A stretch of DNA of 64,000 bases, from assembly GCF_003315205.1 (NCBI RefSeq), contig NZ_QNRR01000006.1, positions 1-64,000 on the forward strand, written 5' to 3'. The notes beneath the pieces are model-generated. The model saw only the letters and a list, made by a program, of their open reading frames with translations. It was not told the origin of the DNA and did not search any database. The stretch comes from Roseimicrobium gellanilyticum. GTDB taxonomy: Bacteria; Verrucomicrobiota; Verrucomicrobiia; Verrucomicrobiales; Verrucomicrobiaceae. The translations under genes and the position numbers were made by a program. Below, piece by piece: positions 1 through 64,000 of this stretch. Each line of letters starts with the position of its first letter. The first letter of the stretch is position 1.

Positions 1-182
1 CACAACGCTCACGCACCCGGCGCAAACGCTGCGCGCTCAACTCAGAAAAAAACAGACAACCACTTCCGCGACTCCATTTATCTAACTAGACTTAACCATC
101 TCAAACGCAACATCCTTTACGCCATTCCTCGCCAACTTCCCTTCATGGCATTGGGCTGAAGCCGAACTCAGGGGACGTTTCC

Positions 183-200
183 ATTCGGCTAAAGCCGAAT
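183..200. repeat. Perfect 8-bp inverted repeat (ATTCGGCT AA AGCCGAAT)
   Basis: Two 8-base arms (183-190 and 193-200) form a perfect hairpin with a 2-base loop, just beyond the stop of the minus-strand gene ending at 209. A related imperfect version (GGCTGAAGCC) lies at about 153-162. No T-run follows on either strand, so it looks more like a small palindromic intergenic repeat than an intrinsic terminator. Nothing else is visible in bases 1-182. Confidence 0.55.
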
Positions 201-208
201 CTACTTTC

Positions 209-820
209 CTACACTTCCTTCCGCTGCGCCCACTTCTTCCCGGCGGCCAATGCCTTCAGCGTTTCCTTGAGCCGCGCTTGTTGCGTCTCTTCACGCTTGG
301 CAGTGCCCACCCACACCATGTACTCGCGCTGATACGTGGGCTTGAGACTGGCGAAAAAGGCCGCGGCTTTTTTGTTTTTCTTCAGTCCCTCCGCCAGCAG
401 TGGTGGCATGGGCCAGGCTTCGCGCTTCACCTTGGGCGGTGGTGGCAGTGCAGGTTGCGCATCCAACGCCACGGCGGCATGCACGAGGGCACGCAGCGCC
501 GCTTTGTCCAATTCATCGAGTGACTTGAGCTTGATGCCGCGGATGCCCATGTTGCCCTCGCCGTGGTTGAAAAGCTTCGCGGCATCGTTCAGCTCTCCAC
601 CGCGATAGAAGCAGATCTCGGCATGATCATTGAAGGCACCCAGCGAGACCACACGCTTCTTCAGCGAGTAGCAGAGCATGTTGCTGTTGATGGATTCCGT
701 GAGGTCAGGCTCCCAGCGAAACATCCACTCGCGCACCTCCTCACACAGCGGCTTGGAGAAGGTTGGGCACGTGGCTATCCACTCATCCGGATCCTGGGTG
801 CGTGAGGGGCGGCAGTCCAT
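209..820 (-). CDS. YdeI/OmpD-associated, DUF1801-like protein
   Basis: A 203-residue soluble protein. The first ~115 residues look like a DUF1801 (frataxin-like fold) domain, with the typical stretch around 'LCYSLKKRVVSLGAFNDHAEICF' region (residues ~49-71) and 'GIRGIKLKSLDELD'. The last ~60 residues (PPLLAEGLKKNKKAAAFF..., ending in a Lys/Arg-rich tail) match the YdeI/OmpD-associated C-terminal helical region, where 'L..N..A...F..L.P...REYV.W' is the usual pattern. Families with this architecture are small cytosolic proteins of poorly defined role; some have been linked to bacteriocin tolerance. It lies 30 bases downstream of the DAHP synthase gene on the same strand, so the two may be co-transcribed. 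The family call is from remembered motifs; the function is unknown. Confidence 0.8.
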   Translation of the reverse strand: MDCRPSRTQDPDEWIATCPTFSKPLCEEVREWMFRWEPDLTESINSNMLCYSLKKRVVSLGAFNDHAEICFYRGGELNDAAKLFNHGEGNMGIRGIKLKSLDELDKAALRALVHAAVALDAQPALPPPPKVKREAWPMPPLLAEGLKKNKKAAAFFASLKPTYQREYMVWVGTAKREETQQARLKETLKALAAGKKWAQRKEV

Positions 821-850
821 GGCGCAGAGGTAGCGCGTCTGCCTCGCGAC

Positions 851-1924
851 TCAAGCAAACACCGTCTGGCGGATGGTGGAGCAGGGCAGGCAGCCCGCGG
901 CCTCCCAAAGGAGCTCCTGCGTCGTCTCCCAATCCATGCACTGGTCCGTGATGGATTGCCCATAGACCAGGCCCTCGCGTGAGGTGCCGAGCGTTTGTGC
1001 GCCGGCGACGAGATTGCTCTCCAGCATCGCGCCGATGATGCCGCGTGTGCCCGTCACGCGCTGACGCACAATCTGGCGGAAGCTATCCGGCATGCGCGTG
1101 CAGTCCTTGCCACAGTTCGCATGGCTGGCATCGATCATCACTACGGGAGGCAACTTGTGCTTTTCCAAATCAGCGAGTGCGGAAGAGACAGAGGCCGCGT
1201 CAAAGTTCGGCCCATCTTCACCACCACGCAGGATGAGGTGGCTTGCAGCATTTCCGGTGGTATTCACCACACTCGCACGTCCGTCCTCGCTGATGCCCAG
1301 AAAAGTCTGCGGCTGGGTCGCCGCCTTGATGGCATTGATGGCAGGAAGCACGGCGCCGGAGGTGGCGTTCTTGAACCCCACAGGCATGGAAAGACCGCTG
1401 GCCATCTGCCGGTGTGTCTGGGACTCCACCGTCCGTGCACCGATGGCGCTCCAGCACGTGAGGTCCGCGATGTATTGTGGTGTGATGGGATCCAACATCT
1501 CGGTGGCGGTGGCCACACCGCAGTCCAGCACATCCCGCAGGAACGTGCGGGCCATGCGCAGGCCACCGGGAATGTCATTCGTACCATCCAGATGCGGGTC
1601 CATGATGAGCCCCTTCCACCCAAGGGAGGTGCGCGGCTTCTCGAAATACACACGCATCACCAGAAGCATACGCTCCCTCACCTCATGGGCCAGCGTGGCC
1701 AGCCGCTCCGCATACTCACGCCCGGCCTTCAGGTCATGGATCGAGCACGGTCCCACGATGACCAGGAGGCGCTCATCGTTCCCACTGAGGATGTTCTCGA
1801 TTTCACCGCGCGCCTTCGCCACAAACTCCGCATGCACCTCAGTACGCGGAATCTCCCGCACCATCTCCTGGGGTGCAGGCAGGGCGGTATTGGTGACAAC
1901 GTGAAGGTCTGTGACGCGAGGCAT
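851..1924 (-). CDS. aroF: 3-deoxy-7-phosphoheptulonate synthase (DAHP synthase, AroF/G/H type)
   Basis: First enzyme of the shikimate pathway: it condenses phosphoenolpyruvate with erythrose 4-phosphate. The 357-residue product has the type I AroFGH landmarks: 'VIVGPCSIHD' near the N-terminus, 'MRVYFEKPRTSLGWKGL', 'ARTVESQTHRQMASGLS', 'GFKNATSG' and the C-terminal 'SITDQCMDWE'. Length is usual for the family (about 350). I chose the ATG at 1924 (MPRVTDLH) because the open frame further upstream runs through an intergenic low-complexity repeat (1939-1982). Symbol is generic: aroF, aroG and aroH isozymes cannot be separated by eye, and the feedback amino acid is not predicted. A prephenate dehydratase gene lies elsewhere in this window (61091). 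Confidence 0.95.
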   Translation of the reverse strand: MPRVTDLHVVTNTALPAPQEMVREIPRTEVHAEFVAKARGEIENILSGNDERLLVIVGPCSIHDLKAGREYAERLATLAHEVRERMLLVMRVYFEKPRTSLGWKGLIMDPHLDGTNDIPGGLRMARTFLRDVLDCGVATATEMLDPITPQYIADLTCWSAIGARTVESQTHRQMASGLSMPVGFKNATSGAVLPAINAIKAATQPQTFLGISEDGRASVVNTTGNAASHLILRGGEDGPNFDAASVSSALADLEKHKLPPVVMIDASHANCGKDCTRMPDSFRQIVRQRVTGTRGIIGAMLESNLVAGAQTLGTSREGLVYGQSITDQCMDWETTQELLWEAAGCLPCSTIRQTVFA

Positions 1925-1938
1925 GGCTCTATAAAGAC

Positions 1939-1982
1939 GGAATGATGGAATATTGGAACCCCGGAATGATGAAAAGTTGAAA
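1939..1982. repeat. GGAATRWTGGAA-type low-complexity intergenic repeat, copy 1
   Basis: Tandem-like run of GGAATGATGGAATATTGG followed by CCCCGGAATGATGAA, located between the start of the DAHP synthase gene (minus strand) and the start of the CPBP protease gene (plus strand). Two further copies are at 35677-35715 (same orientation) and 36165-36202 (inverted). The unit GGAATATTGGA is shared exactly with the 35701 copy. Confidence 0.7.
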
Positions 1983-2063
1983 CACTCGCTGACCACTCTT
2001 CCAACCTTTCCCCGCCCCGCGTATCCCGCTTGTCTTTCCCCTGCTGCGACGCTACCGCAAAAG

Positions 2064-3035
2064 ATGCCCACCGCTTCCAAGTCCTCCAGCACACTGCTGC
2101 TCATCCTCGGCTATGTCCTGGGAGTGCTGCTGCTGGGAGCATTGCTGGCCCCGCCTCTTTTCTTCGCCGCGAAGAGCGTCATTCAAAACTCGCCGGACAG
2201 CGCCTTGGCCGGGGTACTGGAGGGAAAGGAATTCCCCGGCTACTTCAACCGCGCGGTGCTGCTCGCCGCCGTACTGGGCCTGTGGCCGCTGCTGAAAGCG
2301 ATGCGCATGAAGTGGCATGAGGTTGTGGGCGAAACACGCCTGTCCCGTGGTGCAGGTGAGACGGCCCTGGGATTCCTCACGGCCCTGGCTTTCATCGCCA
2401 TCATGGGATACTTCTGCTGGTGGGCTGAGGCCTGCCGCATCCATCCCAACGCGAAGTGGTACAATTTTCACAAGCCTCTCCTGTCAGGGTTTACGGTGAG
2501 CATCATTGAAGAGTTCCTGTTTCGCGGGGCGGTGCTCGGAATCCTCTGCCGCTCTCTGGGAACACGCGCCGGACTCTGGTGGACCACCGGCATCTTCGCC
2601 TTCGTGCATTTTCTGAAGCCCCCCCTCGATGGCGCCATTCCTGATGCATCCGTCACGTGGACCAGCGGCTTCTGGGTCATCAGCCAGCTCTTCCGTGGAT
2701 TCGGACGCTGGGAGAATTTTGTGGGCGAGTTCCTCCTGCTCGCTGCCGTGGGCTGGGTGCTCGGTCGCGCGCGGCAATCGACGGGAGGTCTGTGGCTTTC
2801 CATCGGCTTGCATGCCGGATGGGTCTCCGGCATGAAGTACTTTGGCGGGGTGGTCTTCACCTCCAAAGCCCTGCGCGATGGGGATTTCACGCCCTGGATG
2901 ACGCAGAACACCTGCCGCGCCATTGTCAGCCCCATTGTAGGCATCGTCCCACTCATCGCTGTGCTGCTCACCGGTGCCGTGGTGCTGCTGATCGTGCGCT
3001 GGCGCAAAGACGGGAAACCGTCCCAAGCCCGCTGA
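2064..3035 (+). CDS. CPBP family intramembrane metalloprotease
   Basis: A 323-residue multi-pass membrane protein. Residues ~9-40 form the first hydrophobic segment; further segments follow near 65-80, 100-120, 140-185 and 285-310. The CPBP (CAAX protease / bacteriocin-processing) signature is visible: EEFLFRG, with the two glutamates at about 148-149 and the arginine at 154, then 'FAFVHF' and 'GLHAGW', which supply the metal-binding histidines. The family contains prenyl-protein-type proteases and bacteriocin self-immunity proteins; the substrate here is unknown. I chose ATG 2064 because the hydrophobic N-terminus follows directly, and the frame upstream passes through the repeat at 1939-1982. 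Divergent from aroF; tRNA-Leu follows 78 bases downstream. Confidence 0.9.
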   Translation: MPTASKSSSTLLLILGYVLGVLLLGALLAPPLFFAAKSVIQNSPDSALAGVLEGKEFPGYFNRAVLLAAVLGLWPLLKAMRMKWHEVVGETRLSRGAGETALGFLTALAFIAIMGYFCWWAEACRIHPNAKWYNFHKPLLSGFTVSIIEEFLFRGAVLGILCRSLGTRAGLWWTTGIFAFVHFLKPPLDGAIPDASVTWTSGFWVISQLFRGFGRWENFVGEFLLLAAVGWVLGRARQSTGGLWLSIGLHAGWVSGMKYFGGVVFTSKALRDGDFTPWMTQNTCRAIVSPIVGIVPLIAVLLTGAVVLLIVRWRKDGKPSQAR

Positions 3036-3113
3036 ACAACCGCGGACAGCCCGCAGAATTTCGTTGCCACCTCGCCACCCCACCGCCACTTTCCCCGTCA
3101 CATACTCACTCAT

Positions 3114-3195
3114 GCCTGAGTGGCGGAATTGGTAGACGCGCCAGACTTAGGATCTGGTTGGGAAACTAGTGCAGGTTCGAGTCCTGTCTCAGGTA
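3114..3195 (+). tRNA. tRNA-Leu (anticodon TAG)
   Basis: Cloverleaf read directly. Acceptor stem GCCTGAG (3114-3120) pairs with CTCAGGT (3188-3194; the outermost pair is G-T). The anticodon arm is CCAGA CTTAGGA TCTGG, giving anticodon TAG. A long variable arm typical of leucine tRNAs follows (TTGGGAAACTAGT), then the T arm GCAGG TTCGAGT CCTGT. CCA is not encoded. Confidence 0.95.
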
Positions 3196-3234
3196 CTTGT
3201 TTGGTTTGGAATGAAGAAGATTCCTGAGCCGAGT

Positions 3235-3789
3235 TCATCCCTGTTGTTTCGATGGGCCTACCACGGCTCGCGCGCGTGCCCAGATGCCGAACCAGAAGGT
3301 GAGATAGTACCCAAGCACGATCGCTCCAGTAGCCATCGAGCCAGCCAGGCCGGACTCAGCCAGCCACGAATGGTCACCTGAGGAGGCATGCCACGATTTC
3401 CACACACGCCACAAGCCGAAAGAGAGCCGCAGAAAGACGCCCACGGTGATTGCAAGCACCAGCCATCGGTTGGGAATGAAGTGGAGCGCCTGTGAAGTGG
3501 CTTCCCACCGGGTGAGTCGAAGTCCCACGAGGCCAAGGACCATGCCGCACACAACCCCTACGGCGCTGTACTTGAATGCACCCGAAACCCAAAGGCTGCT
3601 GAACACCGCAGTCCCGAGAAAGAGCAAGGTGGAGATACCGATGCTGATGACATTCAACAAGGCCACCCACGGCCGGGCACGTCGGCGGGCGGTGCCTGCG
3701 CGGTAACGACTGATAATAGAAAGAGGCAACGCAAGCGCGACGAGGGCGAGAAGCGCAATCAATGCCAGGGTGAGCAGGAGCAGCGGCAT
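3235..3789 (-). CDS. Hypothetical multi-pass membrane protein
   Basis: A 184-residue protein with about five hydrophobic segments: residues ~2-28, 41-63, 72-90, 105-125 and 150-170. After the first segment there is a basic loop (RYRAGTARRRARPW). The arrangement (a basic Arg-rich loop with RPW, then several helices) vaguely recalls small DUF1453/CcdC-like membrane proteins, but I cannot support a family call. No catalytic motif is seen. It stands alone, convergent with the tRNA-Leu gene. Probably real, because the hydrophobic periodicity and codon usage fit a coding gene. Confidence 0.7.
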   Translation of the reverse strand: MPLLLLTLALIALLALVALALPLSIISRYRAGTARRRARPWVALLNVISIGISTLLFLGTAVFSSLWVSGAFKYSAVGVVCGMVLGLVGLRLTRWEATSQALHFIPNRWLVLAITVGVFLRLSFGLWRVWKSWHASSGDHSWLAESGLAGSMATGAIVLGYYLTFWFGIWARARAVVGPSKQQG

Positions 3790-4007
3790 CCACCGCTCTC
3801 CTCGCCGATCCCACCAAACGGGTCAAGGGCTTGAGGCCCCAAGCAGCTTGTCAGGATCACGTCTCGTAAGAATCAAGTAATGCCACCTTTAAAATTGGTC
3901 GATTCTTTACCGAAAGCGACGCGTCGAAGTTTGAAGAATCCTTGCCGCACCGGGGCTTGTGTCGACGTTCGTGACCTTATACGGTGCGCTCAACCAAATC
4001 CCCGAAC

Positions 4008-5114
4008 ATGCTTCGATTGAACCTGAGCCCCTTCTCAATCGCCCTCATCCCGCTCCTGTGTTTCACGGCCTGCGATTCCGAACAAAGCAGCGCCGCTCCC
4101 CAGAGCAGCTCAAGATCCAAAGAAATTGCGGAAAACATCGATAAGGAAGAGGCACTTGAAGCCATTCGTCTGCAGTCCGTCACCGATCCGGTAGCGGACA
4201 AAATCGAAGCCTATCGCAAGCAGATGGCTGAGCTCTTCTACGCTCAGAAGTTCGAGGCACTGGAGAAGGAGGCATCTGCCGCCCGTGCCAGCAAGGAAGT
4301 CTTTGGAAATGGGTCGTGGAAGATCGTCCAATTCTATCAGGCCTTCGAGCGCAAAAGTGAGGATGCGCTAGGCATCTGGAACGTCGCGGAGGACACGCAC
4401 AATGCCTGGCTGAAGGCCTTTCCAAATTCCGTGACTGCCCGCATCGCCTATGCCGATTTCCTTACCAACTACGCCTGGCACGCCAGAGGCACTGGCTATG
4501 CCGACACAGTTACCAGTGAGGGCGGGAGGCTGATGCATGAACGTCTCACCAAAGCAGGCAAAGTCCTCAACGACGCCCTCAAACTGCCAGAGAAAGACCC
4601 CATGCTCCATCTCGTTGCCCTCTACGTCGCTTTGGGCAAGGGCCTCGATAAACCTGACTATGACAAACTTCTGGAGGAAGCCCATGCTTCAGAGCCCACC
4701 TTTTGGGGCTATGACACTGCCCGAGCCTACTCCCTGCTCCCCCGTTGGTATGGGAACAAAGGGGACTGGGAAGCCTTTGCCGTCACCGCCGCTGAACGCC
4801 CGGACGGCCCCGGCATGGAGGTTTACGCCCGCATTATGATGCGCATGGTGGACTTCCACGAAAATGTCTTCAGGGAATCCAAAGCCTCTTGGCCAAAAAC
4901 CAAGGAAGGTCTCGACATCCTGCGCAAAAAATACCCTGAATCTCTGGAAATCCTTAGCTACGCTGCGCTCCTGGCCACCTGTGCCTTCGACAATAAATCT
5001 GCGAAAGCATACTTCGAGGAACTCGGCGACCGCTATCTGGAAAAGAGCTCCGTCTGGCCCTCCAAAGAGAGCTTCATACACTACCGCAAATGGGCTCGCA
5101 CCGGAAAGTGGTGA
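4008..5114 (+). CDS. Hypothetical lipoprotein, DUF4034-like
   Basis: A 368-residue exported protein. The N-terminus (MLRLNLSPFSIALIPLLCFTAC) reads as a lipoprotein signal with the lipobox FTAC at about residue 22, followed by a Ser-rich linker. The mature part is mostly helical. It has the pattern seen in DUF4034 proteins: 'LFYAQKFEALEKEA', 'GNGSWKIVQFYQAF', 'ARIAYADFLTNYAWHARGTGYA', and tetratricopeptide-like helix pairs after that. Function of DUF4034 is unknown. An upstream in-frame ATG at 3984 is possible, but the 4008 start gives the better signal peptide. It has no obvious partner genes. Confidence 0.8.
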   Translation: MLRLNLSPFSIALIPLLCFTACDSEQSSAAPQSSSRSKEIAENIDKEEALEAIRLQSVTDPVADKIEAYRKQMAELFYAQKFEALEKEASAARASKEVFGNGSWKIVQFYQAFERKSEDALGIWNVAEDTHNAWLKAFPNSVTARIAYADFLTNYAWHARGTGYADTVTSEGGRLMHERLTKAGKVLNDALKLPEKDPMLHLVALYVALGKGLDKPDYDKLLEEAHASEPTFWGYDTARAYSLLPRWYGNKGDWEAFAVTAAERPDGPGMEVYARIMMRMVDFHENVFRESKASWPKTKEGLDILRKKYPESLEILSYAALLATCAFDNKSAKAYFEELGDRYLEKSSVWPSKESFIHYRKWARTGKW

Positions 5115-5333
5115 AGGCAGGGGGATGACGAGGTGTGAGTGCGCCTGGAAGGCGGAGGGCCTTCACTGATGGCTGAACCAACGGCGCGTGCCTGTTCGTG
5201 CATCCTGCCAGAAGGATCATGGTCAGGTGTTGCCACGATCAAGACATCGGGACGGATACAGTTCCCAATCCAATCACGTTGGGTCACGCAAAGGCACGAC
5301 GAGATACGATGTGCCACGATACCACGCTTCTCC

Positions 5334-5681
5334 ATGAACAGGACATTGTCTCACCAGTTGCTTGAAGACTTGCATGCTTTGGAACGCTTCTTGAGAGGAT
5401 GCCGTCCTGGATTTGGGCAATCGTTCGCCACGGCATTGCTTCGCAGTTTGCAATCTGCCAGCGAAGGCCTGGCATGGCTGCAGGCTCCCATGAAGGAATT
5501 GGAACGCACCGTGCAGGACTTCGTAACTGCCGACACGTCCGCTTCCGTGAATGCCTTTGCACTCTGGTCCCGAATCGAACACGCCATTGCCGCCTGTCGC
5601 GATGCGGCCGCGGGAAGCCCTCGACACAAGATCACTTCCAGCAGCCTGCTGCGACCAGCTCTTGGGGCACCTCCGCAATAG
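5334..5681 (+). CDS. Hypothetical protein, weak
   Basis: A 115-residue reading frame starting MNRTLSHQLLEDLHALERF. It looks helical and amphipathic throughout (LLRSLQSASEGLAWLQ, MKELERTVQDFV). No family is recognised. The frame is open further upstream (to 5139) but that part is Arg/Gly-rich with no plausible start context. It could be a small helical protein or a chance open frame in an otherwise gene-poor stretch. Confidence 0.4.
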   Translation: MNRTLSHQLLEDLHALERFLRGCRPGFGQSFATALLRSLQSASEGLAWLQAPMKELERTVQDFVTADTSASVNAFALWSRIEHAIAACRDAAAGSPRHKITSSSLLRPALGAPPQ

Positions 5682-5720
5682 CCACGAATGCAGCACGGAG
5701 TCCTGAGCGAGTTTGCTTCC

Positions 5721-5957
5721 TCAAGACTCTCCGGTGGCACCGTTCTCCGGCCTGTCCTCCAGCCCCCACACGTAGATCACGGGAGCCTCTTCGGTCCGCA
5801 GGTCCCAGAGGACATTGTTCACCGTGAGCTGCAGCGAGTGGCCATCAGGCAGTCGCACCTGGACCATGTCTCCCGTGCGGGGCACCATCGGGAGCTCCAT
5901 GTCCGCCACGGTACTGGCCTCTCCGCCGGATTCTGTGAGGAGAAAAAGAACGCGCAT
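5721..5957 (-). CDS. Small hypothetical protein
   Basis: A 78-residue frame on the minus strand. The composition looks protein-like: 'VPRTGDMVQVRLPDGHSLQLTVNNVLWDLRTEEAPVIYVWGLED' region (residues ~25-68) suggests a short beta-rich fold with alternating hydrophobic residues, like small SH3-type barrels. No family is recognised. It is isolated, divergent from the FMN oxidase gene at 6134, and about 40 bases from the end of the weak frame at 5681. Confidence 0.6.
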   Translation of the reverse strand: MRVLFLLTESGGEASTVADMELPMVPRTGDMVQVRLPDGHSLQLTVNNVLWDLRTEEAPVIYVWGLEDRPENGATGES

Positions 5958-6133
5958 GGAGAAAATCCTACTCCCAATACCCCGGGAGTCGAGCGGGAAA
6001 TAAGCGCCTCACCGTTCCGGCTTGGCCCAAAAATCCGCAATCTCGACATCCCGCGCGCCAACTCCGCAGTGGCGGACGCGAAAGGATTGCCTAACAGAGA
6101 CCTTATTCTCTCGCCCCTTGCCGCCCCTTTTTC

Positions 6134-7285
6134 ATGGACCCCAATTACTTCAGCTTCCTCTATCCCTCCGTCGAGCATCTGCGCAACCGTACCCGCCAGC
6201 GGCTGCCTCGATTCGTTCTGGAGTATCTGGAAGGCGGCTGCTTCTCTGAGATTAACCTGCGGCGAAATACTGACGAGATCCGCGAGGTGCAGCTACGACC
6301 GTACTACCTGCGTGACTACGCCGGCAGCGACCTGAAGACCGAACTTTTTGGCAAGACCTACGACGCACCCTTCGGCATCGCGCCCATTGGGCTGCAGGGT
6401 CTCATCTGGCCGGAAGCCACGGAGATTCTCTCCAGCGCGGCCTACCGGGCGAATGTGCCTTTCATCCTCAGCACAGTGGCCACCGCCAGCATTGAGACCG
6501 TGGGGAAACTCACCAAGGGACAGGCTTGGTACCAACTCTACCACCCCACGGAGGACGACCTGCGTGACAAACTGCTGGAACGTGCCGAGAAGGCAGGCTT
6601 TCCCGTGCTCGTCATCCTGGCGGATACCCCCACCTTCGCCTATCGACCCAAGGAGATTCGCAACGGCCTCTCCATCCCGCCGAAGATGACCTTTCGGAAC
6701 ATCCTGCAGATGATGTTTCATCCCACGTGGTCCTTCAGCCAGCTCCGCGCAGGTGCACCCAAATTCAGGACTCTGGAACGGTACATCCCCAAGGGCACGA
6801 ACATGAAGCACCTGGGCCTCTTCATGAACAAGACCTTCTCCGGCAGACTCAGTCCCTCACGCATCGCAGCCATCCGCGAGAAATGGAAGGGCAAGCTCGT
6901 GGTGAAGGGCATCGTGAACGAGGAAGATGCTGAGAAGGCGTTGAGCCTTGGTGTGGATGGCCTCATCGTTTCCAATCACGGTGGCCGCCAGCTCGATGCC
7001 GGGCAGTCCACCATCAAGCCGCTGCAAGAACTCGCAGAGAAGTTTGGCCATCGCACCACACTGATGATTGATAGCGGCCTCCGCTCCGGCCCGGATGTAG
7101 CCTGTGCACTCGCCTGCGGCGCGAAGTTTGCCTTCATGGGCCGCACCTTCATGTACGGCGTAGGTGCACTTGGAAAATACGGTGGTGCGCACACCATCAC
7201 CATGTTGAAGCGCCAGCTTCAGCAGGTGATGGAACAGATCGCCTGCGAGCGAGTGACGGATTTCCCAAAGCACCTCGTGCAGTGA
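6134..7285 (+). CDS. FMN-dependent alpha-hydroxy-acid oxidizing protein
   Basis: A 383-residue TIM-barrel flavoenzyme of the glycolate oxidase / L-lactate dehydrogenase (LldD) family, which oxidises 2-hydroxy acids to 2-oxoacids using FMN. Visible landmarks: 'YYLRDYAGSDLKTELFGKTYDAPFGIAPIG' region (residues ~56-85), 'WYQLYHPTEDD', the lysine and catalytic segment 'LVVKGIVNEEDAEKA', 'VSNHGGRQLD' (catalytic His and substrate-binding Arg) and 'DSGLRSGPDVACALACGA' (FMN phosphate loop), then GRTFMYG. No transmembrane or cytochrome domain is present. Lactate, glycolate or another 2-hydroxyacid could be the substrate; the sequence alone does not decide. Convergent with the next gene, only 12 bases apart. 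Confidence 0.92.
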   Translation: MDPNYFSFLYPSVEHLRNRTRQRLPRFVLEYLEGGCFSEINLRRNTDEIREVQLRPYYLRDYAGSDLKTELFGKTYDAPFGIAPIGLQGLIWPEATEILSSAAYRANVPFILSTVATASIETVGKLTKGQAWYQLYHPTEDDLRDKLLERAEKAGFPVLVILADTPTFAYRPKEIRNGLSIPPKMTFRNILQMMFHPTWSFSQLRAGAPKFRTLERYIPKGTNMKHLGLFMNKTFSGRLSPSRIAAIREKWKGKLVVKGIVNEEDAEKALSLGVDGLIVSNHGGRQLDAGQSTIKPLQELAEKFGHRTTLMIDSGLRSGPDVACALACGAKFAFMGRTFMYGVGALGKYGGAHTITMLKRQLQQVMEQIACERVTDFPKHLVQ

Positions 7286-7297
7286 GGGGCGCATTCC

Positions 7298-8965
7298 TTA
7301 CTGCACCCCTGCATGCTCCAGCAGAATACGGCGCACTTCCTTGATGGCGGCGGGATTCTGGTGCGCGCCATGGTGTGTGGGCACAACCAGTTCGCTCTCG
7401 GCACCGTCCATATGGCTGCTCCAGTAGGGCACAATGCCATCGGACTGTGCTGGCTTGGTCTTGTCCTTGTTCCCGCCTTTGCCACGGTCACCCATGATGG
7501 TGTTGTACGGAATGCCCGGCGTGAGGGGAAATTTGTTGATGGCCATCACGAATCCGTTGGTTGGCGCAAGTGTGTCCACGCTGTTGGGAATGCGCTTCAG
7601 TTGCATGGCGTCTCCTGGGAGTACCACCAGCTTCACAGCTTCCTTGCCAGCCTTCAAAAGCGTGCGAGGAGCCTTGACCAAGCTGGCTCCGATGCGCCCC
7701 ACCGTACCGCTGGCCATGTCCGCGCCCTTCAGCGGCGCGCAGATGAAGATCACACGCCCCACTTCCGGACGATGCTCAAAGATGAGTGCATCCGTGAAGA
7801 GTTTCTTCGTATCGGGTGAGATCTCCACTTGCTCCGGCGGCTTGCCAAACATCTGAAGCCAGAGCTTGTCGCCCACATCCGTGATGAGCAGGCGGCTGAT
7901 GCATCCCCCCATGCTGTGGCCGATCACGACCATCTTCTTCTTTAGCGGATACCGTTTCTCAATGGCATCCAGCTCCTTTCTCAGAATGGCCGCGGAGTGA
8001 GGATACGGATAGCCGCTGGGATAGCTGTAGAACCAGAACTGGTAGTTCTTGCGGATGTTCTCATCACCGCGCAGCGCATTGATCATCGGAGTGTAGGTCG
8101 GCGGTGCGGAGTTCAATCCGTGAATCACAAGCACCACCGTCTTGTTCGGATCATAGGGCTGCAGACGCGCAATGCGCGCCGTGTGCGCATACTTTTCGGG
8201 ATTGATGAGGCGGGCGAGCCCCATCTTCTCCGGCTTGGTGCTGGCGAGCAAGACTGCCACCGGAGTGGAGAAGTCTGCCGCAAGAGGATACGTATGCCTG
8301 CCCACCTCCACAGTCTCCGTGGCCAATGGATCAGAGAATGCCACTTCCGCGCGTGAGCCCTGGAAACGCACCACCGCCGTCACGCCGTAGTAGGTGCGTG
8401 GCAGATAGAAGTTCTCACGTTCGTCTTCGTTCTCTTTCTTTCCAATGGCCACAAGTGGCGCGCCCAGGCCATCCTTGGTGATGTGTTCCTTCACAAACAC
8501 GCCACCCACATCGAACTGATCGGAAGGCGTGAAATCATACAACGCCGGGTCCCACTTCTTGTTCGCGACACGGCGATGCGTGAGTTCGAACGTGCCCTTC
8601 TCGGTGGGCACCGCGAGCGGCTTTGTCCATGGATCCAGCTTCGCATCCCGAATGATCATGAAGACTCGGGACAAGGCATAGTTATAGGCGTTGCGAGCCT
8701 CATCATTCTTGGGGTCGCGTTCCAGCTCGGCCTGTGCAGTCTGCGCAGCCGCGAGGCATCTCCCCAACGTCTCCATGGGCTGGCGATGGCTGCGCGCGGT
8801 CACATCGATCAGGTCCCTCTCCACAGAAACCAGCGCGCCCACCGCCGTGCGTATGGGCCGGAACTGCGGACGCCGCTCCGCAATGGTGGCGTACCTCGCA
8901 CAGCTGCTGAGGGAAAGGCACGCGAGGAGGGCGATGGCAGGCCAGAAGGAGAAATGGGGCTTCAT
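7298..8965 (-). CDS. Alpha/beta hydrolase lipoprotein (lipase-like)
   Basis: A 555-residue exported hydrolase. The N-terminus (MKPHFSFWPAIALLACLSLSSC) is a lipoprotein signal with lipobox LSSC at residues ~19-22. The C-terminal half carries an alpha/beta hydrolase fold: 'VVLVIHGLNSAPPTY' (oxyanion region), 'MVVIGHSMGGCISRLL' with the G-H-S-M-G nucleophile elbow, and a late 'VPTHHGAHQNP', which probably supplies the catalytic histidine. The N-terminal ~250 residues are a separate, mainly unrecognised region. The family resembles membrane-anchored esterase/lipase proteins; the substrate is unknown. It probably sits in the outer membrane. Divergently transcribed from the secreted protein at 9178. 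Confidence 0.85.
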   Translation of the reverse strand: MKPHFSFWPAIALLACLSLSSCARYATIAERRPQFRPIRTAVGALVSVERDLIDVTARSHRQPMETLGRCLAAAQTAQAELERDPKNDEARNAYNYALSRVFMIIRDAKLDPWTKPLAVPTEKGTFELTHRRVANKKWDPALYDFTPSDQFDVGGVFVKEHITKDGLGAPLVAIGKKENEDERENFYLPRTYYGVTAVVRFQGSRAEVAFSDPLATETVEVGRHTYPLAADFSTPVAVLLASTKPEKMGLARLINPEKYAHTARIARLQPYDPNKTVVLVIHGLNSAPPTYTPMINALRGDENIRKNYQFWFYSYPSGYPYPHSAAILRKELDAIEKRYPLKKKMVVIGHSMGGCISRLLITDVGDKLWLQMFGKPPEQVEISPDTKKLFTDALIFEHRPEVGRVIFICAPLKGADMASGTVGRIGASLVKAPRTLLKAGKEAVKLVVLPGDAMQLKRIPNSVDTLAPTNGFVMAINKFPLTPGIPYNTIMGDRGKGGNKDKTKPAQSDGIVPYWSSHMDGAESELVVPTHHGAHQNPAAIKEVRRILLEHAGVQ

Positions 8966-9177
8966 GGTGGGAGGACTCCAGACACTGAAAACAGCATGCG
9001 ATTTGCCATGCTACATGTCCCTCTTCGCATGTGACCAGCGAAAATCCATACAACCAAGGTGCAACTTGCATGAATTGGACGGCCTGAAGGTGACGTGGAT
9101 CAAAAATTTGAACATCCCGTGAAAATCGATGCCTAACCCCGGCTGCCAAAAAATTCCTCCATTCTGCCGCCCGACGA

Positions 9178-10149
9178 ATGATGATGAAATCCCTGCTGTC
9201 ACGCACCGCGCTTCTCGCCGCCCCACTCCTCCTCGCAGGTTCCCTTGCCGCTCAACTCACCCCTGCGGGTGTGAGCATCTCCAATCGCAACGGAAACTTC
9301 AATACACCCGGAGGCATATCCTCACTGACCACGCCCGGCACCGGCTTGTCCAAGCCGGATGTGTATGGCGTCAATCAAAAGCCCGGTTCCTGTCCGCAAT
9401 ATCCGTGGAAGACCGGCATCGTGACCACCATCTTTTGGGTGGGTGAACTCGCCACGGAGAAAAATCCGGTGCCGAATACGGCGAGTTCCTGGGATCCGAA
9501 GTGGATGAAGACCTTCGGCGGTTATGACTGTCCTGATGAAGACAAGTCCGTCACGAACTTCAAGCCTGCGAAGTTCACCCCCATGCAGAACCCGTTCTAT
9601 TTCGCGCTGCCCTACAACGACGTGATCGATCACGACACGCACAAGGAAGAAGCGAAAAAAGTCATTCCCTGGTTCAAGGGAACCTTCAAACGCGAAGGCA
9701 GGTCCGTGCTGGAAGATCGCTGGATCGCCATCCGCTTTGGGAGCCGTGTGTGTTATGCCCAGTGGGGGGATTGCGGCCCCTTCGTCACCGATGATGCGGA
9801 CTATGTCTTTGGCAATGCCCGTCCAAAGAACCCCAAGAACAACGGCGCAGGCCTCGATATCTCCCCCGCAGTGCGCGACTACCTGGACTTCAGGAGTGGA
9901 CAGAGTGTCGACTGGAAGTTCGTCGAGGAAGATGACGTGCCTGATGGTCCGTGGAAAACTTGGGGCACGAACAATCCCTTCTCGATGGCCTACCAGAGAA
10001 AGGAACTCGGCAAACTTCCAACAGCCGGTGTCGCAGCTGCCAACGACGCACGGCCTGTGAGCCAATCTGAAATCGATCGCATTCAGGAGCTCCGCCGTCA
10101 GCGCGATCTCTGGTTCCAAAATGGCGGCGCGGCGAAGGCGGGCAAGTAA
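9178..10149 (+). CDS. Hypothetical secreted protein
   Basis: A 323-residue protein with a clear signal peptide (residues 1-~25, MMMKSLLSRTALLAAPLLLAGSLAAQ). Three consecutive ATG codons begin at 9178. The mature part contains 'GVNQKPGSCPQYPWKTGIVTTIFW', 'FYFALPYNDVID' and 'VCYAQWGDCGPFVTDDADYVFG', followed by 'GAGLDISPAVRDYL'. The arrangement of Gly/Pro/Asp-rich segments resembles a conserved exported family I have seen in Verrucomicrobiota and Planctomycetota, possibly with a double-psi-barrel-like core, but the name is not secure. The C-terminus ends in a basic helical tail. A good intrinsic terminator follows at 10183. Confidence 0.8.
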   Translation: MMMKSLLSRTALLAAPLLLAGSLAAQLTPAGVSISNRNGNFNTPGGISSLTTPGTGLSKPDVYGVNQKPGSCPQYPWKTGIVTTIFWVGELATEKNPVPNTASSWDPKWMKTFGGYDCPDEDKSVTNFKPAKFTPMQNPFYFALPYNDVIDHDTHKEEAKKVIPWFKGTFKREGRSVLEDRWIAIRFGSRVCYAQWGDCGPFVTDDADYVFGNARPKNPKNNGAGLDISPAVRDYLDFRSGQSVDWKFVEEDDVPDGPWKTWGTNNPFSMAYQRKELGKLPTAGVAAANDARPVSQSEIDRIQELRRQRDLWFQNGGAAKAGK

Positions 10150-10182
10150 GCCGAAGCCTGGGCCTTCAAACCGTGCAGCGTG

Positions 10183-10211
10183 TGGCGGGTGTTCCAACCC
10201 GCCATTTTTTT
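10183..10211 (+). terminator. Intrinsic terminator
   Basis: An 8-bp perfect stem (TGGCGGGT at 10183-10190, ACCCGCCA at 10197-10204) with a 6-base loop is followed by seven T residues (10205-10211). It lies 34 bases after the stop of the secreted-protein gene. Confidence 0.9.
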
Positions 10212-10269
10212 GCTCACACGCGGAACAGACCCACGGCACCCAGAGCCGCATCAGCCATTCAGCTCCTTC

Positions 10270-11607
10270 TCAAAACTCCACCTTTACACTCGCCTGGAAG
10301 TAGTCCTCATCACCACCTCCCACACTCGTAAGAGAAGAACCCGCCTCATGATGCGTGAAGCCCACGGATAGTTCCGTCGATGAAGTGGCCTGCCACGATA
10401 TGGCCGCATTGTATGCCGTGCCAAGATAGCGTTCACCTCCAGGTGCGGGACCTGCCAGACGTTGCAATGGCGGCCCGTACACGTCGTCCTCCGCACTGAA
10501 CCGCCAGAGGAAGTTCACCCCCATCGTCACTTCCACCTTCGGATGTGGTTTGAGCTTCACCAGTGGGTTGATGTTCCAAAGGTTCGATGGCGAGACGAAG
10601 CCGCCTTCATTGAAGTAGTTGTTCGCCTGGAAGAGCGGATGAAACGTGTGCAAGTCCCCGGAGGCATCGCCGCCGGAAATGAGGTCCCCGCGCAACATCA
10701 AGGTGGGCCGCCAGGGCACGTCGCGAAATACATAACCCACACCCAAGCTCGCGGCGCCTGCGAGGATGTCGCGATCTCCTGTCTCGCCGAACTGGAGGAT
10801 GAATTCCGTGTTATAGACCAGCGGTTCCACCTCACTCCACCAGCGAGTGCCAATGGTGTGACGCAACTCACCTCCTCCCATCTCCGCAAAGATGGAGTCC
10901 TCATCACGCAAGCCTATGTAGTAGAGATCCACATAATGCTCCTTTCCCAGGGGAGATGGCAGGACGGCATACACACTCCAGAAAAGCACCTCATCGGGAT
11001 GCGAACGGTTGTCGAACGCACCGTCCTCGATCTGCACCGGAGACGCGATGAAAGCATCCACCCGGATGCCCGGACTACCACTCAGTGAAACCAGCAACGC
11101 ATCATGAGCGAGCCGCTGATTCGCTCCCTCACGGATGGATAGCAGACGCCCGGAACCATAGTACAATGTCTGCCTTCCACCACGAATCAGCAGCGTGTCG
11201 TCACCTGCATCCGCCAAGGTGTCCTTCCATTCCGCGAAGAGCTGCAGAAAGTCCGGCTTGTCTTCATCCGGCGGTGCCAGTGGATTGCGCTTCCCCCACA
11301 TGCGCCCCCAGGTGAGCTCCGTGACGAGTGCAAAAGTGGACTCATATTCCGCACGCAACATCACTTGGACACGCTGATGCACCCACGCATCGTTGTCGAT
11401 GTCACCCAAGCCAAAGTCCACGCCCCGGTAGGTTTCCTGCATCGTGCGCGCATGACCTTCCACACTGAACTTCCAGTCGTTCAACAACGGCATTGAGCCA
11501 CCACTCGGGATGTCTGCGCGATCATCACGCATTTGTGCGGAAGCGCGAGTCAGCCCAAACGCCATCACCAGCAGGATCAGACCCGCATATGACAGCGCTC
11601 CATTCAT
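10270..11607 (-). CDS. Alginate-export-type outer-membrane beta-barrel channel
   Basis: A 445-residue protein with an N-terminal signal (MNGALSYAGLILLVMAFGLTRASA) and a C-terminal aromatic end (VKVEF) typical of outer-membrane barrels. The body shows alternating hydrophobic residues and many Tyr/Trp/Phe girdle positions. 'ALVTELTWGRMWGKR', 'LIRGGRQTLYYGSGRLLS' and 'RWWSEVEPLVYNTEF' are in the style of the alginate export (Alginate_exp, PF13372) family. The substrate is not necessarily alginate: in this family the name covers diverse channels. It is the last gene of a minus-strand run (YcaC-like, ABM, amidohydrolase, channel) and may deliver that pathway's substrate across the outer membrane. 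Confidence 0.85.
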   Translation of the reverse strand: MNGALSYAGLILLVMAFGLTRASAQMRDDRADIPSGGSMPLLNDWKFSVEGHARTMQETYRGVDFGLGDIDNDAWVHQRVQVMLRAEYESTFALVTELTWGRMWGKRNPLAPPDEDKPDFLQLFAEWKDTLADAGDDTLLIRGGRQTLYYGSGRLLSIREGANQRLAHDALLVSLSGSPGIRVDAFIASPVQIEDGAFDNRSHPDEVLFWSVYAVLPSPLGKEHYVDLYYIGLRDEDSIFAEMGGGELRHTIGTRWWSEVEPLVYNTEFILQFGETGDRDILAGAASLGVGYVFRDVPWRPTLMLRGDLISGGDASGDLHTFHPLFQANNYFNEGGFVSPSNLWNINPLVKLKPHPKVEVTMGVNFLWRFSAEDDVYGPPLQRLAGPAPGGERYLGTAYNAAISWQATSSTELSVGFTHHEAGSSLTSVGGGDEDYFQASVKVEF

Positions 11608-11613
11608 GGAAAC

Positions 11614-11645
11614 AAGGAGGTTAGGGCTTCTGCCTCAACCTCCTT
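11614..11645. repeat. Inverted repeat carrying AAGGAGG / CCTCCTT
   Basis: AAGGAGGTT (11614-11622) and AACCTCCTT (11637-11645) form a 9-bp perfect stem, extended by AGG/CCT around a one-base bulge. It sits directly upstream of the start codon of the outer-membrane channel gene on the minus strand (11607). A 19-base stretch inside it (11616-11634, starting GGAGGTTAGGG) recurs exactly at 28425-28443. Confidence 0.7.
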
Positions 11646-11683
11646 CAGAGAGTGCATTCGCTTCCAGTTCACGAGCCTTGTCA

Positions 11684-13543
11684 CTAGAATGCAAAACAAT
11701 CGCATCCCGAGCCCCAGAAGGATCCAAACGTGCTCGACGCATTCTGATGTGTCTCCACCCTCCGTACGCCACGCAGACTCGTCTTCGCCACATGTCCCTC
11801 CGGCAACGGCACACCCGCACGCACCGCCTTCTTCAAATCGAGTGGTGCACCATATCCACCGAATACCGAAATCGGTGACCACTCTGGCAGCACGGGCAGC
11901 GCCGTCGGCGCATGACCGGAGAAGTCGCCATTGGCATGCACCACTTTGCCACCGAGCACAGTCATCACGGACTCGATCCCCTTGATGACTTCCTCAGGCA
12001 CACTGAAGTAGTCGTCCGTCAGCACCGCGAGATCCGCGAGCTGTCCCACGGCGAGACTGCCTTTCTTGCCGTTCTCCGTGGAGAACCAACTGCTGCCCTG
12101 CGTGTACAGCCGCAAAGCTTCCTCACGTGAGAGACAGTTCTTTTCCGGGTACATGGAGACACCCCCCACCGTCTTGCCCGTAGTAAGCCAGTAGAGAGAG
12201 ACCCACGGATTGTAGCTGGCCACGCGGGTGGCATCCGTGCCCGCACCCACGGGCAGACCCATTTCCAGCATCCGCCTCACGGGAGGCGTGCGCTCTGCTG
12301 CCTGCTTCCCATAGCGCTCGATGAAATACTCACCCTGAAACGCCATACGATGCTGGACGGCCACCCCTCCACTCAGTGCCTTCACGCGTTCCAGGTTTCT
12401 GTCCGAGATCGTTTCACAATGGTCGAAGAACCAATGCACGCCATCGAAAGGCGTTTCGCGGTTCACCTCCTCAAAGACATTCAGGAAACGCGTGATGCTC
12501 TCGTCATAAGTTGCATGCAGGCGGAAGGGCCACTTGTTTGCCGCCAGTAGTGAGACCACCTCTTTGAGCTCGCTCTCCAGTGTGGGCGCCAGGTCGGGCC
12601 TCGGCTCCAGAAAGTCCTCAAAATCCGCCGCAGAGAACACCAGCATTTCACCCGCACCATTGCAGCGGAAATAGTCATCCCCCACTCCGGGACCGGTCAT
12701 CTTGATCCACCGGGCAAAGTCCGCCTTCTCTTCCTTGGGCTTTTGCGTGAAGAGGTTGTAGGCGATCCGCAAGGTCAACTCACCGCGTTTGTGCAGTTCG
12801 TCGATGACCCCGTAGTCTTCCGGATAATTCTGATAGCCCCCGCCTGCATCGATGATGCTGGTGAGCCCGAGCCGGTTGAGCTCGCGCATGAAGTGACGCG
12901 TGGAGTTGACCTGATGCTCCGGCGGGAGTTTCGGACCCTTCGCAAGAGTGGAATACAGGATGGTCGCATTGGGCCGCGCGATGAGCAGGCCCGTAGGATT
13001 GCCGGCCGAGTCGCGCTGGATCTCACCTCCAGGCGGATTCGGCGTATCGCGCGTGTATCCACACGCTTTCAGTGCCGCCTTGTTCAGCAGGGCGCGGCAG
13101 TAGAGATGCAGAATAAAAACGGGAGTGTCCGGTGCGGCTTCGTTGATCTCGTCCAGGGTCGGCATGCGCCGCTCGGCAAACTGAAACTCACTCCACCCTC
13201 CCACAACGCGCACCCACTGCCCCGGTGGTGTGCGCTGAGCCTGGGCCTTCAGCATGCGCAATCCATCCGCCAGCGAGGGCACGCCGTCCCAGCGCAACTC
13301 CATGTTGTAGTTCAACCCACCTCGAATGACATGCAGGTGGGAGTCATTCAAGCCAGGGATGACTCGCCTGCCCTTCAGATCGATGACTTTCGTCTGATGA
13401 TTGGTCGCGAAGTCGCCGGCATTGTCGAGCCCGATGACGCGACCGTCCTTGATGACCACCTCACGCGCCTCGGGCTTGGCCGCATCCAGCGTGGTGATAC
13501 GTCCATTGGTGAGAATCAGATCCGGAATGATGGAAGCACTCAT
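11684..13543 (-). CDS. Amidohydrolase family protein (YtcJ-like)
   Basis: A 619-residue cytoplasmic hydrolase of the amidohydrolase superfamily, YtcJ branch. Landmarks: 'DLILTNGRITTLD' (N-terminal beta-sandwich), 'RRVIPGLNDSHLHVIRGG' with the HLH metal motif, the 'FRLHATYDESI' segment, 'HWFFDHCETISD' (metal-binding His), and 'GLPVGAGTDATRVASYNPW' with the catalytic Asp. The tail ends 'GCDCFAF', the Cys-x-Cys aromatic end seen in related proteins. I chose ATG 13543 because MSASIIPDLILTN starts the first domain. The substrate is unknown. Probably in one transcript with the ABM and YcaC-like genes upstream and the channel downstream. Confidence 0.9.
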   Translation of the reverse strand: MSASIIPDLILTNGRITTLDAAKPEAREVVIKDGRVIGLDNAGDFATNHQTKVIDLKGRRVIPGLNDSHLHVIRGGLNYNMELRWDGVPSLADGLRMLKAQAQRTPPGQWVRVVGGWSEFQFAERRMPTLDEINEAAPDTPVFILHLYCRALLNKAALKACGYTRDTPNPPGGEIQRDSAGNPTGLLIARPNATILYSTLAKGPKLPPEHQVNSTRHFMRELNRLGLTSIIDAGGGYQNYPEDYGVIDELHKRGELTLRIAYNLFTQKPKEEKADFARWIKMTGPGVGDDYFRCNGAGEMLVFSAADFEDFLEPRPDLAPTLESELKEVVSLLAANKWPFRLHATYDESITRFLNVFEEVNRETPFDGVHWFFDHCETISDRNLERVKALSGGVAVQHRMAFQGEYFIERYGKQAAERTPPVRRMLEMGLPVGAGTDATRVASYNPWVSLYWLTTGKTVGGVSMYPEKNCLSREEALRLYTQGSSWFSTENGKKGSLAVGQLADLAVLTDDYFSVPEEVIKGIESVMTVLGGKVVHANGDFSGHAPTALPVLPEWSPISVFGGYGAPLDLKKAVRAGVPLPEGHVAKTSLRGVRRVETHQNASSTFGSFWGSGCDCFAF

Positions 13544-13601
13544 GTGATGATGTATCAAGGTACACTGTATTCTATGAACTGGCCCGGCTTGCACCGCCCC
13601 T

Positions 13602-14138
13602 TCAGGGGTGAAGCCAGCGGCGTGCGAGCTTCACGAGCTGGGGCATGGCGACCCACGTGAGCGTGGCGGTGATGCCCGCGGAGATGACCCCCGCGCGCAG
13701 GAGATGCGGCAGGGAGCCGATGAACGGGAGGAAAAGGGCTGGAATGATCATGCTCACCGGCCACACGGCGCTCCAGGTAAGCAGGGCCATTTTCCACCGA
13801 GGTGGATGCTGACCGCTCCCCGGGTCGCGAAACCAAGCCTCGAGTCCATGCAGGTCACGGCAGGTCGGTTCGCCTTCCACCATGTGACGCACCTGGTCCT
13901 GCCATTTCTGGTAGAGGGGTGATTGATAGAAGGCTTCGCGCGCCTCGCGATTCGAGAAGGTGCGCAGGATGCCGTACTCCAGTGACCCGGAACCCGGCGC
14001 CGGATAGAGGAATTGCACCCCTCTGGTCCCCGGAGCCTCGAGCGAGTCGCGGGCGAATTCCGCCAGCGCCTTTTCAAACGCACTGACGTGCTCCTTCCGG
14101 ACTCGTCGCGTGATGGCGACATGTACAACTTCGTCCAT
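13602..14138 (-). CDS. Antibiotic biosynthesis monooxygenase (ABM) domain protein with C-terminal membrane tail
   Basis: A 178-residue protein. Residues ~5-100 form an ABM ferredoxin-like domain ('VHVAITRRVRKEHVSAFEKAL', 'YGILRTFSNREAREAFY', 'SPLYQKWQDQVRHM'). Residues ~115-170 contain two hydrophobic helices after a basic PPRWKMALL segment, so the protein is probably anchored in the inner membrane with the ABM domain in the cytoplasm. This ABM-plus-two-helix architecture recurs in bacteria; the reaction is unknown, since many ABM domains act as small dimeric oxygenases or isomerases without cofactor. It lies 41 bases from the YcaC-like gene, on the same strand. Confidence 0.88.
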   Translation of the reverse strand: MDEVVHVAITRRVRKEHVSAFEKALAEFARDSLEAPGTRGVQFLYPAPGSGSLEYGILRTFSNREAREAFYQSPLYQKWQDQVRHMVEGEPTCRDLHGLEAWFRDPGSGQHPPRWKMALLTWSAVWPVSMIIPALFLPFIGSLPHLLRAGVISAGITATLTWVAMPQLVKLARRWLHP

Positions 14139-14179
14139 GCTCGTACGGCTTCCTGGTCTTGGGGGATGAAGGTGGTGGT

Positions 14180-14857
14180 TTAGTGGCCTGCCTTCTTCGG
14201 CACCACCTGGGGTTTGATCGCTGACTGCGGGGCCTTGTGCACCATGGTGTAGGCATACTCCACGCCCACACCATACGCGCCGCCCTGGCCTTTGATGAGG
14301 CCCATGAGATTGTTGTAGTGCTCGCGCTTCGCCCAGTCACGCTGCCACTCCAGCAGGGCAGGAATGGTGGTCACTCGCACCGCTCCGGCCTGCACCATGC
14401 GGGAAAGCGCCGCGTCATGCGCCGCCTGCGAAGTGGCGCCGCAGCAGTCCTCCACCACGTAGATGTTGTAGCCAGCGCCCAGCATCTCAATCGTGGGCCA
14501 GGTCACACACACCTCCGTCCACAGACCGGTCATGAGGATGTTCTTCCGCCCGGTCGCCTCGATGGCTTTGCGGAAACCCTCATCATCCCACGAGTTCATC
14601 GAAGTGCGTTCCACCACGGCTTGACCAGGGAAGACGTCCAGTAGCTGTGGCCAGACATAGCCACTGAAGGATTCCGTCTCCACCGCAGTGAGCACGGCGG
14701 GCACATTGAACTCCTTGGCCACCTTCGCCAGCAGCGTGACGTTGTTGATGAGTGTGGCGCGATCAATGTTCGCGACACCGAAGGTCATCTGCGGCTGGTG
14801 ATCGATGAACACAACCGCACTGTCTTCAGGGGTATAAAGTTTGTGGTAGGGACTCAT
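14180..14857 (-). CDS. YcaC-like isochorismatase-family hydrolase
   Basis: A 225-residue cysteine hydrolase fold. Visible: 'SAVVFIDHQPQMTFGV' (catalytic Asp in the first strand), 'TAVETESFSGYVWPQL', 'NILMTGLWTEVCVTWP' with the nucleophile Cys in TEVCV, and 'VVEDCCGATSQAAHDAALSRM'. This matches the YcaC branch of isochorismatase-like hydrolases, whose physiological substrate is not established. It is likely the first gene of the minus-strand run ending with the channel at 10270; the NarL-type response regulator gene lies upstream past an inverted repeat. Confidence 0.92.
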   Translation of the reverse strand: MSPYHKLYTPEDSAVVFIDHQPQMTFGVANIDRATLINNVTLLAKVAKEFNVPAVLTAVETESFSGYVWPQLLDVFPGQAVVERTSMNSWDDEGFRKAIEATGRKNILMTGLWTEVCVTWPTIEMLGAGYNIYVVEDCCGATSQAAHDAALSRMVQAGAVRVTTIPALLEWQRDWAKREHYNNLMGLIKGQGGAYGVGVEYAYTMVHKAPQSAIKPQVVPKKAGH

Positions 14858-15043
14858 GGCAATGACTTCGGGGGTGAAGAGATGGGTGGGTGAATGAATG
14901 ACTCAGTGAGTGAGATCCCGGAAACTTCGTCCAGCATCGTGCTCAAGGGTGTCACGTTTCTAGAGCCACCGCCACGCTGCGTGGGAATGGTATTCCCTTT
15001 GCCCAAAGGGATGAGGAGGCTCTCATCCTTTTGGATGAGTCGA

Positions 15044-15160
15044 TGGTGGTCCGTCCACTCTGTGTGCGGTCACGCCTGCACGGCCCTTGTTCTGCCAGGA
15101 ACCCTCACCCTTCAGCGGGCAACACCCTCCTGACCGCACAACGGAGTGTGCGGACCACCA
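15044..15160. repeat. Long imperfect inverted repeat between ycaC-like gene and response regulator
   Basis: Arm 1 at 15044-15072 (TGGTGGTCCGTCC...TGCGGTCA) and arm 2 at 15131-15160 (TGACCGCACA...GGACCACCA) are imperfect reverse complements of about 29 bases, separated by 58 bases. The rest of the 303-base gap (14858-15160) shows only a degenerate open frame on the plus strand (about 14894-15133) that I do not regard as a gene. No T-run follows either arm. Confidence 0.75.
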
Positions 15161-15829
15161 CTACAACTTCACCAATCCCCGCTGACTGGCCGTGGCAATA
15201 GCCTCCGTGCGGCTCAGCACATCCAGCTTGGAGAACACACTGCGCAGGTGTGTCTTCACCGTGGGCTCACTGATGAAGAGTTTGGTGGCAATCTCCTTGT
15301 TGCTGTAACCCTGCGCCAGGAGTTGCAGCACCTCCAGCTCACGTGGAGTCAGCGGATCACTGCTCACGCCTGCCGCCAGCTTCGCCACTACCGAGGGCGC
15401 GAGACACGTCTCGCCCCGATGCACACGGCGGATGGTGTCCACCAGTTCCTCACGTGGACAGTCCTTGAGCAAATACGCTTTCGCACCGGCACGTACCGCG
15501 CGGTAGACTTCATTGTCTGTATCCACCGTGGTCAGCACGACGATGCGCGCATTGCCGTCCAGCCTGCGGATGGCCTCAATGACCTCCACCCCATCCATCT
15601 GTGGCATGCGGATGTCCACCAAGACCACGTCCGGGCGGTGAATCTTCCACAGGTCCACCGCATGATGCCCCGTGGACGCCTCCGCCACCACGCTCATGTC
15701 CTCCTGCCTGCCAAGGATGGCCGTGAGTCCTTCCAGCACCGTCACATGATCATCCACCACGAGCACGCGAAGTTTTTCGCGCCTGGAAGCTGAGGGTTTG
15801 GATGCATGCATGGCAGTGTCACCCTTCAC
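15161..15829 (-). CDS. NarL/FixJ-type response regulator
   Basis: A 222-residue cytoplasmic regulator. An N-terminal receiver domain shows 'LRVLVVDDHVTVLEGL', phospho-acceptor Asp72 in 'VLVDIRMP', Thr at 'VVLTTVDTD' and Lys122 in 'YLLKD'. The C-terminal LuxR helix-turn-helix is at about residues 160-220 ('LTPRELEVLQLLAQGYSNKEIATKL...VKTHLRSVFSKL'). The start is GTG at 15829, overlapping by one base the TAG stop of the histidine kinase, so translation is probably coupled. An ATG at 15811 is an alternative. It acts with the adjacent kinase; the target genes are unknown, but the ycaC-like/amidohydrolase run lies downstream on the same strand. Confidence 0.93.
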   Translation of the reverse strand: MKGDTAMHASKPSASRREKLRVLVVDDHVTVLEGLTAILGRQEDMSVVAEASTGHHAVDLWKIHRPDVVLVDIRMPQMDGVEVIEAIRRLDGNARIVVLTTVDTDNEVYRAVRAGAKAYLLKDCPREELVDTIRRVHRGETCLAPSVVAKLAAGVSSDPLTPRELEVLQLLAQGYSNKEIATKLFISEPTVKTHLRSVFSKLDVLSRTEAIATASQRGLVKL

Positions 15830-17466
15830 TACGATTGCATTTCGCTTTCTGACTTCTCCATGGGAATACAGATACCGATGGACGTGCCACGACGCGCCTT
15901 GCTGCGGATATGAATTCTGCCTCCCATGGTCTCCACCCGTTCACGAATGCCTATGAGGCCAAAACCATCGTGGCCTTCGGCCGTGTTGAAGCCCCGGCCG
16001 TTGTCATGCAGTTGCAAACGCAGACGCTCCGGTGTGTAGCTGAGTCTCGCGTGAAAATTCGTGGCCTGAGCATGGCGCAGCGTATTGGTCAGCACCTCCT
16101 GCACCATGCGCAGCAGGTTGTCCTCCCAGCGCGGACGCATCTCCCAGGGCGTGCCGCGCAGTTCGAATCTCGCGTGGAGTGGCGAGCCTTCCGTCATGCT
16201 CTTGAAGAGGCGTACCAGTGCATCGCAGAGAGACTGCTGCTCCAGCGCCTGGGACCGCATGCCGTGGACGGATCGCCTGGCCTCACGCAAACTTTCGCGC
16301 GCCAGTTCCCGCGCCCTCTTGAGATGCTGCTGCACCGCCTCAGGAAGTTGACGCGCGGAGGCATCTTCCGCGGCCTCCAATTGCACCAGCACCCCGGTGA
16401 TGCCTTGGGAAAGCGTGTCATGCAGCTCACGCGCCATGCGGTTTCGTTCCGCTACCACGGCGAGCCTGCGACTCTCCTGACTCAGCCTCATGATCTGCAT
16501 GGCCAGCATCGCCTGGTTCGCCAACGCTGTTGCCAGCTCGATTTCATCGCAATGAAAGTCGGGCTCCTTGCTGAAGCGGATGCTTAGGAATCCCTTCACG
16601 GCTCCTGCCACGAACATGGGAACAGAGAGCGTGGACTTGACGCCCTTGCTCTTCAATCGCTCCATGAGCAGCGGCACCTTCTGGTCTGCCACCACCTGCG
16701 AGCGCCAGTCATACCAGGGTGTGTTGGTGCCATCGAGCGTGCGGACTTGGGCTCCGCCATTCTCGAACTTGCCAGCCACACAATGCCAGCCATGAGAGAA
16801 GAACTCCGTCCAAACCGGATGCGATTCGCTTCCCGCAGGCGGTTGCATGATGCTCGCCCCTTCCGGCGCGGGATTCATCTCCAGCCGGCCATCCTCGCAA
16901 TTGCCCACCAGTTCCACCCTGCCGGTGGCCGGATTCATTTCCCACACGCCAATGCTGTGTGCACCCAGGCGCTCTCCAATCGTGCGCAGCACATGTTCCA
17001 GTAGGCAATCGGGATTCGACTCCCGCGCCAGCGCGGCCAGTGTCTGGGTCAGGGCCTCCGTTTGTCCTCGCGCCAGGTGCTTGGAGTAGCGCAGCTCCTC
17101 CACATCCGTGTTGGTTCCATACCACTTGATGAGCGCGCCTGACGCATGGTGCAGGGGCACCCCGCGGAAGAGGAACCACCGGTAAACGCCATCGTGCCTG
17201 CGCAAGCGCGCCTCATGCTCCCCCGCCACCCCCGCGGTGAGGATGGACTGCCAGTAGGCCACGAGGCCCGCAAGATCCTCTGGATGGATGGCTTGCTGCC
17301 AGCCCCAGCCACTCGCCTCTTTCAACGAGAGGCCGGTATACTCCAGCCATTGCCGGTTCAGGTAGTCGATGTGCCCGTCCGGCAACGCACTCCATACCAG
17401 CGCCGGGATGGTATCGATGACCACGCGCAGGTCTTCTTGCGGGGAGGTCAGAATATCCAGAATCAT
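15829..17466 (-). CDS. Soluble PAS-GAF sensor histidine kinase (HisKA_3 type)
   Basis: A 545-residue kinase. PAS domain at ~10-125 ('VVIDTIPALVWSALPDGHIDYLNRQW', then 'WYGTNTDVEE'), GAF-like domain at ~140-315, HisKA_3 dimerisation helix with phospho-acceptor His349 ('RNRMARELHDTLSQGITGVL'), and an HATPase at ~400-540 with 'RMVQEVLTNTLRHAQA', 'LQLHDNGRGFN' and 'GFGLIGIRERVETMGG'. There is no transmembrane segment, so it should sense a cytoplasmic or diffusible signal through the PAS/GAF module. It pairs with the response regulator that follows with a one-base overlap. The ligand is not predictable. Confidence 0.93.
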   Translation of the reverse strand: MILDILTSPQEDLRVVIDTIPALVWSALPDGHIDYLNRQWLEYTGLSLKEASGWGWQQAIHPEDLAGLVAYWQSILTAGVAGEHEARLRRHDGVYRWFLFRGVPLHHASGALIKWYGTNTDVEELRYSKHLARGQTEALTQTLAALARESNPDCLLEHVLRTIGERLGAHSIGVWEMNPATGRVELVGNCEDGRLEMNPAPEGASIMQPPAGSESHPVWTEFFSHGWHCVAGKFENGGAQVRTLDGTNTPWYDWRSQVVADQKVPLLMERLKSKGVKSTLSVPMFVAGAVKGFLSIRFSKEPDFHCDEIELATALANQAMLAMQIMRLSQESRRLAVVAERNRMARELHDTLSQGITGVLVQLEAAEDASARQLPEAVQQHLKRARELARESLREARRSVHGMRSQALEQQSLCDALVRLFKSMTEGSPLHARFELRGTPWEMRPRWEDNLLRMVQEVLTNTLRHAQATNFHARLSYTPERLRLQLHDNGRGFNTAEGHDGFGLIGIRERVETMGGRIHIRSKARRGTSIGICIPMEKSESEMQS

Positions 17467-17519
17467 GGCGCACCCGTAGTCTAGCGGACGACCGCGGCCT
17501 CTGCGAGTGGATTCCCCAG

Positions 17520-18371
17520 CTAGGGCTTCGCCTGCAGCGTCTGCACGATGGAGGCTGCCACCTGATTCCCGAGCATCTCGTACCCCTTGGCATTGAAATG
17601 CACATCGTTCGGATTCTGCGCAGTGGCGAGATGCGGCGTGACATAACCGAACAGGTCATCCACCGCCACCCCATGCTTTTCCATCACCCGAACAGCAATG
17701 GCGTTGCGCTCCACGATGGAAGCCGGGTCCTGCTTCTTGGCCGCATCTACAGGAATGGGAGTCGTGCTGGCCCAGATGAGCTTTGCCCCGGTCTTCTTCA
17801 GACGGAGTACGATTTCCTCCAGGCGCTTCTCATAGTCCGCTGGCGGCGTGGCACGGTCATGGATGCCAAAGTTGAAGTGAATCACATCCCACTTCCCGCT
17901 GCCCAGCCAGATATCGAGTTTTTTCAAACCATTCGCGGCGGGGCCGCAGTTTTCCGGAGCACGGTGCACGTTTGCCTTGCCCTTCAGCGCATCGCGGGCC
18001 GCAATGGTATAACCACGTGATACAGAATCCCCAATAAGCAGCACACGCGGCAGAGCCGGATCGTCCTTCACAAACTCCCATGCGTTGCGTCGATTCTGGA
18101 TGCGTTCGGTCTTGTGAATCGGGAGGTAGAAATTCCCCAGGTTCTCCTGCAGCGTCTTCTCCCAGGCCTGCTCCTCCGGCGGCAGCTTCGCCACCACCGC
18201 CGCGTAGTCTGCGTCCCGTTTGGCATCCTGTTCTGCCTTCTTATCAGCAGCTTCCTTCGCATTGGTGGGCTCTGTGCCCGCAGGCCTCGCGGCATCCGCA
18301 GCGAAAGTGACGACGGGAGAGGCACTCAGCAGGGCACAGGCAAAAACAGGGAAGAATCGGGCGCACATCAT
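17520..18371 (-). CDS. SGNH/GDSL hydrolase, secreted
   Basis: A 283-residue exported esterase-like enzyme. An N-terminal signal (MMCARFFPVFACALLSASPVVTFAA) is followed by a charged Ala/Lys/Glu-rich linker (~26-70). The SGNH blocks are visible: block I 'RVLLIGDSVSRGYT' (nucleophile Ser), 'HFNFGIHD' (block III, Asn-type), and block V 'NPNDVHFNAKGYEMLG' with the catalytic Asp-x-x-His. The substrate could be an acyl group on a polysaccharide. It lies 54 bases from the kinase on the same strand but may be a separate unit. Confidence 0.9.
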   Translation of the reverse strand: MMCARFFPVFACALLSASPVVTFAADAARPAGTEPTNAKEAADKKAEQDAKRDADYAAVVAKLPPEEQAWEKTLQENLGNFYLPIHKTERIQNRRNAWEFVKDDPALPRVLLIGDSVSRGYTIAARDALKGKANVHRAPENCGPAANGLKKLDIWLGSGKWDVIHFNFGIHDRATPPADYEKRLEEIVLRLKKTGAKLIWASTTPIPVDAAKKQDPASIVERNAIAVRVMEKHGVAVDDLFGYVTPHLATAQNPNDVHFNAKGYEMLGNQVAASIVQTLQAKP

Positions 18372-18442
18372 AAGCCGGAGTATTCACAGCTCCTGCTCGC
18401 ATACAAGCGGGCACGTCCGGCATTTCAGGCGTGGCGTGCGAT

Positions 18443-18616
18443 TCAGGCAGCATGAGCATGCATGCCCACCATCACCAGATCGAACCAGACGGCCGCCCCG
18501 ACGAGGATGAGGAACTGGAGAAAGATGTCGAACGTCCTGCCGAGGAGAACGAAGCGGATCCAGACATGGGGAAGGGGGAGTAGCAGCGATCGCACGGTCA
18601 GAGCGGCGCCAAACAT
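18443..18616 (-). CDS. Small hypothetical membrane protein
   Basis: A 57-residue frame starting MFGAALTVRSLLLPLPHVWIRF, with two hydrophobic segments (~1-25, 30-50). It overlaps the end of the 138-residue membrane gene by 19 bases, which suggests translational coupling or a fragment. No family is recognised. The frame extends upstream without a good start, so this is a low-certainty gene. Confidence 0.45.
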   Translation of the reverse strand: MFGAALTVRSLLLPLPHVWIRFVLLGRTFDIFLQFLILVGAAVWFDLVMVGMHAHAA

Positions 18617-19014
18617 AGATAGATTGCGCAGCTTAAGGCAGTCAGCAGCAATGCGCCCAGCGCGCCCCACGTGAGTTGCAAGGTGGCTTGCGCAAAGCCG
18701 TGCCGACCAGTCTGCGCACACTCCCGATCAAATACTCGACCAAGGGGAGTCAACCGTGCGAGCAGATTCATCCCAATCAAGCCGAGGAAGACTCCCATTA
18801 CAAATGACGGGAACATGATCCAAAGAGGCCAAAGGGTATCTGTTTTTAAGATTTGTTGAGCCGAAACTCCCTTCATGCCGGCCACCACCTTGATCGTCCC
18901 AGCCACAGTGAGAAAAACGATCACAAACACGACCGGCATCAGACAAAAGCGAAGTGTTCTTCCAGACGTTGTCGAAGTCTGCATAGACACCAATCCCCGA
19001 TCCGCGTTGTTCAT
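18598..19014 (-). CDS. Hypothetical membrane protein
   Basis: A 138-residue protein with three hydrophobic segments: ~25-45, 65-90 and 110-135. N-terminal charged part MNNADRGLVSMQTSTTSGRTLRF; an alternative start is Met11. 'LWPLWIMFPSFVMGVFLGLIGMNLLARL' region (residues ~60-88) is a clear helix. No family is recognised. The start at 19014 is a conservative choice. Confidence 0.65.
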   Translation of the reverse strand: MNNADRGLVSMQTSTTSGRTLRFCLMPVVFVIVFLTVAGTIKVVAGMKGVSAQQILKTDTLWPLWIMFPSFVMGVFLGLIGMNLLARLTPLGRVFDRECAQTGRHGFAQATLQLTWGALGALLLTALSCAIYLCLAPL

Positions 19015-19212
19015 TCAAGCTCGATCGTCAAAGATGGGCTCCTCCCCTCCCGTTGGGAGACCCTTATCGTTATTTCTTATCACAATCATTAGGAGGGAAC
19101 ATTGCCTTCCACGTAAACACAACGTTTCGGCTGAACGCTACGTTTCGCCAACGGTCTGTATTTACATGATGTTCTCCAGTGCACAGACGTACCCTGTTGA
19201 ACAGGACCACAC

Positions 19213-19362
19213 ATGAAAACCAAAAGCCCCTCATCAGCCACCGTGTCCCCGTTGGTCAAGGAAGTGCGTCGCCTTCATGCCAATGGGAAGTCGCCTGACA
19301 TCATTGCCATCCGCCTCGGAGTGAAGGTCTCCCGGGTGCTGGAAATGATCGGCAAAAATTAA
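19213..19362 (+). CDS. Helix-turn-helix-like 49-residue microprotein
   Basis: A short open frame of 49 residues starting MKTKSPSSATVSPLVKEVRR and ending MIGKN. It has a Ser-rich N-terminus and then 'VRRLHANGKSPDIIAIRLGVKVSRVLEMI', the spacing expected of a homeodomain-like helix-turn-helix: a first helix up to ~24, a turn with GKS, a second helix 28-34 and a third from 38. Shortness and position between two other genes make this easy to miss. A plausible ribosome site (ACAGGA) lies a few bases upstream. It may be a DNA-binding regulator; the target is unknown. A terminator-like hairpin follows at 19428. Confidence 0.7.
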   Translation: MKTKSPSSATVSPLVKEVRRLHANGKSPDIIAIRLGVKVSRVLEMIGKN

Positions 19363-19427
19363 CAATCAACAATGGCGCACAACGTGCCACGCTTCCCCCT
19401 TCGATAGGACATTTCTCCCCCGAACAG

Positions 19428-19480
19428 GCCCGACCCGTGGCAGCGCATCATGAGCGCACCGCCGGTCGGGCTCTTTGTTT
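19428..19480 (+). terminator. Candidate terminator or small-RNA hairpin
   Basis: GCCCGACC (19428-19435) and GGTCGGGC (19464-19471) form an 8-bp perfect stem with a 28-base loop, followed by a T-rich tract (CTCTTTGTTT). It is on the same strand as the 49-residue HTH-like gene, ending 65 bases after its stop. The long loop and short T-tract make termination plausible but not certain; the loop could also belong to a small RNA. Confidence 0.6.
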
Positions 19481-19501
19481 CGGTGCGGCATCCAGTGCCG
19501 A

Positions 19502-20725
19502 TCACGCCATGGGCGGCGCGGCTGTTGTCACCGGCACTTCCCTCGATACCGGCTGACGCAGTCTTAACCCAATCGCCAGCGTAAGCACCATAAGCGCTGC
19601 AGCCACCCAAAAAGGCGTGCGACCATAGTGCGGCATACCTTCATCAAAGGTCAGCAACCAGCCACCGATAGTGGCGCCGAGAAAGCGTCCCATGCTGCCC
19701 GCAGATTGCATGAAACCCATCGCGCTTCCCTGCCAGCCCGCGGAGACACTCTGCGAGGCAATGCCATTGAGCGTGGGTTGCACGAGCGCATTGCCCATCG
19801 CCACAACGCAGCTGAGCGCATAGAGCCTCCAGTCATTTCCCACCAGAGGGAACAACGCGAAGGCAATTAACAGGCACGCAAAGCCCGTGCGTGCCATCGT
19901 CACTTCGCCCAGTAGAGGGAGCAATCGTCTCACGACCACGCCCTGCATGAGCACTCCCACCAGGCCGATCACCGCCATCACATGGCCCACGTCCCGCTCA
20001 TTCATGCCAAAGCGGTGGTTGGCGAAGAGCGAAAAGACCTGTGTCATGATCGCAAATGCAATGAGATTCACGAGGTAGCACGAGGCCGTGGTGAGATAGA
20101 GTGGAGCATCCGCATGCGCCAGCACCGTGGAGAGGGGTTGCTTCTCACGATGCAGGCCACGCTTCTCCGGCCCCAGACTTTCCGGCAGGGACGTGTAAAC
20201 GAACAAGGCATTGAGCAGGCAAAGCACCCCCACCGCATAGAATGGGGCACTGGAATCAATGGCCGCCAGATAACCACCCAGCGCCGGCCCAATCACAAAC
20301 CCGAGACCAAAGGCTGCGCCAATCATCCCCATGGCTCGCGAACGTTCCTCGGGCCTGGTGATGTCCGCGATATATGCCTGGGCACAGGAGACATTCCCCC
20401 CCGAGGCGCCGTCGATGATCCGCCCCACAAAGAGCATGGCCAGCGAATGCCCCTGTCCCATGATGAAATAACCAACCGCCGAGCCCAGGATGCTGATGAG
20501 CAGCACCGGCCTTCTTCCAATGCGATCAGACAATCGCCCCCACAGCGGCGAACCAATCACCACCATCAGTGAGAAGATGCCCGTGAGCAGCCCATTCTCG
20601 AGATTGCTCGCCTGAAACTCCTGGGCATACAGCGGCAGCACCGGAATGCACACACCAAAGCCGATGGTGCTCAGCAGGATGGTTGCGAAGATGAGAAGGA
20701 ACTGGGTGCGGCGAGGTGAGGACAC
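19502..20725 (-). CDS. MFS transporter (TetA/multidrug-type efflux)
   Basis: A 407-residue, 12-helix membrane protein. It starts with a hydrophobic first helix after MSSPRRTQFLLI; 'VCIPVLPLYAQEFQASNLENGLLTG' is followed by the MFS motif A 'GRLSDRIGRRPVLL'. 'SYIADITRPEERSRAMGMIGAAFGLGFVIGPALGG' (residues ~118-150; read here with A for the first S) is the motif C-type region of drug/H+ antiporters. The substrate is unknown. A LuxR-type regulator lies 78 bases upstream on the same strand, so the two may form a regulator/efflux pair. Confidence 0.9.
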   Translation of the reverse strand: MSSPRRTQFLLIFATILLSTIGFGVCIPVLPLYAQEFQASNLENGLLTGIFSLMVVIGSPLWGRLSDRIGRRPVLLISILGSAVGYFIMGQGHSLAMLFVGRIIDGASGGNVSCAQAYIADITRPEERSRAMGMIGAAFGLGFVIGPALGGYLAAIDSSAPFYAVGVLCLLNALFVYTSLPESLGPEKRGLHREKQPLSTVLAHADAPLYLTTASCYLVNLIAFAIMTQVFSLFANHRFGMNERDVGHVMAVIGLVGVLMQGVVVRRLLPLLGEVTMARTGFACLLIAFALFPLVGNDWRLYALSCVVAMGNALVQPTLNGIASQSVSAGWQGSAMGFMQSAGSMGRFLGATIGGWLLTFDEGMPHYGRTPFWVAAALMVLTLAIGLRLRQPVSREVPVTTAAPPMA

Positions 20726-20803
20726 GTGAGGGGAGGATACCCATCCACGCTACGCCGCCATGTGCAAGCTCACGTGTTCCCTGCACCCTGCTGAGGTTGC
20801 AGG

Positions 20804-21586
20804 TCAGAGCAGTCCCTCATTGATCACCCGCGTCACTGCCGTGGTCCGTGTCTCCACGCCCAGCTTCGTGAGGATGTTGCGGACATGCACGTTCGCCGTG
20901 CGCACGCTGATGTTGAGAATGGTGCCGATCTCGCTGTCGCGCTTGCCTTCCACCATCCACGACATGACTTCGCTCTCACGGCGCGTCAGGCCCAGATCGC
21001 GCAGCTTGGCGTAGTCGAGCGTCGCTTTCTTCGCCTTCTTGGGCGCCACTTCGCTGAGCAACAAGTGCGACTCGTAGGCGGTGACGACATGCGGCGCCAG
21101 CAGCGATGCCACGAACAAATCCTCATCCGAATAGTCGCGCCCGCCCCGGTTCAGTGTCATTCCACCAATGCCGTTGCTCGCGTGGATGGGAATCACGATT
21201 TGGTGCTTCACCTCCGCCTCGCAGAAGACCTCATTGTACAGATGCGTCTTGCGCAGATCCTGCTGGCTGATCAGGTCGCTGATGCGCATGCAGTCGCGAC
21301 TCCCTTCTATCAGGTATGGAAACGCCGGATGCTCAAACGGCACCAGCTCCCCCACACGCTGCTGGATGGCGACACGCTTGGCCTCGGGAAACGGGATGTT
21401 CTCCCAGATCAAATGGGATCCATCCCGCCCATAAATTTCGAAGGCGCAGCAGATGTCCTCAAAAAGCATGCCTGCCGCCTCAAAAAGTCTGCCGGACAGC
21501 TCTCCCTGTCCGTGCGCGTGCATCAAACGTGAGGCTTCTGTCACTCGCTTCCAAGTATCTGCGGGGAGACTGACCATAATTTGCAC
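20804..21586 (-). CDS. LuxR-type transcriptional regulator
   Basis: A 260-residue regulator. The C-terminal LuxR helix-turn-helix is clear at ~195-258 ('LGLTRRESEVMSWMVEGKRDSEIGTILNISVRTANVHVRNILTKL'). The N-terminal part (~20-190) resembles a GAF/autoinducer-binding-type sensor ('IVIPIHASNGIGGMTLNRGGRDYSDEDLFVASLLAPHV'), so a small ligand is likely. No receiver domain and no partner kinase are seen. The MFS efflux gene follows on the same strand. Confidence 0.85.
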   Translation of the reverse strand: MQIMVSLPADTWKRVTEASRLMHAHGQGELSGRLFEAAGMLFEDICCAFEIYGRDGSHLIWENIPFPEAKRVAIQQRVGELVPFEHPAFPYLIEGSRDCMRISDLISQQDLRKTHLYNEVFCEAEVKHQIVIPIHASNGIGGMTLNRGGRDYSDEDLFVASLLAPHVVTAYESHLLLSEVAPKKAKKATLDYAKLRDLGLTRRESEVMSWMVEGKRDSEIGTILNISVRTANVHVRNILTKLGVETRTTAVTRVINEGLL

Positions 21587-21779
21587 GAAAAAGCACGTGC
21601 TGGGCCATGATGCGGCGCGGACTAGGCAAAGGCAAGCCGGAACGATTCACGTCCTAAGCAAAGTTGCTTATATAAGAAAGTTCTAACTCCATCGTCTTAC
21701 CTCCTGCCGTATCAGAGGGTAACCGCTGATGCGGCTCCATCACTGGTGAGATGGAAGACATAATATGCGCATAGAAATT

Positions 21780-21854
21780 AATTCCCGACTTTTTGGTATT
21801 GGGGAGGGAATTGTTTCGGTGGGCGTCCTGGGAAACCGGGACGCCCGCTTTTTT
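21780..21854 (+). promoter_or_regulatory. Two-hairpin leader upstream of glutamate dehydrogenase, second hairpin is terminator-like
   Basis: Hairpin 1: AATTCCC (21780-21786) with GGGAATT (21806-21812). Hairpin 2: GGGCGTCC (21821-21828) with GGACGCCC (21839-21846), then GC and six T residues (21849-21854). It ends 70 bases before the gdhA start. No plus-strand gene lies upstream, so the terminator shape suggests either attenuation of gdhA or the end of a small RNA. The remainder of the gap (21587-21779 and 21855-21924) shows only a short CCATC/GATGG hairpin near 21736-21753 and AT-rich stretches at 21665-21690. Confidence 0.6.
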
Positions 21855-21924
21855 GCATGATTTCAGGCCGGGACGACTCCGGGCGTGCGATTTGCCAACG
21901 TTCGCTTGCCCGAAGGTGAGTGGC

Positions 21925-23223
21925 ATGGATAATCCGCCCAAAGTCAGCCCCATTCGCGCCATGCAAGAAATGCTCCTGGCCAGTCCGGTCTTCAAACAGG
22001 CCGCCGCGCAGTACGACCGCGCCGCCGAATTCCTGAACCTCAAGCCGGACACCCGGGAACGCTGCAAATGGCCCAAGCGGCTCATCTCCGTGTCCGTGCC
22101 CGTTCGCATGGACGATGGCTCTCTCCAGATGTTCTTCGCCCACCGGGTACAGCACCACCTTTCCCGTGGCCCGGTGAAGGGTGGTCTGAGGTACCACCCC
22201 TCGGTCGACATCGGAGAGGTAGCCGCGCTGGCTTCGTGGATGACGTGGAAATGCGCCCTCGCGGGATTGCCCTTCGGCGGCGGGAAGGGAGGCATTGCGT
22301 GCAATCCGCAGGCCATGAGTCCGCCGGAGCTGGAGCGACTCACCCGCCGCTTCACCCAGGAGATGATCCCCTTCATCGGCCCTCAAATCGACGTGATGGC
22401 GCCCGACGTGGGCACCAATGAGCAGGTGATGGCCTGGATGGTGGACACCTACTCCGTGCATGTGGGCTCACTCGAGCCAGGAATTGTGACTGGCAAGCCC
22501 CTGGGACTCTATGGGTCCAAGGCGCGGCGTGAGGCCACCGGCCACGGCGTGGCCTTCCTCGCCATGCTGGCCATCGAAAAGCTCGGCATGCAGGTGAAAG
22601 ATGCCACCGTGGTGTTGCAGGGCTTTGGCAATGTAGGCAGCTACGCCGCCCGGAATCTCTCCATGAACGGGGCGAAAATCATCGCTGTGGGTGACGCCAC
22701 CGGTGCGGTGTACAACGCCAGGGGACTCGATACCCGCCAGCTCATGCCGTACGCGATCGAGCACCGCGGCGTGGCAGGCTTTCCCGGAGGGGAGGCGATC
22801 CCTGCCGAGGAGCTGCTGACCTTGGAGTGCGACATCCTCATTCCCGCTGCCCTGGAGCGCGTGATCACGGAAGAAAACGCCAGCAAGCTCCGCTGCAAGG
22901 TTCTGGCGGAGGGTGCCAACGGCCCCACCACCACCGAGGCAGACGCCATCCTTGAGGCACGCGATGACATCTTCGTGATCCCGGACATCATGTGCAACAG
23001 CGGCGGCGTGATTGTCTCCTACTTCGAGTGGGTGCAGGCGCTGCAGCACATGTCCTGGACGGAGAAGGAGGTCCTGCAAAAGCTCGAGTCCATGCTCGCC
23101 GCCAGCTTCCGTGAAGTCCAGACCCTCGCGAAGCAAAAGAACCTGCCCCAGCGAGTGGCCGCCATGGCCCTTGGCGTGCAGCGCGTGGCAGAGACCAAAG
23201 AATTGCGCGGACTTTATCCATAA
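21925..23223 (+). CDS. gdhA: Glu/Leu/Phe/Val dehydrogenase (glutamate dehydrogenase)
   Basis: A 432-residue enzyme interconverting glutamate and 2-oxoglutarate plus ammonia. Visible: '[41 protein letters not shown]' region (~82-125) with the catalytic lysine in [16 protein letters not shown], '[19 protein letters not shown]', and an NAD(P) Rossmann segment '[17 protein letters not shown]'. Its length (~430) is that of the hexameric class. The start at 21925 (MDNPPKVSP) is set because the frame upstream runs through the leader hairpins. The specific cofactor is not determined; a C-terminal extension is absent. The next plus-strand gene (PEPCK) is 95 bases away. Confidence 0.95.
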
Positions 23224-23318
23224 ACGCGGCGCCACGTGGCACGCACTGTGATAGCCAAAGGTGTGCTTCCCAAAGCCACTCTCCACCCCTTTTTTTCACT
23301 TCCTCCCTTTCATCCCGC

Positions 23319-25097
23319 ATGACCTCCCATTCACGCCTGCAGCAATGGATTGAAGAAACCGCCGCGCTCACCCAGCCGGATCGCATCCACTGGTGCACCG
23401 GCACGCAGGAGGAATGGGACACGCTGTGTGAGGAACTGGTGCAGGCGGGCACGTTCAAACGCCTCAATCCCGAGAAACGGCCCAACAGCTACCTCGCCTG
23501 GAGTGACCAGAGTGACGTGGCCCGCGTGGAAGACCGCACATTCATCTGCTCCCAACGACAAAAGGATGCCGGCCCCACGAACAACTGGATGGCCCCCCTT
23601 GGAATGAAAGCCCTTCTCAAGGAGCGCTTCCGCGGCAGCATGAAGGGCCGCACCATGTATGTCGTGCCCTTCTGCATGGGCCCCATCGGGTCAAAGTTCA
23701 GCGTCATCGGCGTGCAACTCACGGACTCCGCCTACGCGGCCGTCAGCATGCGCATCATGACGCGCATGGGTACCGCCGTGCTGGAGGCTCTGGGGGAGGA
23801 TAGCGACTTCGTCCCATGCCTGCACAGCGTGGGCAAGCCCCTCGCTCAGGGCGAGAAGGATGTCCCGTGGCCGTGCAACCCGGAGAAGTACATCGTCCAT
23901 TTCCCGGAAGAGCGCAGCATCATGAGCTACGGGAGCGGCTACGGCGGCAATGCGCTGCTGGGCAAGAAGTGCCTCGCCCTGCGCATCGCCAGCGTGATGG
24001 GCCGTGACGAAGGCTGGATGGCGGAGCACATGCTCATCAGCGCCGTGGAATCTCCCGATGGGCAGAAGACCTATGTCGCGGCCGCCTTTCCCTCCGCCTG
24101 CGGCAAGACAAACTTCGCCATGCTCGTGCCCCCGAAAGGCTACGAAGGCTGGAAGGTGACCACCGTGGGTGATGACATCGCCTGGCTGCGCCCCGGTCCT
24201 ACGGGACGCCTTCATGCCATCAATCCCGAGTACGGCTACTTCGGCGTGGCTCCCGGCACCTCCTGGCAGAGCAATCCAAATGCGATGTCCTCCATGCGGG
24301 CCAACGCCATCTTCACCAATGTAGCCCTCACTGATGACAACGACGTGTGGTGGGAGGGCCTCAGCGATCCGCCGGCGCATCTCATCGACTGGACCGGCCA
24401 GGAATGGACGCCGGATTGCGGTCGCAAGGCAGCGCACCCAAATTCACGCTTCACCGCTCCGGCCAGCCAGTGCCCCACCATCGACCCCGATTGGGAGAAG
24501 CCGGAAGGCGTGCCCATTCACGCACTCATCTTTGGTGGCCGCCGTGCCACCACCATGCCCCTCGTATTCCAGTCCTTCAACTGGGTGCACGGCGTCTTCA
24601 TCGGCGCGAACATGGGGAGCGAAATGACTGCCGCCGCCGCAGGCACGATTGGCAAGGTGCGTCGCGATCCCATGGCCATGCTCCCCTTCTGTGGGTACAA
24701 CATGGGCGACTACTTCAAGCACTGGCTCTACATGCGGAAGAACATTCCTGAGCTGCCACGCGTGTTTCACGTGAACTGGTTCCGCAAGGACAAGGACGGC
24801 AATTTCCTCTGGCCCGGCTTTGGCGAAAACATGCGCGTGCTGGAGTGGATCGTGAACCGCTGCCGCGGCCGTGGTGCTGGTCATGAGACGCAACTCGGCT
24901 GGATGCCCCGGTACTCAGAACTGAATCTGAAAGGCCTCGAACACATCTCCCGCGAGACCTTTGAGCACCTCATGCGTGTGGATCACAAGGAGCTGCGCGC
25001 CGAGCTGCTCTCCAGCGAAGAGCTCTACCTCGACCTCTACGATCACCTGCCCAAGGAACTCATCTACCAGCGCGAGCTGCTGGCAGGGAGGTTCTAA
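23319..25097 (+). CDS. pckG: Phosphoenolpyruvate carboxykinase (GTP)
   Basis: Catalyses GTP-dependent interconversion of oxaloacetate and phosphoenolpyruvate (gluconeogenesis/anaplerosis). At 592 residues it has the GTP-PEPCK length. Landmarks: '[34 protein letters not shown]' region (~110-145), '[18 protein letters not shown]' with the reactive Cys261 in the P-loop-like motif, '[32 protein letters not shown]', and '[18 protein letters not shown]'. It lies 95 bases after gdhA on the same strand, which could join nitrogen assimilation and C4/C3 metabolism, but no shared promoter is shown. Confidence 0.97.
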
Positions 25098-25173
25098 AGA
25101 GCTTTGAACCAGCGCAATCCGATACATCGCTGGGAGCCGCCGGGAAGATTGCCCAGAAATTTTTGACGAATCC

Positions 25174-25191
25174 GGAGACGCTCGCGTCTCC
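25174..25191. repeat. Perfect 7-bp inverted repeat (GGAGACG CTCG CGTCTCC)
   Basis: Arms 25174-25180 and 25185-25191 with a CTCG loop, 76 bases after the PEPCK stop and before the ABC transporter. No T-run follows, so it is more like a small palindromic repeat than a terminator. Confidence 0.5.
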
Positions 25192-25265
25192 CAAGGATCG
25201 GGGGCACTCCCGCCTCCCGGTTTCGTCGCTTTCAGTCGTCCCGTATCTCTGGTAGAACCCTTCTC

Positions 25266-25958
25266 ATGCAATCACCCATGGTCGAGGCGCGGGGTCTCCG
25301 GCGCTCCTATGATCAAGACGCCGTGCAGGCCTTGCGCGGCGTGAGCTTCTCGATTGCCCGTGGCGAGTTCGTCTCCATCATGGGACCGAGTGGCTCGGGC
25401 AAGTCCACCCTGCTCCGTCTGATTGGCGCTCTCGACGACGAATTCGAAGGCACGCTGAACATTGATGGCGTGGACCTTCGAAAGCTGAAAGATCCCGAGG
25501 GGTTTCGCTCCAAGGTAATTGGCTTTGTTTTCCAGTCCTTTCATCTACTGCCCACGCTCACGGCTCTGGAGAATGTACAGATGCCAATGTTCGAGAGCAC
25601 GCGTTCTGGCCCTCAACGCAGGGCGCGCGCCGAATCCTTGCTGGAAGCCATGGGCCTGAAATCACGGATGCATCACCTTCCATCGAAGCTCTCCGGCGGG
25701 GAACGCCAGCGCGTGGCCATTGCGCGCAGTCTGGCAAATGAACCGAGCTTCCTCCTCGCGGACGAACCCACCGGCAACCTCGACAGCAAGAGTGCGCAGA
25801 TGATTCTCGAAGTGCTCGACGAAGTGCATGAGAAGCGGAACATGACCATCCTCATGGTCACGCATGACCCCATGGTGGCTGCTCGCGCGCAACGCAGCCT
25901 GCGCATGCTGGATGGCGAGATCGTGGAAGAAGTCCTGCATCGCAAACCCGCCGACTAG
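25266..25958 (+). CDS. ABC transporter ATP-binding protein (MacB/LolD type)
   Basis: A 230-residue ATPase. Walker A 'MGPSGSGKSTLLRLIGALD', Q-loop 'GFVFQSFHLLPTLTALENV', signature 'LSGGERQRVAIARSL', Walker B 'FLLADEPTGNLDSKS' and the switch His in 'MVTHDPM' are visible. The length and the 'FQSFHLLPTLTA' pattern place it with the MacB/LolD/FtsE group. It precedes the permease with a 9-base gap, so the two are co-transcribed. No membrane-fusion protein is adjacent, so a lipoprotein-type or antimicrobial-type exporter is possible; the substrate is unknown. Confidence 0.95.
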   Translation: MQSPMVEARGLRRSYDQDAVQALRGVSFSIARGEFVSIMGPSGSGKSTLLRLIGALDDEFEGTLNIDGVDLRKLKDPEGFRSKVIGFVFQSFHLLPTLTALENVQMPMFESTRSGPQRRARAESLLEAMGLKSRMHHLPSKLSGGERQRVAIARSLANEPSFLLADEPTGNLDSKSAQMILEVLDEVHEKRNMTILMVTHDPMVAARAQRSLRMLDGEIVEEVLHRKPAD

Positions 25959-25967
25959 CTCCGGCAC

Positions 25968-27086
25968 ATGGCTTTCCTCACGCTCATCTTCAAGAATCTG
26001 CTCCGGCGCCCTTCACGCAGCCTGCTCACGCTGCTGGGCATTGCCATCGGCATCGCTGCGGTAGTAGCACTGACGAGTCTGGCGTGGGGCTTTGAGCTGA
26101 GCTGGTCGAATGTGTATCGCTCACGCGGCACGGACCTCATTGTCACGCAGACAAAGATTCGCGGCGCCATGCCGGCGGCGTTTGATGACACACATATCGC
26201 GACTCTGCGCGCGCTCCCACATGTGCGTACGGTCACAGGCACGCTGTGCGACATCTACAGCATCGAGGACGCTCCCACGATGATTGTGGCAGGATGGGAA
26301 CCGGGCTCGCCGCCCTGGGACAAAGTGCGTACGGTGAAAGGCGCCATCCCGGCACCGGACTCCAAGGACACTGCTTATGTCGGTGAAGTCGCCGCTGGCC
26401 TCCTGCGCAAGACGGTGGGAGACACCGTACAGATAGAAACGAAGGAATACAAAATCTGCGGCATCTACAGCAGCCCTGCCATGGCAGAAAACAGCTCCAT
26501 TGTGCTGCCTCTTCGCGCCATGCAGGAACTCACCGACCGCGAGGGCAAGGTGAACTTCTTCGAGGTCTTTCTACAGCCCGGCACCACGGAGACGCAGGTC
26601 GTTGACCTGCAATCTCGCATCAAAGAACTGATGCCGGGTTTCAGCGCCTTCAGTGCTGGCTCGCTCGCGCAGAACAGCGTGGGCGTGCAACTCGCCAAGG
26701 CCATGAGCATCGGCACCTCGCTCATCGCCCTCATCGTGGGAGCCGTGGGCGTGATGAACACCATCCTCATGAGTGTCTTCGAGCGCATCGAGGAGATTGG
26801 CGTGCTGCTTGCCATCGGTTGGAAACGTTCACGCATCCGCCGCATGATTCTTCTCGAGTCCGTGGCCCTTGGATTCTTCGGCGGCACCCTCGGCTGCGCA
26901 CTTGGGGTCATCGGCACCAAACTCATCCAAGCCACCCCCTGGCTGCGCGGCAAGATCGAAGCGGACATCACACCCGGCCTGTTGCTGGTCTCCCTCCTCG
27001 TCGCCATCGCTCTGGGCGCCCTCGGTGGTTTCTATCCCGCCTGGCTCGGTTCACGCATGTCTCCCGCGAATGCGATGAGGCACTAG
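25968..27086 (+). CDS. ABC transporter permease (FtsX/MacB type)
   Basis: A 372-residue permease. A first transmembrane helix at ~20-45 (RSLLTLLGIAIGIAAVVALTSL) is followed by a ~210-residue periplasmic MacB-like domain and three C-terminal helices (~250-275, ~300-325, ~345-365) of the FtsX/MacB type ('GVMNTILMSVFERIEEIGVLLAIGWKRSRIRRMILLESV' region, ~262-300). It works with the ATPase just upstream. Probable substrate class: a peptide, lipid or drug; no evidence for a choice. The next gene, queF, starts 45 bases downstream. Confidence 0.93.
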   Translation: MAFLTLIFKNLLRRPSRSLLTLLGIAIGIAAVVALTSLAWGFELSWSNVYRSRGTDLIVTQTKIRGAMPAAFDDTHIATLRALPHVRTVTGTLCDIYSIEDAPTMIVAGWEPGSPPWDKVRTVKGAIPAPDSKDTAYVGEVAAGLLRKTVGDTVQIETKEYKICGIYSSPAMAENSSIVLPLRAMQELTDREGKVNFFEVFLQPGTTETQVVDLQSRIKELMPGFSAFSAGSLAQNSVGVQLAKAMSIGTSLIALIVGAVGVMNTILMSVFERIEEIGVLLAIGWKRSRIRRMILLESVALGFFGGTLGCALGVIGTKLIQATPWLRGKIEADITPGLLLVSLLVAIALGALGGFYPAWLGSRMSPANAMRH

Positions 27087-27131
27087 CCAGCCAACACTTG
27101 GCAAGTGCCCATCCCTGCGGCATCATGCCCC

Positions 27132-27635
27132 ATGGCTAAAGACAAAGGCAAAGACAAGAAGAAGGACAAGAGCAAGCCCACAGAGGCCAAGGCAGCCACA
27201 CTGACCCTGCTCGGCCACTCGGAGAACCGACTCCCCACGTCACCGGATGAGGCAAAGCTGGAAGTGTTCCCCAACCGCACCCCCGGTCGCAACTACCGCA
27301 TCAATCTCAGCGCCCCTGAGTTTTCCTCCCTCTGCCCCGTAACCGGGCAGCCGGACTCCGCGCATCTCGAGATTGTCTATGTGCCGGACAAGCTCTGCAT
27401 CGAGACCAAGTCCTTCAAATTCTACCTGGCATCCTACCGCAATTTCCCCGCCTTCAATGAAGTGATCGTGAATCGCATCCTCGACGACCTCGTGAAAGCC
27501 TGCGCGCCCAAGCAGATGCACATCCGCGGTGACTTCGGTGCCCGCGGCGGCATCTCCCTCTCCTGCGAAGCCAAGTTCCCCGACTGGCCGGATGACGAGG
27601 AGGCCATGTGTGAGGGTGGATGTCATCATCACTGA
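27132..27635 (+). CDS. queF: NADPH-dependent 7-cyano-7-deazaguanine reductase (QueF)
   Basis: Reduces preQ0 to preQ1 in the queuosine pathway. The 167-residue product has the short (unimodular) QueF pattern: 'FSSLCPVTGQPDSAHLEIVY' with the catalytic Cys and the nearby Asp, 'CIETKSFKFYLASYRNF', 'FNEVIVNRILDDLVKA' and 'IRGDFGARGGI'. The first ~30 residues are Lys-rich and unusual. I chose ATG 27132 (MAKDKGK); the frame is open a little further upstream. queC follows after an odd repeat-filled spacer. Other queuosine genes (queD, queE, tgt) are not in the window. Confidence 0.95.
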   Translation: MAKDKGKDKKKDKSKPTEAKAATLTLLGHSENRLPTSPDEAKLEVFPNRTPGRNYRINLSAPEFSSLCPVTGQPDSAHLEIVYVPDKLCIETKSFKFYLASYRNFPAFNEVIVNRILDDLVKACAPKQMHIRGDFGARGGISLSCEAKFPDWPDDEEAMCEGGCHHH

Positions 27636-27640
27636 GAGTA

Positions 27641-27746
27641 ATCAGTGAACAGTATTCAGTGGATCAGTACTCAGTATTTGAGAGCCTCCACGTCATTACT
27701 CACCGTCCTACTGAGTTACTGTTTACTGACCTACTACTTACTGAAT
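27641..27746. repeat. CAGT/ACTG-rich imperfect inverted repeat in the queF-queC spacer
   Basis: The spacer is filled with repeated CAGT on the left side (about 27641-27677: ATCAGTGAACAGTATTCAGT...) and ACTG on the right side (about 27709-27746: TACTGAGTTACTGTTTACTG...). The right half is an imperfect reverse complement of the left half, so a long imperfect stem is possible. The AT content is higher than in flanking genes, and it ends next to the queC start codon (27747). Confidence 0.7.
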
Positions 27747-28433
27747 ATGAGCACCCTCGTTCTCCTCTCCGGCGGCATGGACTCCGTCACGGCACTCTAC
27801 TGGGCCGCGAAGGAAAAGGGCGTACTCGCGGCCGTAAGTTTCGACTACGGGTCGAAGCACAATGCGAAGGAAATCCCCATGGCGGAGTGGCATGCGGCGC
27901 AGCTTGGGGTGAAGCACGATGTGATTCACCTCGACTTCATCAACCGTCACTTCACCTCCGACCTGTTGCAAAGCGGCGGTGAGATCCCGGATGGGCACTA
28001 CGAAGAGGCGAGCATGAAGCGCACTGTGGTGCCTTTCCGCAATGGCATCATGCTCTCCATTGCCTGCGGCCTGGCAGAGAGCCACGGTGCGGAGGCGCTT
28101 GTGATTGCCGCGCACAGCGGCGACCACGCCATCTATCCCGACTGTCGCGAGCCCTTCATGCAAGCGATGGCGGACGCCATGCGCAGTGGCACGTATGTGG
28201 GCATCCACCTGCTACGTCCGTTCATTGACTGCGACAAAGCCGAGATCGTCCGGCGTGGTGTGAAACTTGGCATCGACTACGCAAAGACATGGAGCTGCTA
28301 CAAGGGTGGCAACATCCACTGCGGCACCTGCGGCACCTGCGTGGAGCGACGCGAAGCCTTCATCAATGCCGGCGTCCCAGACCCGACAGAATATCTCTCT
28401 ACCGAGGCGCTGCCCCACAGGCCCGGAGGTTAG
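27747..28433 (+). CDS. queC: 7-cyano-7-deazaguanine synthase (QueC)
   Basis: Converts 7-carboxy-7-deazaguanine to preQ0 using ATP and ammonia. The 228-residue product starts MSTLVLLSGGMDSVTALYW, with the SGGMDS PP-loop, and ends with the zinc-binding pattern 'CYKGGNIHCGTCGTCVER' (four Cys) typical of QueC. Other features: 'VVPFRNGIMLSIACGLAES' and 'HSGDHAIYPDCREPF'. It works with QueF, just upstream, in the queuosine pathway. The last codons lie in a repeat shared with 11616-11634. Confidence 0.96.
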   Translation: MSTLVLLSGGMDSVTALYWAAKEKGVLAAVSFDYGSKHNAKEIPMAEWHAAQLGVKHDVIHLDFINRHFTSDLLQSGGEIPDGHYEEASMKRTVVPFRNGIMLSIACGLAESHGAEALVIAAHSGDHAIYPDCREPFMQAMADAMRSGTYVGIHLLRPFIDCDKAEIVRRGVKLGIDYAKTWSCYKGGNIHCGTCGTCVERREAFINAGVPDPTEYLSTEALPHRPGG

Positions 28434-28477
28434 GGCTTCTGCCCTGACAGTGGCTGTTGGGCTTTCCAGCCCGACAG
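28425..28477. repeat. Repeat overlapping the queC stop, plus hairpin
   Basis: 28425-28443 (GGAGGTTAGGGCTTCTGCC) is identical to 11616-11634 and covers the last Gly-Gly-stop codons of queC. It is followed by a 10-bp stem: CTGTTGGGCT (28454-28463) with AGCCCGACAG (28468-28477), loop TTCC, one G-T pair. A weak T-rich stretch comes after. It may act as a terminator or be a dispersed repeat. Confidence 0.65.
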
Positions 28478-28534
28478 CGGAAGGCTTTCTTCTCCCCGCG
28501 TTTTTACACACCCTTGACAGAAGCCGCACCAATC

Positions 28535-29086
28535 ATGGCTCAACGTAGCGCCATGAAGACCATCGGCTCCATCGCAGTCATCCTGCTGATCCTCACTGCT
28601 GCATTCCAGGCAGCGGAAAAGAAGTCGCCGGCACAGGAGGCCTCCGCCATCCCGAACCCGCAGATCGACTACCCCGGATTCCTCAAAGACGCTGACAAAG
28701 TGGGTGCGCTCCGTGAAAAACGACGCATCACCGAGAAGCAGTTCATCGAGATGATGCAGGATCCCGACACGCTCATCCTCGACGCCCGCAGTGCGGAGAA
28801 GTATGCCAGGCTTCACATCAGGGGCGCGAAGAATCTGAGTCTTCCCGACATGACTGAGGCAGACCTGGCCAAGGTCATCCCCACCAAAAACACCCGCGTG
28901 CTCATCTACTGCAACAACAACTTCGACAAGGCTCCTGTCGCCTTCCCGGCGAAAGGCGGGCGGCTCTCCCTGAACATTTTCACCTTCAACACGCTGTATG
29001 GATACGGCTACACGAATGTGTATGAGCTGGGCCCCTTCATCGACATCACGAAGTCGATCCTTCCCTTCACGGGCACGAAGCAATAG
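28535..29086 (+). CDS. Secreted rhodanese-like domain protein
   Basis: A 183-residue exported protein. A signal peptide spans about residues 1-27 (MAQRSAMKTIGSIAVILLILTAAFQA), and an ATG at 28553 (MKTIG) gives a more compact one. The rhodanese fold follows: 'DPDTLILDARSAEKYARLHIRGAKNLSLPDM' region (~73-103), and a catalytic loop 'VLIYCNNNFDKAPVAFP' with one Cys. The C-terminus has 'YGYGYTNVYELGPFID', a pattern seen in rhodanese-like proteins of Bacteroidota and Verrucomicrobiota. The sulfur acceptor is unknown. Confidence 0.88.
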   Translation: MAQRSAMKTIGSIAVILLILTAAFQAAEKKSPAQEASAIPNPQIDYPGFLKDADKVGALREKRRITEKQFIEMMQDPDTLILDARSAEKYARLHIRGAKNLSLPDMTEADLAKVIPTKNTRVLIYCNNNFDKAPVAFPAKGGRLSLNIFTFNTLYGYGYTNVYELGPFIDITKSILPFTGTKQ

Positions 29087-29102
29087 CCTCACGCTTCCAG
29101 CC

Positions 29103-29543
29103 ATGAAGCCATCTCGCCACGCACCCTTGCTCGCCCTGCTGCTCCTGACGTTGGCCTGTGGGCCAGTCATGGGCTCCGAAGAATTCATTCACCCCTGGAA
29201 ATCCGTCGCCATCACGGCAGATGGCACGCCGGAAACCGGGAACATCCGGGTGGAGGGCGAACTCAGCGAGCAGGCTTATACCTCGTTCCGCATCCACGCA
29301 TTCGGTCGCGAGGAGTCCTTGGGAAAAGCAGACTTGGAGAAGCTCAAGGGATATCCACTCGCCAGCATCGAGGTCACCAGCGAACCGGGCTACGAAGCCA
29401 TCGGTGGCTACACCGTGCACGCCCGACTGAAGCGCACCCGTTACGATGACTCCCAGAAACTGAAGACAACGGTGCTGGTCATCTCCCTGCAGAAGAAGGG
29501 CCCTCTCACCGCGATGCAGATGCCTGAAGGCAATCCAAGTTGA
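29103..29543 (+). CDS. Hypothetical secreted protein
   Basis: A 146-residue exported protein: signal MKPSRHAPLLALLLLTLACGPVMG (~1-24), then a small beta-rich mature part with 'YTSFRIHAFGREESLGKADLEKLKGYPLASIEVTSE' (~57-92). No family is recognised. It starts 16 bases after the rhodanese stop and could be translated from the same mRNA. A Cys at 19 in the signal could also be a lipobox (LTLAC), so a lipoprotein is possible. Confidence 0.7.
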   Translation: MKPSRHAPLLALLLLTLACGPVMGSEEFIHPWKSVAITADGTPETGNIRVEGELSEQAYTSFRIHAFGREESLGKADLEKLKGYPLASIEVTSEPGYEAIGGYTVHARLKRTRYDDSQKLKTTVLVISLQKKGPLTAMQMPEGNPS

Positions 29544-29549
29544 TACCGG

Positions 29550-30197
29550 CTACTTCTTCGCCAGCAGCGGTCCAGTGGGCTTCCGCACCGGCTCCTTGGG
29601 CAGCACGGTCATCTCCACAGGCACCACACCGGCGCCCGTCATGCGAAGATCCTTTGCCGCACGCGACGAGAGATCGATGATCCGGCCCTTCACATAGGGC
29701 CCACGATTGTTGATGCGTACCACGACCTCGCGACCGTTGCGCAGATTCTTCACCTTCACGCGTGTGCCCATGGGCAGGGTGCGATGAGCTGCCGTCAGCG
29801 AGTTCTGGTCATAACGTTCTCCACTCGCCGTGGGACGACCGTGAAATTTCCCACCATAGAACGAGGCTTTTCCCTTCACCGATTTCAGTTTGATGGCAGC
29901 CTGCTTCGTTTCGGCGGTTGGATTCGGATGTTGCTGAAGTCGCATGGCTTCCTTCACCGCAGGTTGCGAAGGAGCAGGCATGGGAGCCGGTGTCGGCAAG
30001 GGCGCAGGCAAAGTGGGCTCCTGCCGGGAAATCTTCGGCGCAATCCACAGCGCTCCCAAGGCGATGAGGCAAACAATCACCACCTTCCAGAAATGCCGGC
30101 GAGCCATCTCATTCATGGTCGTGGGAAAGGTGCCCGGCCTGCCTTCACGCGAGACTACGGAAGCATAGGGAAGTGGAGCCAGGCTGTGGTTACTCAT
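29550..30197 (-). CDS. RlpA-like septal ring lytic transglycosylase, DPBB domain
   Basis: A 215-residue protein with a membrane anchor near residues ~31-50 ('[20 protein letters not shown]') and a Pro/Ala-rich linker ('[19 protein letters not shown]'). The C-terminal double-psi beta-barrel is RlpA-like: '[22 protein letters not shown]', '[16 protein letters not shown]', and '[25 protein letters not shown]' with the active Asp-type pattern. No SPOR domain is present. I chose ATG 30197; starts at 30116 (MNEM) and 30107 (MARR) are also possible, and the shorter ones would give a standard signal anchor. Convergent with the secreted protein gene ending at 29543. Confidence 0.85.
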
Positions 30198-30314
30198 CAC
30201 CCCTGTATCGCGAGTCAGGGTACATCCGGGCGTGCTGCAACGGGAGATGAACGCCGCAACGCAAACTGCATTGTGCAACAATGCAGACTCCCTCAGAGGG
30301 CGTATCCGCGTGAG

Positions 30315-31100
30315 CTAGCTCTTCTCTACCAGATCCTTCCGCGGACGGCACACGGTGCAGTATTCCTCACCATCAGTCGTGACCCGAAAATCGAGCTTCG
30401 GATCATCCAGATCGGTCTTGCCGCAGTTTGCGCACTTGTGGAAGAAAGTGCCCTCCGGTGGCTTGGCCGAATCAAACCGTGCGCGCCGCTGGACGACCGT
30501 ACCGCGCTGCTTCATCCAGCGGATGAAACCCGGAACAAAGGCGAGGAGGAAATTCAGATGAGAAAAGAAGATCGTGGAGCGAGCCTCTGGAGTCCCGATG
30601 AAAGCCAGAAGCGCCATGCCGCCGGTGATCATGCCCAGATACTTCACCTTCACCGGCAGGATGAAGAAAAGATTCAGCTCGAAATCCGGCACGATGACGC
30701 AGAACGCAAGGAAGATGCTTGCGTAAAGAGTCAACCCCTCCGGTACCGCACCGAAAAACCAGTGCCCCAGTATCATGAAGAGGATGCCGCTGAAGATGTA
30801 GAGGTTCACCCGGAAGGCCCCCCAGGCATGATCCAGCACCGAGCTGAACATCAGCATCAGCATGACTCCAAAGAACAGCCAGATGGGGCTTTCCCACTGC
30901 GGGACGAAGACCCAGGTGATGAGCCGCCAGACCTCACCATGCTCCACCAGGGCGCGATGCAGAAACAACGTGGTCCTGAAATCCGGGGACAAACGCAGCA
31001 ACACCCACACCCCCACCTGGATGATCGCCAGAATCGCCACCAGTCCGGGAATGGCAAAGCGTCCGAAGCGATTTTCCAGAGAGTTGAGAAAAGAATTCAT
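30315..31100 (-). CDS. Rhomboid-like membrane protein with C-terminal zinc ribbon
   Basis: A 261-residue protein. The N-terminal part (~10-200) has the six-helix rhomboid look ('VEHGEVWRLITWVFVPQWE', 'LDHAWGAFRVNLYIFSGILFMILGHWFFG', 'FELNLFFILPVKVKYLG'). The catalytic GxSG motif of active rhomboids is not found where helix 4 should be; only 'LTLYASIFLAF' is seen, so it may be an inactive homologue. The C-terminal ~60 residues contain 'FFHKCANCGKTDLDDP' and 'EEYCTVCRPRKD', a two CxxC zinc ribbon. It is divergent from gcvT. I chose ATG 31100 (MNSFLNSLEN) over an upstream extension. Confidence 0.85.
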   Translation of the reverse strand: MNSFLNSLENRFGRFAIPGLVAILAIIQVGVWVLLRLSPDFRTTLFLHRALVEHGEVWRLITWVFVPQWESPIWLFFGVMLMLMFSSVLDHAWGAFRVNLYIFSGILFMILGHWFFGAVPEGLTLYASIFLAFCVIVPDFELNLFFILPVKVKYLGMITGGMALLAFIGTPEARSTIFFSHLNFLLAFVPGFIRWMKQRGTVVQRRARFDSAKPPEGTFFHKCANCGKTDLDDPKLDFRVTTDGEEYCTVCRPRKDLVEKS

Positions 31101-31200
31101 GCGGGAGGGAGTGTGTAGCGCAGATGGAGTACGCCTGCCACAGCATTCGCGAACGTGCATGGTTTGACAACCCCCGCCAGCCCTCCACAATGGCCCGGCT

Positions 31201-32316
31201 GTGTCTGATTCTACGACCTTGCAACGAAGCCCGCTCCACGAAGCTCATGTGGCGCTGGGAGCGCGGATGGTGCCCTTTGCGGGCTGGGAAATGCCGGTGC
31301 AATACACCGGAATTGTGGAGGAACATAAGGCCGTGCGAGAACGGGTGGGCATCTTTGACATCTCTCACATGGGCCAGCTCCTCTTTGAAGGCCCTGGCGC
31401 AGAGGCCTTCCTGAACCGTGCCTTTACGAACAATGTGAGCAGCCTGGAGCCCGGCCACGGCCAGTACTCGCTCATGCTCAATGCCCAAGGCGGCGTGATC
31501 GATGACCTCATTGTCTACCGCCTGAGCCAGCGGGAGTACTTCGTGGTGGTGAATGCCTCCATGATCGCCGTGGACGAAGCCCACCTCCGCTCATTGAACT
31601 GGGGGGAAGACGTCGAGTTTGCCAACATCAGCGCCGTGACCGGCGGCGTGGCGGTGCAGGGGCCAAAAAGCCGTGAAGTTTTCAAGAAGGTCTTTGGCCC
31701 GGACGCACCCTACCCCGAGCGCAACACCATTTCCCTGAGCGTCACCGAAGAAGGCATCCTGTACCTCTGCGGCACTGGCTACACCGGGGAGGAGGGCTTT
31801 GAGTTCTTTGCCCCGGCGGTCACCTTCGGTGGCTGGTTCGAGAAGCTCGTGGCAGCAGCCCGCGAAGTCGGTGGCCAACCCTGCGGCCTCGGCGCCCGTG
31901 ACTCGCTGCGCCTGGAGATGGGCTACCCGCTCAATGGCAATGACCTCGCCCCCGACAAGACACCTCTTGAAGCCGGTCTGGGGTTCTTCGTGGATCTCAC
32001 CAAGGAAACCTTCACCGGCCAGGACGTCCTGCTGGAGCAAAAGGCGCGTGGCCTGGGCACGAAACTCACCGGCTTCCGCATGACCTCTGCCGGTCCCCCG
32101 CCACGCCCACACTATTCTGTCTGGCATGAAGGCACCCAGGTCGGCGAAGTCTGCAGCGGCGGGCTCGCTCCCTCCCTGGGCCAGGGCATCGGCATGGCGT
32201 ACCTGCCAGCAAACCTGAGCAAGCCCGGTACCGCGCTCGAAATCGAAATCCGTGGCAAGCGCTACCCTGCCGAAACGGTGAAGAAGCCCTTCTATCGCAC
32301 GGAAAAACAATCTTGA
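31201..32316 (+). CDS. gcvT: Glycine cleavage system aminomethyltransferase (T protein)
   Basis: Transfers the methylene unit from the aminomethyl-lipoyl H protein to tetrahydrofolate, releasing ammonia. The 371-residue product shows the GcvT pattern: '[39 protein letters not shown]' (~22-60), 'NDLIVYRL'-type strand, '[12 protein letters not shown]', '[23 protein letters not shown]' and a C-terminal barrel. The start is GTG at 31201 (MSDSTTLQ). The next gene in the operon, gcvH, starts 40 bases downstream. I find no glycine riboswitch in the 100 bases upstream. Confidence 0.97.
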
Positions 32317-32356
32317 CCTCTTCCTTCTCTCCGTCACTCTCACTCACACCTGAACC

Positions 32357-32731
32357 ATGAGCCAAGTCCCAGCCAACCTTCGTTATCGCGAATCGCACGA
32401 GTGGATCGACCCCGCCACGGGCACCGTGGGCATCACGGACCACGCACAGGCAGAACTCTCCGACGTGGTGTATGTGGAGCTGCCCAAGGTTGGCGCACAG
32501 GTGAAGGCCGGTGATCAGGTGGCCGTGGTGGAATCCGTGAAGGCCGCCAGTGACATCTATTCTCCGGTCGATGGCGAGGTCATCGAGGTGAATTCCGGCC
32601 TCCCGGACAACCCCGCGCTGCTGAATGCCGACCCCTACGCCGGTGGCTGGATTTTCAAGCTGAAGGTCGCCAATGCCGCCAGCACGGATTCCCTCCTGGA
32701 CGCTGCGGCCTATCAGCAGCACATCGCGTAA
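32357..32731 (+). CDS. gcvH: Glycine cleavage system H protein
   Basis: A lipoyl carrier that shuttles the aminomethyl group between the P and T proteins. The 124-residue product has the full GcvH fold: '[34 protein letters not shown]' (~10-43) and the lipoylated Lys62 in '[18 protein letters not shown]'. It is 40 bases after gcvT. Between it and gcvP (32732-32838) there are small hairpins (for example GCAGGTGACCTGC near 32774-32786 and GTGGCAGCCACTGCCAC near 32790-32806); no other gene is seen. Confidence 0.97.
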
Positions 32732-32838
32732 TCTCTCTTTAAAAGAACGGGAGGATTGGGCGACGTCCTGCTGGCAGGTGACCTGCCGCGTGGCAGCCAC
32801 TGCCACGACCGGTGCACCCCTCCTCCGCCACTCCCAAC

Positions 32839-35667
32839 ATGCCCCAGACCACCGCTTTCTCCCACCGCCATCTCGGACCCGGCTCTGCCGAAGCCCAGGA
32901 AATGGCCCGCGCCATCGGCTGCGATACTGTCGACGAACTGATGAAGAAGGTGGTGCCGGAGGGCATCCGGCTGGGGAAGGCACTTGATCTGCCCGCCCCG
33001 CTTACCGAGGAGCAGGCGCTGCGCAAACTGCGCGGCATCATGGGCAAGAACAAGGTCGTGCGTTCCTTCATCGGCCTCGGCTATCACGACACGTTCACAC
33101 CGCCCGTCATCCAGCGGAACATCTTTGAGAATCCCGGCTGGTACACGGCCTACACGCCCTATCAGCCAGAGATTTCCCAGGGCCGCCTGGAGGCCCTGCT
33201 GAACTACCAGACGATGATCTGCGACCTCACGGGTCTGGATATCTCCAATGCCTCGCTGCTGGATGAAGGCACCGCTGCCGCGGAAGGATGCGCCATGGCG
33301 CTGAGTGCCTGCGGCGACAAGGGGAAGGTGGTATTCGTCGACGAGCAAGTGTTCCCCCAGACTCTCGACGTGCTGTGCACACGCATGGAGCCGCTGGGCG
33401 TGAAAGTGAAAGTGGGCGACTGGAAGACCGTGGAGCTCAAGAAGGACGACGGCGTCTTTGCCGTGGTCCTGCAGTATCCCGCCGCGGACGGCATCATTCA
33501 TGACTACGGGGATTTCACCTCAAAAGCCCACGAGGCAGATGCACAGGTGATCGTGTGTGCAGATTTGCTCGCACTTACGCTGCTGAAGCCACCGGGAGAA
33601 TTCGGCGCAGACATCTGCGTGGGGAACAGCCAGCGCTTCGGCGTGCCCCTTGGCTTCGGAGGCCCCCATGCCGCTTTCATGGCGGTGAAAGATGCGATGA
33701 AGCGTCGCATGCCCGGCCGTCTCGTAGGCGTGTCGAAAGACGCCCAAGGCAATCCCGGCTTCCGTCTCTCCCTGCAGACGCGTGAGCAGCACATCCGCCG
33801 TGAGAAGGCCACGAGCAATATCTGCACCGCTCAGGTGCTGCTCGCAGTCATGGCCTCCATGTACGCCGTGTGGCATGGCCCGGAAGGGCTGCATGCCATC
33901 GCCAGGCGCGTGCACGGTGCTACGCAGCGACTCGCCGCCGCGCTGAAGGAAGGCGGCCTGACATTGGTCGGAGAGGACTACTTCGACACCATCACCATCG
34001 AAGTCTCAGATGCCGATGCAGTGATCAAGCGCGCCGCCAAGCGGAACATCAACCTGCGAAAGGTGGACGCCACGCACGTGGGCATCGCGCTGGATGAGCG
34101 CGTGACGGATGAGGAACTGCAAAGCGTGCTCGAAGCCTTCAGCATCCAGAGCTCCACGCTGGCACCTGAAGGGCAGGAAGTGGGCAATGGCTTCGCGCAG
34201 AAGTTCGGCCGTCTTTCGAAGTACCTCACCCATCTCGTCTTCAACACGCATCACAGCGAGACGGAGATGATGCGCTACCTGCGCCGCCTGGAAGCGAAGG
34301 ACATCGCGCTGAATCGCTCCATGATCCCGCTCGGCTCCTGCACCATGAAGCTGAATGCCGCAGCGGAGATGATGCCGCTCAGCTGGCCGGAGGTGCATGG
34401 GCTGCATCCCTTCGCACCTGCGGACCAGACCGAAGGCTATCGTGAAATGTTCACCAGTCTCGAAGGCTGGCTCGCTGAGTGCACCGGTTTCGCCGCTGTC
34501 TCGCTCCAGCCGAATGCCGGTTCCCAAGGTGAATACGCGGGCCTGCTGGCGATTCGCCGTTACTTTCAGCAGAAGGGTGAAGGCCACCGCGATGTGTGCC
34601 TGATTCCTGTCTCGGCTCACGGCACCAATCCCGCGAGCGCGGTGATGGTTGGCTTCAAGGTCGTGCCCGTCTCCTGCGATGGCGGTGGGGACATCGAGAT
34701 GGATGACCTGCGCAAGAAGGTGCAGGAGTACTCCGGCCGTCTCGCCGCATTGATGATCACCTACCCCAGCACGCACGGCGTGTTCGAGGAGGGCATCGTG
34801 GAGATCTGCGAGCTCATCCACCGCCACGGTGGCCAGGTGTACATGGACGGCGCGAACATGAACGCGCAGGTGGGACTCACCTCCCCCGGACTCATTGGCG
34901 CGGACGTCTGCCACCTCAATCTGCACAAGACCTTCTGCATCCCCCACGGCGGCGGCGGACCTGGTGTGGGGCCCATCGGCGTGGCAAAGCATCTCATCCC
35001 CTTCCTCCCCGGCCACGGCATCCTGCCTGCGGGACAGCGCGACGGGGCAGTCTGCGCCGCTCCCTGGGGCAGTGCCAGCATCTGTACCATCTCCTGGATG
35101 TATCTGGCGATGATGGGACGTGATGTGATCGACAGCACCAAGGTGGCAATCTTGAACGCGAACTACATCGCCAGGAAGCTCGCCCCGTATTTCCCGGTGC
35201 TCTTCTCCGGACGCAACGGCTACGTGGCACACGAGTGCATCCTCGATTTCCGCCAGTTCAAGGGCATCACCGTCGAAGACGTGGCAAAGCGCCTCATGGA
35301 TTTCGGCTACCACGCCCCCACCATGAGCTGGCCCGTCGCAGGCACCCTCATGATCGAGCCCACGGAAAGCGAAAGCCGCGAGGAGCTCGATCGCTTCTGC
35401 GAAGCCATGATCGAAATCCACGGCGAGATCGAATCCATCGAAACCGGCCTCAGCGACGCCAACAACAACGTCATGAAGCGCGCCCCGCACACCGCAGACG
35501 TGCTGCTCGCTGACGACTGGGATCGCCCCTACACCCGTGGCGAGGCCGCCTTTCCCCTCCCATGGGTGAAGGCCGACAAGTACTGGCCACCGGTAGGCCG
35601 CATTGACAACGCCTACGGAGACCGCAATCTCGTGTGCACCTGCGAAGCGGTGACAGACTACGCGTGA
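32839..35667 (+). CDS. gcvP: Glycine dehydrogenase (aminomethyl-transferring), P protein
   Basis: PLP enzyme that decarboxylates glycine and passes the aminomethyl group to lipoyl-GcvH. The 942-residue single-chain form is present, with both halves: N-terminal '[40 protein letters not shown]' region (~80-118) and C-terminal '[21 protein letters not shown]', with the PLP lysine at 697. Other landmarks: '[20 protein letters not shown]' and '[11 protein letters not shown]' type segments. I chose ATG 32839 ([14 protein letters not shown]). It completes the gcvT-H-P operon; the L protein (lipoamide dehydrogenase) is not in the window. Confidence 0.97.
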
Positions 35668-35676
35668 ATGGGGGCC

Positions 35677-35715
35677 GGAATACTGGAAGCATGGAGTGCT
35701 GGAATATTGGATGAG
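35677..35715. repeat. GGAATRWTGGAA-type repeat, copy 2 (upstream of four-helix gene)
   Basis: GGAATACTGGAAGCATGGAGTGCTGGAATATTGGATGAG read in the direct orientation over 35677-35715, between the gcvP stop and the ATG of the four-helix-bundle gene (35711). An inverted partner copy is at 36165-36202, so the gene is bracketed by this repeat. Confidence 0.75.
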
Positions 35716-36154
35716 CCTGGATCCACAGCGAAAGAACAAAAACCGGGGCTTCATGCAGCTGCGGGTTTGGCAGGATGCCCGTGAGCTGTATGTGCAGACC
35801 TGCGCTGCAATGAAAGGCTGGCCCTTTGAATTGAAGAAGGTAGCCAGCCAGCAAATCGCCAGTGTAGATTCCGTTCACCCTAATATTGCCGAAGGCTATG
35901 CCCGGAAATCGATCCGGGAATACCTGAATTTTCTCGGAATTGCTCGCGGTTCCCTCGGAGAATCAGTGTCTGGTATTTCCACCTACCATGCCGCAGGACA
36001 ACTGACCGGCTCCTGCTTTGAAGATTTGGATGCGCTGTCCTTCAAGACGGAGAATGGGCTGCTAAAATTGATTGAAAGCCTGGAGCGCAAGCGCGACAGC
36101 GGTGCATGGGACGACACGCTTTACCATCCCACCCATGATGGCGCAGCCGGGTGA
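35711..36154 (+). CDS. Four helix bundle protein (S23/avd-like)
   Basis: A 147-residue protein with the four-helix-bundle (S23 ribosomal/avd-like) pattern: 'LRVWQDARELYVQTCAAMKGWPFELKKVASQQIASVDSVHPNIAEGYARKSIREYLNFLGIARGSLGES' (~16-86), followed by a helix with 'CFEDLDALSFKTENGLLKLIESLERK'. Homologues occur as solitary genes scattered in environmental bacteria, as open frames in 23S rRNA intervening sequences, and as accessory genes in diversity-generating retroelements. Function is unknown. It lies between gcvP and a NUDIX gene and is flanked by inverted low-complexity repeats (35677-35715, 36165-36202), suggesting a mobile insertion. Confidence 0.9.
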   Translation: MSLDPQRKNKNRGFMQLRVWQDARELYVQTCAAMKGWPFELKKVASQQIASVDSVHPNIAEGYARKSIREYLNFLGIARGSLGESVSGISTYHAAGQLTGSCFEDLDALSFKTENGLLKLIESLERKRDSGAWDDTLYHPTHDGAAG

Positions 36155-36708
36155 ATTGGTCAGTTCTCCAACATTCCATCGTTCCCTTATTCCAACATTC
36201 CTTGCCTCCCTCCCCCACACATTTCCCACCCGACTGGACCACGTGGCAGCCAACCGTGCGTGCCACGTTGATGTTCATCGTCGAGGACGGGAAGGTGTTG
36301 TTGATTCAAAAGAAGCGTGGGTTTGGACAAGGGAAAGTGAATGGGCCTGGAGGCAAGCTGGATCCCGGTGAGGAAGAACTGGCCTGTGCCGTGCGCGAAA
36401 CCGAAGAGGAACTTCACGTCACGGCGATTGATGCCGTGAAGCGTGGCGAGCTTTGGTTCCAGTTCGTGGATGGCATGGCCATGCATGTGGCCGTGTTCCA
36501 GGCGCAGCAATACACTGGCCACGCCACGGAAACGGAAGAAGCCGTGCCACTCTGGACACCCATCGAGGCCATCCCATTTGAGAAGATGTGGGCGGATGAC
36601 ATCCACTGGCTGCACCGCATGCTCACCGGCACGGAGCAATTCCTCGGCACCTTCCTTTTCGATGGCGACACCATGCTCACCCACGATGTAAGGTGGCAGG
36701 ATGCCTGA
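36151..36708 (+). CDS. NUDIX hydrolase (MutT/8-oxo-dGTP-diphosphatase type)
   Basis: A NUDIX hydrolase that removes pyrophosphate from nucleoside diphosphate-linked substrates. The nudix box is 'GPGGKLDPGEEELACAVRETEEELHV', inside a region like MTH1-type enzymes ('LLIQKKRGFGQGKVNGPGG'). The stop at 36708 is secure. The start is uncertain: the GTG at 36151 is the most upstream, overlapping the four-helix stop, but residues ~6-20 then translate a repeat; the first ATG in the fold is at 36271 (145 residues). The first beta strand ('RATLMFIVEDGKVLLIQ') starts before 36271, so a TTG or GTG start between is possible. It overlaps the Gfo/Idh/MocA gene by 8 bases. Confidence 0.85.
   Translation: MNWSVLQHSIVPLFQHSLPPSPTHFPPDWTTWQPTVRATLMFIVEDGKVLLIQKKRGFGQGKVNGPGGKLDPGEEELACAVRETEEELHVTAIDAVKRGELWFQFVDGMAMHVAVFQAQQYTGHATETEEAVPLWTPIEAIPFEKMWADDIHWLHRMLTGTEQFLGTFLFDGDTMLTHDVRWQDA
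36165..36202. repeat. GGAATRWTGGAA-type repeat, copy 3 (inverted)
   Basis: TTCTCCAACATTCCATCGTTCCCTTATTCCAACATTCC over 36165-36202 is the reverse complement form of the repeat found at 35677-35715 and 1939-1982. It begins 11 bases after the stop of the four-helix-bundle gene, so this gene sits between oppositely oriented copies. Confidence 0.75.
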
Positions 36709-37621
36709 AGAACTGCGCCTGGGGATGATTGGACTCGACACTTCACACAGTGTCGAATTCACCCGGCGACTCAATGACCCTGCCAGCCTGCAGCACATTC
36801 CCGGCGCACGCGTCATGCATGCCTTCCCGGAGTTCAGCCCGGACATGCCGTGGAGCGTGGATCGCGTGAAGGAATTCACCCGCGAACTCGAAGAGCAACA
36901 TGGCGTGCGCATGCTGGGCAGCATCGCCGAGGTCGTGGCAGAATCCGATGCCATCCTGCTTTGCAGCCTGGATGGACGGAAGCATCTCTCCCAAGTCGAG
37001 CCCATATTCGCCGCGAAAAAACCCGTGTTCGTGGACAAGCCTGTGGCCGCCACGCTGAAAGACGTCGTTTCCCTCTACGAGCTCGCCGCGGAATCCGAAA
37101 CGCCTTGCTTCAGCGCCTCCGCCATGCGCTGGTATCCCGGCATCATCGAAGTAGCCCAGGCGAACGTTGGCGAGGTCCGCAGCGCCATCTCCTTCGGTCC
37201 CTCACCATTGGAGCCAAATCATCCCGACCTCTTCTTCTACGGCATCCATCCCACCGAAGCACTCTTCACCGTGCTCGGCCCCGGCTGCCAACGCGTCCAA
37301 CGTGTCACCACGCCTCACACCTCCGTCGTGACAGGCATGTGGGAAGACGGCAAAGTCGGCACCCTCCACGCCATGCACCGTTGGCCCGCCGAATACAAAG
37401 TCACCAAATTCGGCGACACCGGCATCTTCGAGCAGAAGGAAGCCGGCGACTACACACCGATGCTTCGCGAGATCGTGAAGTTCTTCCAGACAAAACAATC
37501 ACCTGTCACCATGTCCGAAACCCTGGAGATCTACTGCTTCATGGAGGCTGCGGATGAGAGCCGGAGATGGGGGGGCTCAAGTGTGGAACTGAGCGAGGTA
37601 CTGGCGCGGGCAAGTGAGTGA
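36701..37621 (+). CDS. Gfo/Idh/MocA-family oxidoreductase
   Basis: A 306-residue NAD(P)-dependent dehydrogenase of the Gfo/Idh/MocA superfamily. 'RLGMIGLDTSHSVEFTRRLND' (~5-25) is an unusual N-terminal variant of the GxGxxG motif: the expected glycines are partly replaced (GLDTSH). 'IAEVVAESDAILLCSLDGRKHLSQVEPIFAAKKPVFVDKPVA' (~75-116) has the dehydrogenase EKP-like DKP step. The enzyme is shorter than typical (~340-400). Sugar or inositol-type substrates are usual; none is predicted. It overlaps the NUDIX gene by 8 bases, so they are probably co-transcribed. Confidence 0.85.
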   Translation: MPEELRLGMIGLDTSHSVEFTRRLNDPASLQHIPGARVMHAFPEFSPDMPWSVDRVKEFTRELEEQHGVRMLGSIAEVVAESDAILLCSLDGRKHLSQVEPIFAAKKPVFVDKPVAATLKDVVSLYELAAESETPCFSASAMRWYPGIIEVAQANVGEVRSAISFGPSPLEPNHPDLFFYGIHPTEALFTVLGPGCQRVQRVTTPHTSVVTGMWEDGKVGTLHAMHRWPAEYKVTKFGDTGIFEQKEAGDYTPMLREIVKFFQTKQSPVTMSETLEIYCFMEAADESRRWGGSSVELSEVLARASE

Positions 37622-37652
37622 GTTGATGGATCAGTCGGGGGCAATACAAGCT

Positions 37653-38147
37653 ATGAAAGCAACCAAGAGGTTTATTGTTTGGGTCGGCGCTTTTGCACTC
37701 TTGGCATTCTCATCAATCGAGAGCGCTGGCCACATCATCCTGTCGCGAGGTGTAAGGTCGGACGATTCACTGGTTCCGCTGGAATTTTCCCAAGCTACTG
37801 ACAGCAGGAAGCAGTGGGAAATTATCACCGCCGCCATGGAAGCAGGACCAGACGGTGGCTACACCCTGACCAATGTGGACGTCGAGCGTGCCAAGGAACT
37901 TGTGTACGTTGCCCTGACGTGTGCTCCAGAAGAGTGGGAGGGAGGTGGTTCCGTCTTCGTGTACTCCACAACCGTACGCTTTCTTGGCGAAGTCTACCCG
38001 GGCGTGCCTAAACGGAATGAAACAATGCACAATCAGATACTCTTGAGGCAACTTCGGGAGATTCTCTACCAACATCCGCCCCAAGGATGGCGCATCGTTT
38101 GGGCCAGTCTGTTTGGAGAATGGCGAAATTCTGGCGAGGGTGAGTGA
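37653..38147 (+). CDS. Hypothetical secreted or membrane-anchored protein
   Basis: A 164-residue product with an N-terminal hydrophobic segment (MKATKRFIVWVGAFALLAFSS) and a soluble part with no recognised family. 'YTLTNVDVERAKELVYVALTCAPEEWEGGGSVFVYSTTVRF' (~70-110) looks like an alpha-beta fold. The start could also be ATG 37626 (MDQSGA), but 37653 gives the better signal. It is 31 bases after the Gfo/Idh/MocA gene. Base composition here is closer to 50% GC than in the neighbours. Confidence 0.65.
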   Translation: MKATKRFIVWVGAFALLAFSSIESAGHIILSRGVRSDDSLVPLEFSQATDSRKQWEIITAAMEAGPDGGYTLTNVDVERAKELVYVALTCAPEEWEGGGSVFVYSTTVRFLGEVYPGVPKRNETMHNQILLRQLREILYQHPPQGWRIVWASLFGEWRNSGEGE

Positions 38148-38192
38148 GCACATTGTGCTCGCGGTAGTCTCAGCAAACTCAGAAGCCGAAGG

Positions 38193-38357
38193 CCTTGGAC
38201 TGCGTGCAGCCTGCTGCCGCTTTCCAGAGTCCACAGCCTGCTGTGGCGATGGTGACAAACACCCGTAGTGTCAAAGATGTTTGGCGACTCCGTCGCATTG
38301 AAACGCGCAGCAGGCTGCGCTGAGGAAAGCGGCAGCAGGGCTGCACGCAGTCCAAGG
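38193..38357. repeat. 33-34-bp imperfect inverted repeat with inner palindromes
   Basis: Left arm 38193-38225 (CCTTGGACTGCGTGCAGCCT...) pairs with right arm 38324-38357 (...GGCTGCACGCAGTCCAAGG) with one bulge. Between the arms two smaller palindromes (CACAGCCTGCTGTG near 38232 and GCGCAGCAGGCTGCGC near 38306) can pair with each other or themselves. No T-run follows. It occupies most of the 239-base gap between 38147 and 38387. Confidence 0.8.
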
Positions 38358-38386
38358 ACGCCTCGCGTCACCCGCAACACCTCTCC

Positions 38387-39364
38387 CTACCTCCCACTCC
38401 GCGGATCCAGCGCATCACGCAAGCCATCACCAAGGAAGTTCAAAGCAAGCAACGTCGTCACGAAGAAGGCACCCGGGAAAATAATCAGCCAGGGTGCATC
38501 CTCGATCTGGGAGGCCCCGTCATTGATGAGAGTCCCCCATGATGGCGCCGGCGGCTGGATGCCAAGCCCCAGGAAGCTCAGCGTTCCTTCCAGCAGCATC
38601 ACTCCCGGGACGGTCAGGCTGGCATAGATGATGACCGGGCCAATCACATTGGGCAGCAGATGCCGCCGCAAAATACGCGAGGAGCGCGCCCCATAGGCGC
38701 GGGCGGCGGTGATGAATTCCTGCTTGCGCAAGGCCAGCGTCTGGCCACGCACCACGCGCGCCATCGTCAGCCATTCCACAGCACCAATCGCAGCGAAGAG
38801 GATGATGAAGCTCGCATTGAACCCAATGTCCTCCAGCGCACCTCGAAGCCCGGGAATTGTGCCAAGGGTATCAAGGATGTTCTTCGTCCAGGCTTCAATC
38901 GTCGGATCCTTTCCGAGCACCGCATTCAAAAGAATGACAAACACGATGAAGGGAAACGCATACAGGATATCCACGATGCGCATCATCACCGCATCCACCC
39001 TCCCACCAGCGAGCCCGGAGATGAGCCCATAGGTCACCCCGATGCAGGCCGCCACCACCGTGGCCACGATGCCCACCAGCAGCGAGACGCGCCCGCCATA
39101 CAGCACACGGATCGCCACATCACGTCCAAGGGCATCCGTACCCATCCAGTGTTCCATGCTGGGACCGCTCGCCTGCTTCGCCAAGTCCTGATCGGATTGC
39201 TTGTGTTGCGAGAGCAACGGCCCGAACACACACACCAGACCCAACAATGTGAGAAAAACGAGCCCTCCCAGCGCGAGCACATTCTGCCGCAAGCGACGCC
39301 ATGCGGCGCGCCACGGAGACTCGCTGATGTACTTTTGCGGAACGGAAACAGAATCGTCGCTCAT
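38387..39364 (-). CDS. Peptide/nickel-type ABC transporter permease (OppC/DppC-like)
   Basis: A 325-residue inner-membrane permease. N-terminal helix ~30-55 ('LALGGLVFLTLLGLVCVFGPLL'), an OppC-type N-terminal domain ('WMGTDALGRDVAIRVLYGGRVSLLVGI'), and the EAA loop 'RAYGARSSRILRRHLLPNVIGPVIIYASL' (~226-254). It overlaps its partner permease by 4 bases (ATGA), so they are co-translated. No ATPase lies on this strand; the nearest ones are OppD/OppF-like genes on the plus strand at 47017-48992. Confidence 0.9.
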   Translation of the reverse strand: MSDDSVSVPQKYISESPWRAAWRRLRQNVLALGGLVFLTLLGLVCVFGPLLSQHKQSDQDLAKQASGPSMEHWMGTDALGRDVAIRVLYGGRVSLLVGIVATVVAACIGVTYGLISGLAGGRVDAVMMRIVDILYAFPFIVFVILLNAVLGKDPTIEAWTKNILDTLGTIPGLRGALEDIGFNASFIILFAAIGAVEWLTMARVVRGQTLALRKQEFITAARAYGARSSRILRRHLLPNVIGPVIIYASLTVPGVMLLEGTLSFLGLGIQPPAPSWGTLINDGASQIEDAPWLIIFPGAFFVTTLLALNFLGDGLRDALDPRSGR

Positions 39365-40281
39365 GTCTTGAGTCCGATGCGGGGATTGACGGCAGCCTGG
39401 ATGAGGTCCACGAAGACGTTGAAGACCACGACCAGAATTGCAAAGAAGAGCGTGATGCCCATCGCCAGATTGTGATCGCCCTCAAAAGCAGAACTTACAA
39501 AATGCTGCCCCAGTCCGGGAATCTGGAATACCGTCTCGATGACGAAGGAACCGGAGACCAGGCCCGCCATTGCCGGGCCGAGGAAGTTAATCACGGGAAG
39601 ACAGGCGAGCTTCAGCGCATGCCGGAACACCACGCCTCGCTCGCTGACACCTTTTGCTCTCGCCGTGCGGACGAAGTCTTGCACGAGAGTCTCACGCAAT
39701 CCGCCGCGGGTCAGCCGTGCCACATAGCCGCTGTAGATGAACCCAAGCGTGCACGCCGGGAGCACCCAGTCCGAGGGATCCATCCAGCCCGCAACATTGA
39801 ACCATCCCAACTTCAGCCCCACGAAGGTCGCGACAAGCGGACCCAGCACGAAGCTGGGCAGACACACGCCAAGAGTCGCGAGGAATGTGGCGGTACGATC
39901 CTCCAGGGTATGTGGCTTCAGCGCAGCTATCGCGCCCAAGGGCACTCCCAACGCCAGCGCAATCAACAGTGAGGGAATCGCAATGGCCAGAGACACAGGG
40001 AACGCCTGCATGATGACCTCCCCCACACCACGACCGGGCTTCTTCATGCAGTCCGGTGGATCGAAAGTGGCATATGACTTGATGACCCTCCAAAGCTGCT
40101 CATGCACGGGCAAATTGTATCCGTAGTATGCTTCGAACCGGGCGCGCTGCTCTTCCGGCAGATTCTTGTCACTGTTGAACGGACTCGCCGGCGATGCCTT
40201 CTGCAGGAAGAATGTCAGGACCAGCACGGCAAAGACCACGACAATCCCTTGAAGCGTGCGGCTGGCGAGGAAGTAAAGCAT
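39361..40281 (-). CDS. Peptide/nickel-type ABC transporter permease (OppB/DppB-like)
   Basis: A 306-residue permease: first helix ~1-25 (MLYFLASRTLQGIVVVFAVLVLTFF), a periplasmic loop, further helices, and the EAA loop 'RTARAKGVSERGVVFRHALKLACLPVINFLG' (~200-230). I chose ATG 40281 (MLYFLASR). It pairs with the OppC-like permease, and the OppA-like gene lies 34 bases upstream on the same strand. Confidence 0.9.
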   Translation of the reverse strand: MLYFLASRTLQGIVVVFAVLVLTFFLQKASPASPFNSDKNLPEEQRARFEAYYGYNLPVHEQLWRVIKSYATFDPPDCMKKPGRGVGEVIMQAFPVSLAIAIPSLLIALALGVPLGAIAALKPHTLEDRTATFLATLGVCLPSFVLGPLVATFVGLKLGWFNVAGWMDPSDWVLPACTLGFIYSGYVARLTRGGLRETLVQDFVRTARAKGVSERGVVFRHALKLACLPVINFLGPAMAGLVSGSFVIETVFQIPGLGQHFVSSAFEGDHNLAMGITLFFAILVVVFNVFVDLIQAAVNPRIGLKT

Positions 40282-40315
40282 GGGCAGGTCGTGAGAGTGT
40301 CGTTCTTCCCTTGTA

Positions 40316-41965
40316 TCACCGTGATTCGAGGTCCACCGCCTTGTAGCAGCGATGCTCAATCACACTGGGCTTCCAGTTCTTCACCTCGGGAGCCCTCAAA
40401 TAGCTGTGCACGTACCAGTAGATGGGCACAACCGGGAGCTCATCCATCAAGATGGTCTCGGCTTCTTTAAGGTAGCCCATGCGCGTGGCCGGGTCACCTT
40501 CCAGCGTCGATTTCCGTAAGAGTTCATCATACGTCGCATTGCTCCAACCAGTCTCGTTATTGCCGTCACCCGTCTTCCAGATGCTGAGGAAGGTGAATGG
40601 ATCGGGATAATCCGCCACCCAGCCCGCGCGGCACACGCTGTACTTCATCGTGCGCTGGGACTCCAGATACACCTGCCAGTCTTGATTGTGAATGCCCACC
40701 GGAATGCCGAGATTCTTCTTCCACATTTCCTGGATGGCTTCCGCGATGGTGCGATGACCTTCACTGGTATTGATGAGAATATCGAATCGAGGAAAGTCCT
40801 TTCCGTCAGGATAGCCAGCCTCGGCCAGCAATCGCTTTGCCTCCGCCACGTCATACTTCAGGGCCTGCGGTCCATCGTAGCCCATGGACTTCGGATAGGG
40901 TGTGAGTCCCACGGCGGGCTTCTGGTCTCCGCGCAGTACGTTTTTGATAAGGCTGTCCCGATCCACTGCGAGCGCCAGGGCTCGTCGCACACGTTTGTCC
41001 TTTAATGCAGGCAGGGTGGTATTGATACGATAGAAGTAAACAATCAGCGCCGGGTCGGAAAAGAAGACGTCTCCACCCATCTTCTTATAGTCGGGGATTT
41101 TCGGCAGCGGTACCGTCATGGTCACGTGGAGCTGTCGGTCTCGGAAGGCACGCTCCTCGGTGGTGTCGCTCTTGATGGGGAGGAAGACGAGCTCGTTCAG
41201 CTTCACCGTGGCCGCATCCCAGTAGTGAGGATTTCTGTCTACGGTGACGGAGTGCGTGAAGCGCCATTCCTTGAGACGGAAAGGACCATTGCCCACCATA
41301 TTGCCCGCGCGCGTCCATCGCGAGTCGCGATCCGTCTTGCTGCCGAATTTCTCAATCACATGCCGCGGCACGGGGAACCACGCATAGTGCTTCATCATCC
41401 CCAGCACATAGGACATCGGCCCCACCAGTTCGAGTTCCAGGGTGTGGTCGTCCTTCGCCTTCACGCCTACTTGGGAGAAATCCTTGAGCTCCCCCTTGTT
41501 GTAGGCCTCGGCATTCTTGAGGGGAAAAAGCATCGACGCATATTGCGCGATCAGGCCCGGATTCAGCATGCGCTCGTACGACCACACAAAATCATGCGAC
41601 GTCAGCGGGGTGCCATCACTCCACTTCGCCTCAGGACGCAGGTGGAAGGTCCAGTGGATGTAATCTTTCGTCTCCCAGTGGGAGGCCACGCCGGGCGCAT
41701 TGGCATCTGGGTCATCCACGCCGGGTGCCACCAACCCCTCGAAGATGGCGTGGAAAATCATGTGCTCCGGCTGGCCGGTGGCGAGCTGTGGGTCGAGTGT
41801 GCTGACTTCACTGCCATTCCCCAGCAGCAGCCGCTTCTCCCGAGTGGCCTGCTCGATGCGCGGCGGCCGGCTCGTCCTCCACAGGTGAAACGCATACGCG
41901 CCCCCAACGAGGAACACCAGAACCGCGAGGCGGATGAGCCAGGTTTTCGTGGTGGTGGATGTCAT
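40316..41965 (-). CDS. Peptide ABC transporter substrate-binding protein (OppA/SBP_bac_5)
   Basis: A 549-residue extracytoplasmic binding protein. A hydrophobic N-terminal segment (~10-27, LIRLAVLVFLVGGAYAF) is an anchor or uncleaved signal. The SBP_bac_5 domain follows with 'EVSTLDPQLATGQPEHMIFHAIFEGLV', 'HWTFHLRPEAKWSDGTPLTSHDFVWSYERML', 'VGNGPFRLKEWRF' and 'VRRALALAVDRDSLIKNVL'. Ligand: oligopeptide class; specificity unknown. It is the first gene of the minus-strand importer (SBP, OppB-like, OppC-like). Confidence 0.93.
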   Translation of the reverse strand: MTSTTTKTWLIRLAVLVFLVGGAYAFHLWRTSRPPRIEQATREKRLLLGNGSEVSTLDPQLATGQPEHMIFHAIFEGLVAPGVDDPDANAPGVASHWETKDYIHWTFHLRPEAKWSDGTPLTSHDFVWSYERMLNPGLIAQYASMLFPLKNAEAYNKGELKDFSQVGVKAKDDHTLELELVGPMSYVLGMMKHYAWFPVPRHVIEKFGSKTDRDSRWTRAGNMVGNGPFRLKEWRFTHSVTVDRNPHYWDAATVKLNELVFLPIKSDTTEERAFRDRQLHVTMTVPLPKIPDYKKMGGDVFFSDPALIVYFYRINTTLPALKDKRVRRALALAVDRDSLIKNVLRGDQKPAVGLTPYPKSMGYDGPQALKYDVAEAKRLLAEAGYPDGKDFPRFDILINTSEGHRTIAEAIQEMWKKNLGIPVGIHNQDWQVYLESQRTMKYSVCRAGWVADYPDPFTFLSIWKTGDGNNETGWSNATYDELLRKSTLEGDPATRMGYLKEAETILMDELPVVPIYWYVHSYLRAPEVKNWKPSVIEHRCYKAVDLESR

Positions 41966-42246
41966 GCGGGGGAGGCAGCGTTCAGAGGATCATGCAACGA
42001 GGGATCTGCCGCGCGCAGCACAAGCGCGGCGGCATGATGCTAAAAGCGTACCGGACCCCGGAGCAATCATCTTTTCTTCGCAGAATGCGCTTCTTTGAGC
42101 GTAAATTTCAACTTCATGCGTAGATGGATTGAGCCTCCGGTCCGTGCAGCGGCGGTTGACTTCCCGGCCGGAGTCGCCAAAACCCTTGTGCGTCCGCGCC
42201 CGCCGATCCAAGCTTTGCCCCTGCCACAGTCTTTGCCAGCCTGCCC

Positions 42247-43575
42247 ATGAGGGACTACTTCATCCGCCGATTCCTCCTGATTTTCCCGACCTTGATCGGG
42301 GCGACGATGCTGGTGTTCTTCATCACCCGCGTCACTCCGGGAGGTCCGCTTGAAAAGGCCATGATGCGGGCCATGACCGCAGGCGAGAAGAGCCAGAAGG
42401 ATCCCGGCGGTTCCCTCAGTGAAGAGCAGAAGGCAGAGCTCGCCGCTTACTATGGCTTCGACAAGCCCTTCTTCCCCGCCTACCTGAACTGGCTGGGCGC
42501 ACTGCCCTATGAGGCGGACAAGCAGTATCTGAAATTCGAAAAGGACGCCAAGGATCAGACCATTACCTTGCGTGAATTGCTGCCCAAGTCCCAGTGGAAG
42601 CCCAACAACGCCTATCGCGTTAGTCAGGTGAGCGTTTCTCAAACGGGTAAATTGACGAATCTCTCGCCGGAAGAGTATGAAGTCTCCCGATATGGGCGCA
42701 CCGTGGTGGACCCATTGAAGTCCTGGTCGACCCGGGTCAAAACAGTGGAACAGAAGGATGAGGCCGGCAAAGTCGTCGGCAGCTATTCCCAGGTGCAGAT
42801 CTATCGGAACCACTTCAACGGCCTGCTGCAGGGCAACCTCGGATACTCCACCACCTACAACGACCCGGTGTGGGACATGATCAAGAAGCGCATGCCGGTC
42901 TCCCTCTTCTACGGACTGGCCACCTTCATCATGATGTATGTGGTCTGCATCCCACTGGGCATTTTGAAGGCCATCAAGCACCGCACCGTGCTGGACAACG
43001 TCACTTCCGTCCTGATTTTCGTGGGATACGCGATTCCCGGATTCGTCTTGGGAAGCCTTCTGGTGGTATACCTTGCCGCACGCCTGGGATGGTTCCCCAC
43101 GGGAGGATTTACCAGCGAGAACTTTGATTCTCTCACCTTCGGACAAAAGGTGTGGGACGTGATCCATCACGCCATCCTCCCCTTGATCTGTTACATGGTG
43201 GGAGCCTTCGCCTTCATGACCATGCTCATGAAAAACAACCTGATGGACAACCTCGCGGCCGACTATGTCCGCACGGCAATTGCCAAGGGAGCCAGCTACA
43301 AGCAGGCCGTGCTGAAGCACGCCTTGAGGAACTCCCTCATTCCCATCGCCACCACCTTGGGTCACATCGTCTCCGTGTTTGTCGCGGGCTCCCTGCTCAT
43401 CGAGCTCATCTTCGAGATCAATGGCTTCGGCCTTCTGGGCTACAACAGCATCGTGGATCGCGATTACCCCCTGGTGATGGGCATTCTGTTTGTGAGCGTG
43501 ATTCTGCTCACCCTTGGAAACATCCTTTCTGACTTCCTGGTGGCCCTCACCGACCCACGAGTCCGTTTCGAATAA
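42247..43575 (+). CDS. yejB: YejB-like ABC transporter permease with enlarged periplasmic loop
   Basis: A 442-residue permease (E. coli YejB is about 364 by family knowledge). First helix 'RRFLLIFPTLIGATMLVFFITRVTPGGP' (~6-35). Residues ~58-215 form a large extracytoplasmic loop with beta-rich sequence ('VSQVSVSQTGKLTNLSPEEYEVSRYG'). The permease core follows with 'GYAIPGFVLGSLLVVYLA' and the EAA loop 'RTAIAKGASYKQAVLKHALRNSLIPIATTLG' (~341-371). First gene of a five-gene operon with yejE, yejA, oppD- and oppF-like genes. In E. coli YejABEF takes up microcin C; broader peptide uptake is the family role. The ligand here is unknown. Confidence 0.9.
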   Translation: MRDYFIRRFLLIFPTLIGATMLVFFITRVTPGGPLEKAMMRAMTAGEKSQKDPGGSLSEEQKAELAAYYGFDKPFFPAYLNWLGALPYEADKQYLKFEKDAKDQTITLRELLPKSQWKPNNAYRVSQVSVSQTGKLTNLSPEEYEVSRYGRTVVDPLKSWSTRVKTVEQKDEAGKVVGSYSQVQIYRNHFNGLLQGNLGYSTTYNDPVWDMIKKRMPVSLFYGLATFIMMYVVCIPLGILKAIKHRTVLDNVTSVLIFVGYAIPGFVLGSLLVVYLAARLGWFPTGGFTSENFDSLTFGQKVWDVIHHAILPLICYMVGAFAFMTMLMKNNLMDNLAADYVRTAIAKGASYKQAVLKHALRNSLIPIATTLGHIVSVFVAGSLLIELIFEINGFGLLGYNSIVDRDYPLVMGILFVSVILLTLGNILSDFLVALTDPRVRFE

Positions 43576-43577
43576 TC

Positions 43578-45089
43578 ATGACGCCACGCCGCCTGGGTAT
43601 ACTTCTGTGTTTGTATGCGGTCATCAGCGCCGTGTGCCGTTGGTTCTCGTTCCGGGTGCCCATATTGAAGGTGCCTTTTCTGAGCGTCACCTGGGTGGGA
43701 TGGGCACTGCTTGTCGCCATCTTCGCCACCGGCATCTGGCTGATCTCCCGCGGCAGGAAGAAGTGGCAGTTCAGCCCACTCACCGTGAAACAGTTCAAGC
43801 GTTTCCGCTCAGTGAAGCGTGGTTACGTCTCGTTCCTGATCCTCATGCTCCTCGCAGGCGTGGCCGCGCTGGATAATCTGATCGTAGGGAATCGCGCACT
43901 GGTCGTTTCTTATCAGGGCAGCCTCCACTTCCCCTTCGTGCGTGATGTGATTCCGGGCACCACTTTCGGACAATCCTACGACTCCGAAACGAACTACCGG
44001 GAACTGAAGGAGCTTTTCCGCAAGGAAGGAAAAGGCAATTGGGTGGTCATGCCACCCGTACCGTACGCACCCATGCTCGACTCGCCCCAGGTGGTGGAAG
44101 AGCTGACCGAAAAGGACGGCAAGGTATACTCGCCAACCACAGGCGGCTTGTTCAATGGCCGGGCCTACTCGTCATTCACGGAGAAGCCAGCTCAAAAGCG
44201 GCAGGAGTGGGTGTTCCGCAAAGGCCTTCGTCATGGTGAGATGCTCGGCTGGAATCTGCAGGGAGAGCAGGTGGAAAAGGCTCGCTTCGAGACTGGCAAA
44301 CAGATCGAGTACACGGACTACTCCGACGGCAAGGCCGCAGCGCTCTCCTCCGCTGGGACCCCCACGCTGCAGACGGTCATCTACCCGCCCTCCGCTCCGT
44401 CTCTTCTGCACAACCACTGGCTCGGGACCAACACCGCCGGCGGAGACGTCTTCGCCATCTTGTTCGGTGGATGGCAGCAGGTGGTCATTGCCTCTGTTCT
44501 GTTCCTCGTCGCCGTATTCGGCATCGGCGTGCTTTTCGGCGGCACCATGGGTTACTTCGGCGGCTGGTACGATCTCTTCGGACAGCGCATCATTGAAATC
44601 TGGTCGAGCCTGCCCTTCCTGTTCGTGGTGGTGATCGTGAGCTCCTTGATCACGCCCTCCCTCGTCGTCCTCGTCGCGGTGATTGCCGCTTTCAGTTGGA
44701 TGGGCACCACCGCCTACGTCCGCACCGCTGCCTTCAGGGAGAAGGCTCGTGATTACGTCTCCGCCGCACGCCTCACAGGAGCCTCCACCGGTCGCGTGGT
44801 CTTCAAGCACATCCTGCCAAACAGCATCGCCATCCTCGTGACACTGGCGCCATTTGAAGTGTCCGCTGTCATCTACTCACTGGCCGCCCTGGACTTCCTC
44901 GGATTCGGACTCCCTCCTGAAGAACCCAGCTGGGGCCGTCTTCTGCGCGAGGGCACGGAGAATTTCAACTACCCCTGGATCGTGAGCTCGGCGTTCTTCG
45001 CCCTGGTGATCGTACTGCTGTTGGTGACGTTTGTCGGGGAGGCCATTCGCGAAGCCTTCGATCCCAAAAAGTTCACCACCTACGAGTGA
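43578..45089 (+). CDS. yejE: YejE-like ABC transporter permease with a MORN-like insertion
   Basis: A 503-residue permease (E. coli YejE is about 340). The YejE pattern is unmistakable: 'QFSPLTVKQFKRFRSVKRGYVSF' then, from ~278, 'HNHWLGTNTAGGDVFAILFGG', 'GYFGGWYDLFGQRIIEIWSSLPFLF', the EAA loop 'AARLTGASTGRVVFKHILPNS' and the end 'VGEAIREAFDPKKF'. Two extra N-terminal helices are present. Between ~167 and ~268 an insertion contains 'GGLFNGRAYSSFTEKP', 'WVFRKGLRHGEMLGWNLQGE' and 'VEKARFETGKQIEYTDYSDGK', a spacing like YwqK-type MORN repeats. It follows yejB by 2 bases and ends with the TGATG overlap at yejA. Confidence 0.9.
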   Translation: MTPRRLGILLCLYAVISAVCRWFSFRVPILKVPFLSVTWVGWALLVAIFATGIWLISRGRKKWQFSPLTVKQFKRFRSVKRGYVSFLILMLLAGVAALDNLIVGNRALVVSYQGSLHFPFVRDVIPGTTFGQSYDSETNYRELKELFRKEGKGNWVVMPPVPYAPMLDSPQVVEELTEKDGKVYSPTTGGLFNGRAYSSFTEKPAQKRQEWVFRKGLRHGEMLGWNLQGEQVEKARFETGKQIEYTDYSDGKAAALSSAGTPTLQTVIYPPSAPSLLHNHWLGTNTAGGDVFAILFGGWQQVVIASVLFLVAVFGIGVLFGGTMGYFGGWYDLFGQRIIEIWSSLPFLFVVVIVSSLITPSLVVLVAVIAAFSWMGTTAYVRTAAFREKARDYVSAARLTGASTGRVVFKHILPNSIAILVTLAPFEVSAVIYSLAALDFLGFGLPPEEPSWGRLLREGTENFNYPWIVSSAFFALVIVLLLVTFVGEAIREAFDPKKFTTYE

Positions 45090-47014
45090 TGCTCCGCCTC
45101 CATTCCAGATTTCTGCAGCTTCTGCTGCTCACCATGGTGGGCAGCGCCACGTGCGCTCGGGCGGACGACCGCTTCCCTCCCTATGACAACACCGAGGAAG
45201 TGAAAGCCTTCTGGAAGTCGAAGCCCGACTTCTTCCAGTGGAAGACCCCTGCCGATCTTCCACCCAATCTCAAATGGGTGAACAATGCCGACCTGCCCGA
45301 GTTCGGCGATCCGGAGGCACGAAAAGGCGGCACCCTGCACCTGGACGTGTCTTCGTACCCGCCCACGTTTCGCATCATCGGGCCTGATGCGAACAACTCC
45401 TTCCGTTCGGAGCATCACGACAACGTCTACGCGTGGATCGTCACGCGCCATCCCAATGAGGACGCATGGGTGCCCGGCATGGCAGACGAGTGGGCCATCT
45501 CTGAGGACAAAAAGACCATCTACTTCAAGCTGGATCCCAAGGTGACTTTCTCGGATGGCACCCCCATCGAGGTAGAGGACTTCTTCATGACGTTCTACAT
45601 CATGCTGAGTCCGTACATCAAGGACCCGTGGTACAACGACTACTTCTCCCGCGAATTCTCCGCCATCACGAAATACGACGACCGCACCTTCTCCTTCACC
45701 ATCCCGAGCCCCAAGCCGGATCCCATGTGGTACGTGGGCGACTTCCAGCCCATGTCGCGGAAGTTCTACATCGAGTTCGGTCCGGACTTTCCCGCCCGCT
45801 ACCAGTGGAGGAAGGCGCCCAGCACCGGCGCATATGACATCGGACCAGACGGCATCAATCAGAGCCGCAGCGTCACACTCCACCGTGTGAAGGACTGGTG
45901 GGCGAAGGACAAGAAGAACTTCCGCTACCGGTTCAACCCTGACTTCATCGAGTTCAAGGTCATCGCGAACATGGACAAGGGGTATGAAATGTTCCGCCAA
46001 GGCAAGCTCGACTTCTTCTACTCCAGCACCCCGCGCTACTGGTACGACAAGTCCGAGATCCCGGAGATCTACAACGGCTACATCGAGCGCCACGTCTTCT
46101 ACAACGAGTTCCCCCGTGTCTCGCGCGGCATCTACCTGAACCAGCGCATGCCCCTGCTGGACAACCAGGACATCCGGCTCGGCATCAATTACGCACTGAA
46201 CTTCAAGCAGGTCATCGACGTGGACCTCCGCGGGGATGCCGTACGCATGCAGAGCACCTTCGCCGGCTTCGGGAAGTACACGAGCCCGGAGCTTCGTGCG
46301 AGACCCTTCGACGTGGGCAAGGCACAGGAGCATTTCACCAAAGCCGGATTCTCCAAACGTGGCCCTGATGGTGTGCTGGTGAATGGTGAAGGGAAGAGAC
46401 TCTCCCTCACCCTCACCTGCCCAAACTCTGGCCCCTTTGTCCCCATCGCCCTGCGCCTCAAGGAAAATGCCCTGAAGGCTGGTCTGGAACTCAAGGTGGA
46501 AGGGCTCGACATGGTCCAGCTCTTCAAGAAAATGGACCAGAAGAATCACGAGATGGCCTTTGCCGGCTGGGCTGCGCAACCTCCCTACCCCCGCTTCTGG
46601 GAATACTACCACAGCGACAATGCCTGGAAGGTGCAGCCTGACGGCACGAAGAAGATCGTGCCGGACACCAACAATGTGACCATGACCGCGGACCCCGCGC
46701 TGGATCCCTTGATCATGCAGCAGCGCGAAGCACAGACTGAGGAAGAAGTGCAGCGCATCTCCTGGCACTTGGAAAAACTGATCGAGGACCGCGCCTGTGC
46801 CATTCCCGCATGGGAGTCCCCCTTCTACCGCTACTCATGCTGGCGCTGGCTGCGTTTCCCCAAGGATGGCAACGTGAAAGCCAGCCAGATGCCGCTCGAC
46901 TCCTTTGTCTTCTGGATTGACGAAGGCATGAAGGAGGAAACCAAAAAGGCCATGCGTGAAGGTCACAGCTATGGCGAGATCATGCGCACCTTTGACAAGT
47001 ATCGGAAGAACTGA
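45089..47014 (+). CDS. yejA: YejA-like ABC transporter substrate-binding protein
   Basis: A 641-residue binding protein with signal peptide (MLRLHSRFLQLLLLTMVGSATCARA). The YejA-type pattern: 'EFGDPEARKGGTLHLDVSSYPPTFRIIGPDANNSFR' (~70-106), 'DTVYAWIVTRHPNEDAWVPGMADEWAIS'-type region, 'RVSRGIYLNQRMPLLDNQDIRLGINYALNF' and 'STFAGFGKYTSPELRARPFDVGKA'. Starts are GTG 45086 or ATG 45089; the ATG overlaps the yejE stop as TGATG. It is slightly longer than E. coli YejA (~600). Ligand class: peptides; not determined. Confidence 0.93.
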   Translation: MLRLHSRFLQLLLLTMVGSATCARADDRFPPYDNTEEVKAFWKSKPDFFQWKTPADLPPNLKWVNNADLPEFGDPEARKGGTLHLDVSSYPPTFRIIGPDANNSFRSEHHDNVYAWIVTRHPNEDAWVPGMADEWAISEDKKTIYFKLDPKVTFSDGTPIEVEDFFMTFYIMLSPYIKDPWYNDYFSREFSAITKYDDRTFSFTIPSPKPDPMWYVGDFQPMSRKFYIEFGPDFPARYQWRKAPSTGAYDIGPDGINQSRSVTLHRVKDWWAKDKKNFRYRFNPDFIEFKVIANMDKGYEMFRQGKLDFFYSSTPRYWYDKSEIPEIYNGYIERHVFYNEFPRVSRGIYLNQRMPLLDNQDIRLGINYALNFKQVIDVDLRGDAVRMQSTFAGFGKYTSPELRARPFDVGKAQEHFTKAGFSKRGPDGVLVNGEGKRLSLTLTCPNSGPFVPIALRLKENALKAGLELKVEGLDMVQLFKKMDQKNHEMAFAGWAAQPPYPRFWEYYHSDNAWKVQPDGTKKIVPDTNNVTMTADPALDPLIMQQREAQTEEEVQRISWHLEKLIEDRACAIPAWESPFYRYSCWRWLRFPKDGNVKASQMPLDSFVFWIDEGMKEETKKAMREGHSYGEIMRTFDKYRKN

Positions 47015-47016
47015 CC

Positions 47017-48003
47017 ATGGCACACGAGGACCCAATACTTACGGTCAGGGATCTGGTCACCGCATTCGACACGGATGCAGGGCGAGTGACAGCCGTGGAC
47101 GGTATCCGCTTTGAAGTGCCCCGCGGCAAGACGCTCGGCATCGTGGGAGAATCCGGCTGCGGCAAGAGCGTGACCGCATTTTCCATCACGAGATTGCTGC
47201 CACAGCCCCATGGCAAAATCCTTGACGGAGACATCTTCTACGAAGGGCGGGACCTCCCCAAGCTGCCTCTGGAAGAAATGCGAAAACTGCGCGGCAAGGA
47301 GATCAGCATGATCTTCCAGGAGCCCATGACCGCGCTGAACCCGGTGCAGACCGTGGGGCGGCAACTGGCGGAATCCATTCTGCTGCACACGGAATGCAGC
47401 AAGCGCGAAGTGCTGGAACGTTCGCTGGAGCTGATGAAGAAGGTCCGCATCCCTTCGCCGGACGTGCGCCTTGGTGAATATCCCCACCAGCTCAGCGGCG
47501 GCATGCGTCAGCGCGTGATGATCGCCATGGCCCTGATTCATAAACCGAAGCTGCTCATCGCAGACGAGCCCACCACGGCGCTGGACGTGACGGTGCAGGC
47601 GCAGATCCTGGAGCTCATCTCAGACCTCCAGAAGGAGATGGGCATGAGCGTGGTGCTCATCACGCATGACATGGGAGTCATCGCAGAGGTGTGTGATGAA
47701 GTGGTTGTGATGTACGCAGGCCGCATCGTGGAGCGCGCCCCAGTGCACGAGCTCTTTGCCAATCCACGCCACGCCTACACGCGCGGACTGCTGGCATCGA
47801 TTCCGCGCCTGGATGACGTACCAAAAACCAAGCTCCGCGCCATCCCGGGAAGCGTCCCTGCCATCAACACACTGAAACCCGGTTGCCGCTTTGCGGAGCG
47901 CTCCGGCAAGGAACACACCCCCGAACAACTCACCGTGCGTCCCTCCTACACCGAGCTCTCCCCCGGGCACTGGGTGGAGCATTGTCCCGTCTGCGTCTCA
48001 TGA
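47017..48003 (+). CDS. Oligopeptide ABC transporter ATP-binding protein (OppD/DppD-like)
   Basis: A 328-residue ATPase. Walker A '[20 protein letters not shown]', Q-loop '[21 protein letters not shown]', signature '[37 protein letters not shown]' with Walker B, and the C-terminal oligopeptide/dipeptide transporter extension ('[14 protein letters not shown]', 'GCRFAERSG'). It corresponds to the N-terminal half of E. coli YejF, where the two ATPases are fused; here they are separate genes. It could serve both the plus-strand YejBE and the minus-strand OppBC permeases. The oppF gene overlaps it by 4 bases (ATGA). Confidence 0.95.
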
Positions 48004-48992
48004 GCTCGCTGAACCTCGAAAAAAGTCTGCTCAAGATTGAAAACCTCCGGATGCATTTCCCGGTGCGTGGCGGCATACTCCGGAGTGCCGTCGCTCAATG
48101 CAAGGCCGTGGACGGAGTCAGTCTTGAAGTAGGCAAGGGCGAGACGCTCGGCCTCGTGGGTGAAAGCGGTTGTGGCAAGACTACCTTGGGGAAGGCCATC
48201 GTGCGCCTGCTCCATCCCACCGAGGGGAGCATCGTCTTTGACGGTCAGGATATCACCCGCTCCAGCATGCGCGAGCTGCGCCCCGTGCGGCGGAACATGC
48301 AGATGATCTTCCAGGATCCCGCGGAGTCCCTCAACCCGCGTCATACGGTTCGCGATATTCTTGAGGAGCCCTTCATCGTGCAGAAACTCGGCACACGTGA
48401 CGAACGCCGCGAGTGGGTCATCGGTCTTCTGGAAAAAGTAGGCCTGCAGGCCGCGCACGCCGATCGTTTCCCCTTCGAGTTCTCCGGCGGCCAACGCCAG
48501 CGCATCGGCATCGCCCGCGCCATCGCATTGAAGCCGAAACTGGTCGTTTGTGATGAACCCGTCTCGGCTCTCGATGTGAGCGTGCAGAGCCAGGTGCTGA
48601 ACCTGATGCTCGACCTCCAGCGCGATCTTGGACTCAGCTACCTGTTCATCGCCCACGGCCTCAGCGTGGTGAAACACATGAGTGATCGCGTGGCCGTGAT
48701 GTATCTCGGCAAGGTGGTGGAGCTCGCCTCCGCCGAAACACTCTACCACAATCCGCGCCACGCCTACACCAAGGCCCTCCTCGATGCCATTCCCGAGCCG
48801 GATCCCGCCAAGCGCCACCCGCGCCGCCTGCTGAGTGGAGATGTCCCCTCGCCCATCAATCCGCCCGAAGGTTGCGCCTTCGGCCATCGCATGAAGCATC
48901 CACGCTGGAAGGAAAGCGTGGGCATGAAATTGAAACTGGAAGAAATCCAGTCCGGCCACTGGGTGCAGAAATGCCCCTGCTGCGTGGAGTAA
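48000..48992 (+). CDS. Oligopeptide ABC transporter ATP-binding protein (OppF/DppF-like)
   Basis: A 330-residue ATPase. Walker A '[22 protein letters not shown]', Q-loop '[22 protein letters not shown]', signature and Walker B '[37 protein letters not shown]', and the C-terminal oligopeptide extension ('[16 protein letters not shown]', 'EGCAFGHRM'). Starts at ATG 48000, overlapping oppD by 4 bases. It is the last gene of the plus-strand yejB-yejE-yejA-oppD-oppF operon. Confidence 0.95.
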
Positions 48993-49008
48993 GGAGCCAC
49001 ATCACGCC

Positions 49009-50325
49009 ATGAACACGCCACGCACCTCCGCATTCCACCGTTGGGCGCAGGTGTTCTCACTCTGCTCAGTGTTTGTAGCTCTCGCCCCTGCCGGTGAAGC
49101 CGCAACCTATCACGTCTCCACCAAGGGTGCAGATACCGCCGGCGGCTCCAAGGCCGAACCCTGGCGCACCATTCAACACGCGGCCGATTCTCTTCAACCA
49201 GGTGATACCGCCCTCATCGCCGCCGGCACCTACCTCGAAAAGGTGACCATCAGCAAAGGCGGCACTGCCGAGCACGGGCCCATTGCCCTGCAGGCGGAGG
49301 GCGCTGTCATCGTCAGCGGCAAAGGCATCAAGGGACAAAACATCTTCCACATCAAAGATGCCAGCCATGTGCGGTTGATTGGCTTCGAGATTCGCGACAA
49401 CCTCAAGGTGGATGACGGTTCCGGCATTCGCGTCGAGGGCGCGTGCTCCCAGATCGAAATCAAGAACTGCCGCATCCATGAGATCCGCGGAAAAGATGCC
49501 ATGGGCATTACGGTGTATGGCACGAATCCCACCACCGCCATCTCCCAGCTGTTGATTCAAGGCTGCGAAGTCTATGGCTGCGACCCTGCCGAAAGCGAAG
49601 CGTTGACTTTGAATGGCAACATCGATGGCTTTCAGATTCTGAACAATGTGGTGCGTGATGTGAACAACATCGGCATCTGCATGATCGGCGGAGAAGATTG
49701 GATCAACAGCGATCGCACCAAGGTCACTCGCAATGGTCTGTGCAAGGGCAACAAGGTATCTCGTATCCGTGCCAGTTATGGCGATGGCTATGCGGCAGGC
49801 ATCTACGTCGATGGCGGCAGCGACATCATCGTGGAAGAGAATGACATCACGGAATGCAATCTCGGAATCGAAGTCGGCGCAGAGAACAAGGGCACGATCG
49901 CGCGACGCATCGTGGTGCGCAACAATCGCGTTTGGAAAAACCAAAAGACAGGCATTGTCTTCGGCGGGTATGAAGGAAAAGCCGGGCGCGTGGAAGACTG
50001 TCTCATCGAAGGGAATGTCTGTTATCACAACGACACCCATGATGATCGCAACGGCGAGCTATGGATCCAGTGGGCCAGCCACAACGTGGTGAAGGGAAAT
50101 GTCTTCTGGGCCGGTGAAGAGGCCATGCTTCTCCAATGCATTGCAGAGGCCAGGGACAACACCCTGAACGGCAACATCTGGTATACCGAAGCGGGCGCTG
50201 ACGAGGCGAACTTCACCTGGCTCGGCCGCGAGCTTACTGGCTTTGAGGCCTATAGGCGTTTTTCCAAGCAGGACAGCAGTTCAAAGTTTCAGAAACCAAA
50301 GGTGAAATCCCTTAGTTCAAACTAG
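49009..50325 (+). CDS. Secreted right-handed parallel beta-helix protein
   Basis: A 438-residue exported protein. A signal peptide covers ~1-31 (MNTPRTSAFHRWAQVFSLCSVFVALAPAGEA). Then DUF1565-like start 'YHVSTKGADTAGGSKAEPWRTIQHAADSLQPGDTALIAAGTY' (~34-75), followed by repeats with regular hydrophobic spacing ('IEIKNCRIHEIRG', 'LLIQGCEVYGCDP', 'FQILNNVVRDVNNIGICMIGG', 'IIVEENDITECNLGIEVG'), typical of pectate-lyase-like beta-helices. It may bind or cleave a polysaccharide; catalytic residues are not obvious. It starts 16 bases after oppF. Confidence 0.88.
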   Translation: MNTPRTSAFHRWAQVFSLCSVFVALAPAGEAATYHVSTKGADTAGGSKAEPWRTIQHAADSLQPGDTALIAAGTYLEKVTISKGGTAEHGPIALQAEGAVIVSGKGIKGQNIFHIKDASHVRLIGFEIRDNLKVDDGSGIRVEGACSQIEIKNCRIHEIRGKDAMGITVYGTNPTTAISQLLIQGCEVYGCDPAESEALTLNGNIDGFQILNNVVRDVNNIGICMIGGEDWINSDRTKVTRNGLCKGNKVSRIRASYGDGYAAGIYVDGGSDIIVEENDITECNLGIEVGAENKGTIARRIVVRNNRVWKNQKTGIVFGGYEGKAGRVEDCLIEGNVCYHNDTHDDRNGELWIQWASHNVVKGNVFWAGEEAMLLQCIAEARDNTLNGNIWYTEAGADEANFTWLGRELTGFEAYRRFSKQDSSSKFQKPKVKSLSSN

Positions 50326-50488
50326 TGCTTTTTGCACGCCGTTAACTGCATCCGCATCACCCATAAGAGTCGAATTGCCTGCGTGAATTACGCTTGTGCA
50401 TGAGCAGCTTGGCACGGGCCTTTTGATCCTTGCATCCATTGCGCAAACCGACCTATGCTGACCTGAATTCCATCATAAATACATACCC

Positions 50489-51231
<743 letters not shown>

Positions 51232-51235
<4 letters not shown>

Positions 51236-51543
51236 GTCGCGAAAACCTCGCGCGTGGTCTCAGCAAGCGGGAAGTGGAAGGCCTCCGTCAGGAGGCCTGG
51301 ATCGGTGATGCCGTGCTGGAGCTGTACGTACGGGAACGCATCCTCAAGGAAGAAGCGGCGCGCAATGATGCGCGCCGCATCAGTCTGGTGAGAAACTCCT
51401 TCCTCAACAGCATCGGCCAGCCCACCCGGGTGGAAGCAGAAATCGGCCGCTTGTATCTTCAAAAAGGACTCGCCGCCGCCTTCCAATGGATTGAGACCCA
51501 GACTACGGCCATCCAGGCCAGGCAGAAACCTGCCAGGCGGTGA
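51232..51543 (+). CDS. Small RNase III-like (Mini-III-type) protein
   Basis: A 103-residue protein with an RNase III-like core. 'RQEAWIGDAVLELYVRERIL' (~19-38) matches the first RNase III/Mini-III motif with Gly-Asp26, and 'RVEAEIGRLYLQKGLAAAF' (~66-84) matches the second ('FEALIGYLYL'-type) motif. The middle helices between them are short, so it is smaller than Mini-III (~130-140). There is no dsRNA-binding domain. Overlaps the SOD stop by 4 bases; its cleavage activity is plausible but unproven. Confidence 0.8.
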
Positions 51544-51556
51544 GACCTCCATCCGC

Positions 51557-52846
51557 CTAGGACCCACCACCCGCTGCCTGATACAGCCGCTTGAGCTCTG
51601 CCTGATCTTCGGCCGAGAATTTATCCACAGGCACTTGGAACTCCTGGCCGTCCTCACGACGGAAATGTGCCGTGGCGCCCGTGGCGTCGGTGAAGCGAAG
51701 CAGCGCAGCCTTCATCGGTCTCCCGTCGGCACTCTTCCACTCGCGCACCTCCGTGGGAAGCGGTGCGGCAGCAGGCGCCGGAGTGGGTGCTGATGCCACC
51801 GCTGCCGGAGAAGGTGAAGCCATGGGCGGCGCAACCGCGGGAGCAGCAGACGGAGTCGTCGCTGCCGTGCCTGGGGCCGAAGCTGACGGAGGTGATTCTA
51901 CCTTGGGACTGGTTGACGCCTCCTCACTGGCCGCCGGGGACTTGGGTTTCTCCTCTGCCGCGACAGCACCGGAGTTCTTCGCGTCCTGCTGTGGGGCGAA
52001 GAATGCGAATACGGCTTCCTTGTCCATGCCATCATGGCGCTTCTCGATTCCCTTTTCTGGATTATCAGAAGCTCCCACCGCAGTGCCGGTGATGAATTCC
52101 TCATACAGCAAGGTGCCCCTCACTCCCACGGCGAGCTGCTTGGGCAGTTTTGGCAATTCCGCGAGCACAGTGTTCGCCGTGTGCCATGCCGCCGTGCAAA
52201 TGAACTTCTTGGCCTCGCTGTCGAACTTCCTCAAGTCAGGCACCTGTACCAGAAAGACACAGTCCCCTTCCCGGAGATGGCAGTAGGTCAGGAACTCGCC
52301 ATTGGTGAGCGAGAATGACGACCGCTTCTTCTGCTGCTCTACGCCGGCGTCGCGATAGTCCTTGAGCTTGGCAGAGAATTTTCCAGCCAGTTCCTTCGCC
52401 GCAGGCGTGTTCCCATGGGCGGCGCCATTGCGATTGGAAGTCAGGAGAAGATTCGCGTTGTCGAATTCCTTCTTGCCCGGCCCCGCAGTCGCTTCCCGGT
52501 CTGGTACTTTGACGAAGGGAAGAAGGACGGATACCGCGAGGGCCAGCAGCACGCTCACAATCACCCAATACTTGGCGGGTATGAAGAAGAGCGTGTGACG
52601 GTGGAATGTCTGGAGATACTGCTCTCCCGTGCTGGGATTCACCACGGTCTGCTGCACAGGCTTGCCCAGCGTGATCGCATACAGCCAGACGCATATGGCC
52701 GAAGTCCAGAACCCGAGGATGATGGGCAGTGTTGGACTCTTGATGCCGACAAGGGCGGTGACAACACTCAGTACCAGCCAACCGCCGAGAAGGCCGATGC
52801 CTGCCGCGACCGGGATAAGAATTCCGTGACCTTTCCAGATAAGCAT
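51557..52846 (-). CDS. Membrane protein with C-terminal SHD1 (SLA1 homology) domain
   Basis: A 429-residue protein. Two transmembrane helices near ~8-32 and ~40-60, another near ~90-112 ('YWVIVSVLLALAVSVLL'), then a soluble region, an Ala/Pro/Ser-rich linker (~300-372), and a C-terminal SHD1-like domain ('REWKSADGRPMKAALLRFTD...FRREDGQEFQVPVDKFSAEDQAELKRL', ~373-425). SHD1 modules are common in Planctomycetota and Verrucomicrobiota proteins, where their roles are unknown. I chose ATG 52846 (MLIWKGHG). Convergent with the RNase III-like gene. Confidence 0.85.
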   Translation of the reverse strand: MLIWKGHGILIPVAAGIGLLGGWLVLSVVTALVGIKSPTLPIILGFWTSAICVWLYAITLGKPVQQTVVNPSTGEQYLQTFHRHTLFFIPAKYWVIVSVLLALAVSVLLPFVKVPDREATAGPGKKEFDNANLLLTSNRNGAAHGNTPAAKELAGKFSAKLKDYRDAGVEQQKKRSSFSLTNGEFLTYCHLREGDCVFLVQVPDLRKFDSEAKKFICTAAWHTANTVLAELPKLPKQLAVGVRGTLLYEEFITGTAVGASDNPEKGIEKRHDGMDKEAVFAFFAPQQDAKNSGAVAAEEKPKSPAASEEASTSPKVESPPSASAPGTAATTPSAAPAVAPPMASPSPAAVASAPTPAPAAAPLPTEVREWKSADGRPMKAALLRFTDATGATAHFRREDGQEFQVPVDKFSAEDQAELKRLYQAAGGGS

Positions 52847-52978
52847 ACGCCGCCGTTTCTCCCCAAAATTTGGTCCAAAGGCAAGCAAAACCGGTGCAGG
52901 AGGAATTTTGCGCTGCTGCGGGCATCCACCGGGCGAACGATGAAACATGGCACACTCTTCCTTCGTGAAGGATGAGTC

Positions 52979-54454
52979 ATGTGCGCCCGCATCCTCCTCA
53001 TCGTCTTCGCCTTTGCGCTCTCACCGCTGTTCACCACGCGCGTTGCAGCAGCCCCTCCCAACATCATCTACATCCTCGCAGATGACCTTGGCCGCGGCGA
53101 CTTGGGCTGTTACGGCCAGAAGACATTGACCACACCGAACATTGATCGGCTGGCATCCGAGGGGATCAAATTCACCCGCCATTACGCCGGCAGCACCGTA
53201 TGTGCGCCTTCGCGCTGCGTGCTCATGACCGGCCTGCACACCGGCCACTGCCGCGTGCGGGGCAATGGACCCGGTTTCATTCCGGACACGGATGTCACCG
53301 TACCCAAGGTCCTGCAACAGGCAGGCTATCACACGGCGTGCATCGGCAAATTTGGCCTGGGCAAACCACTTCCGCTCGATGACCCCAAGGCGAAGGGCTT
53401 CGATTACTTCTTCGGCTATGTGGGCACCAGCCATGCTCACAATTTCTACACGGAGGCGCTGATGCGGAATGGTCAGCTCGTCCCGCTACAGAACAAAACC
53501 ATCCCCGACAGCGGAAAGAACGCCGCCGACTACAAGGACAGCCAGCTCGTTGGCACCGGAGTCGCCACTCCAGATGGCAGGAAGGAATGGGCACCCCAGC
53601 TCTTCTCCGACGATGTGCAGCGCTACCTCGATGAACGCGCCAAAGAGAAAGAAAAACCCTTCTTCCTCTTCTATGCGCTCAACATTCCCCACACCAACAA
53701 TGAAGCGGGAAAAAACTCACCTCTCGGCCATGGCATGGAAGGACCAGGCTATGGTGAATTCGCCGGCAAGGACTGGCCTGACGCGGAAAAGGGCTTTGCC
53801 CAGTTCATCCGGTTTCTCGACAATGAGGTCGGCGCAATCCTTGCCAAGCTCAAGGCACAGGGACTGGATGAGAACACCGTCGTCATGTTCTCCAGTGACA
53901 ATGGCCCCCATCAGGAAGGCGGCCACAAGTCGGACTTCTTCAACAGCAATGGTGACTTCAGGGGCATCAAGCGCGATCTCACGGATGGCGGTATTCGTGT
54001 TCCTCTCCTGGTGCGCTGGCCCGGAAAGGTGAAAGCCGGAGGCGTAAGCGAGCACGTAAGCGGATTCCAGGACCTGCTGCCGACCGTCGCGGAACTCAGC
54101 GGTGCCAATGTAGAAGCACCAACGGACGGCATCTCCTTCGCCCCCACGTTGCTCGGCAAGAATGACGCGCAGAAGCAACATGCGTTTCTGTACTGGAACT
54201 TCGACGAGCAAGGTGGCAAGCGCGCCGTGCTGCAGTGGCCCTGGAAACTCATCCATCTCAACACCGGTGCGACCCGTCCCAATGCCGATGCTCCGGGGAA
54301 GAAGAATCAGGGGAAACCGCGCCCGCTTGAAGTGGAACTCTACAATCTGGACAGTGACGTCGGCGAAGAGACCAACCTGGCCAAAGACAACGCAGCCAAA
54401 GTTGCGGAACTTGAGAGCCTGATGCGTGGAGCCTGGCGTGAACCGGCTCCCTAG
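52979..54454 (+). CDS. Sulfatase (arylsulfatase A-like)
   Basis: A 491-residue exported type I sulfatase. Signal peptide ~1-25. The catalytic Cys75 sits in 'STVCAPSRCVLMTGLHTGH' (C-x-P-S-R), which is converted to formylglycine. Other features: 'NIIYILADDLGRGDLGCYG' metal-binding Asp pair, 'FSSDNGPHQEGGHKSDFF' (Asp-Asn metal ligands) and 'VPLLVRWPGKV'. Sulfated substrate unknown (carbohydrate sulfate ester class). Marine/soil polysaccharide use by Verrucomicrobiota and Planctomycetota commonly involves many such enzymes; here only one is in view. Confidence 0.95.
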   Translation: MCARILLIVFAFALSPLFTTRVAAAPPNIIYILADDLGRGDLGCYGQKTLTTPNIDRLASEGIKFTRHYAGSTVCAPSRCVLMTGLHTGHCRVRGNGPGFIPDTDVTVPKVLQQAGYHTACIGKFGLGKPLPLDDPKAKGFDYFFGYVGTSHAHNFYTEALMRNGQLVPLQNKTIPDSGKNAADYKDSQLVGTGVATPDGRKEWAPQLFSDDVQRYLDERAKEKEKPFFLFYALNIPHTNNEAGKNSPLGHGMEGPGYGEFAGKDWPDAEKGFAQFIRFLDNEVGAILAKLKAQGLDENTVVMFSSDNGPHQEGGHKSDFFNSNGDFRGIKRDLTDGGIRVPLLVRWPGKVKAGGVSEHVSGFQDLLPTVAELSGANVEAPTDGISFAPTLLGKNDAQKQHAFLYWNFDEQGGKRAVLQWPWKLIHLNTGATRPNADAPGKKNQGKPRPLEVELYNLDSDVGEETNLAKDNAAKVAELESLMRGAWREPAP

Positions 54455-54468
54455 GCTCCGAATTTCGC

Positions 54469-55146
54469 TCAGGGCACAATCGACACCGGCGTTCCCATCG
54501 GTGTCGCGTTGTAGAATTTCCTGGCCATGTGCCCAGGCAGACGGATACACCCATGGGAGGCGGCATATCCCGGCAGGTAGCCCTCGTGCATGCCCACGCC
54601 GCCGTAGATGCGCATGAAGTAGTTCATCTTCGCCCCTTCGAATCGTGTGCCAGGAGGGCGACGATGCTTGCGGTTGTCGACGTTCTTCATCACCACCCGG
54701 CCATACATGTCCTCATAGTCCCCGTAGATGGAGGACTTGTGGTCGATGTCCTTCTCAATGATGCTGTAGCGACCCGGACGGGTATCATAACCCTCTCTAC
54801 CGGAAGAAATGGGTGACGCACCGGCAAGCTCGCCGCCCTTGTAGAAATAGACCATCTGGTCGCCTAAATCGATCTTGATGGAGGGCCTCCCGCGCATCTC
54901 ATCCGCCTCCCAAAACGAGCCGTCCGCCCGGAAGACACTGGCCAGTCGGGAGCGGAACTCCCGCATGTCCTGCACCTTCTGCTGGCCATAGCGGAAGGCA
55001 TTCTGCCGCCAGGCATCCGCCTGCCTCCCAATGGTCCGCTGCTCCGTGACGGTGCAACTCGTTCCAAACGTGGACAGGAGGACCAGCAGGCAGAATGCAA
55101 GCAAGCGCCGGAGGCGATGGACCTGAGACTGGGGGAAGGTACTCAT
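54469..55146 (-). CDS. L,D-transpeptidase (YkuD) lipoprotein
   Basis: A 225-residue lipoprotein: 'LLAFCLLVLLSTFGTSC' gives the lipobox GTSC at residue ~30 (counting from MSTFPQSQVHRL, start ATG 55146). The YkuD domain shows 'SIKIDLGDQMVYFYKGGELAGASPISSG' and the catalytic motif 'MHEGYLPGYAASHGCIRLPG' (His and Cys). It cross-links or modifies peptidoglycan, or tethers proteins to it. Convergent with the sulfatase gene, 14 bases apart. Confidence 0.93.
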   Translation of the reverse strand: MSTFPQSQVHRLRRLLAFCLLVLLSTFGTSCTVTEQRTIGRQADAWRQNAFRYGQQKVQDMREFRSRLASVFRADGSFWEADEMRGRPSIKIDLGDQMVYFYKGGELAGASPISSGREGYDTRPGRYSIIEKDIDHKSSIYGDYEDMYGRVVMKNVDNRKHRRPPGTRFEGAKMNYFMRIYGGVGMHEGYLPGYAASHGCIRLPGHMARKFYNATPMGTPVSIVP

Positions 55147-55371
55147 GGCGGCCCTATTCAGCCCGAGCGGCGGGGGCAATGCAACCCTTTTGACCGTGAT
55201 TGACACCCTCTCAAGCGGCTCATCTGAAGGCGAGATTTTCGAAAGATGCCCTTCTGCCACACGTCGTTATGCAGTCCGCCGGGTACAGGGGAGGGGTTTC
55301 ATATATCCTTGCCTTGGACTGGCTGATTCTATTAATCTTGAATTTCATGGCGCGTCGCACCGCCTTCCTCC

Positions 55372-57189
55372 ATGTCTTCTACCACCATCGAATCCGCCGG
55401 TTCCTCCACCCCGTCTCGAACACTTCGCAACGCAGTCATCCGGTTTGCCGGTAACTCGCAAGATGGCATCCAGTCCATCGGCGGTTTCCTGGCCCGCCTC
55501 GCGGGGCGCACCGCCCAGGAGGTGATGACCTACATGACGATCCCCTCCACCATCAGCGGGGGACCATCCATCTTCCAGGTGCACATTGGCTCCGGCCAGG
55601 TGCTGACCTCGGGTGATGAGGCAGATGTACTGGTCGCCTTTTACCAGCACAGCTATGACGGCCACATCAGCTCCCTGCGCGATGGCGGCATCTGCTTGTA
55701 CGACAGCACGCCGACCTCGATGGAGCGTGATGCGGTGGTGAACCTGAAGCACGAGCGTGGCATCAAGCACATCGGCATCCCCTTCACCTCCGCCACCGTG
55801 GAAGCCGTGGGCGGCTCCCCGCGTGACCGTGGCAAGAACATGTTCGTGATGGGCCTCATCTGCGCGGTCTTCAATCTGGACCGCGAGAAGCTCGTGGGCA
55901 TCATCGCCCGCCAGTTCGGCAAGAAGGATGAGCAGGTGCTGCGCAATGCGATGCTCGCCTTCGACGCGGGCTACGCCTACCAGGTGGGCGACCTCGACAA
56001 GTTCTTCTTCGAACACGGTGAAGCCGAAGCCGGCCACCGCATCAGCACGGACGGCAACCAGATGCTGACCCTCGGCCTTCTGGCCGCCGGGGTGCGCTAT
56101 GGTGCAGCCTATCCCATCACACCATGGTCCACCATCATGGAGACGCTGCGCACGGAACTGCCGAAGTATGGCGGCATCTATGTGCAGGCGGAAGATGAGC
56201 TCGCCGCCGTGAGCCTCACGATCGGCGCCGCCTTCGCGGGACACCTTGCCGTCACGGGCAGCTCTGGCCCCGGCCTCTCCCTGAAGATGGAAGCGCTCAG
56301 CTATGCGAGCATGGCGGAACTGCCGCTCATCGTGATCAACGTGCAGCGCGGCGGCCCCTCCACCGGTTTGCCCACCAGCGTGGAGCAGAGCGACCTCATG
56401 CAGGCCATCTACGGCAGCCATGGCGATTGCCCGCGCATCGTGCTCGCCCCGCAGGATGTGGAGGACTGCTTCTACATCGCGCTCGAAGCCGGGAAGCTGG
56501 CCCGCAAGTACTCCTGCCCCGTCATCATTCTCAGCGACCAGGCCCTGAGCAGCCGCATCGAGGCCTTCCATGAGCCGGATGTGGACATGCACTGGGTGGA
56601 GCCCGGACTGAATCTCACGCCCAAGGACGCTGACTTCAAACCGTACCCGCTGGAGCGCAACACGCACCACGCGGCCCCCGGCACGAAGATGCTCGGCGGC
56701 AAGTATCCCGTGGTCACCGGCCTGGAGCATGACGAGTGGGGCCACCCCAGCGGCAGCCCGAAGATGCACAGCGCCATGACCAACAAGCGCCGCCGCAAGC
56801 TGCTCGATGCCGCCGCCGAAATCCACGCGCCCAAGGTGCATGGGGATCAGGAAGGCGATGTGCTCCTTGTCGGCTGGGGCAGCACTTATGGTCCCATCCG
56901 CGAGAGCACCGACCGCCTCCGCGCGGAAGGCTACAAGGCAGGTCACCTGCACCTGCGCCACATCCACCCGCTTCCCGATGGCATCCAGCCGGTGCTGAAC
57001 CACTACAAGCACATCATCGTGGTGGAGATGAATGACTACGGCGCCTACGGCTACGGTCAGCTCGCCATGCTGCTGCGCGCCCGCTTCTGCAATCCGGCCA
57101 TCCGCTCGGTGTGCAAGACGGACGGCCTCGCCTTCCGCATCAAGGACATCGTCACCGGGGTGGAAAAGCACCTCGCCGGCGGGGCTTAA
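55372..57189 (+). CDS. korA: 2-oxoacid:ferredoxin oxidoreductase, fused gamma-alpha subunit (KorA type)
   Basis: Oxidises a 2-oxoacid (2-oxoglutarate class) to acyl-CoA with ferredoxin. The 605-residue product has an N-terminal gamma-type domain (~18-190, 'IRFAGNSQDGIQSIGGFLARLAGRTA', 'GLICAVFNLDREKLVGIIARQFGKKDEQVL') and an alpha/pyrimidine-binding domain ('AAYPITPWSTIMETL', 'EDELAAVSLTIGAAFAG', 'AVTGSSGPGLSLKMEALSYASMAELPLIVINVQRGGPSTGLPT' (~298-340)), ending with a transketolase C-terminal-like domain. Beta subunit follows 66 bases downstream. Substrate could be 2-oxoglutarate, pyruvate or a branched 2-oxoacid. Confidence 0.93.
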   Translation: MSSTTIESAGSSTPSRTLRNAVIRFAGNSQDGIQSIGGFLARLAGRTAQEVMTYMTIPSTISGGPSIFQVHIGSGQVLTSGDEADVLVAFYQHSYDGHISSLRDGGICLYDSTPTSMERDAVVNLKHERGIKHIGIPFTSATVEAVGGSPRDRGKNMFVMGLICAVFNLDREKLVGIIARQFGKKDEQVLRNAMLAFDAGYAYQVGDLDKFFFEHGEAEAGHRISTDGNQMLTLGLLAAGVRYGAAYPITPWSTIMETLRTELPKYGGIYVQAEDELAAVSLTIGAAFAGHLAVTGSSGPGLSLKMEALSYASMAELPLIVINVQRGGPSTGLPTSVEQSDLMQAIYGSHGDCPRIVLAPQDVEDCFYIALEAGKLARKYSCPVIILSDQALSSRIEAFHEPDVDMHWVEPGLNLTPKDADFKPYPLERNTHHAAPGTKMLGGKYPVVTGLEHDEWGHPSGSPKMHSAMTNKRRRKLLDAAAEIHAPKVHGDQEGDVLLVGWGSTYGPIRESTDRLRAEGYKAGHLHLRHIHPLPDGIQPVLNHYKHIIVVEMNDYGAYGYGQLAMLLRARFCNPAIRSVCKTDGLAFRIKDIVTGVEKHLAGGA

Positions 57190-57255
57190 TCTCCCGCTGT
57201 CCTGTTCTGTTACCGTCATTTCCTTTTCGCCCGCTCCACCCTTTCCTCACCTGCC

Positions 57256-58215
57256 ATGTCTACCGAGTCCAACGTGCTCACCGCCGCTTCTGCAGACGCC
57301 GCCGCCCCAGCCCCTGCTGCTCCCGCACCCGCCGCACCGGTTGCGGATAAGCTGACGAAGAAAGCGCTCACTGCCGACCATCCCACCTGGTGCCCCGGCT
57401 GCGGCGACTTCGCCGTGCTGAACATCTTCTACCGCGTGCTGGAGAAGCTCCAGTACCCGCATGAGAACATCGTGTGCGTCGCGGGCATCGGCTGCTCCAG
57501 CCGTTTCCCGTACTTCATGAACACACACGGCATTCACTTCATCCATGGTCGCGCCCTGCCGCTGGCCACGGGCGTGAGCCTGAGCCGTCCGGATCTGCAT
57601 GTGTTCGTCTTCGGTGGTGACGGCGATGGCTTCTCCATCGGCGGCAACCACCTGAACCACGCCGCGCGCAAGAACGTGAAGTTGACCTACATCATCATGG
57701 ACAACTTCGTGTACGGCCTCACGAAGAAGCAGACGAGCCCCACCTCGCCCATCGGCTTCAAGTCGAAGACGGACCCGACCGGCGCCATCGACCGCCCCAT
57801 CAATCCCATGCGTCAGCTTCTGGCCAGCGGCGCGACCTTCATCGCCCGCACCCATGCCGCGCAGGTGAAGCACATGGAAGCCATGTTCGAGCGCGCCATC
57901 AAGCACGACGGCTTCAGCGTCGTCGAGTGCCTGAGCGAGTGCGTGATGTTCTACGCCAGCGCCTTCGACGACTCCACTCCGCGCAAGGGTGGCGTCTTCG
58001 AAACCATCGATGAAGCGCAGCATGACGTCACCGACGAAACGGCCGCCTTTAAGATGGCCGAGAATCTCACCCCCGGAAAATTCGGCGTGTATTACCAGGT
58101 GAATCGCCCCACGAAGAATGCCCTTGAGCAGAAGTGGATCGATGACACCCAGTCCAAGATGAACGGCATGACTCCCAAAGACGTGCTGAAGAAGCGCCTG
58201 GAGACGATGCGGTAG
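57256..58215 (+). CDS. korB: 2-oxoacid:ferredoxin oxidoreductase, beta subunit (KorB type)
   Basis: A 319-residue thiamine-pyrophosphate subunit. 'HPTWCPGCGDFAVLNIFYRVLEKL' (~41-64) has the cluster-binding CxxC; 'FVFGGDGDGFSIGGNHLNHAARKNVKLTYIIMDNFVYGLTKKQTSPTS' (~117-164) is the TPP-binding region. The first ~33 residues are an Ala/Pro-rich tail. The subunit pairs with the fused KorA upstream. A strong terminator follows at 58233. Confidence 0.94.
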   Translation: MSTESNVLTAASADAAAPAPAAPAPAAPVADKLTKKALTADHPTWCPGCGDFAVLNIFYRVLEKLQYPHENIVCVAGIGCSSRFPYFMNTHGIHFIHGRALPLATGVSLSRPDLHVFVFGGDGDGFSIGGNHLNHAARKNVKLTYIIMDNFVYGLTKKQTSPTSPIGFKSKTDPTGAIDRPINPMRQLLASGATFIARTHAAQVKHMEAMFERAIKHDGFSVVECLSECVMFYASAFDDSTPRKGGVFETIDEAQHDVTDETAAFKMAENLTPGKFGVYYQVNRPTKNALEQKWIDDTQSKMNGMTPKDVLKKRLETMR

Positions 58216-58232
58216 GCGCTAGCATGTATACT

Positions 58233-58270
58233 ATGGCGGGCGCTCCCAAAGCGCTCGCCATTTTTTATTT
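58233..58270 (+). terminator. Strong intrinsic terminator after korB
   Basis: A 12-bp stem with one G-T pair (ATGGCGGGCGCT at 58233-58244, AGCGCTCGCCAT at 58250-58261), loop CCCAA, followed by T residues to 58266 and then ATTT. It is 17 bases after the korB stop. The next open frame begins at 58271, immediately after the T-rich tract. Confidence 0.9.
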
Positions 58271-58654
58271 ATGTACCGCGTCGTTTTGGACAATGTGGAG
58301 ATTGGATGGACTTTGCTGGAGCAAGCAGAGCCATCCATGGGCGTTGTAGGAGGGAAGATTTTCTTTCAAGGAGAAGTCTCGCTCTACGAACTCTTTCTTG
58401 AGCACTGCCGGTCTCATAACGTGACCATCAACGACCTGGATGCCAATCTTGAATACATCGACACCCAATGCATTCCAGAATTGCGGATATACAGCCAAGA
58501 CGGTAGCGAAATTGAAGGTTTAGGCTCTCACATCAACGGGATGAAAGATGGAGGATACGATGTCACCATCCTTGGGATCCCTTACCCATTCTATGACGAG
58601 GAGTTTCCCCACCACGTGGCCGAGTACCACGCGCGATTTAGAAGCACGGATTGA
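58271..58654 (+). CDS. Hypothetical small protein
   Basis: A 127-residue product, MYRVVLDNVEIGWTLLEQAEP..., alpha-beta in appearance, with several Glu/Asp clusters ('YPFYDEEFPHHVAEYHARF' at the C-terminus). No recognised family; the size and acidity are reminiscent of some immunity proteins, but no toxin partner is adjacent. Its GC content is lower (~50%) than its neighbours. The ATG sits one base after the terminator of korB, with no Shine-Dalgarno sequence visible. A downstream start at Met23 is possible. Confidence 0.65.
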   Translation: MYRVVLDNVEIGWTLLEQAEPSMGVVGGKIFFQGEVSLYELFLEHCRSHNVTINDLDANLEYIDTQCIPELRIYSQDGSEIEGLGSHINGMKDGGYDVTILGIPYPFYDEEFPHHVAEYHARFRSTD

Positions 58655-58704
58655 ACAGCCTTGGGACTCCTTGACCCCGCGTCCAAGTCCCCCAAAGGTG
58701 CCTG

Positions 58705-59595
58705 ATGCAAATCCACCCCATTGATCTCCACTTCCAAGGCCAGACCGAAATCATCGCGGCCTACTTGATTGAGACGGGCAAGGATCTCGCGCTCATCGAA
58801 ACCGGACCGGGCTCCACCTTGCCCACGCTGCTGGAAGGGATCCGTACTCTCGGCTACTCTCCCGAAGCGGTGAAGCACGTCTTCGTCACCCATATCCATC
58901 TCGACCACTCGGGCGCTGCAGGCTGGTGGGCTCAGCAGGGTGCGACGGTGTATGCGCACCCCAGAGCCGTGCCACATTTGGTGGATCCGTCCAAACTTAT
59001 CGAGAGTGCCCAGCGAATCTACCAAGACCGCATGCAGACCCTCTGGGGTGATATCCTCCCCGCACCCGCCGAGCGTGTCGTGACGCTGAAAGACGGAGAC
59101 GCCGTGAAGCTCGGCAAGACCGTCATCACCGCCATCGACACCCCCGGTCATGCCCGGCATCACCACGCCTATGCCATCGGCGATGTGTGTTTCACCGGCG
59201 ATGTCGCCGGCATGAAGCTGCCACACAGCAGCTACGTCAGCGTGACCGCCGCACCTCCGCAGTTCGACCCCGTGGCCTACGGTGACTCCCTCCAGCGCCT
59301 GCACGCGGCGAACTTTTCCAAACTGTACCTCACCCACTTCGGCGAGGTCACGGACGTGGCCGGGCATCTCTCCCGCTATGCCTCGCGTGTGGAGCAGTGC
59401 TACGAGTGCATTTCCGACCTGCTCGCCCAGGGCCTCAAAGGCGAGGCCCTCCGCGAAGCTTACGGCGCGGCCGAGCGTGCCATCGCCACCCAAGTCGGAG
59501 TCAGCGACGCCGACTGGGCCAAATACGAGGGCGCCAACAACACCGCCATGTGCGCGGATGGCATTGCACTTTTCTGTGAGAAATCCCCTCGATAG
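58705..59595 (+). CDS. MBL-fold metallo-hydrolase
   Basis: A 296-residue cytoplasmic metallo-beta-lactamase-fold enzyme. The metal motif is 'VTHIHLDHSGAAGW' (H63-x-H65-x-D67-H68), followed by 'TPGHARHHHAYAIGDVCFTGD' (~150-170) and 'KLYLTHFGEV' (~209-218), giving the third histidine. The fold covers glyoxalase II-like, persulfide dioxygenase, lactonase and other enzymes; none is chosen. It sits 50 bases after the hypothetical at 58271. Confidence 0.9.
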   Translation: MQIHPIDLHFQGQTEIIAAYLIETGKDLALIETGPGSTLPTLLEGIRTLGYSPEAVKHVFVTHIHLDHSGAAGWWAQQGATVYAHPRAVPHLVDPSKLIESAQRIYQDRMQTLWGDILPAPAERVVTLKDGDAVKLGKTVITAIDTPGHARHHHAYAIGDVCFTGDVAGMKLPHSSYVSVTAAPPQFDPVAYGDSLQRLHAANFSKLYLTHFGEVTDVAGHLSRYASRVEQCYECISDLLAQGLKGEALREAYGAAERAIATQVGVSDADWAKYEGANNTAMCADGIALFCEKSPR

Positions 59596-59614
59596 AAGCC
59601 CCTCCCTCCAGTTT

Positions 59615-59659
59615 GGCCGCGGAGGAACCTCTTTGCGTTTTTTGCGTTCTTTTGCGGCC
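59615..59659. repeat. Dispersed TTTGCGTTTTTTGCG...GCGGCC repeat, copy 1
   Basis: GGCCGC (59615-59620) pairs with GCGGCC (59654-59659); between them is a run of TTTGCG and TTTTTTGCG units. A related element with the reverse strand pairs at 63332-63433. It follows the MBL gene stop by 19 bases and may act as a terminator on one strand. Confidence 0.65.
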
Positions 59660-59786
59660 ATTCCTTCCGGATTACCCGGTATCCACCCCTCCCTGACCGC
59701 GAAGGGACTCGCGGACTACGTTGGCTTCGCCAGCGGTTGACTCCCAGCCCCCCCCACCCCATCTTGCCGACCCTCTGCCGGGTGCC

Positions 59787-61085
59787 ATGAACATTCTCGA
59801 CGACCTCAAATTCCGCGGCCTCATCGCTGATTACACCGGCGTGCCCGAGTCGCGCACGGATATCCTGCCCCTTCCCGAGCGTCTGGCTGCCAAGCCCATC
59901 ACCCTGTACTGCGGCTTTGACCCCACGGCAGACTCCCTGCATGTGGGCCACATCGTGCCCCTGCTGGCACTGCGCCGCTTCCAGAAGGCAGGGCACCACC
60001 CCATTGCCGTGGCAGGTGGGGCGACCGGCTCCATCGGTGACCCCAGCGGGAAGTCTGCCGAGCGCTCCCTGCTGACCAAGGAACAGATCCAGGCGAACGT
60101 GGACGCGGTGCGCCCCCAGCTCGCGAAGCTGCTCGACTTCGACACGAAGGTGAACCCCGCCCGCCTCATGGACAATGCGGACTGGTTCGGCCCCATCACC
60201 TACCTCGATTTCCTGCGCGACGTGGGCAAGCATTTCACCGTCAACCAGATGGTGGCCAAGGAGAGCGTGCGCGCCCGCATGGAGGACCGCGACGTGGGCA
60301 TCAGCTACACGGAGTTCAGCTACATGCTGCTCCAGTCCTACGACTACTACCACCTCGCGAAGGAGTTCAATTGCGAGCTCCAGATCGGTGGCTCCGACCA
60401 GTGGGGAAACATCACCACGGGCATCGACCTTGTGCGCAAGAAGCTCGGCCAGCATGCCTATGGCATGACCCTGCCGCTCATCACGAAGTCGGACGGCACG
60501 AAGTTCGGCAAGACCGAAGGTGGCGCCATCTGGCTCGATCCGAAGCGCACCAGCGTCTACAAGTTCTACCAGTTCTGGATCAACACAGATGACCGCGACG
60601 TGGTGAAGTACCTCAAGTTCTTCACCTTCCTGCCGCATGGTGAGATCACGGACCTGGAGAAGTCTCATGTGGACAATCCCGGCGCTCGTCGCGCGCACCA
60701 GGCACTCGCCCAGTCCATCACCACGCTGATTCACGGAGACGTCGCATGCAATGACGCCATCCGCGCGAGCGAGATCCTCTTCGGTGGAACGCTCGATGGC
60801 ATCTCCGAGTCCACGCTCGATATCCTGAGCGAGGAAGTGCCGACCGCGCAGGTCACCACCGAGCAGCTCGGTGGTGAAGGCTTGTCACTGGTAGACGCCC
60901 TCGTGACTGCTGGCCTCTCCCAGAGCAAGGGGCAAGCCCGCAAGGACATCGAAGGCGGTGGTGTATATCTCAATGGCGAACGCGCCGCATCCGCCACCCA
61001 AAAGGTCACTACGGACTCTGCGCTCTACGGTCGCTATCTGCTGCTGCGCAAGGGCAAACGGAACTACGCGCTGCTCACCCTCTAG
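59787..61085 (+). CDS. tyrS: Tyrosyl-tRNA synthetase
   Basis: Charges tRNA-Tyr with tyrosine. The 432-residue class I synthetase has 'LYCGFDPTADSLHVGHIVPLLALRRFQ' (HIGH-like HVGH), 'QIGGSDQWGNITTGIDLVRK', the KMSKS-like 'KFGKTEGGAIWLDPKRTSVYKFYQFWINTDD' (~232-262) and a C-terminal S4 RNA-binding domain ('SQSKGQARKDIEGGGVYLNGERAAS'). I chose ATG 59787 (MNILDDLKFRGL). First gene of a tyrS-pheA-thiH run; gap to pheA is 5 bases. Confidence 0.96.
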   Translation: MNILDDLKFRGLIADYTGVPESRTDILPLPERLAAKPITLYCGFDPTADSLHVGHIVPLLALRRFQKAGHHPIAVAGGATGSIGDPSGKSAERSLLTKEQIQANVDAVRPQLAKLLDFDTKVNPARLMDNADWFGPITYLDFLRDVGKHFTVNQMVAKESVRARMEDRDVGISYTEFSYMLLQSYDYYHLAKEFNCELQIGGSDQWGNITTGIDLVRKKLGQHAYGMTLPLITKSDGTKFGKTEGGAIWLDPKRTSVYKFYQFWINTDDRDVVKYLKFFTFLPHGEITDLEKSHVDNPGARRAHQALAQSITTLIHGDVACNDAIRASEILFGGTLDGISESTLDILSEEVPTAQVTTEQLGGEGLSLVDALVTAGLSQSKGQARKDIEGGGVYLNGERAASATQKVTTDSALYGRYLLLRKGKRNYALLTL

Positions 61086-61090
61086 CAAGC

Positions 61091-62155
61091 ATGAGCGTGT
61101 CCACTCCCAAGCGCATCGGATTCCTTCGTCCCGCCCGTCTTACCAACGGCTACACGGCTGCCACACGCTTTGCCGCGCATCATGCCGGTCGCATCGATGG
61201 CATGGATGCCTTCACGCCGGTGCCCTTCGCTTCGCACGCGGAGGTCATCGCGGCGCAGGCGCGCGGAGACATCGATTTCGGAGTCATCGCCATCGAGAAC
61301 ACCCTCGATGGCATCATCGTGGAATGCGTGAAGGATCTGGAGCGTCTGTTTGAAGGAAACCAGACCCGTCGCACCTGGGTGGTGTGGGAGGAGCTTCTTC
61401 CCATCCAGCACTTCCTGATGACACAGAGCGGCACGCTTGATGGCGTGGAGGCGATTCGCAGCCACCACAGCGCGATCCGCCAGTGCTCGAAGGTGCTACA
61501 GCGACTCAAGGACCACCTGAACATCCGCGTGGAGCAGGCGGAGAGCACCGGAGCTGCCACCGTGGAAGCGGCCAATGAACCCACCATCGGGGCCATCGCC
61601 TCCCGTGAAGCACTGGATGTGTACAGCGACCGTCTGCGTGCCGTGGATCTCGCGGTGCTGGAGCGTGATCACCAGCTCGGCCTGGAGCAGACAGAGCGTC
61701 TCTCGGACTATGCCAATGGCTTCACCCGCTTCTGGATTCTGGGCGATGAACGCCATCTCATGGAGCTGGGCACCGCCAGGCTCAACGGCACGGAGCACAC
61801 GCTGAACAAGACCTGTTTTCTCTTCAACCTGCCCAACGAAACAGGCACCTTGCACGAGGCGCTGGGCATCATCCGCCGGGAGAATATCTTCCTCTCCATC
61901 ATCTACCCGTTCCCCCGGGTGGAGCGCGACTTCGAGTACATGTTCTTCGTGGAGGTGGAGGGCCACATCCATGATGAAGCCGTGCGCGCCGTGCTGGAGG
62001 GCATCAATGCCACCTACCCGCAGCGCCCGGACAGCCCGCCCTCGTGTGTGTGGCTGGGTTCCTTCCCGAACACCGAGCTGCTGAAGCAGCACCCGGAGCA
62101 TCAGCGCGGCTTCCGCGAACGTTATTATCCCAAGGAGATGAAGTGGGGCGACTGA
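61091..62155 (+). CDS. pheA: Prephenate dehydratase with ACT domain
   Basis: Converts prephenate to phenylpyruvate in phenylalanine synthesis. The 354-residue product lacks a chorismate mutase domain. The PDT part is somewhat divergent: 'RIGFLRPARLTNGYTAATRFAAHH' replaces the usual GPEGTFS start, 'FGVIAIENTLDGIIVE' stands for the PIENS site, and 'NGFTRFWILG' holds the TRF motif. The ACT domain (~240-325) is 'KTCFLFNLPNETGTLHEALGIIRRENIFLSIIYPFPRVERDFEYMFFVEVEGH' and binds Phe for feedback. It is 5 bases after tyrS. Confidence 0.85.
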   Translation: MSVSTPKRIGFLRPARLTNGYTAATRFAAHHAGRIDGMDAFTPVPFASHAEVIAAQARGDIDFGVIAIENTLDGIIVECVKDLERLFEGNQTRRTWVVWEELLPIQHFLMTQSGTLDGVEAIRSHHSAIRQCSKVLQRLKDHLNIRVEQAESTGAATVEAANEPTIGAIASREALDVYSDRLRAVDLAVLERDHQLGLEQTERLSDYANGFTRFWILGDERHLMELGTARLNGTEHTLNKTCFLFNLPNETGTLHEALGIIRRENIFLSIIYPFPRVERDFEYMFFVEVEGHIHDEAVRAVLEGINATYPQRPDSPPSCVWLGSFPNTELLKQHPEHQRGFRERYYPKEMKWGD

Positions 62156-62191
62156 ACCCCATCCCACACGCTCCGCTCAAGTTAGTCATCC

Positions 62192-63313
62192 ATGTCCTTT
62201 GTCGATACCTTCAATGCCCTGCCCGAGCAGAAATCACCCCTGCTTCGCAAGCTGATGGCATTGCTGGAGCCCAAGTCTCCGAAGCAGCTCGAAGCCATGG
62301 CCGCGGAGGCGGCGGCACTCACCCGATTGCACTTCGGCAAGACGATGCGGCTCTTCGCCCCGCTGTATCTCTCCAACGAGTGCGTGAACAACTGCGCGTA
62401 CTGCGGCTTCTCGCGGGACAATCCCATCTTCCGCGTCACGCTGAACGTGGATCAGGTCATCAAGGAAGCGAAGCACCTGGAATCCCAGGGCTTCCGCCAC
62501 ATCCTGCTGGTCGCGGGTGAGCACCCGAAGTTCGTCTCGAATGGCTACCTGGAGGAGTGCATCCGCGCCATCAAGCCCTTCATCCCCACCGTGGGCATCG
62601 AGGTCGGTCCCATGGAGCAGCCGGAGTATGAACGCATGGTGCACGCCGGCTCCGAGGGCCTCGTGGTGTATCAGGAAACATACGACCGCACTGCCTACAA
62701 TGAATACCACACTGCCGGTCCGAAGAAGGATTTCGACTGGCGTCTGGAGTGCCCCGAGCGCGGCTATCATGGAGGCTTCCGCCGCATCGGCCTCGGTGCC
62801 TTGCTGGGTCTCGCGGACTGGCGCACGGAAGCACTCGGGCTCGCCGCGCATCTGGAGTACATGCAGAACCATGGCTGGAAGGCCAGCTACACCATCGCTT
62901 TCCCACGTCTGCGTCCTGCCGCTGGAAGCTTCGAACCGAAGTTCCCGGTGGATGACGCGAAGTTCATCCAACTCCTCTGCGCCTTCCGCCTCTGCTTCCC
63001 GCAGGTGGGCATCGTGCTGAGCACGCGTGAGTCCCCCGCCCTGCGTGATGCGCTGCTGCCCATCTGCATCACCACCATGAGCGCCGGCAGCCACACCGAA
63101 CCCGGCGGCTACACCGGCGAAGGCCGCGATGATCTGCACCTCACCGTGAAAGGTCGCCGTGTCGAGCTTCAGCAGAAATCTTCCTGCGATGAAGCCACAG
63201 GCCAGTTCGACATTTCGGACCATCGCACTCCGCAGGAGATTTCAGACCTCATCACCCGCCGGGGTTTTGACCCCGTGTGGAAGGATTGGGATAAGGCGAT
63301 TCTGCAGGCGTGA
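62192..63313 (+). CDS. thiH: 2-iminoacetate synthase (ThiH)
   Basis: Radical-SAM tyrosine lyase of thiamine thiazole synthesis; it cleaves tyrosine to 2-iminoacetate and p-cresol. The 373-residue product has the Fe-S motif 'SNECVNNCAYCGFSRDN' (Cys64, Cys68, Cys71), 'GFRHILLVAGEHPKF', 'VYQETYDRTAYNEYHTAGPKKDFDWRLECPERG' (~163-195), 'YTIAFPRLRPAAGSF' and 'STRESPALRDALLPICITTMSAGSHTEPGGY' (~276-306). It is 36 bases after pheA. The thiG, thiS and thiF partners are not in the window; no TPP riboswitch is seen upstream. Confidence 0.94.
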   Translation: MSFVDTFNALPEQKSPLLRKLMALLEPKSPKQLEAMAAEAAALTRLHFGKTMRLFAPLYLSNECVNNCAYCGFSRDNPIFRVTLNVDQVIKEAKHLESQGFRHILLVAGEHPKFVSNGYLEECIRAIKPFIPTVGIEVGPMEQPEYERMVHAGSEGLVVYQETYDRTAYNEYHTAGPKKDFDWRLECPERGYHGGFRRIGLGALLGLADWRTEALGLAAHLEYMQNHGWKASYTIAFPRLRPAAGSFEPKFPVDDAKFIQLLCAFRLCFPQVGIVLSTRESPALRDALLPICITTMSAGSHTEPGGYTGEGRDDLHLTVKGRRVELQQKSSCDEATGQFDISDHRTPQEISDLITRRGFDPVWKDWDKAILQA

Positions 63314-63331
63314 TTCCAAGTACTGATTCTT

Positions 63332-63433
63332 AGCCGCAAAAAACGCAAAAGGCTCAAGAAGGCGAGCGGAGGGCGCGAGTAGTGCCCTCGTGATGCTCTT
63401 TCCTTTTTGAGCCTTTTGCGTTTTTTTGCGGCT
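63332..63433. terminator. Long near-perfect inverted repeat, dispersed repeat copy 2 and likely bidirectional terminator
   Basis: AGCCGCAAAAAACGCAAAAG... (63332-63362) pairs with ...CTTTTGCGTTTTTTTGCGGCT (63402-63433) over about 31 bases with one extra T, loop of about 40 bases. It lies between the convergent ends of thiH (63313) and the alpha/beta hydrolase (63468). Both strands present T-rich tracts, so bidirectional termination is plausible. A related copy is at 59615-59659. Confidence 0.8.
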
Positions 63434-63467
63434 AACCTTCAGTGATGTTGTCGCTTTCGCAGACCTA

Positions 63468-64000
63468 TCACTTCACCGTGATCTCCAGTGCGAGCTTGTT
63501 CGCGCCTTCCTTCACCTCGTAAGTGAGTTCTTCCGCAGCATCGGGCGTGAGCTTGCTCGTGCTCATCACGCCCGTGTTGTTCGCATCTGCGATATTCGTG
63601 AGGTTTGCGGTGCTGAATGTGACCTTGAGCTTGTTCTTTCCAATGACGGCGCCGTCACGCTCGGGAAGCTGGAACTTGCCATTCATGAGACGGGCTGAGG
63701 CGACAGGCGCCACTGGATCTTCCGAGGTAAAGATGACCGTGCCCCAATTGCCCGGCGTTCCGTTGATCTTCACGGTGCCTTCCACCGCCGCGCGCTTCGC
63801 GGGCTTCAGCCAGCCGTTGTTGCGCAGCCAGTCGGTGAGGTGCTGGCTCCAGGTAGTGAGCACCGGGTCACCCAGATGCAGGCCCACGCCGTGCGGCCCT
63901 CGCTGGTAGATGTGCATCTCCGCAGGCACCTTGTTCTTGCGCAGGGCGAGGTAGAACTGCACCGCGTTCTCCGCGGGCACGACCGAGTCTTCATCCGTCT
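63468..64000 (-). CDS. C-terminal part of an alpha/beta hydrolase with an added beta domain (partial)
   Basis: The frame is open to the window edge (64000), so the N-terminus is missing. The sequence includes 'TDEDSVVPAENAVQFYLALRK' at the edge (the Asp of a catalytic acid region), 'VPAEMHIYQRGPHGVGLHLG' with the catalytic His in GPHG, and 'WSQHLTDWLRNNGWL', as in acetyl-esterase/xylanase-type hydrolases. The last ~100 residues, starting about 'AAVEGTVKINGTPGNWGTVIFTSED', look like a beta-sandwich (carboxypeptidase regulatory-like) domain. The reaction is probably ester hydrolysis; the substrate is unknown. Confidence 0.85.
   Translation of the reverse strand, partial: TDEDSVVPAENAVQFYLALRKNKVPAEMHIYQRGPHGVGLHLGDPVLTTWSQHLTDWLRNNGWLKPAKRAAVEGTVKINGTPGNWGTVIFTSEDPVAPVASARLMNGKFQLPERDGAVIGKNKLKVTFSTANLTNIADANNTGVMSTSKLTPDAAEELTYEVKEGANKLALEITVK

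Follow-up and report, generated by a model that had tools for sequence, protein, structure and literature searches.

A predicted small RNA gene between a divergent LuxR-type regulator and gdhA in Roseimicrobium gellanilyticum

Two hairpins upstream of the glutamate dehydrogenase gene (gdhA) of Roseimicrobium gellanilyticum are best read as a predicted stand-alone, single-copy small RNA gene of ~85 nt with its own terminator, a reading to which we assign a probability of roughly three in four. They lie in a 64,000-base stretch at the beginning of contig NZ_QNRR01000006.1 (hereinafter the window), where they had been noticed from the letters alone and interpreted as an attenuator or riboswitch of gdhA or, alternatively, as the end of a small RNA. 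Our analysis supports the second of these interpretations better than the first, and what emerges is probably a new, ordinary, lineage-specific small RNA encoded beside gdhA. The features of the locus are as follows:

20804..21586, minus strand: divergent LuxR-type (GerE) transcriptional regulator, luxR (Pfam PF00196, E 1.9e-16)
21731..21767, plus strand: presumed promoter/operator, a conserved stretch ahead of the RNA; 21734-21763 identical (30/30) in the congener
21768..21856, plus strand: predicted small RNA gene; putative start ~21768-21772, end in the T-run 21849-21854
21774..21817, plus strand: hairpin 1; 12 pairs, loop GACTTTTTGGTATTGGGGA, in which three of the five changes between the species lie
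21818..21854, plus strand: intrinsic terminator; stem of 14 pairs, T6, and a GNRA-type tetraloop that is GAAA in the window and GCAA in the congener
21906..21933, plus strand: promoter-like pair TTGCCC-16-GATAAT, kept with equal spacing in the congener; candidate gdhA promoter
21961..23223, plus strand: glutamate dehydrogenase, gdhA (Pfam PF00208, PF02812); probable start 21961, not 21925

Results

A conserved non-coding block that ends at a terminator

The genome from which the window comes (G000) measures 7.93 Mb, and its gdh relatives include many verrucomicrobial records; the sole congener among the genomes searched (G001) is represented by one contig of 7,957,748 bases, in which the block is flanked by luxR and gdhA in identical order. 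Identity between the two species is 69% over 21587-21660, 95.2% over 21731-21856, 48% over 21857-21900 and 83% over 21901-21960, the conserved block ending sharply, from 95% to 48%, at the T-run of the terminator. Over coding sequence the corresponding figures are 80% for luxR and 87% for gdhA, a second comparison giving 88% for the luxR-type gene. The predicted RNA itself is 95.5% identical to its congeneric counterpart, with four substitutions and a single one-base indel in an alignment of 90 columns. Hairpin 1 has three of these five differences in its loop; the terminator loop carries another, being GAAA here and GCAA in the congener, and the last replaces a G-C pair by G-U. None breaks a predicted pair. 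With only two species, 95% identical, the changes are too few for a covariation test.

As a control, we measured identity in 100-base windows over the 26,319 of the 64,000 bases that could be aligned to 80 kb of the congener, leaving out BLAST pieces shorter than 150 bases. These windows averaged 83.6% identity (sd 6.2), and 11 stretches contained one of at least 95%: nine are in long reading frames, one is a tRNA gene (3072-3198; Rfam match 3114-3195) and one is the hairpin block (21726-21860), whose best 100-base window reaches 98/100. Because the tRNA gene and this block are the only two stretches outside long reading frames to attain at least 95% per 100 bases in the 26,319 aligned bases, the non-coding block is, by this measure, kept like a functional RNA gene.

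Folding recovered both hairpins that the original prediction had described. The AATTCCC/GGGAATT pairing is real and is contained in hairpin 1, whose loop of 19-20 bases is G/U-rich and exposes the sequence UUUUUGGUAUUGGGGA. The perfect 8-bp terminator hairpin followed by T6 is likewise present, as a GGGCGTCC/GGACGCCC run within the 14-pair stem (21818-21849) that is capped by the tetraloop and leads into T6 at 21849-21854. The RNA folding that had been proposed as a check, carried out on 21760-21930, gave -76.7 kcal/mol as against -55.9 for shuffled sequences (z = -5.39; none of 200 shuffles equally stable), and the congeneric counterpart gave z = -5.14. The terminator, with energies of -29.5 and -26.6 kcal/mol in the two species, retains its 14-pair stem and T6 at the 3′ end in the sister species. 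A scan of 14-33 kb found 15 terminator-like sites, and since shuffles of that stretch give about as many (mean 14.7), such counts by themselves prove nothing, yet the site at 21818-21849 stands out as the one with the most pairs among the 15. The block is, in sum, a conserved and structured non-coding sequence with its own boundaries (95% identity over 21731-21856, 48% after the T-run, z of -5.4 and -5.1).

The upstream element and the divergent regulator

The claim that no plus-strand gene precedes the hairpins, leaving the terminator with nothing upstream to terminate, is borne out: the neighbour is the minus-strand LuxR-type regulator, and the listed plus-strand frames upstream are antisense to that gene or short, none of them plausible as genes. 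Between the regulator and the RNA, the stretch 21731-21767 holds a 6-bp dyad, TCCATC-N8-GATGGA (21736-21755), and a -10-like CATAAT (21759-21764), and the alignment with the congener shows no difference in the 34 bases preceding the RNA. A consensus scan of 451 bases found no clear -35 box or consensus promoter for the RNA. We presume this stretch to be the promoter/operator of the small RNA, from which transcription would start near 21768-21772. As the RNA adjoins luxR and the dyad lies just upstream of it, the arrangement suggests that the LuxR-type regulator may control the small RNA.

A further dyad, TTACCTC...GAGGGTAA (21697-21722), is kept in the sister species, as is TCCATC-N8-GATGGA; the divergent LuxR-type regulator may have binding sites in the two.

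The reach of the conservation to ~40 bases upstream of the RNA would also fit a region of regulatory DNA. On such an account the whole block would be operator/promoter DNA shared by the divergent luxR and gdhA, the hairpins would be incidental, and the terminator would serve to insulate gdhA. The 34 identical bases with their dyad and the adjoining LuxR-type regulator speak in its favour; however, the high conservation takes in hairpin 1 and the terminator hairpin alike and goes no further than the T-run, the changes between the species respect the predicted pairing, and a hairpin ending in a T-run is not what one expects of an operator. We accordingly consider regulatory DNA of this kind highly improbable as the explanation of the block.

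A short protein gene is the least probable of the explanations we considered. In the window, two frames run through the block without a stop, a 31-codon frame from ATG 21765 and another from TTG 21793. The former is preceded, 7 bases before its ATG, by a Shine-Dalgarno-like GGAAG (21753-21757) that by eye is kept in the congener, and in the latter, again by eye, three of the four substitutions are silent before the two peptides part. The one-base indel nevertheless breaks the ATG frame, which counts in favour of the RNA; because it leaves a product common with the congener in the first seven residues only, a small protein or leader peptide in the 31-codon frame appears unlikely. The TTG frame, for its part, stops in the congener but runs into gdhA in the window, and one of its four changes alters a residue. 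For either frame, the changes are too few for a real coding test.

The probable start and promoter of gdhA

The original prediction took ATG 21925, 70 bases past the terminator, as the start codon of gdhA. That codon is absent in the sister species, which has AGG at the equivalent position and an in-frame TAA just downstream, and because of this 21961 is the probable shared start. In the congener the open frame comprises 429 residues and sets in one residue ahead of the match, past residue 3 of the 21925 reading; 21961 is the first ATG that the two species share. Of 16 near-full-length matches from other genera (52-60% identity), 14 begin at residue 13, corresponding to 21961, or later.

ATG 21925 sits just before the -10 part of the promoter-like pair TTGCCC-16-GATAAT. 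As a consensus match this pair is weak, matches of 9/12 numbering one against 0.3 expected in 451 bases and four against 4.6 over 19 kb, and its weight comes from its position and its conservation. Because this conserved pair (21906-21933) precedes the shared start, gdhA is probably transcribed from beyond the terminator. A transcription start past 21854, which had been named in advance as speaking against a leader, is thus approached: the probable start lies there, as judged from a promoter-like pair that is weak but conserved. Our analysis corrects both the likely start of gdhA and the likely position of its promoter.

In another genus of the family, inspection by eye of three gdh loci (L007, L009 and L014) revealed a shared TTGGCA-N16-TTTA(A/C)T directly before gdh, with CTGAGACGTTC in the spacer, which looks like a gdh promoter.

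The proposed attenuator or riboswitch of gdhA

The leader hypothesis holds that transcription from ~21770 is terminated at 21854 or continues into gdhA, according to nitrogen, glutamine or 2-oxoglutarate status. The position of the terminator is compatible with it: the probable gdhA start follows ~107 bases further on, in the same orientation, and no plausible plus-strand gene comes before the terminator. The sequence that had been proposed to form the alternative pairing (21869-21885), however, lies where the intergenic region is conserved least (21857-21900, 48% identical), and the conserved promoter-like pair stands between the terminator and gdhA. When the terminator stem was barred, the folding energy worsened by 17.2 kcal/mol in the window (-85.6 to -68.4) and by 13.6 kcal/mol in the congener (-85.9 to -72.3); the replacement folds keep hairpin 1 in both species, but the terminator arms pair differently, and no shared, mutually exclusive antiterminator fold was found between the window and the congener. 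The indel throws the 31-codon frame, potentially a leader peptide, out of register between the two species. At Rfam gathering thresholds the whole window yielded no known aptamer family, one tRNA being its only match, and the loci searched in other genera yielded no counterpart ahead of gdh. With no conserved alternative pairing, no counterpart at the other gdh loci searched and no aptamer match, we reject an attenuator or riboswitch as the best reading and regard it as improbable, if somewhat less so than a block of regulatory DNA; conservation, moreover, stops at the terminator itself. Antitermination that depends on a protein is conceivable as a variant.

Apparent restriction to the genus

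We built a covariance model from the two sequences, that of the window and that of the congener, and searched with it at several depths. The window's own genome contains one copy. In the family, 2 of 68 genomes (those of the window and its congener) exceed 100 bits, and 28 of the 68 have something at E <= 1; the next best match scores 33.6 bits, and a second, weak match in the congener scores 26.9 bits. At the level of the order, 4 of 386 genomes have matches at E <= 5e-4, of which the full matches are again these two; the other two score 34.7 and 33.6 bits; each is a terminator that immediately follows a reading frame, and both were rejected as homologues. Both the family and the order search used stricter filters, by which very diverged homologues could be missed, the order search scoring 11 candidates per genome among those listed. 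Within the genomes searched, the small RNA is confined to the genus.

A covariance search upstream of gdh in relatives, suggested along with the original prediction, gave no significant match in any of 52 gdh loci (out of 108 besides the two of this genus), nor in seven luxR-homologue loci, 59 loci in all; the one match listed (14.2 bits, E 0.73) is on the opposite strand. An absence of conservation upstream of gdhA, which was to count against a leader, is approached in the loci searched of other genera; the congener keeps the block. With blastn at E <= 10, all 68 genomes of the family have matches, the best outside the genus among the matches listed being of 24 bases (E 0.0165). Five weak places were inspected, three of them in the window's own genome; among the five, a 19-base exact match (C4:241818) does not extend, and C6:126002 is a terminator, described below.

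Scanning for terminators upstream of gdh at 46 loci (L003-L020, L032-L033, L035-L053, L055-L061) returned five, at the window's own locus (L003) and at L007, L013, L014 and L032. We rejected the latter four as counterparts: a plus-strand frame ends shortly before each, and they look like ordinary gene ends. A similar terminator, seen by eye at L009 and below the cut-off of the scan, is also behind a plus-strand frame.

Elsewhere in the genome of R. gellanilyticum, another terminator (C6:126002, in G000:C6:125700-126300, L146) has the same CCGGGAAACCGG apex, and similar GGGAAACC apices occur in weak covariance matches of related genomes. Shared terminator apices of this sort may explain the weak Rfam matches described below.

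Candidate targets

Complements of the hairpin 1 loop, allowing at most one mismatch, were sought in both Roseimicrobium genomes with the reversed pattern as control. They occur at five places in that of R. gellanilyticum and at 10 in that of the congener, the RNA gene itself being counted in each, versus one and two for the control; this is somewhat commoner than the control and is not used as evidence here. When the 13 other places were compared, a single orthologous pair emerged, inside coding sequence, and conservation of the protein can account for it. Duplex energies against the starts of five neighbouring genes produced no firm target among them. The best was luxR, for which 3.6% of 2000 random 100-mers were as good, this being one test out of five; the paired stretch differs by eye in the congener, and we do not take luxR as a duplex target on this evidence. 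The loop pattern had no matches in viral contigs (0), and the block had none in plasmids.

Discussion

The picture that best accommodates these observations is of a small RNA whose transcription would begin near 21768-21772 from the conserved upstream element, yielding ~85 nt that comprise one 12-pair hairpin with a G/U-rich loop of 19-20 bases and then a strong intrinsic terminator. Transcription of gdhA would be separate, from its own promoter beyond that terminator. Pairing between the loop of hairpin 1 and target RNAs is the likeliest way in which the RNA may act, and would proceed without Hfq or ProQ. A more specific proposal, that this genus-specific RNA, situated between luxR and gdhA and working with the divergent LuxR-type regulator, sets expression of the glutamate dehydrogenase/PEP carboxykinase neighbourhood through its G/U-rich loop, is speculative and in our estimation unlikely.

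One review table (PMC9029176) counts 8 distinct small RNAs across the Planctomycetes-Verrucomicrobia-Chlamydiae group as a whole, and among the open-access papers searched we found none on regulatory RNA in Verrucomicrobiota as judged by titles and the opening lines of abstracts. A candidate with clear bounds and a strong terminator offers a clean entry point into the use of small RNAs in such bacteria.

Comparison with known systems

At relaxed thresholds the block gives weak matches to a few Rfam families, and all matches other than the best are at or below 18.6 bits. The Moco riboswitch (RF01055) reaches 18.6 bits (gathering 36), with model positions 76-112 of 135 aligning on the terminator stem, and mini-ykkC (RF01068) reaches 13 bits (gathering 32) in a match lying partly on the end of the terminator and partly on unconserved sequence. 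The best relaxed-threshold match is sX12 of Xanthomonas (RF02231), full-length at 32.2 bits against a gathering score of 106. Both RNAs have one hairpin followed by a terminator looped by GGGA(A/G)ACC; however, the matching letters are mostly those of the terminator, hairpin 1 shares pairs and few letters, and the phylum is a different one, so that, on the sequences compared, sX12 is a resemblance of layout and not a case of family membership.

Intergenic trans-acting small RNAs with intrinsic terminators form a general class, for which Hfq, ProQ and CsrA are the usual partners. The predicted RNA departs from this class in that the genome of R. gellanilyticum yielded no Hfq, CsrA or ProQ, and any protein partner would thus be another protein. 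In other respects it is like members of the class: it is intergenic, preceded by a conserved upstream element, ~85 nt long and built of a stem-loop and a Rho-independent terminator, with a narrow taxonomic range and a 31-codon frame that is not kept.
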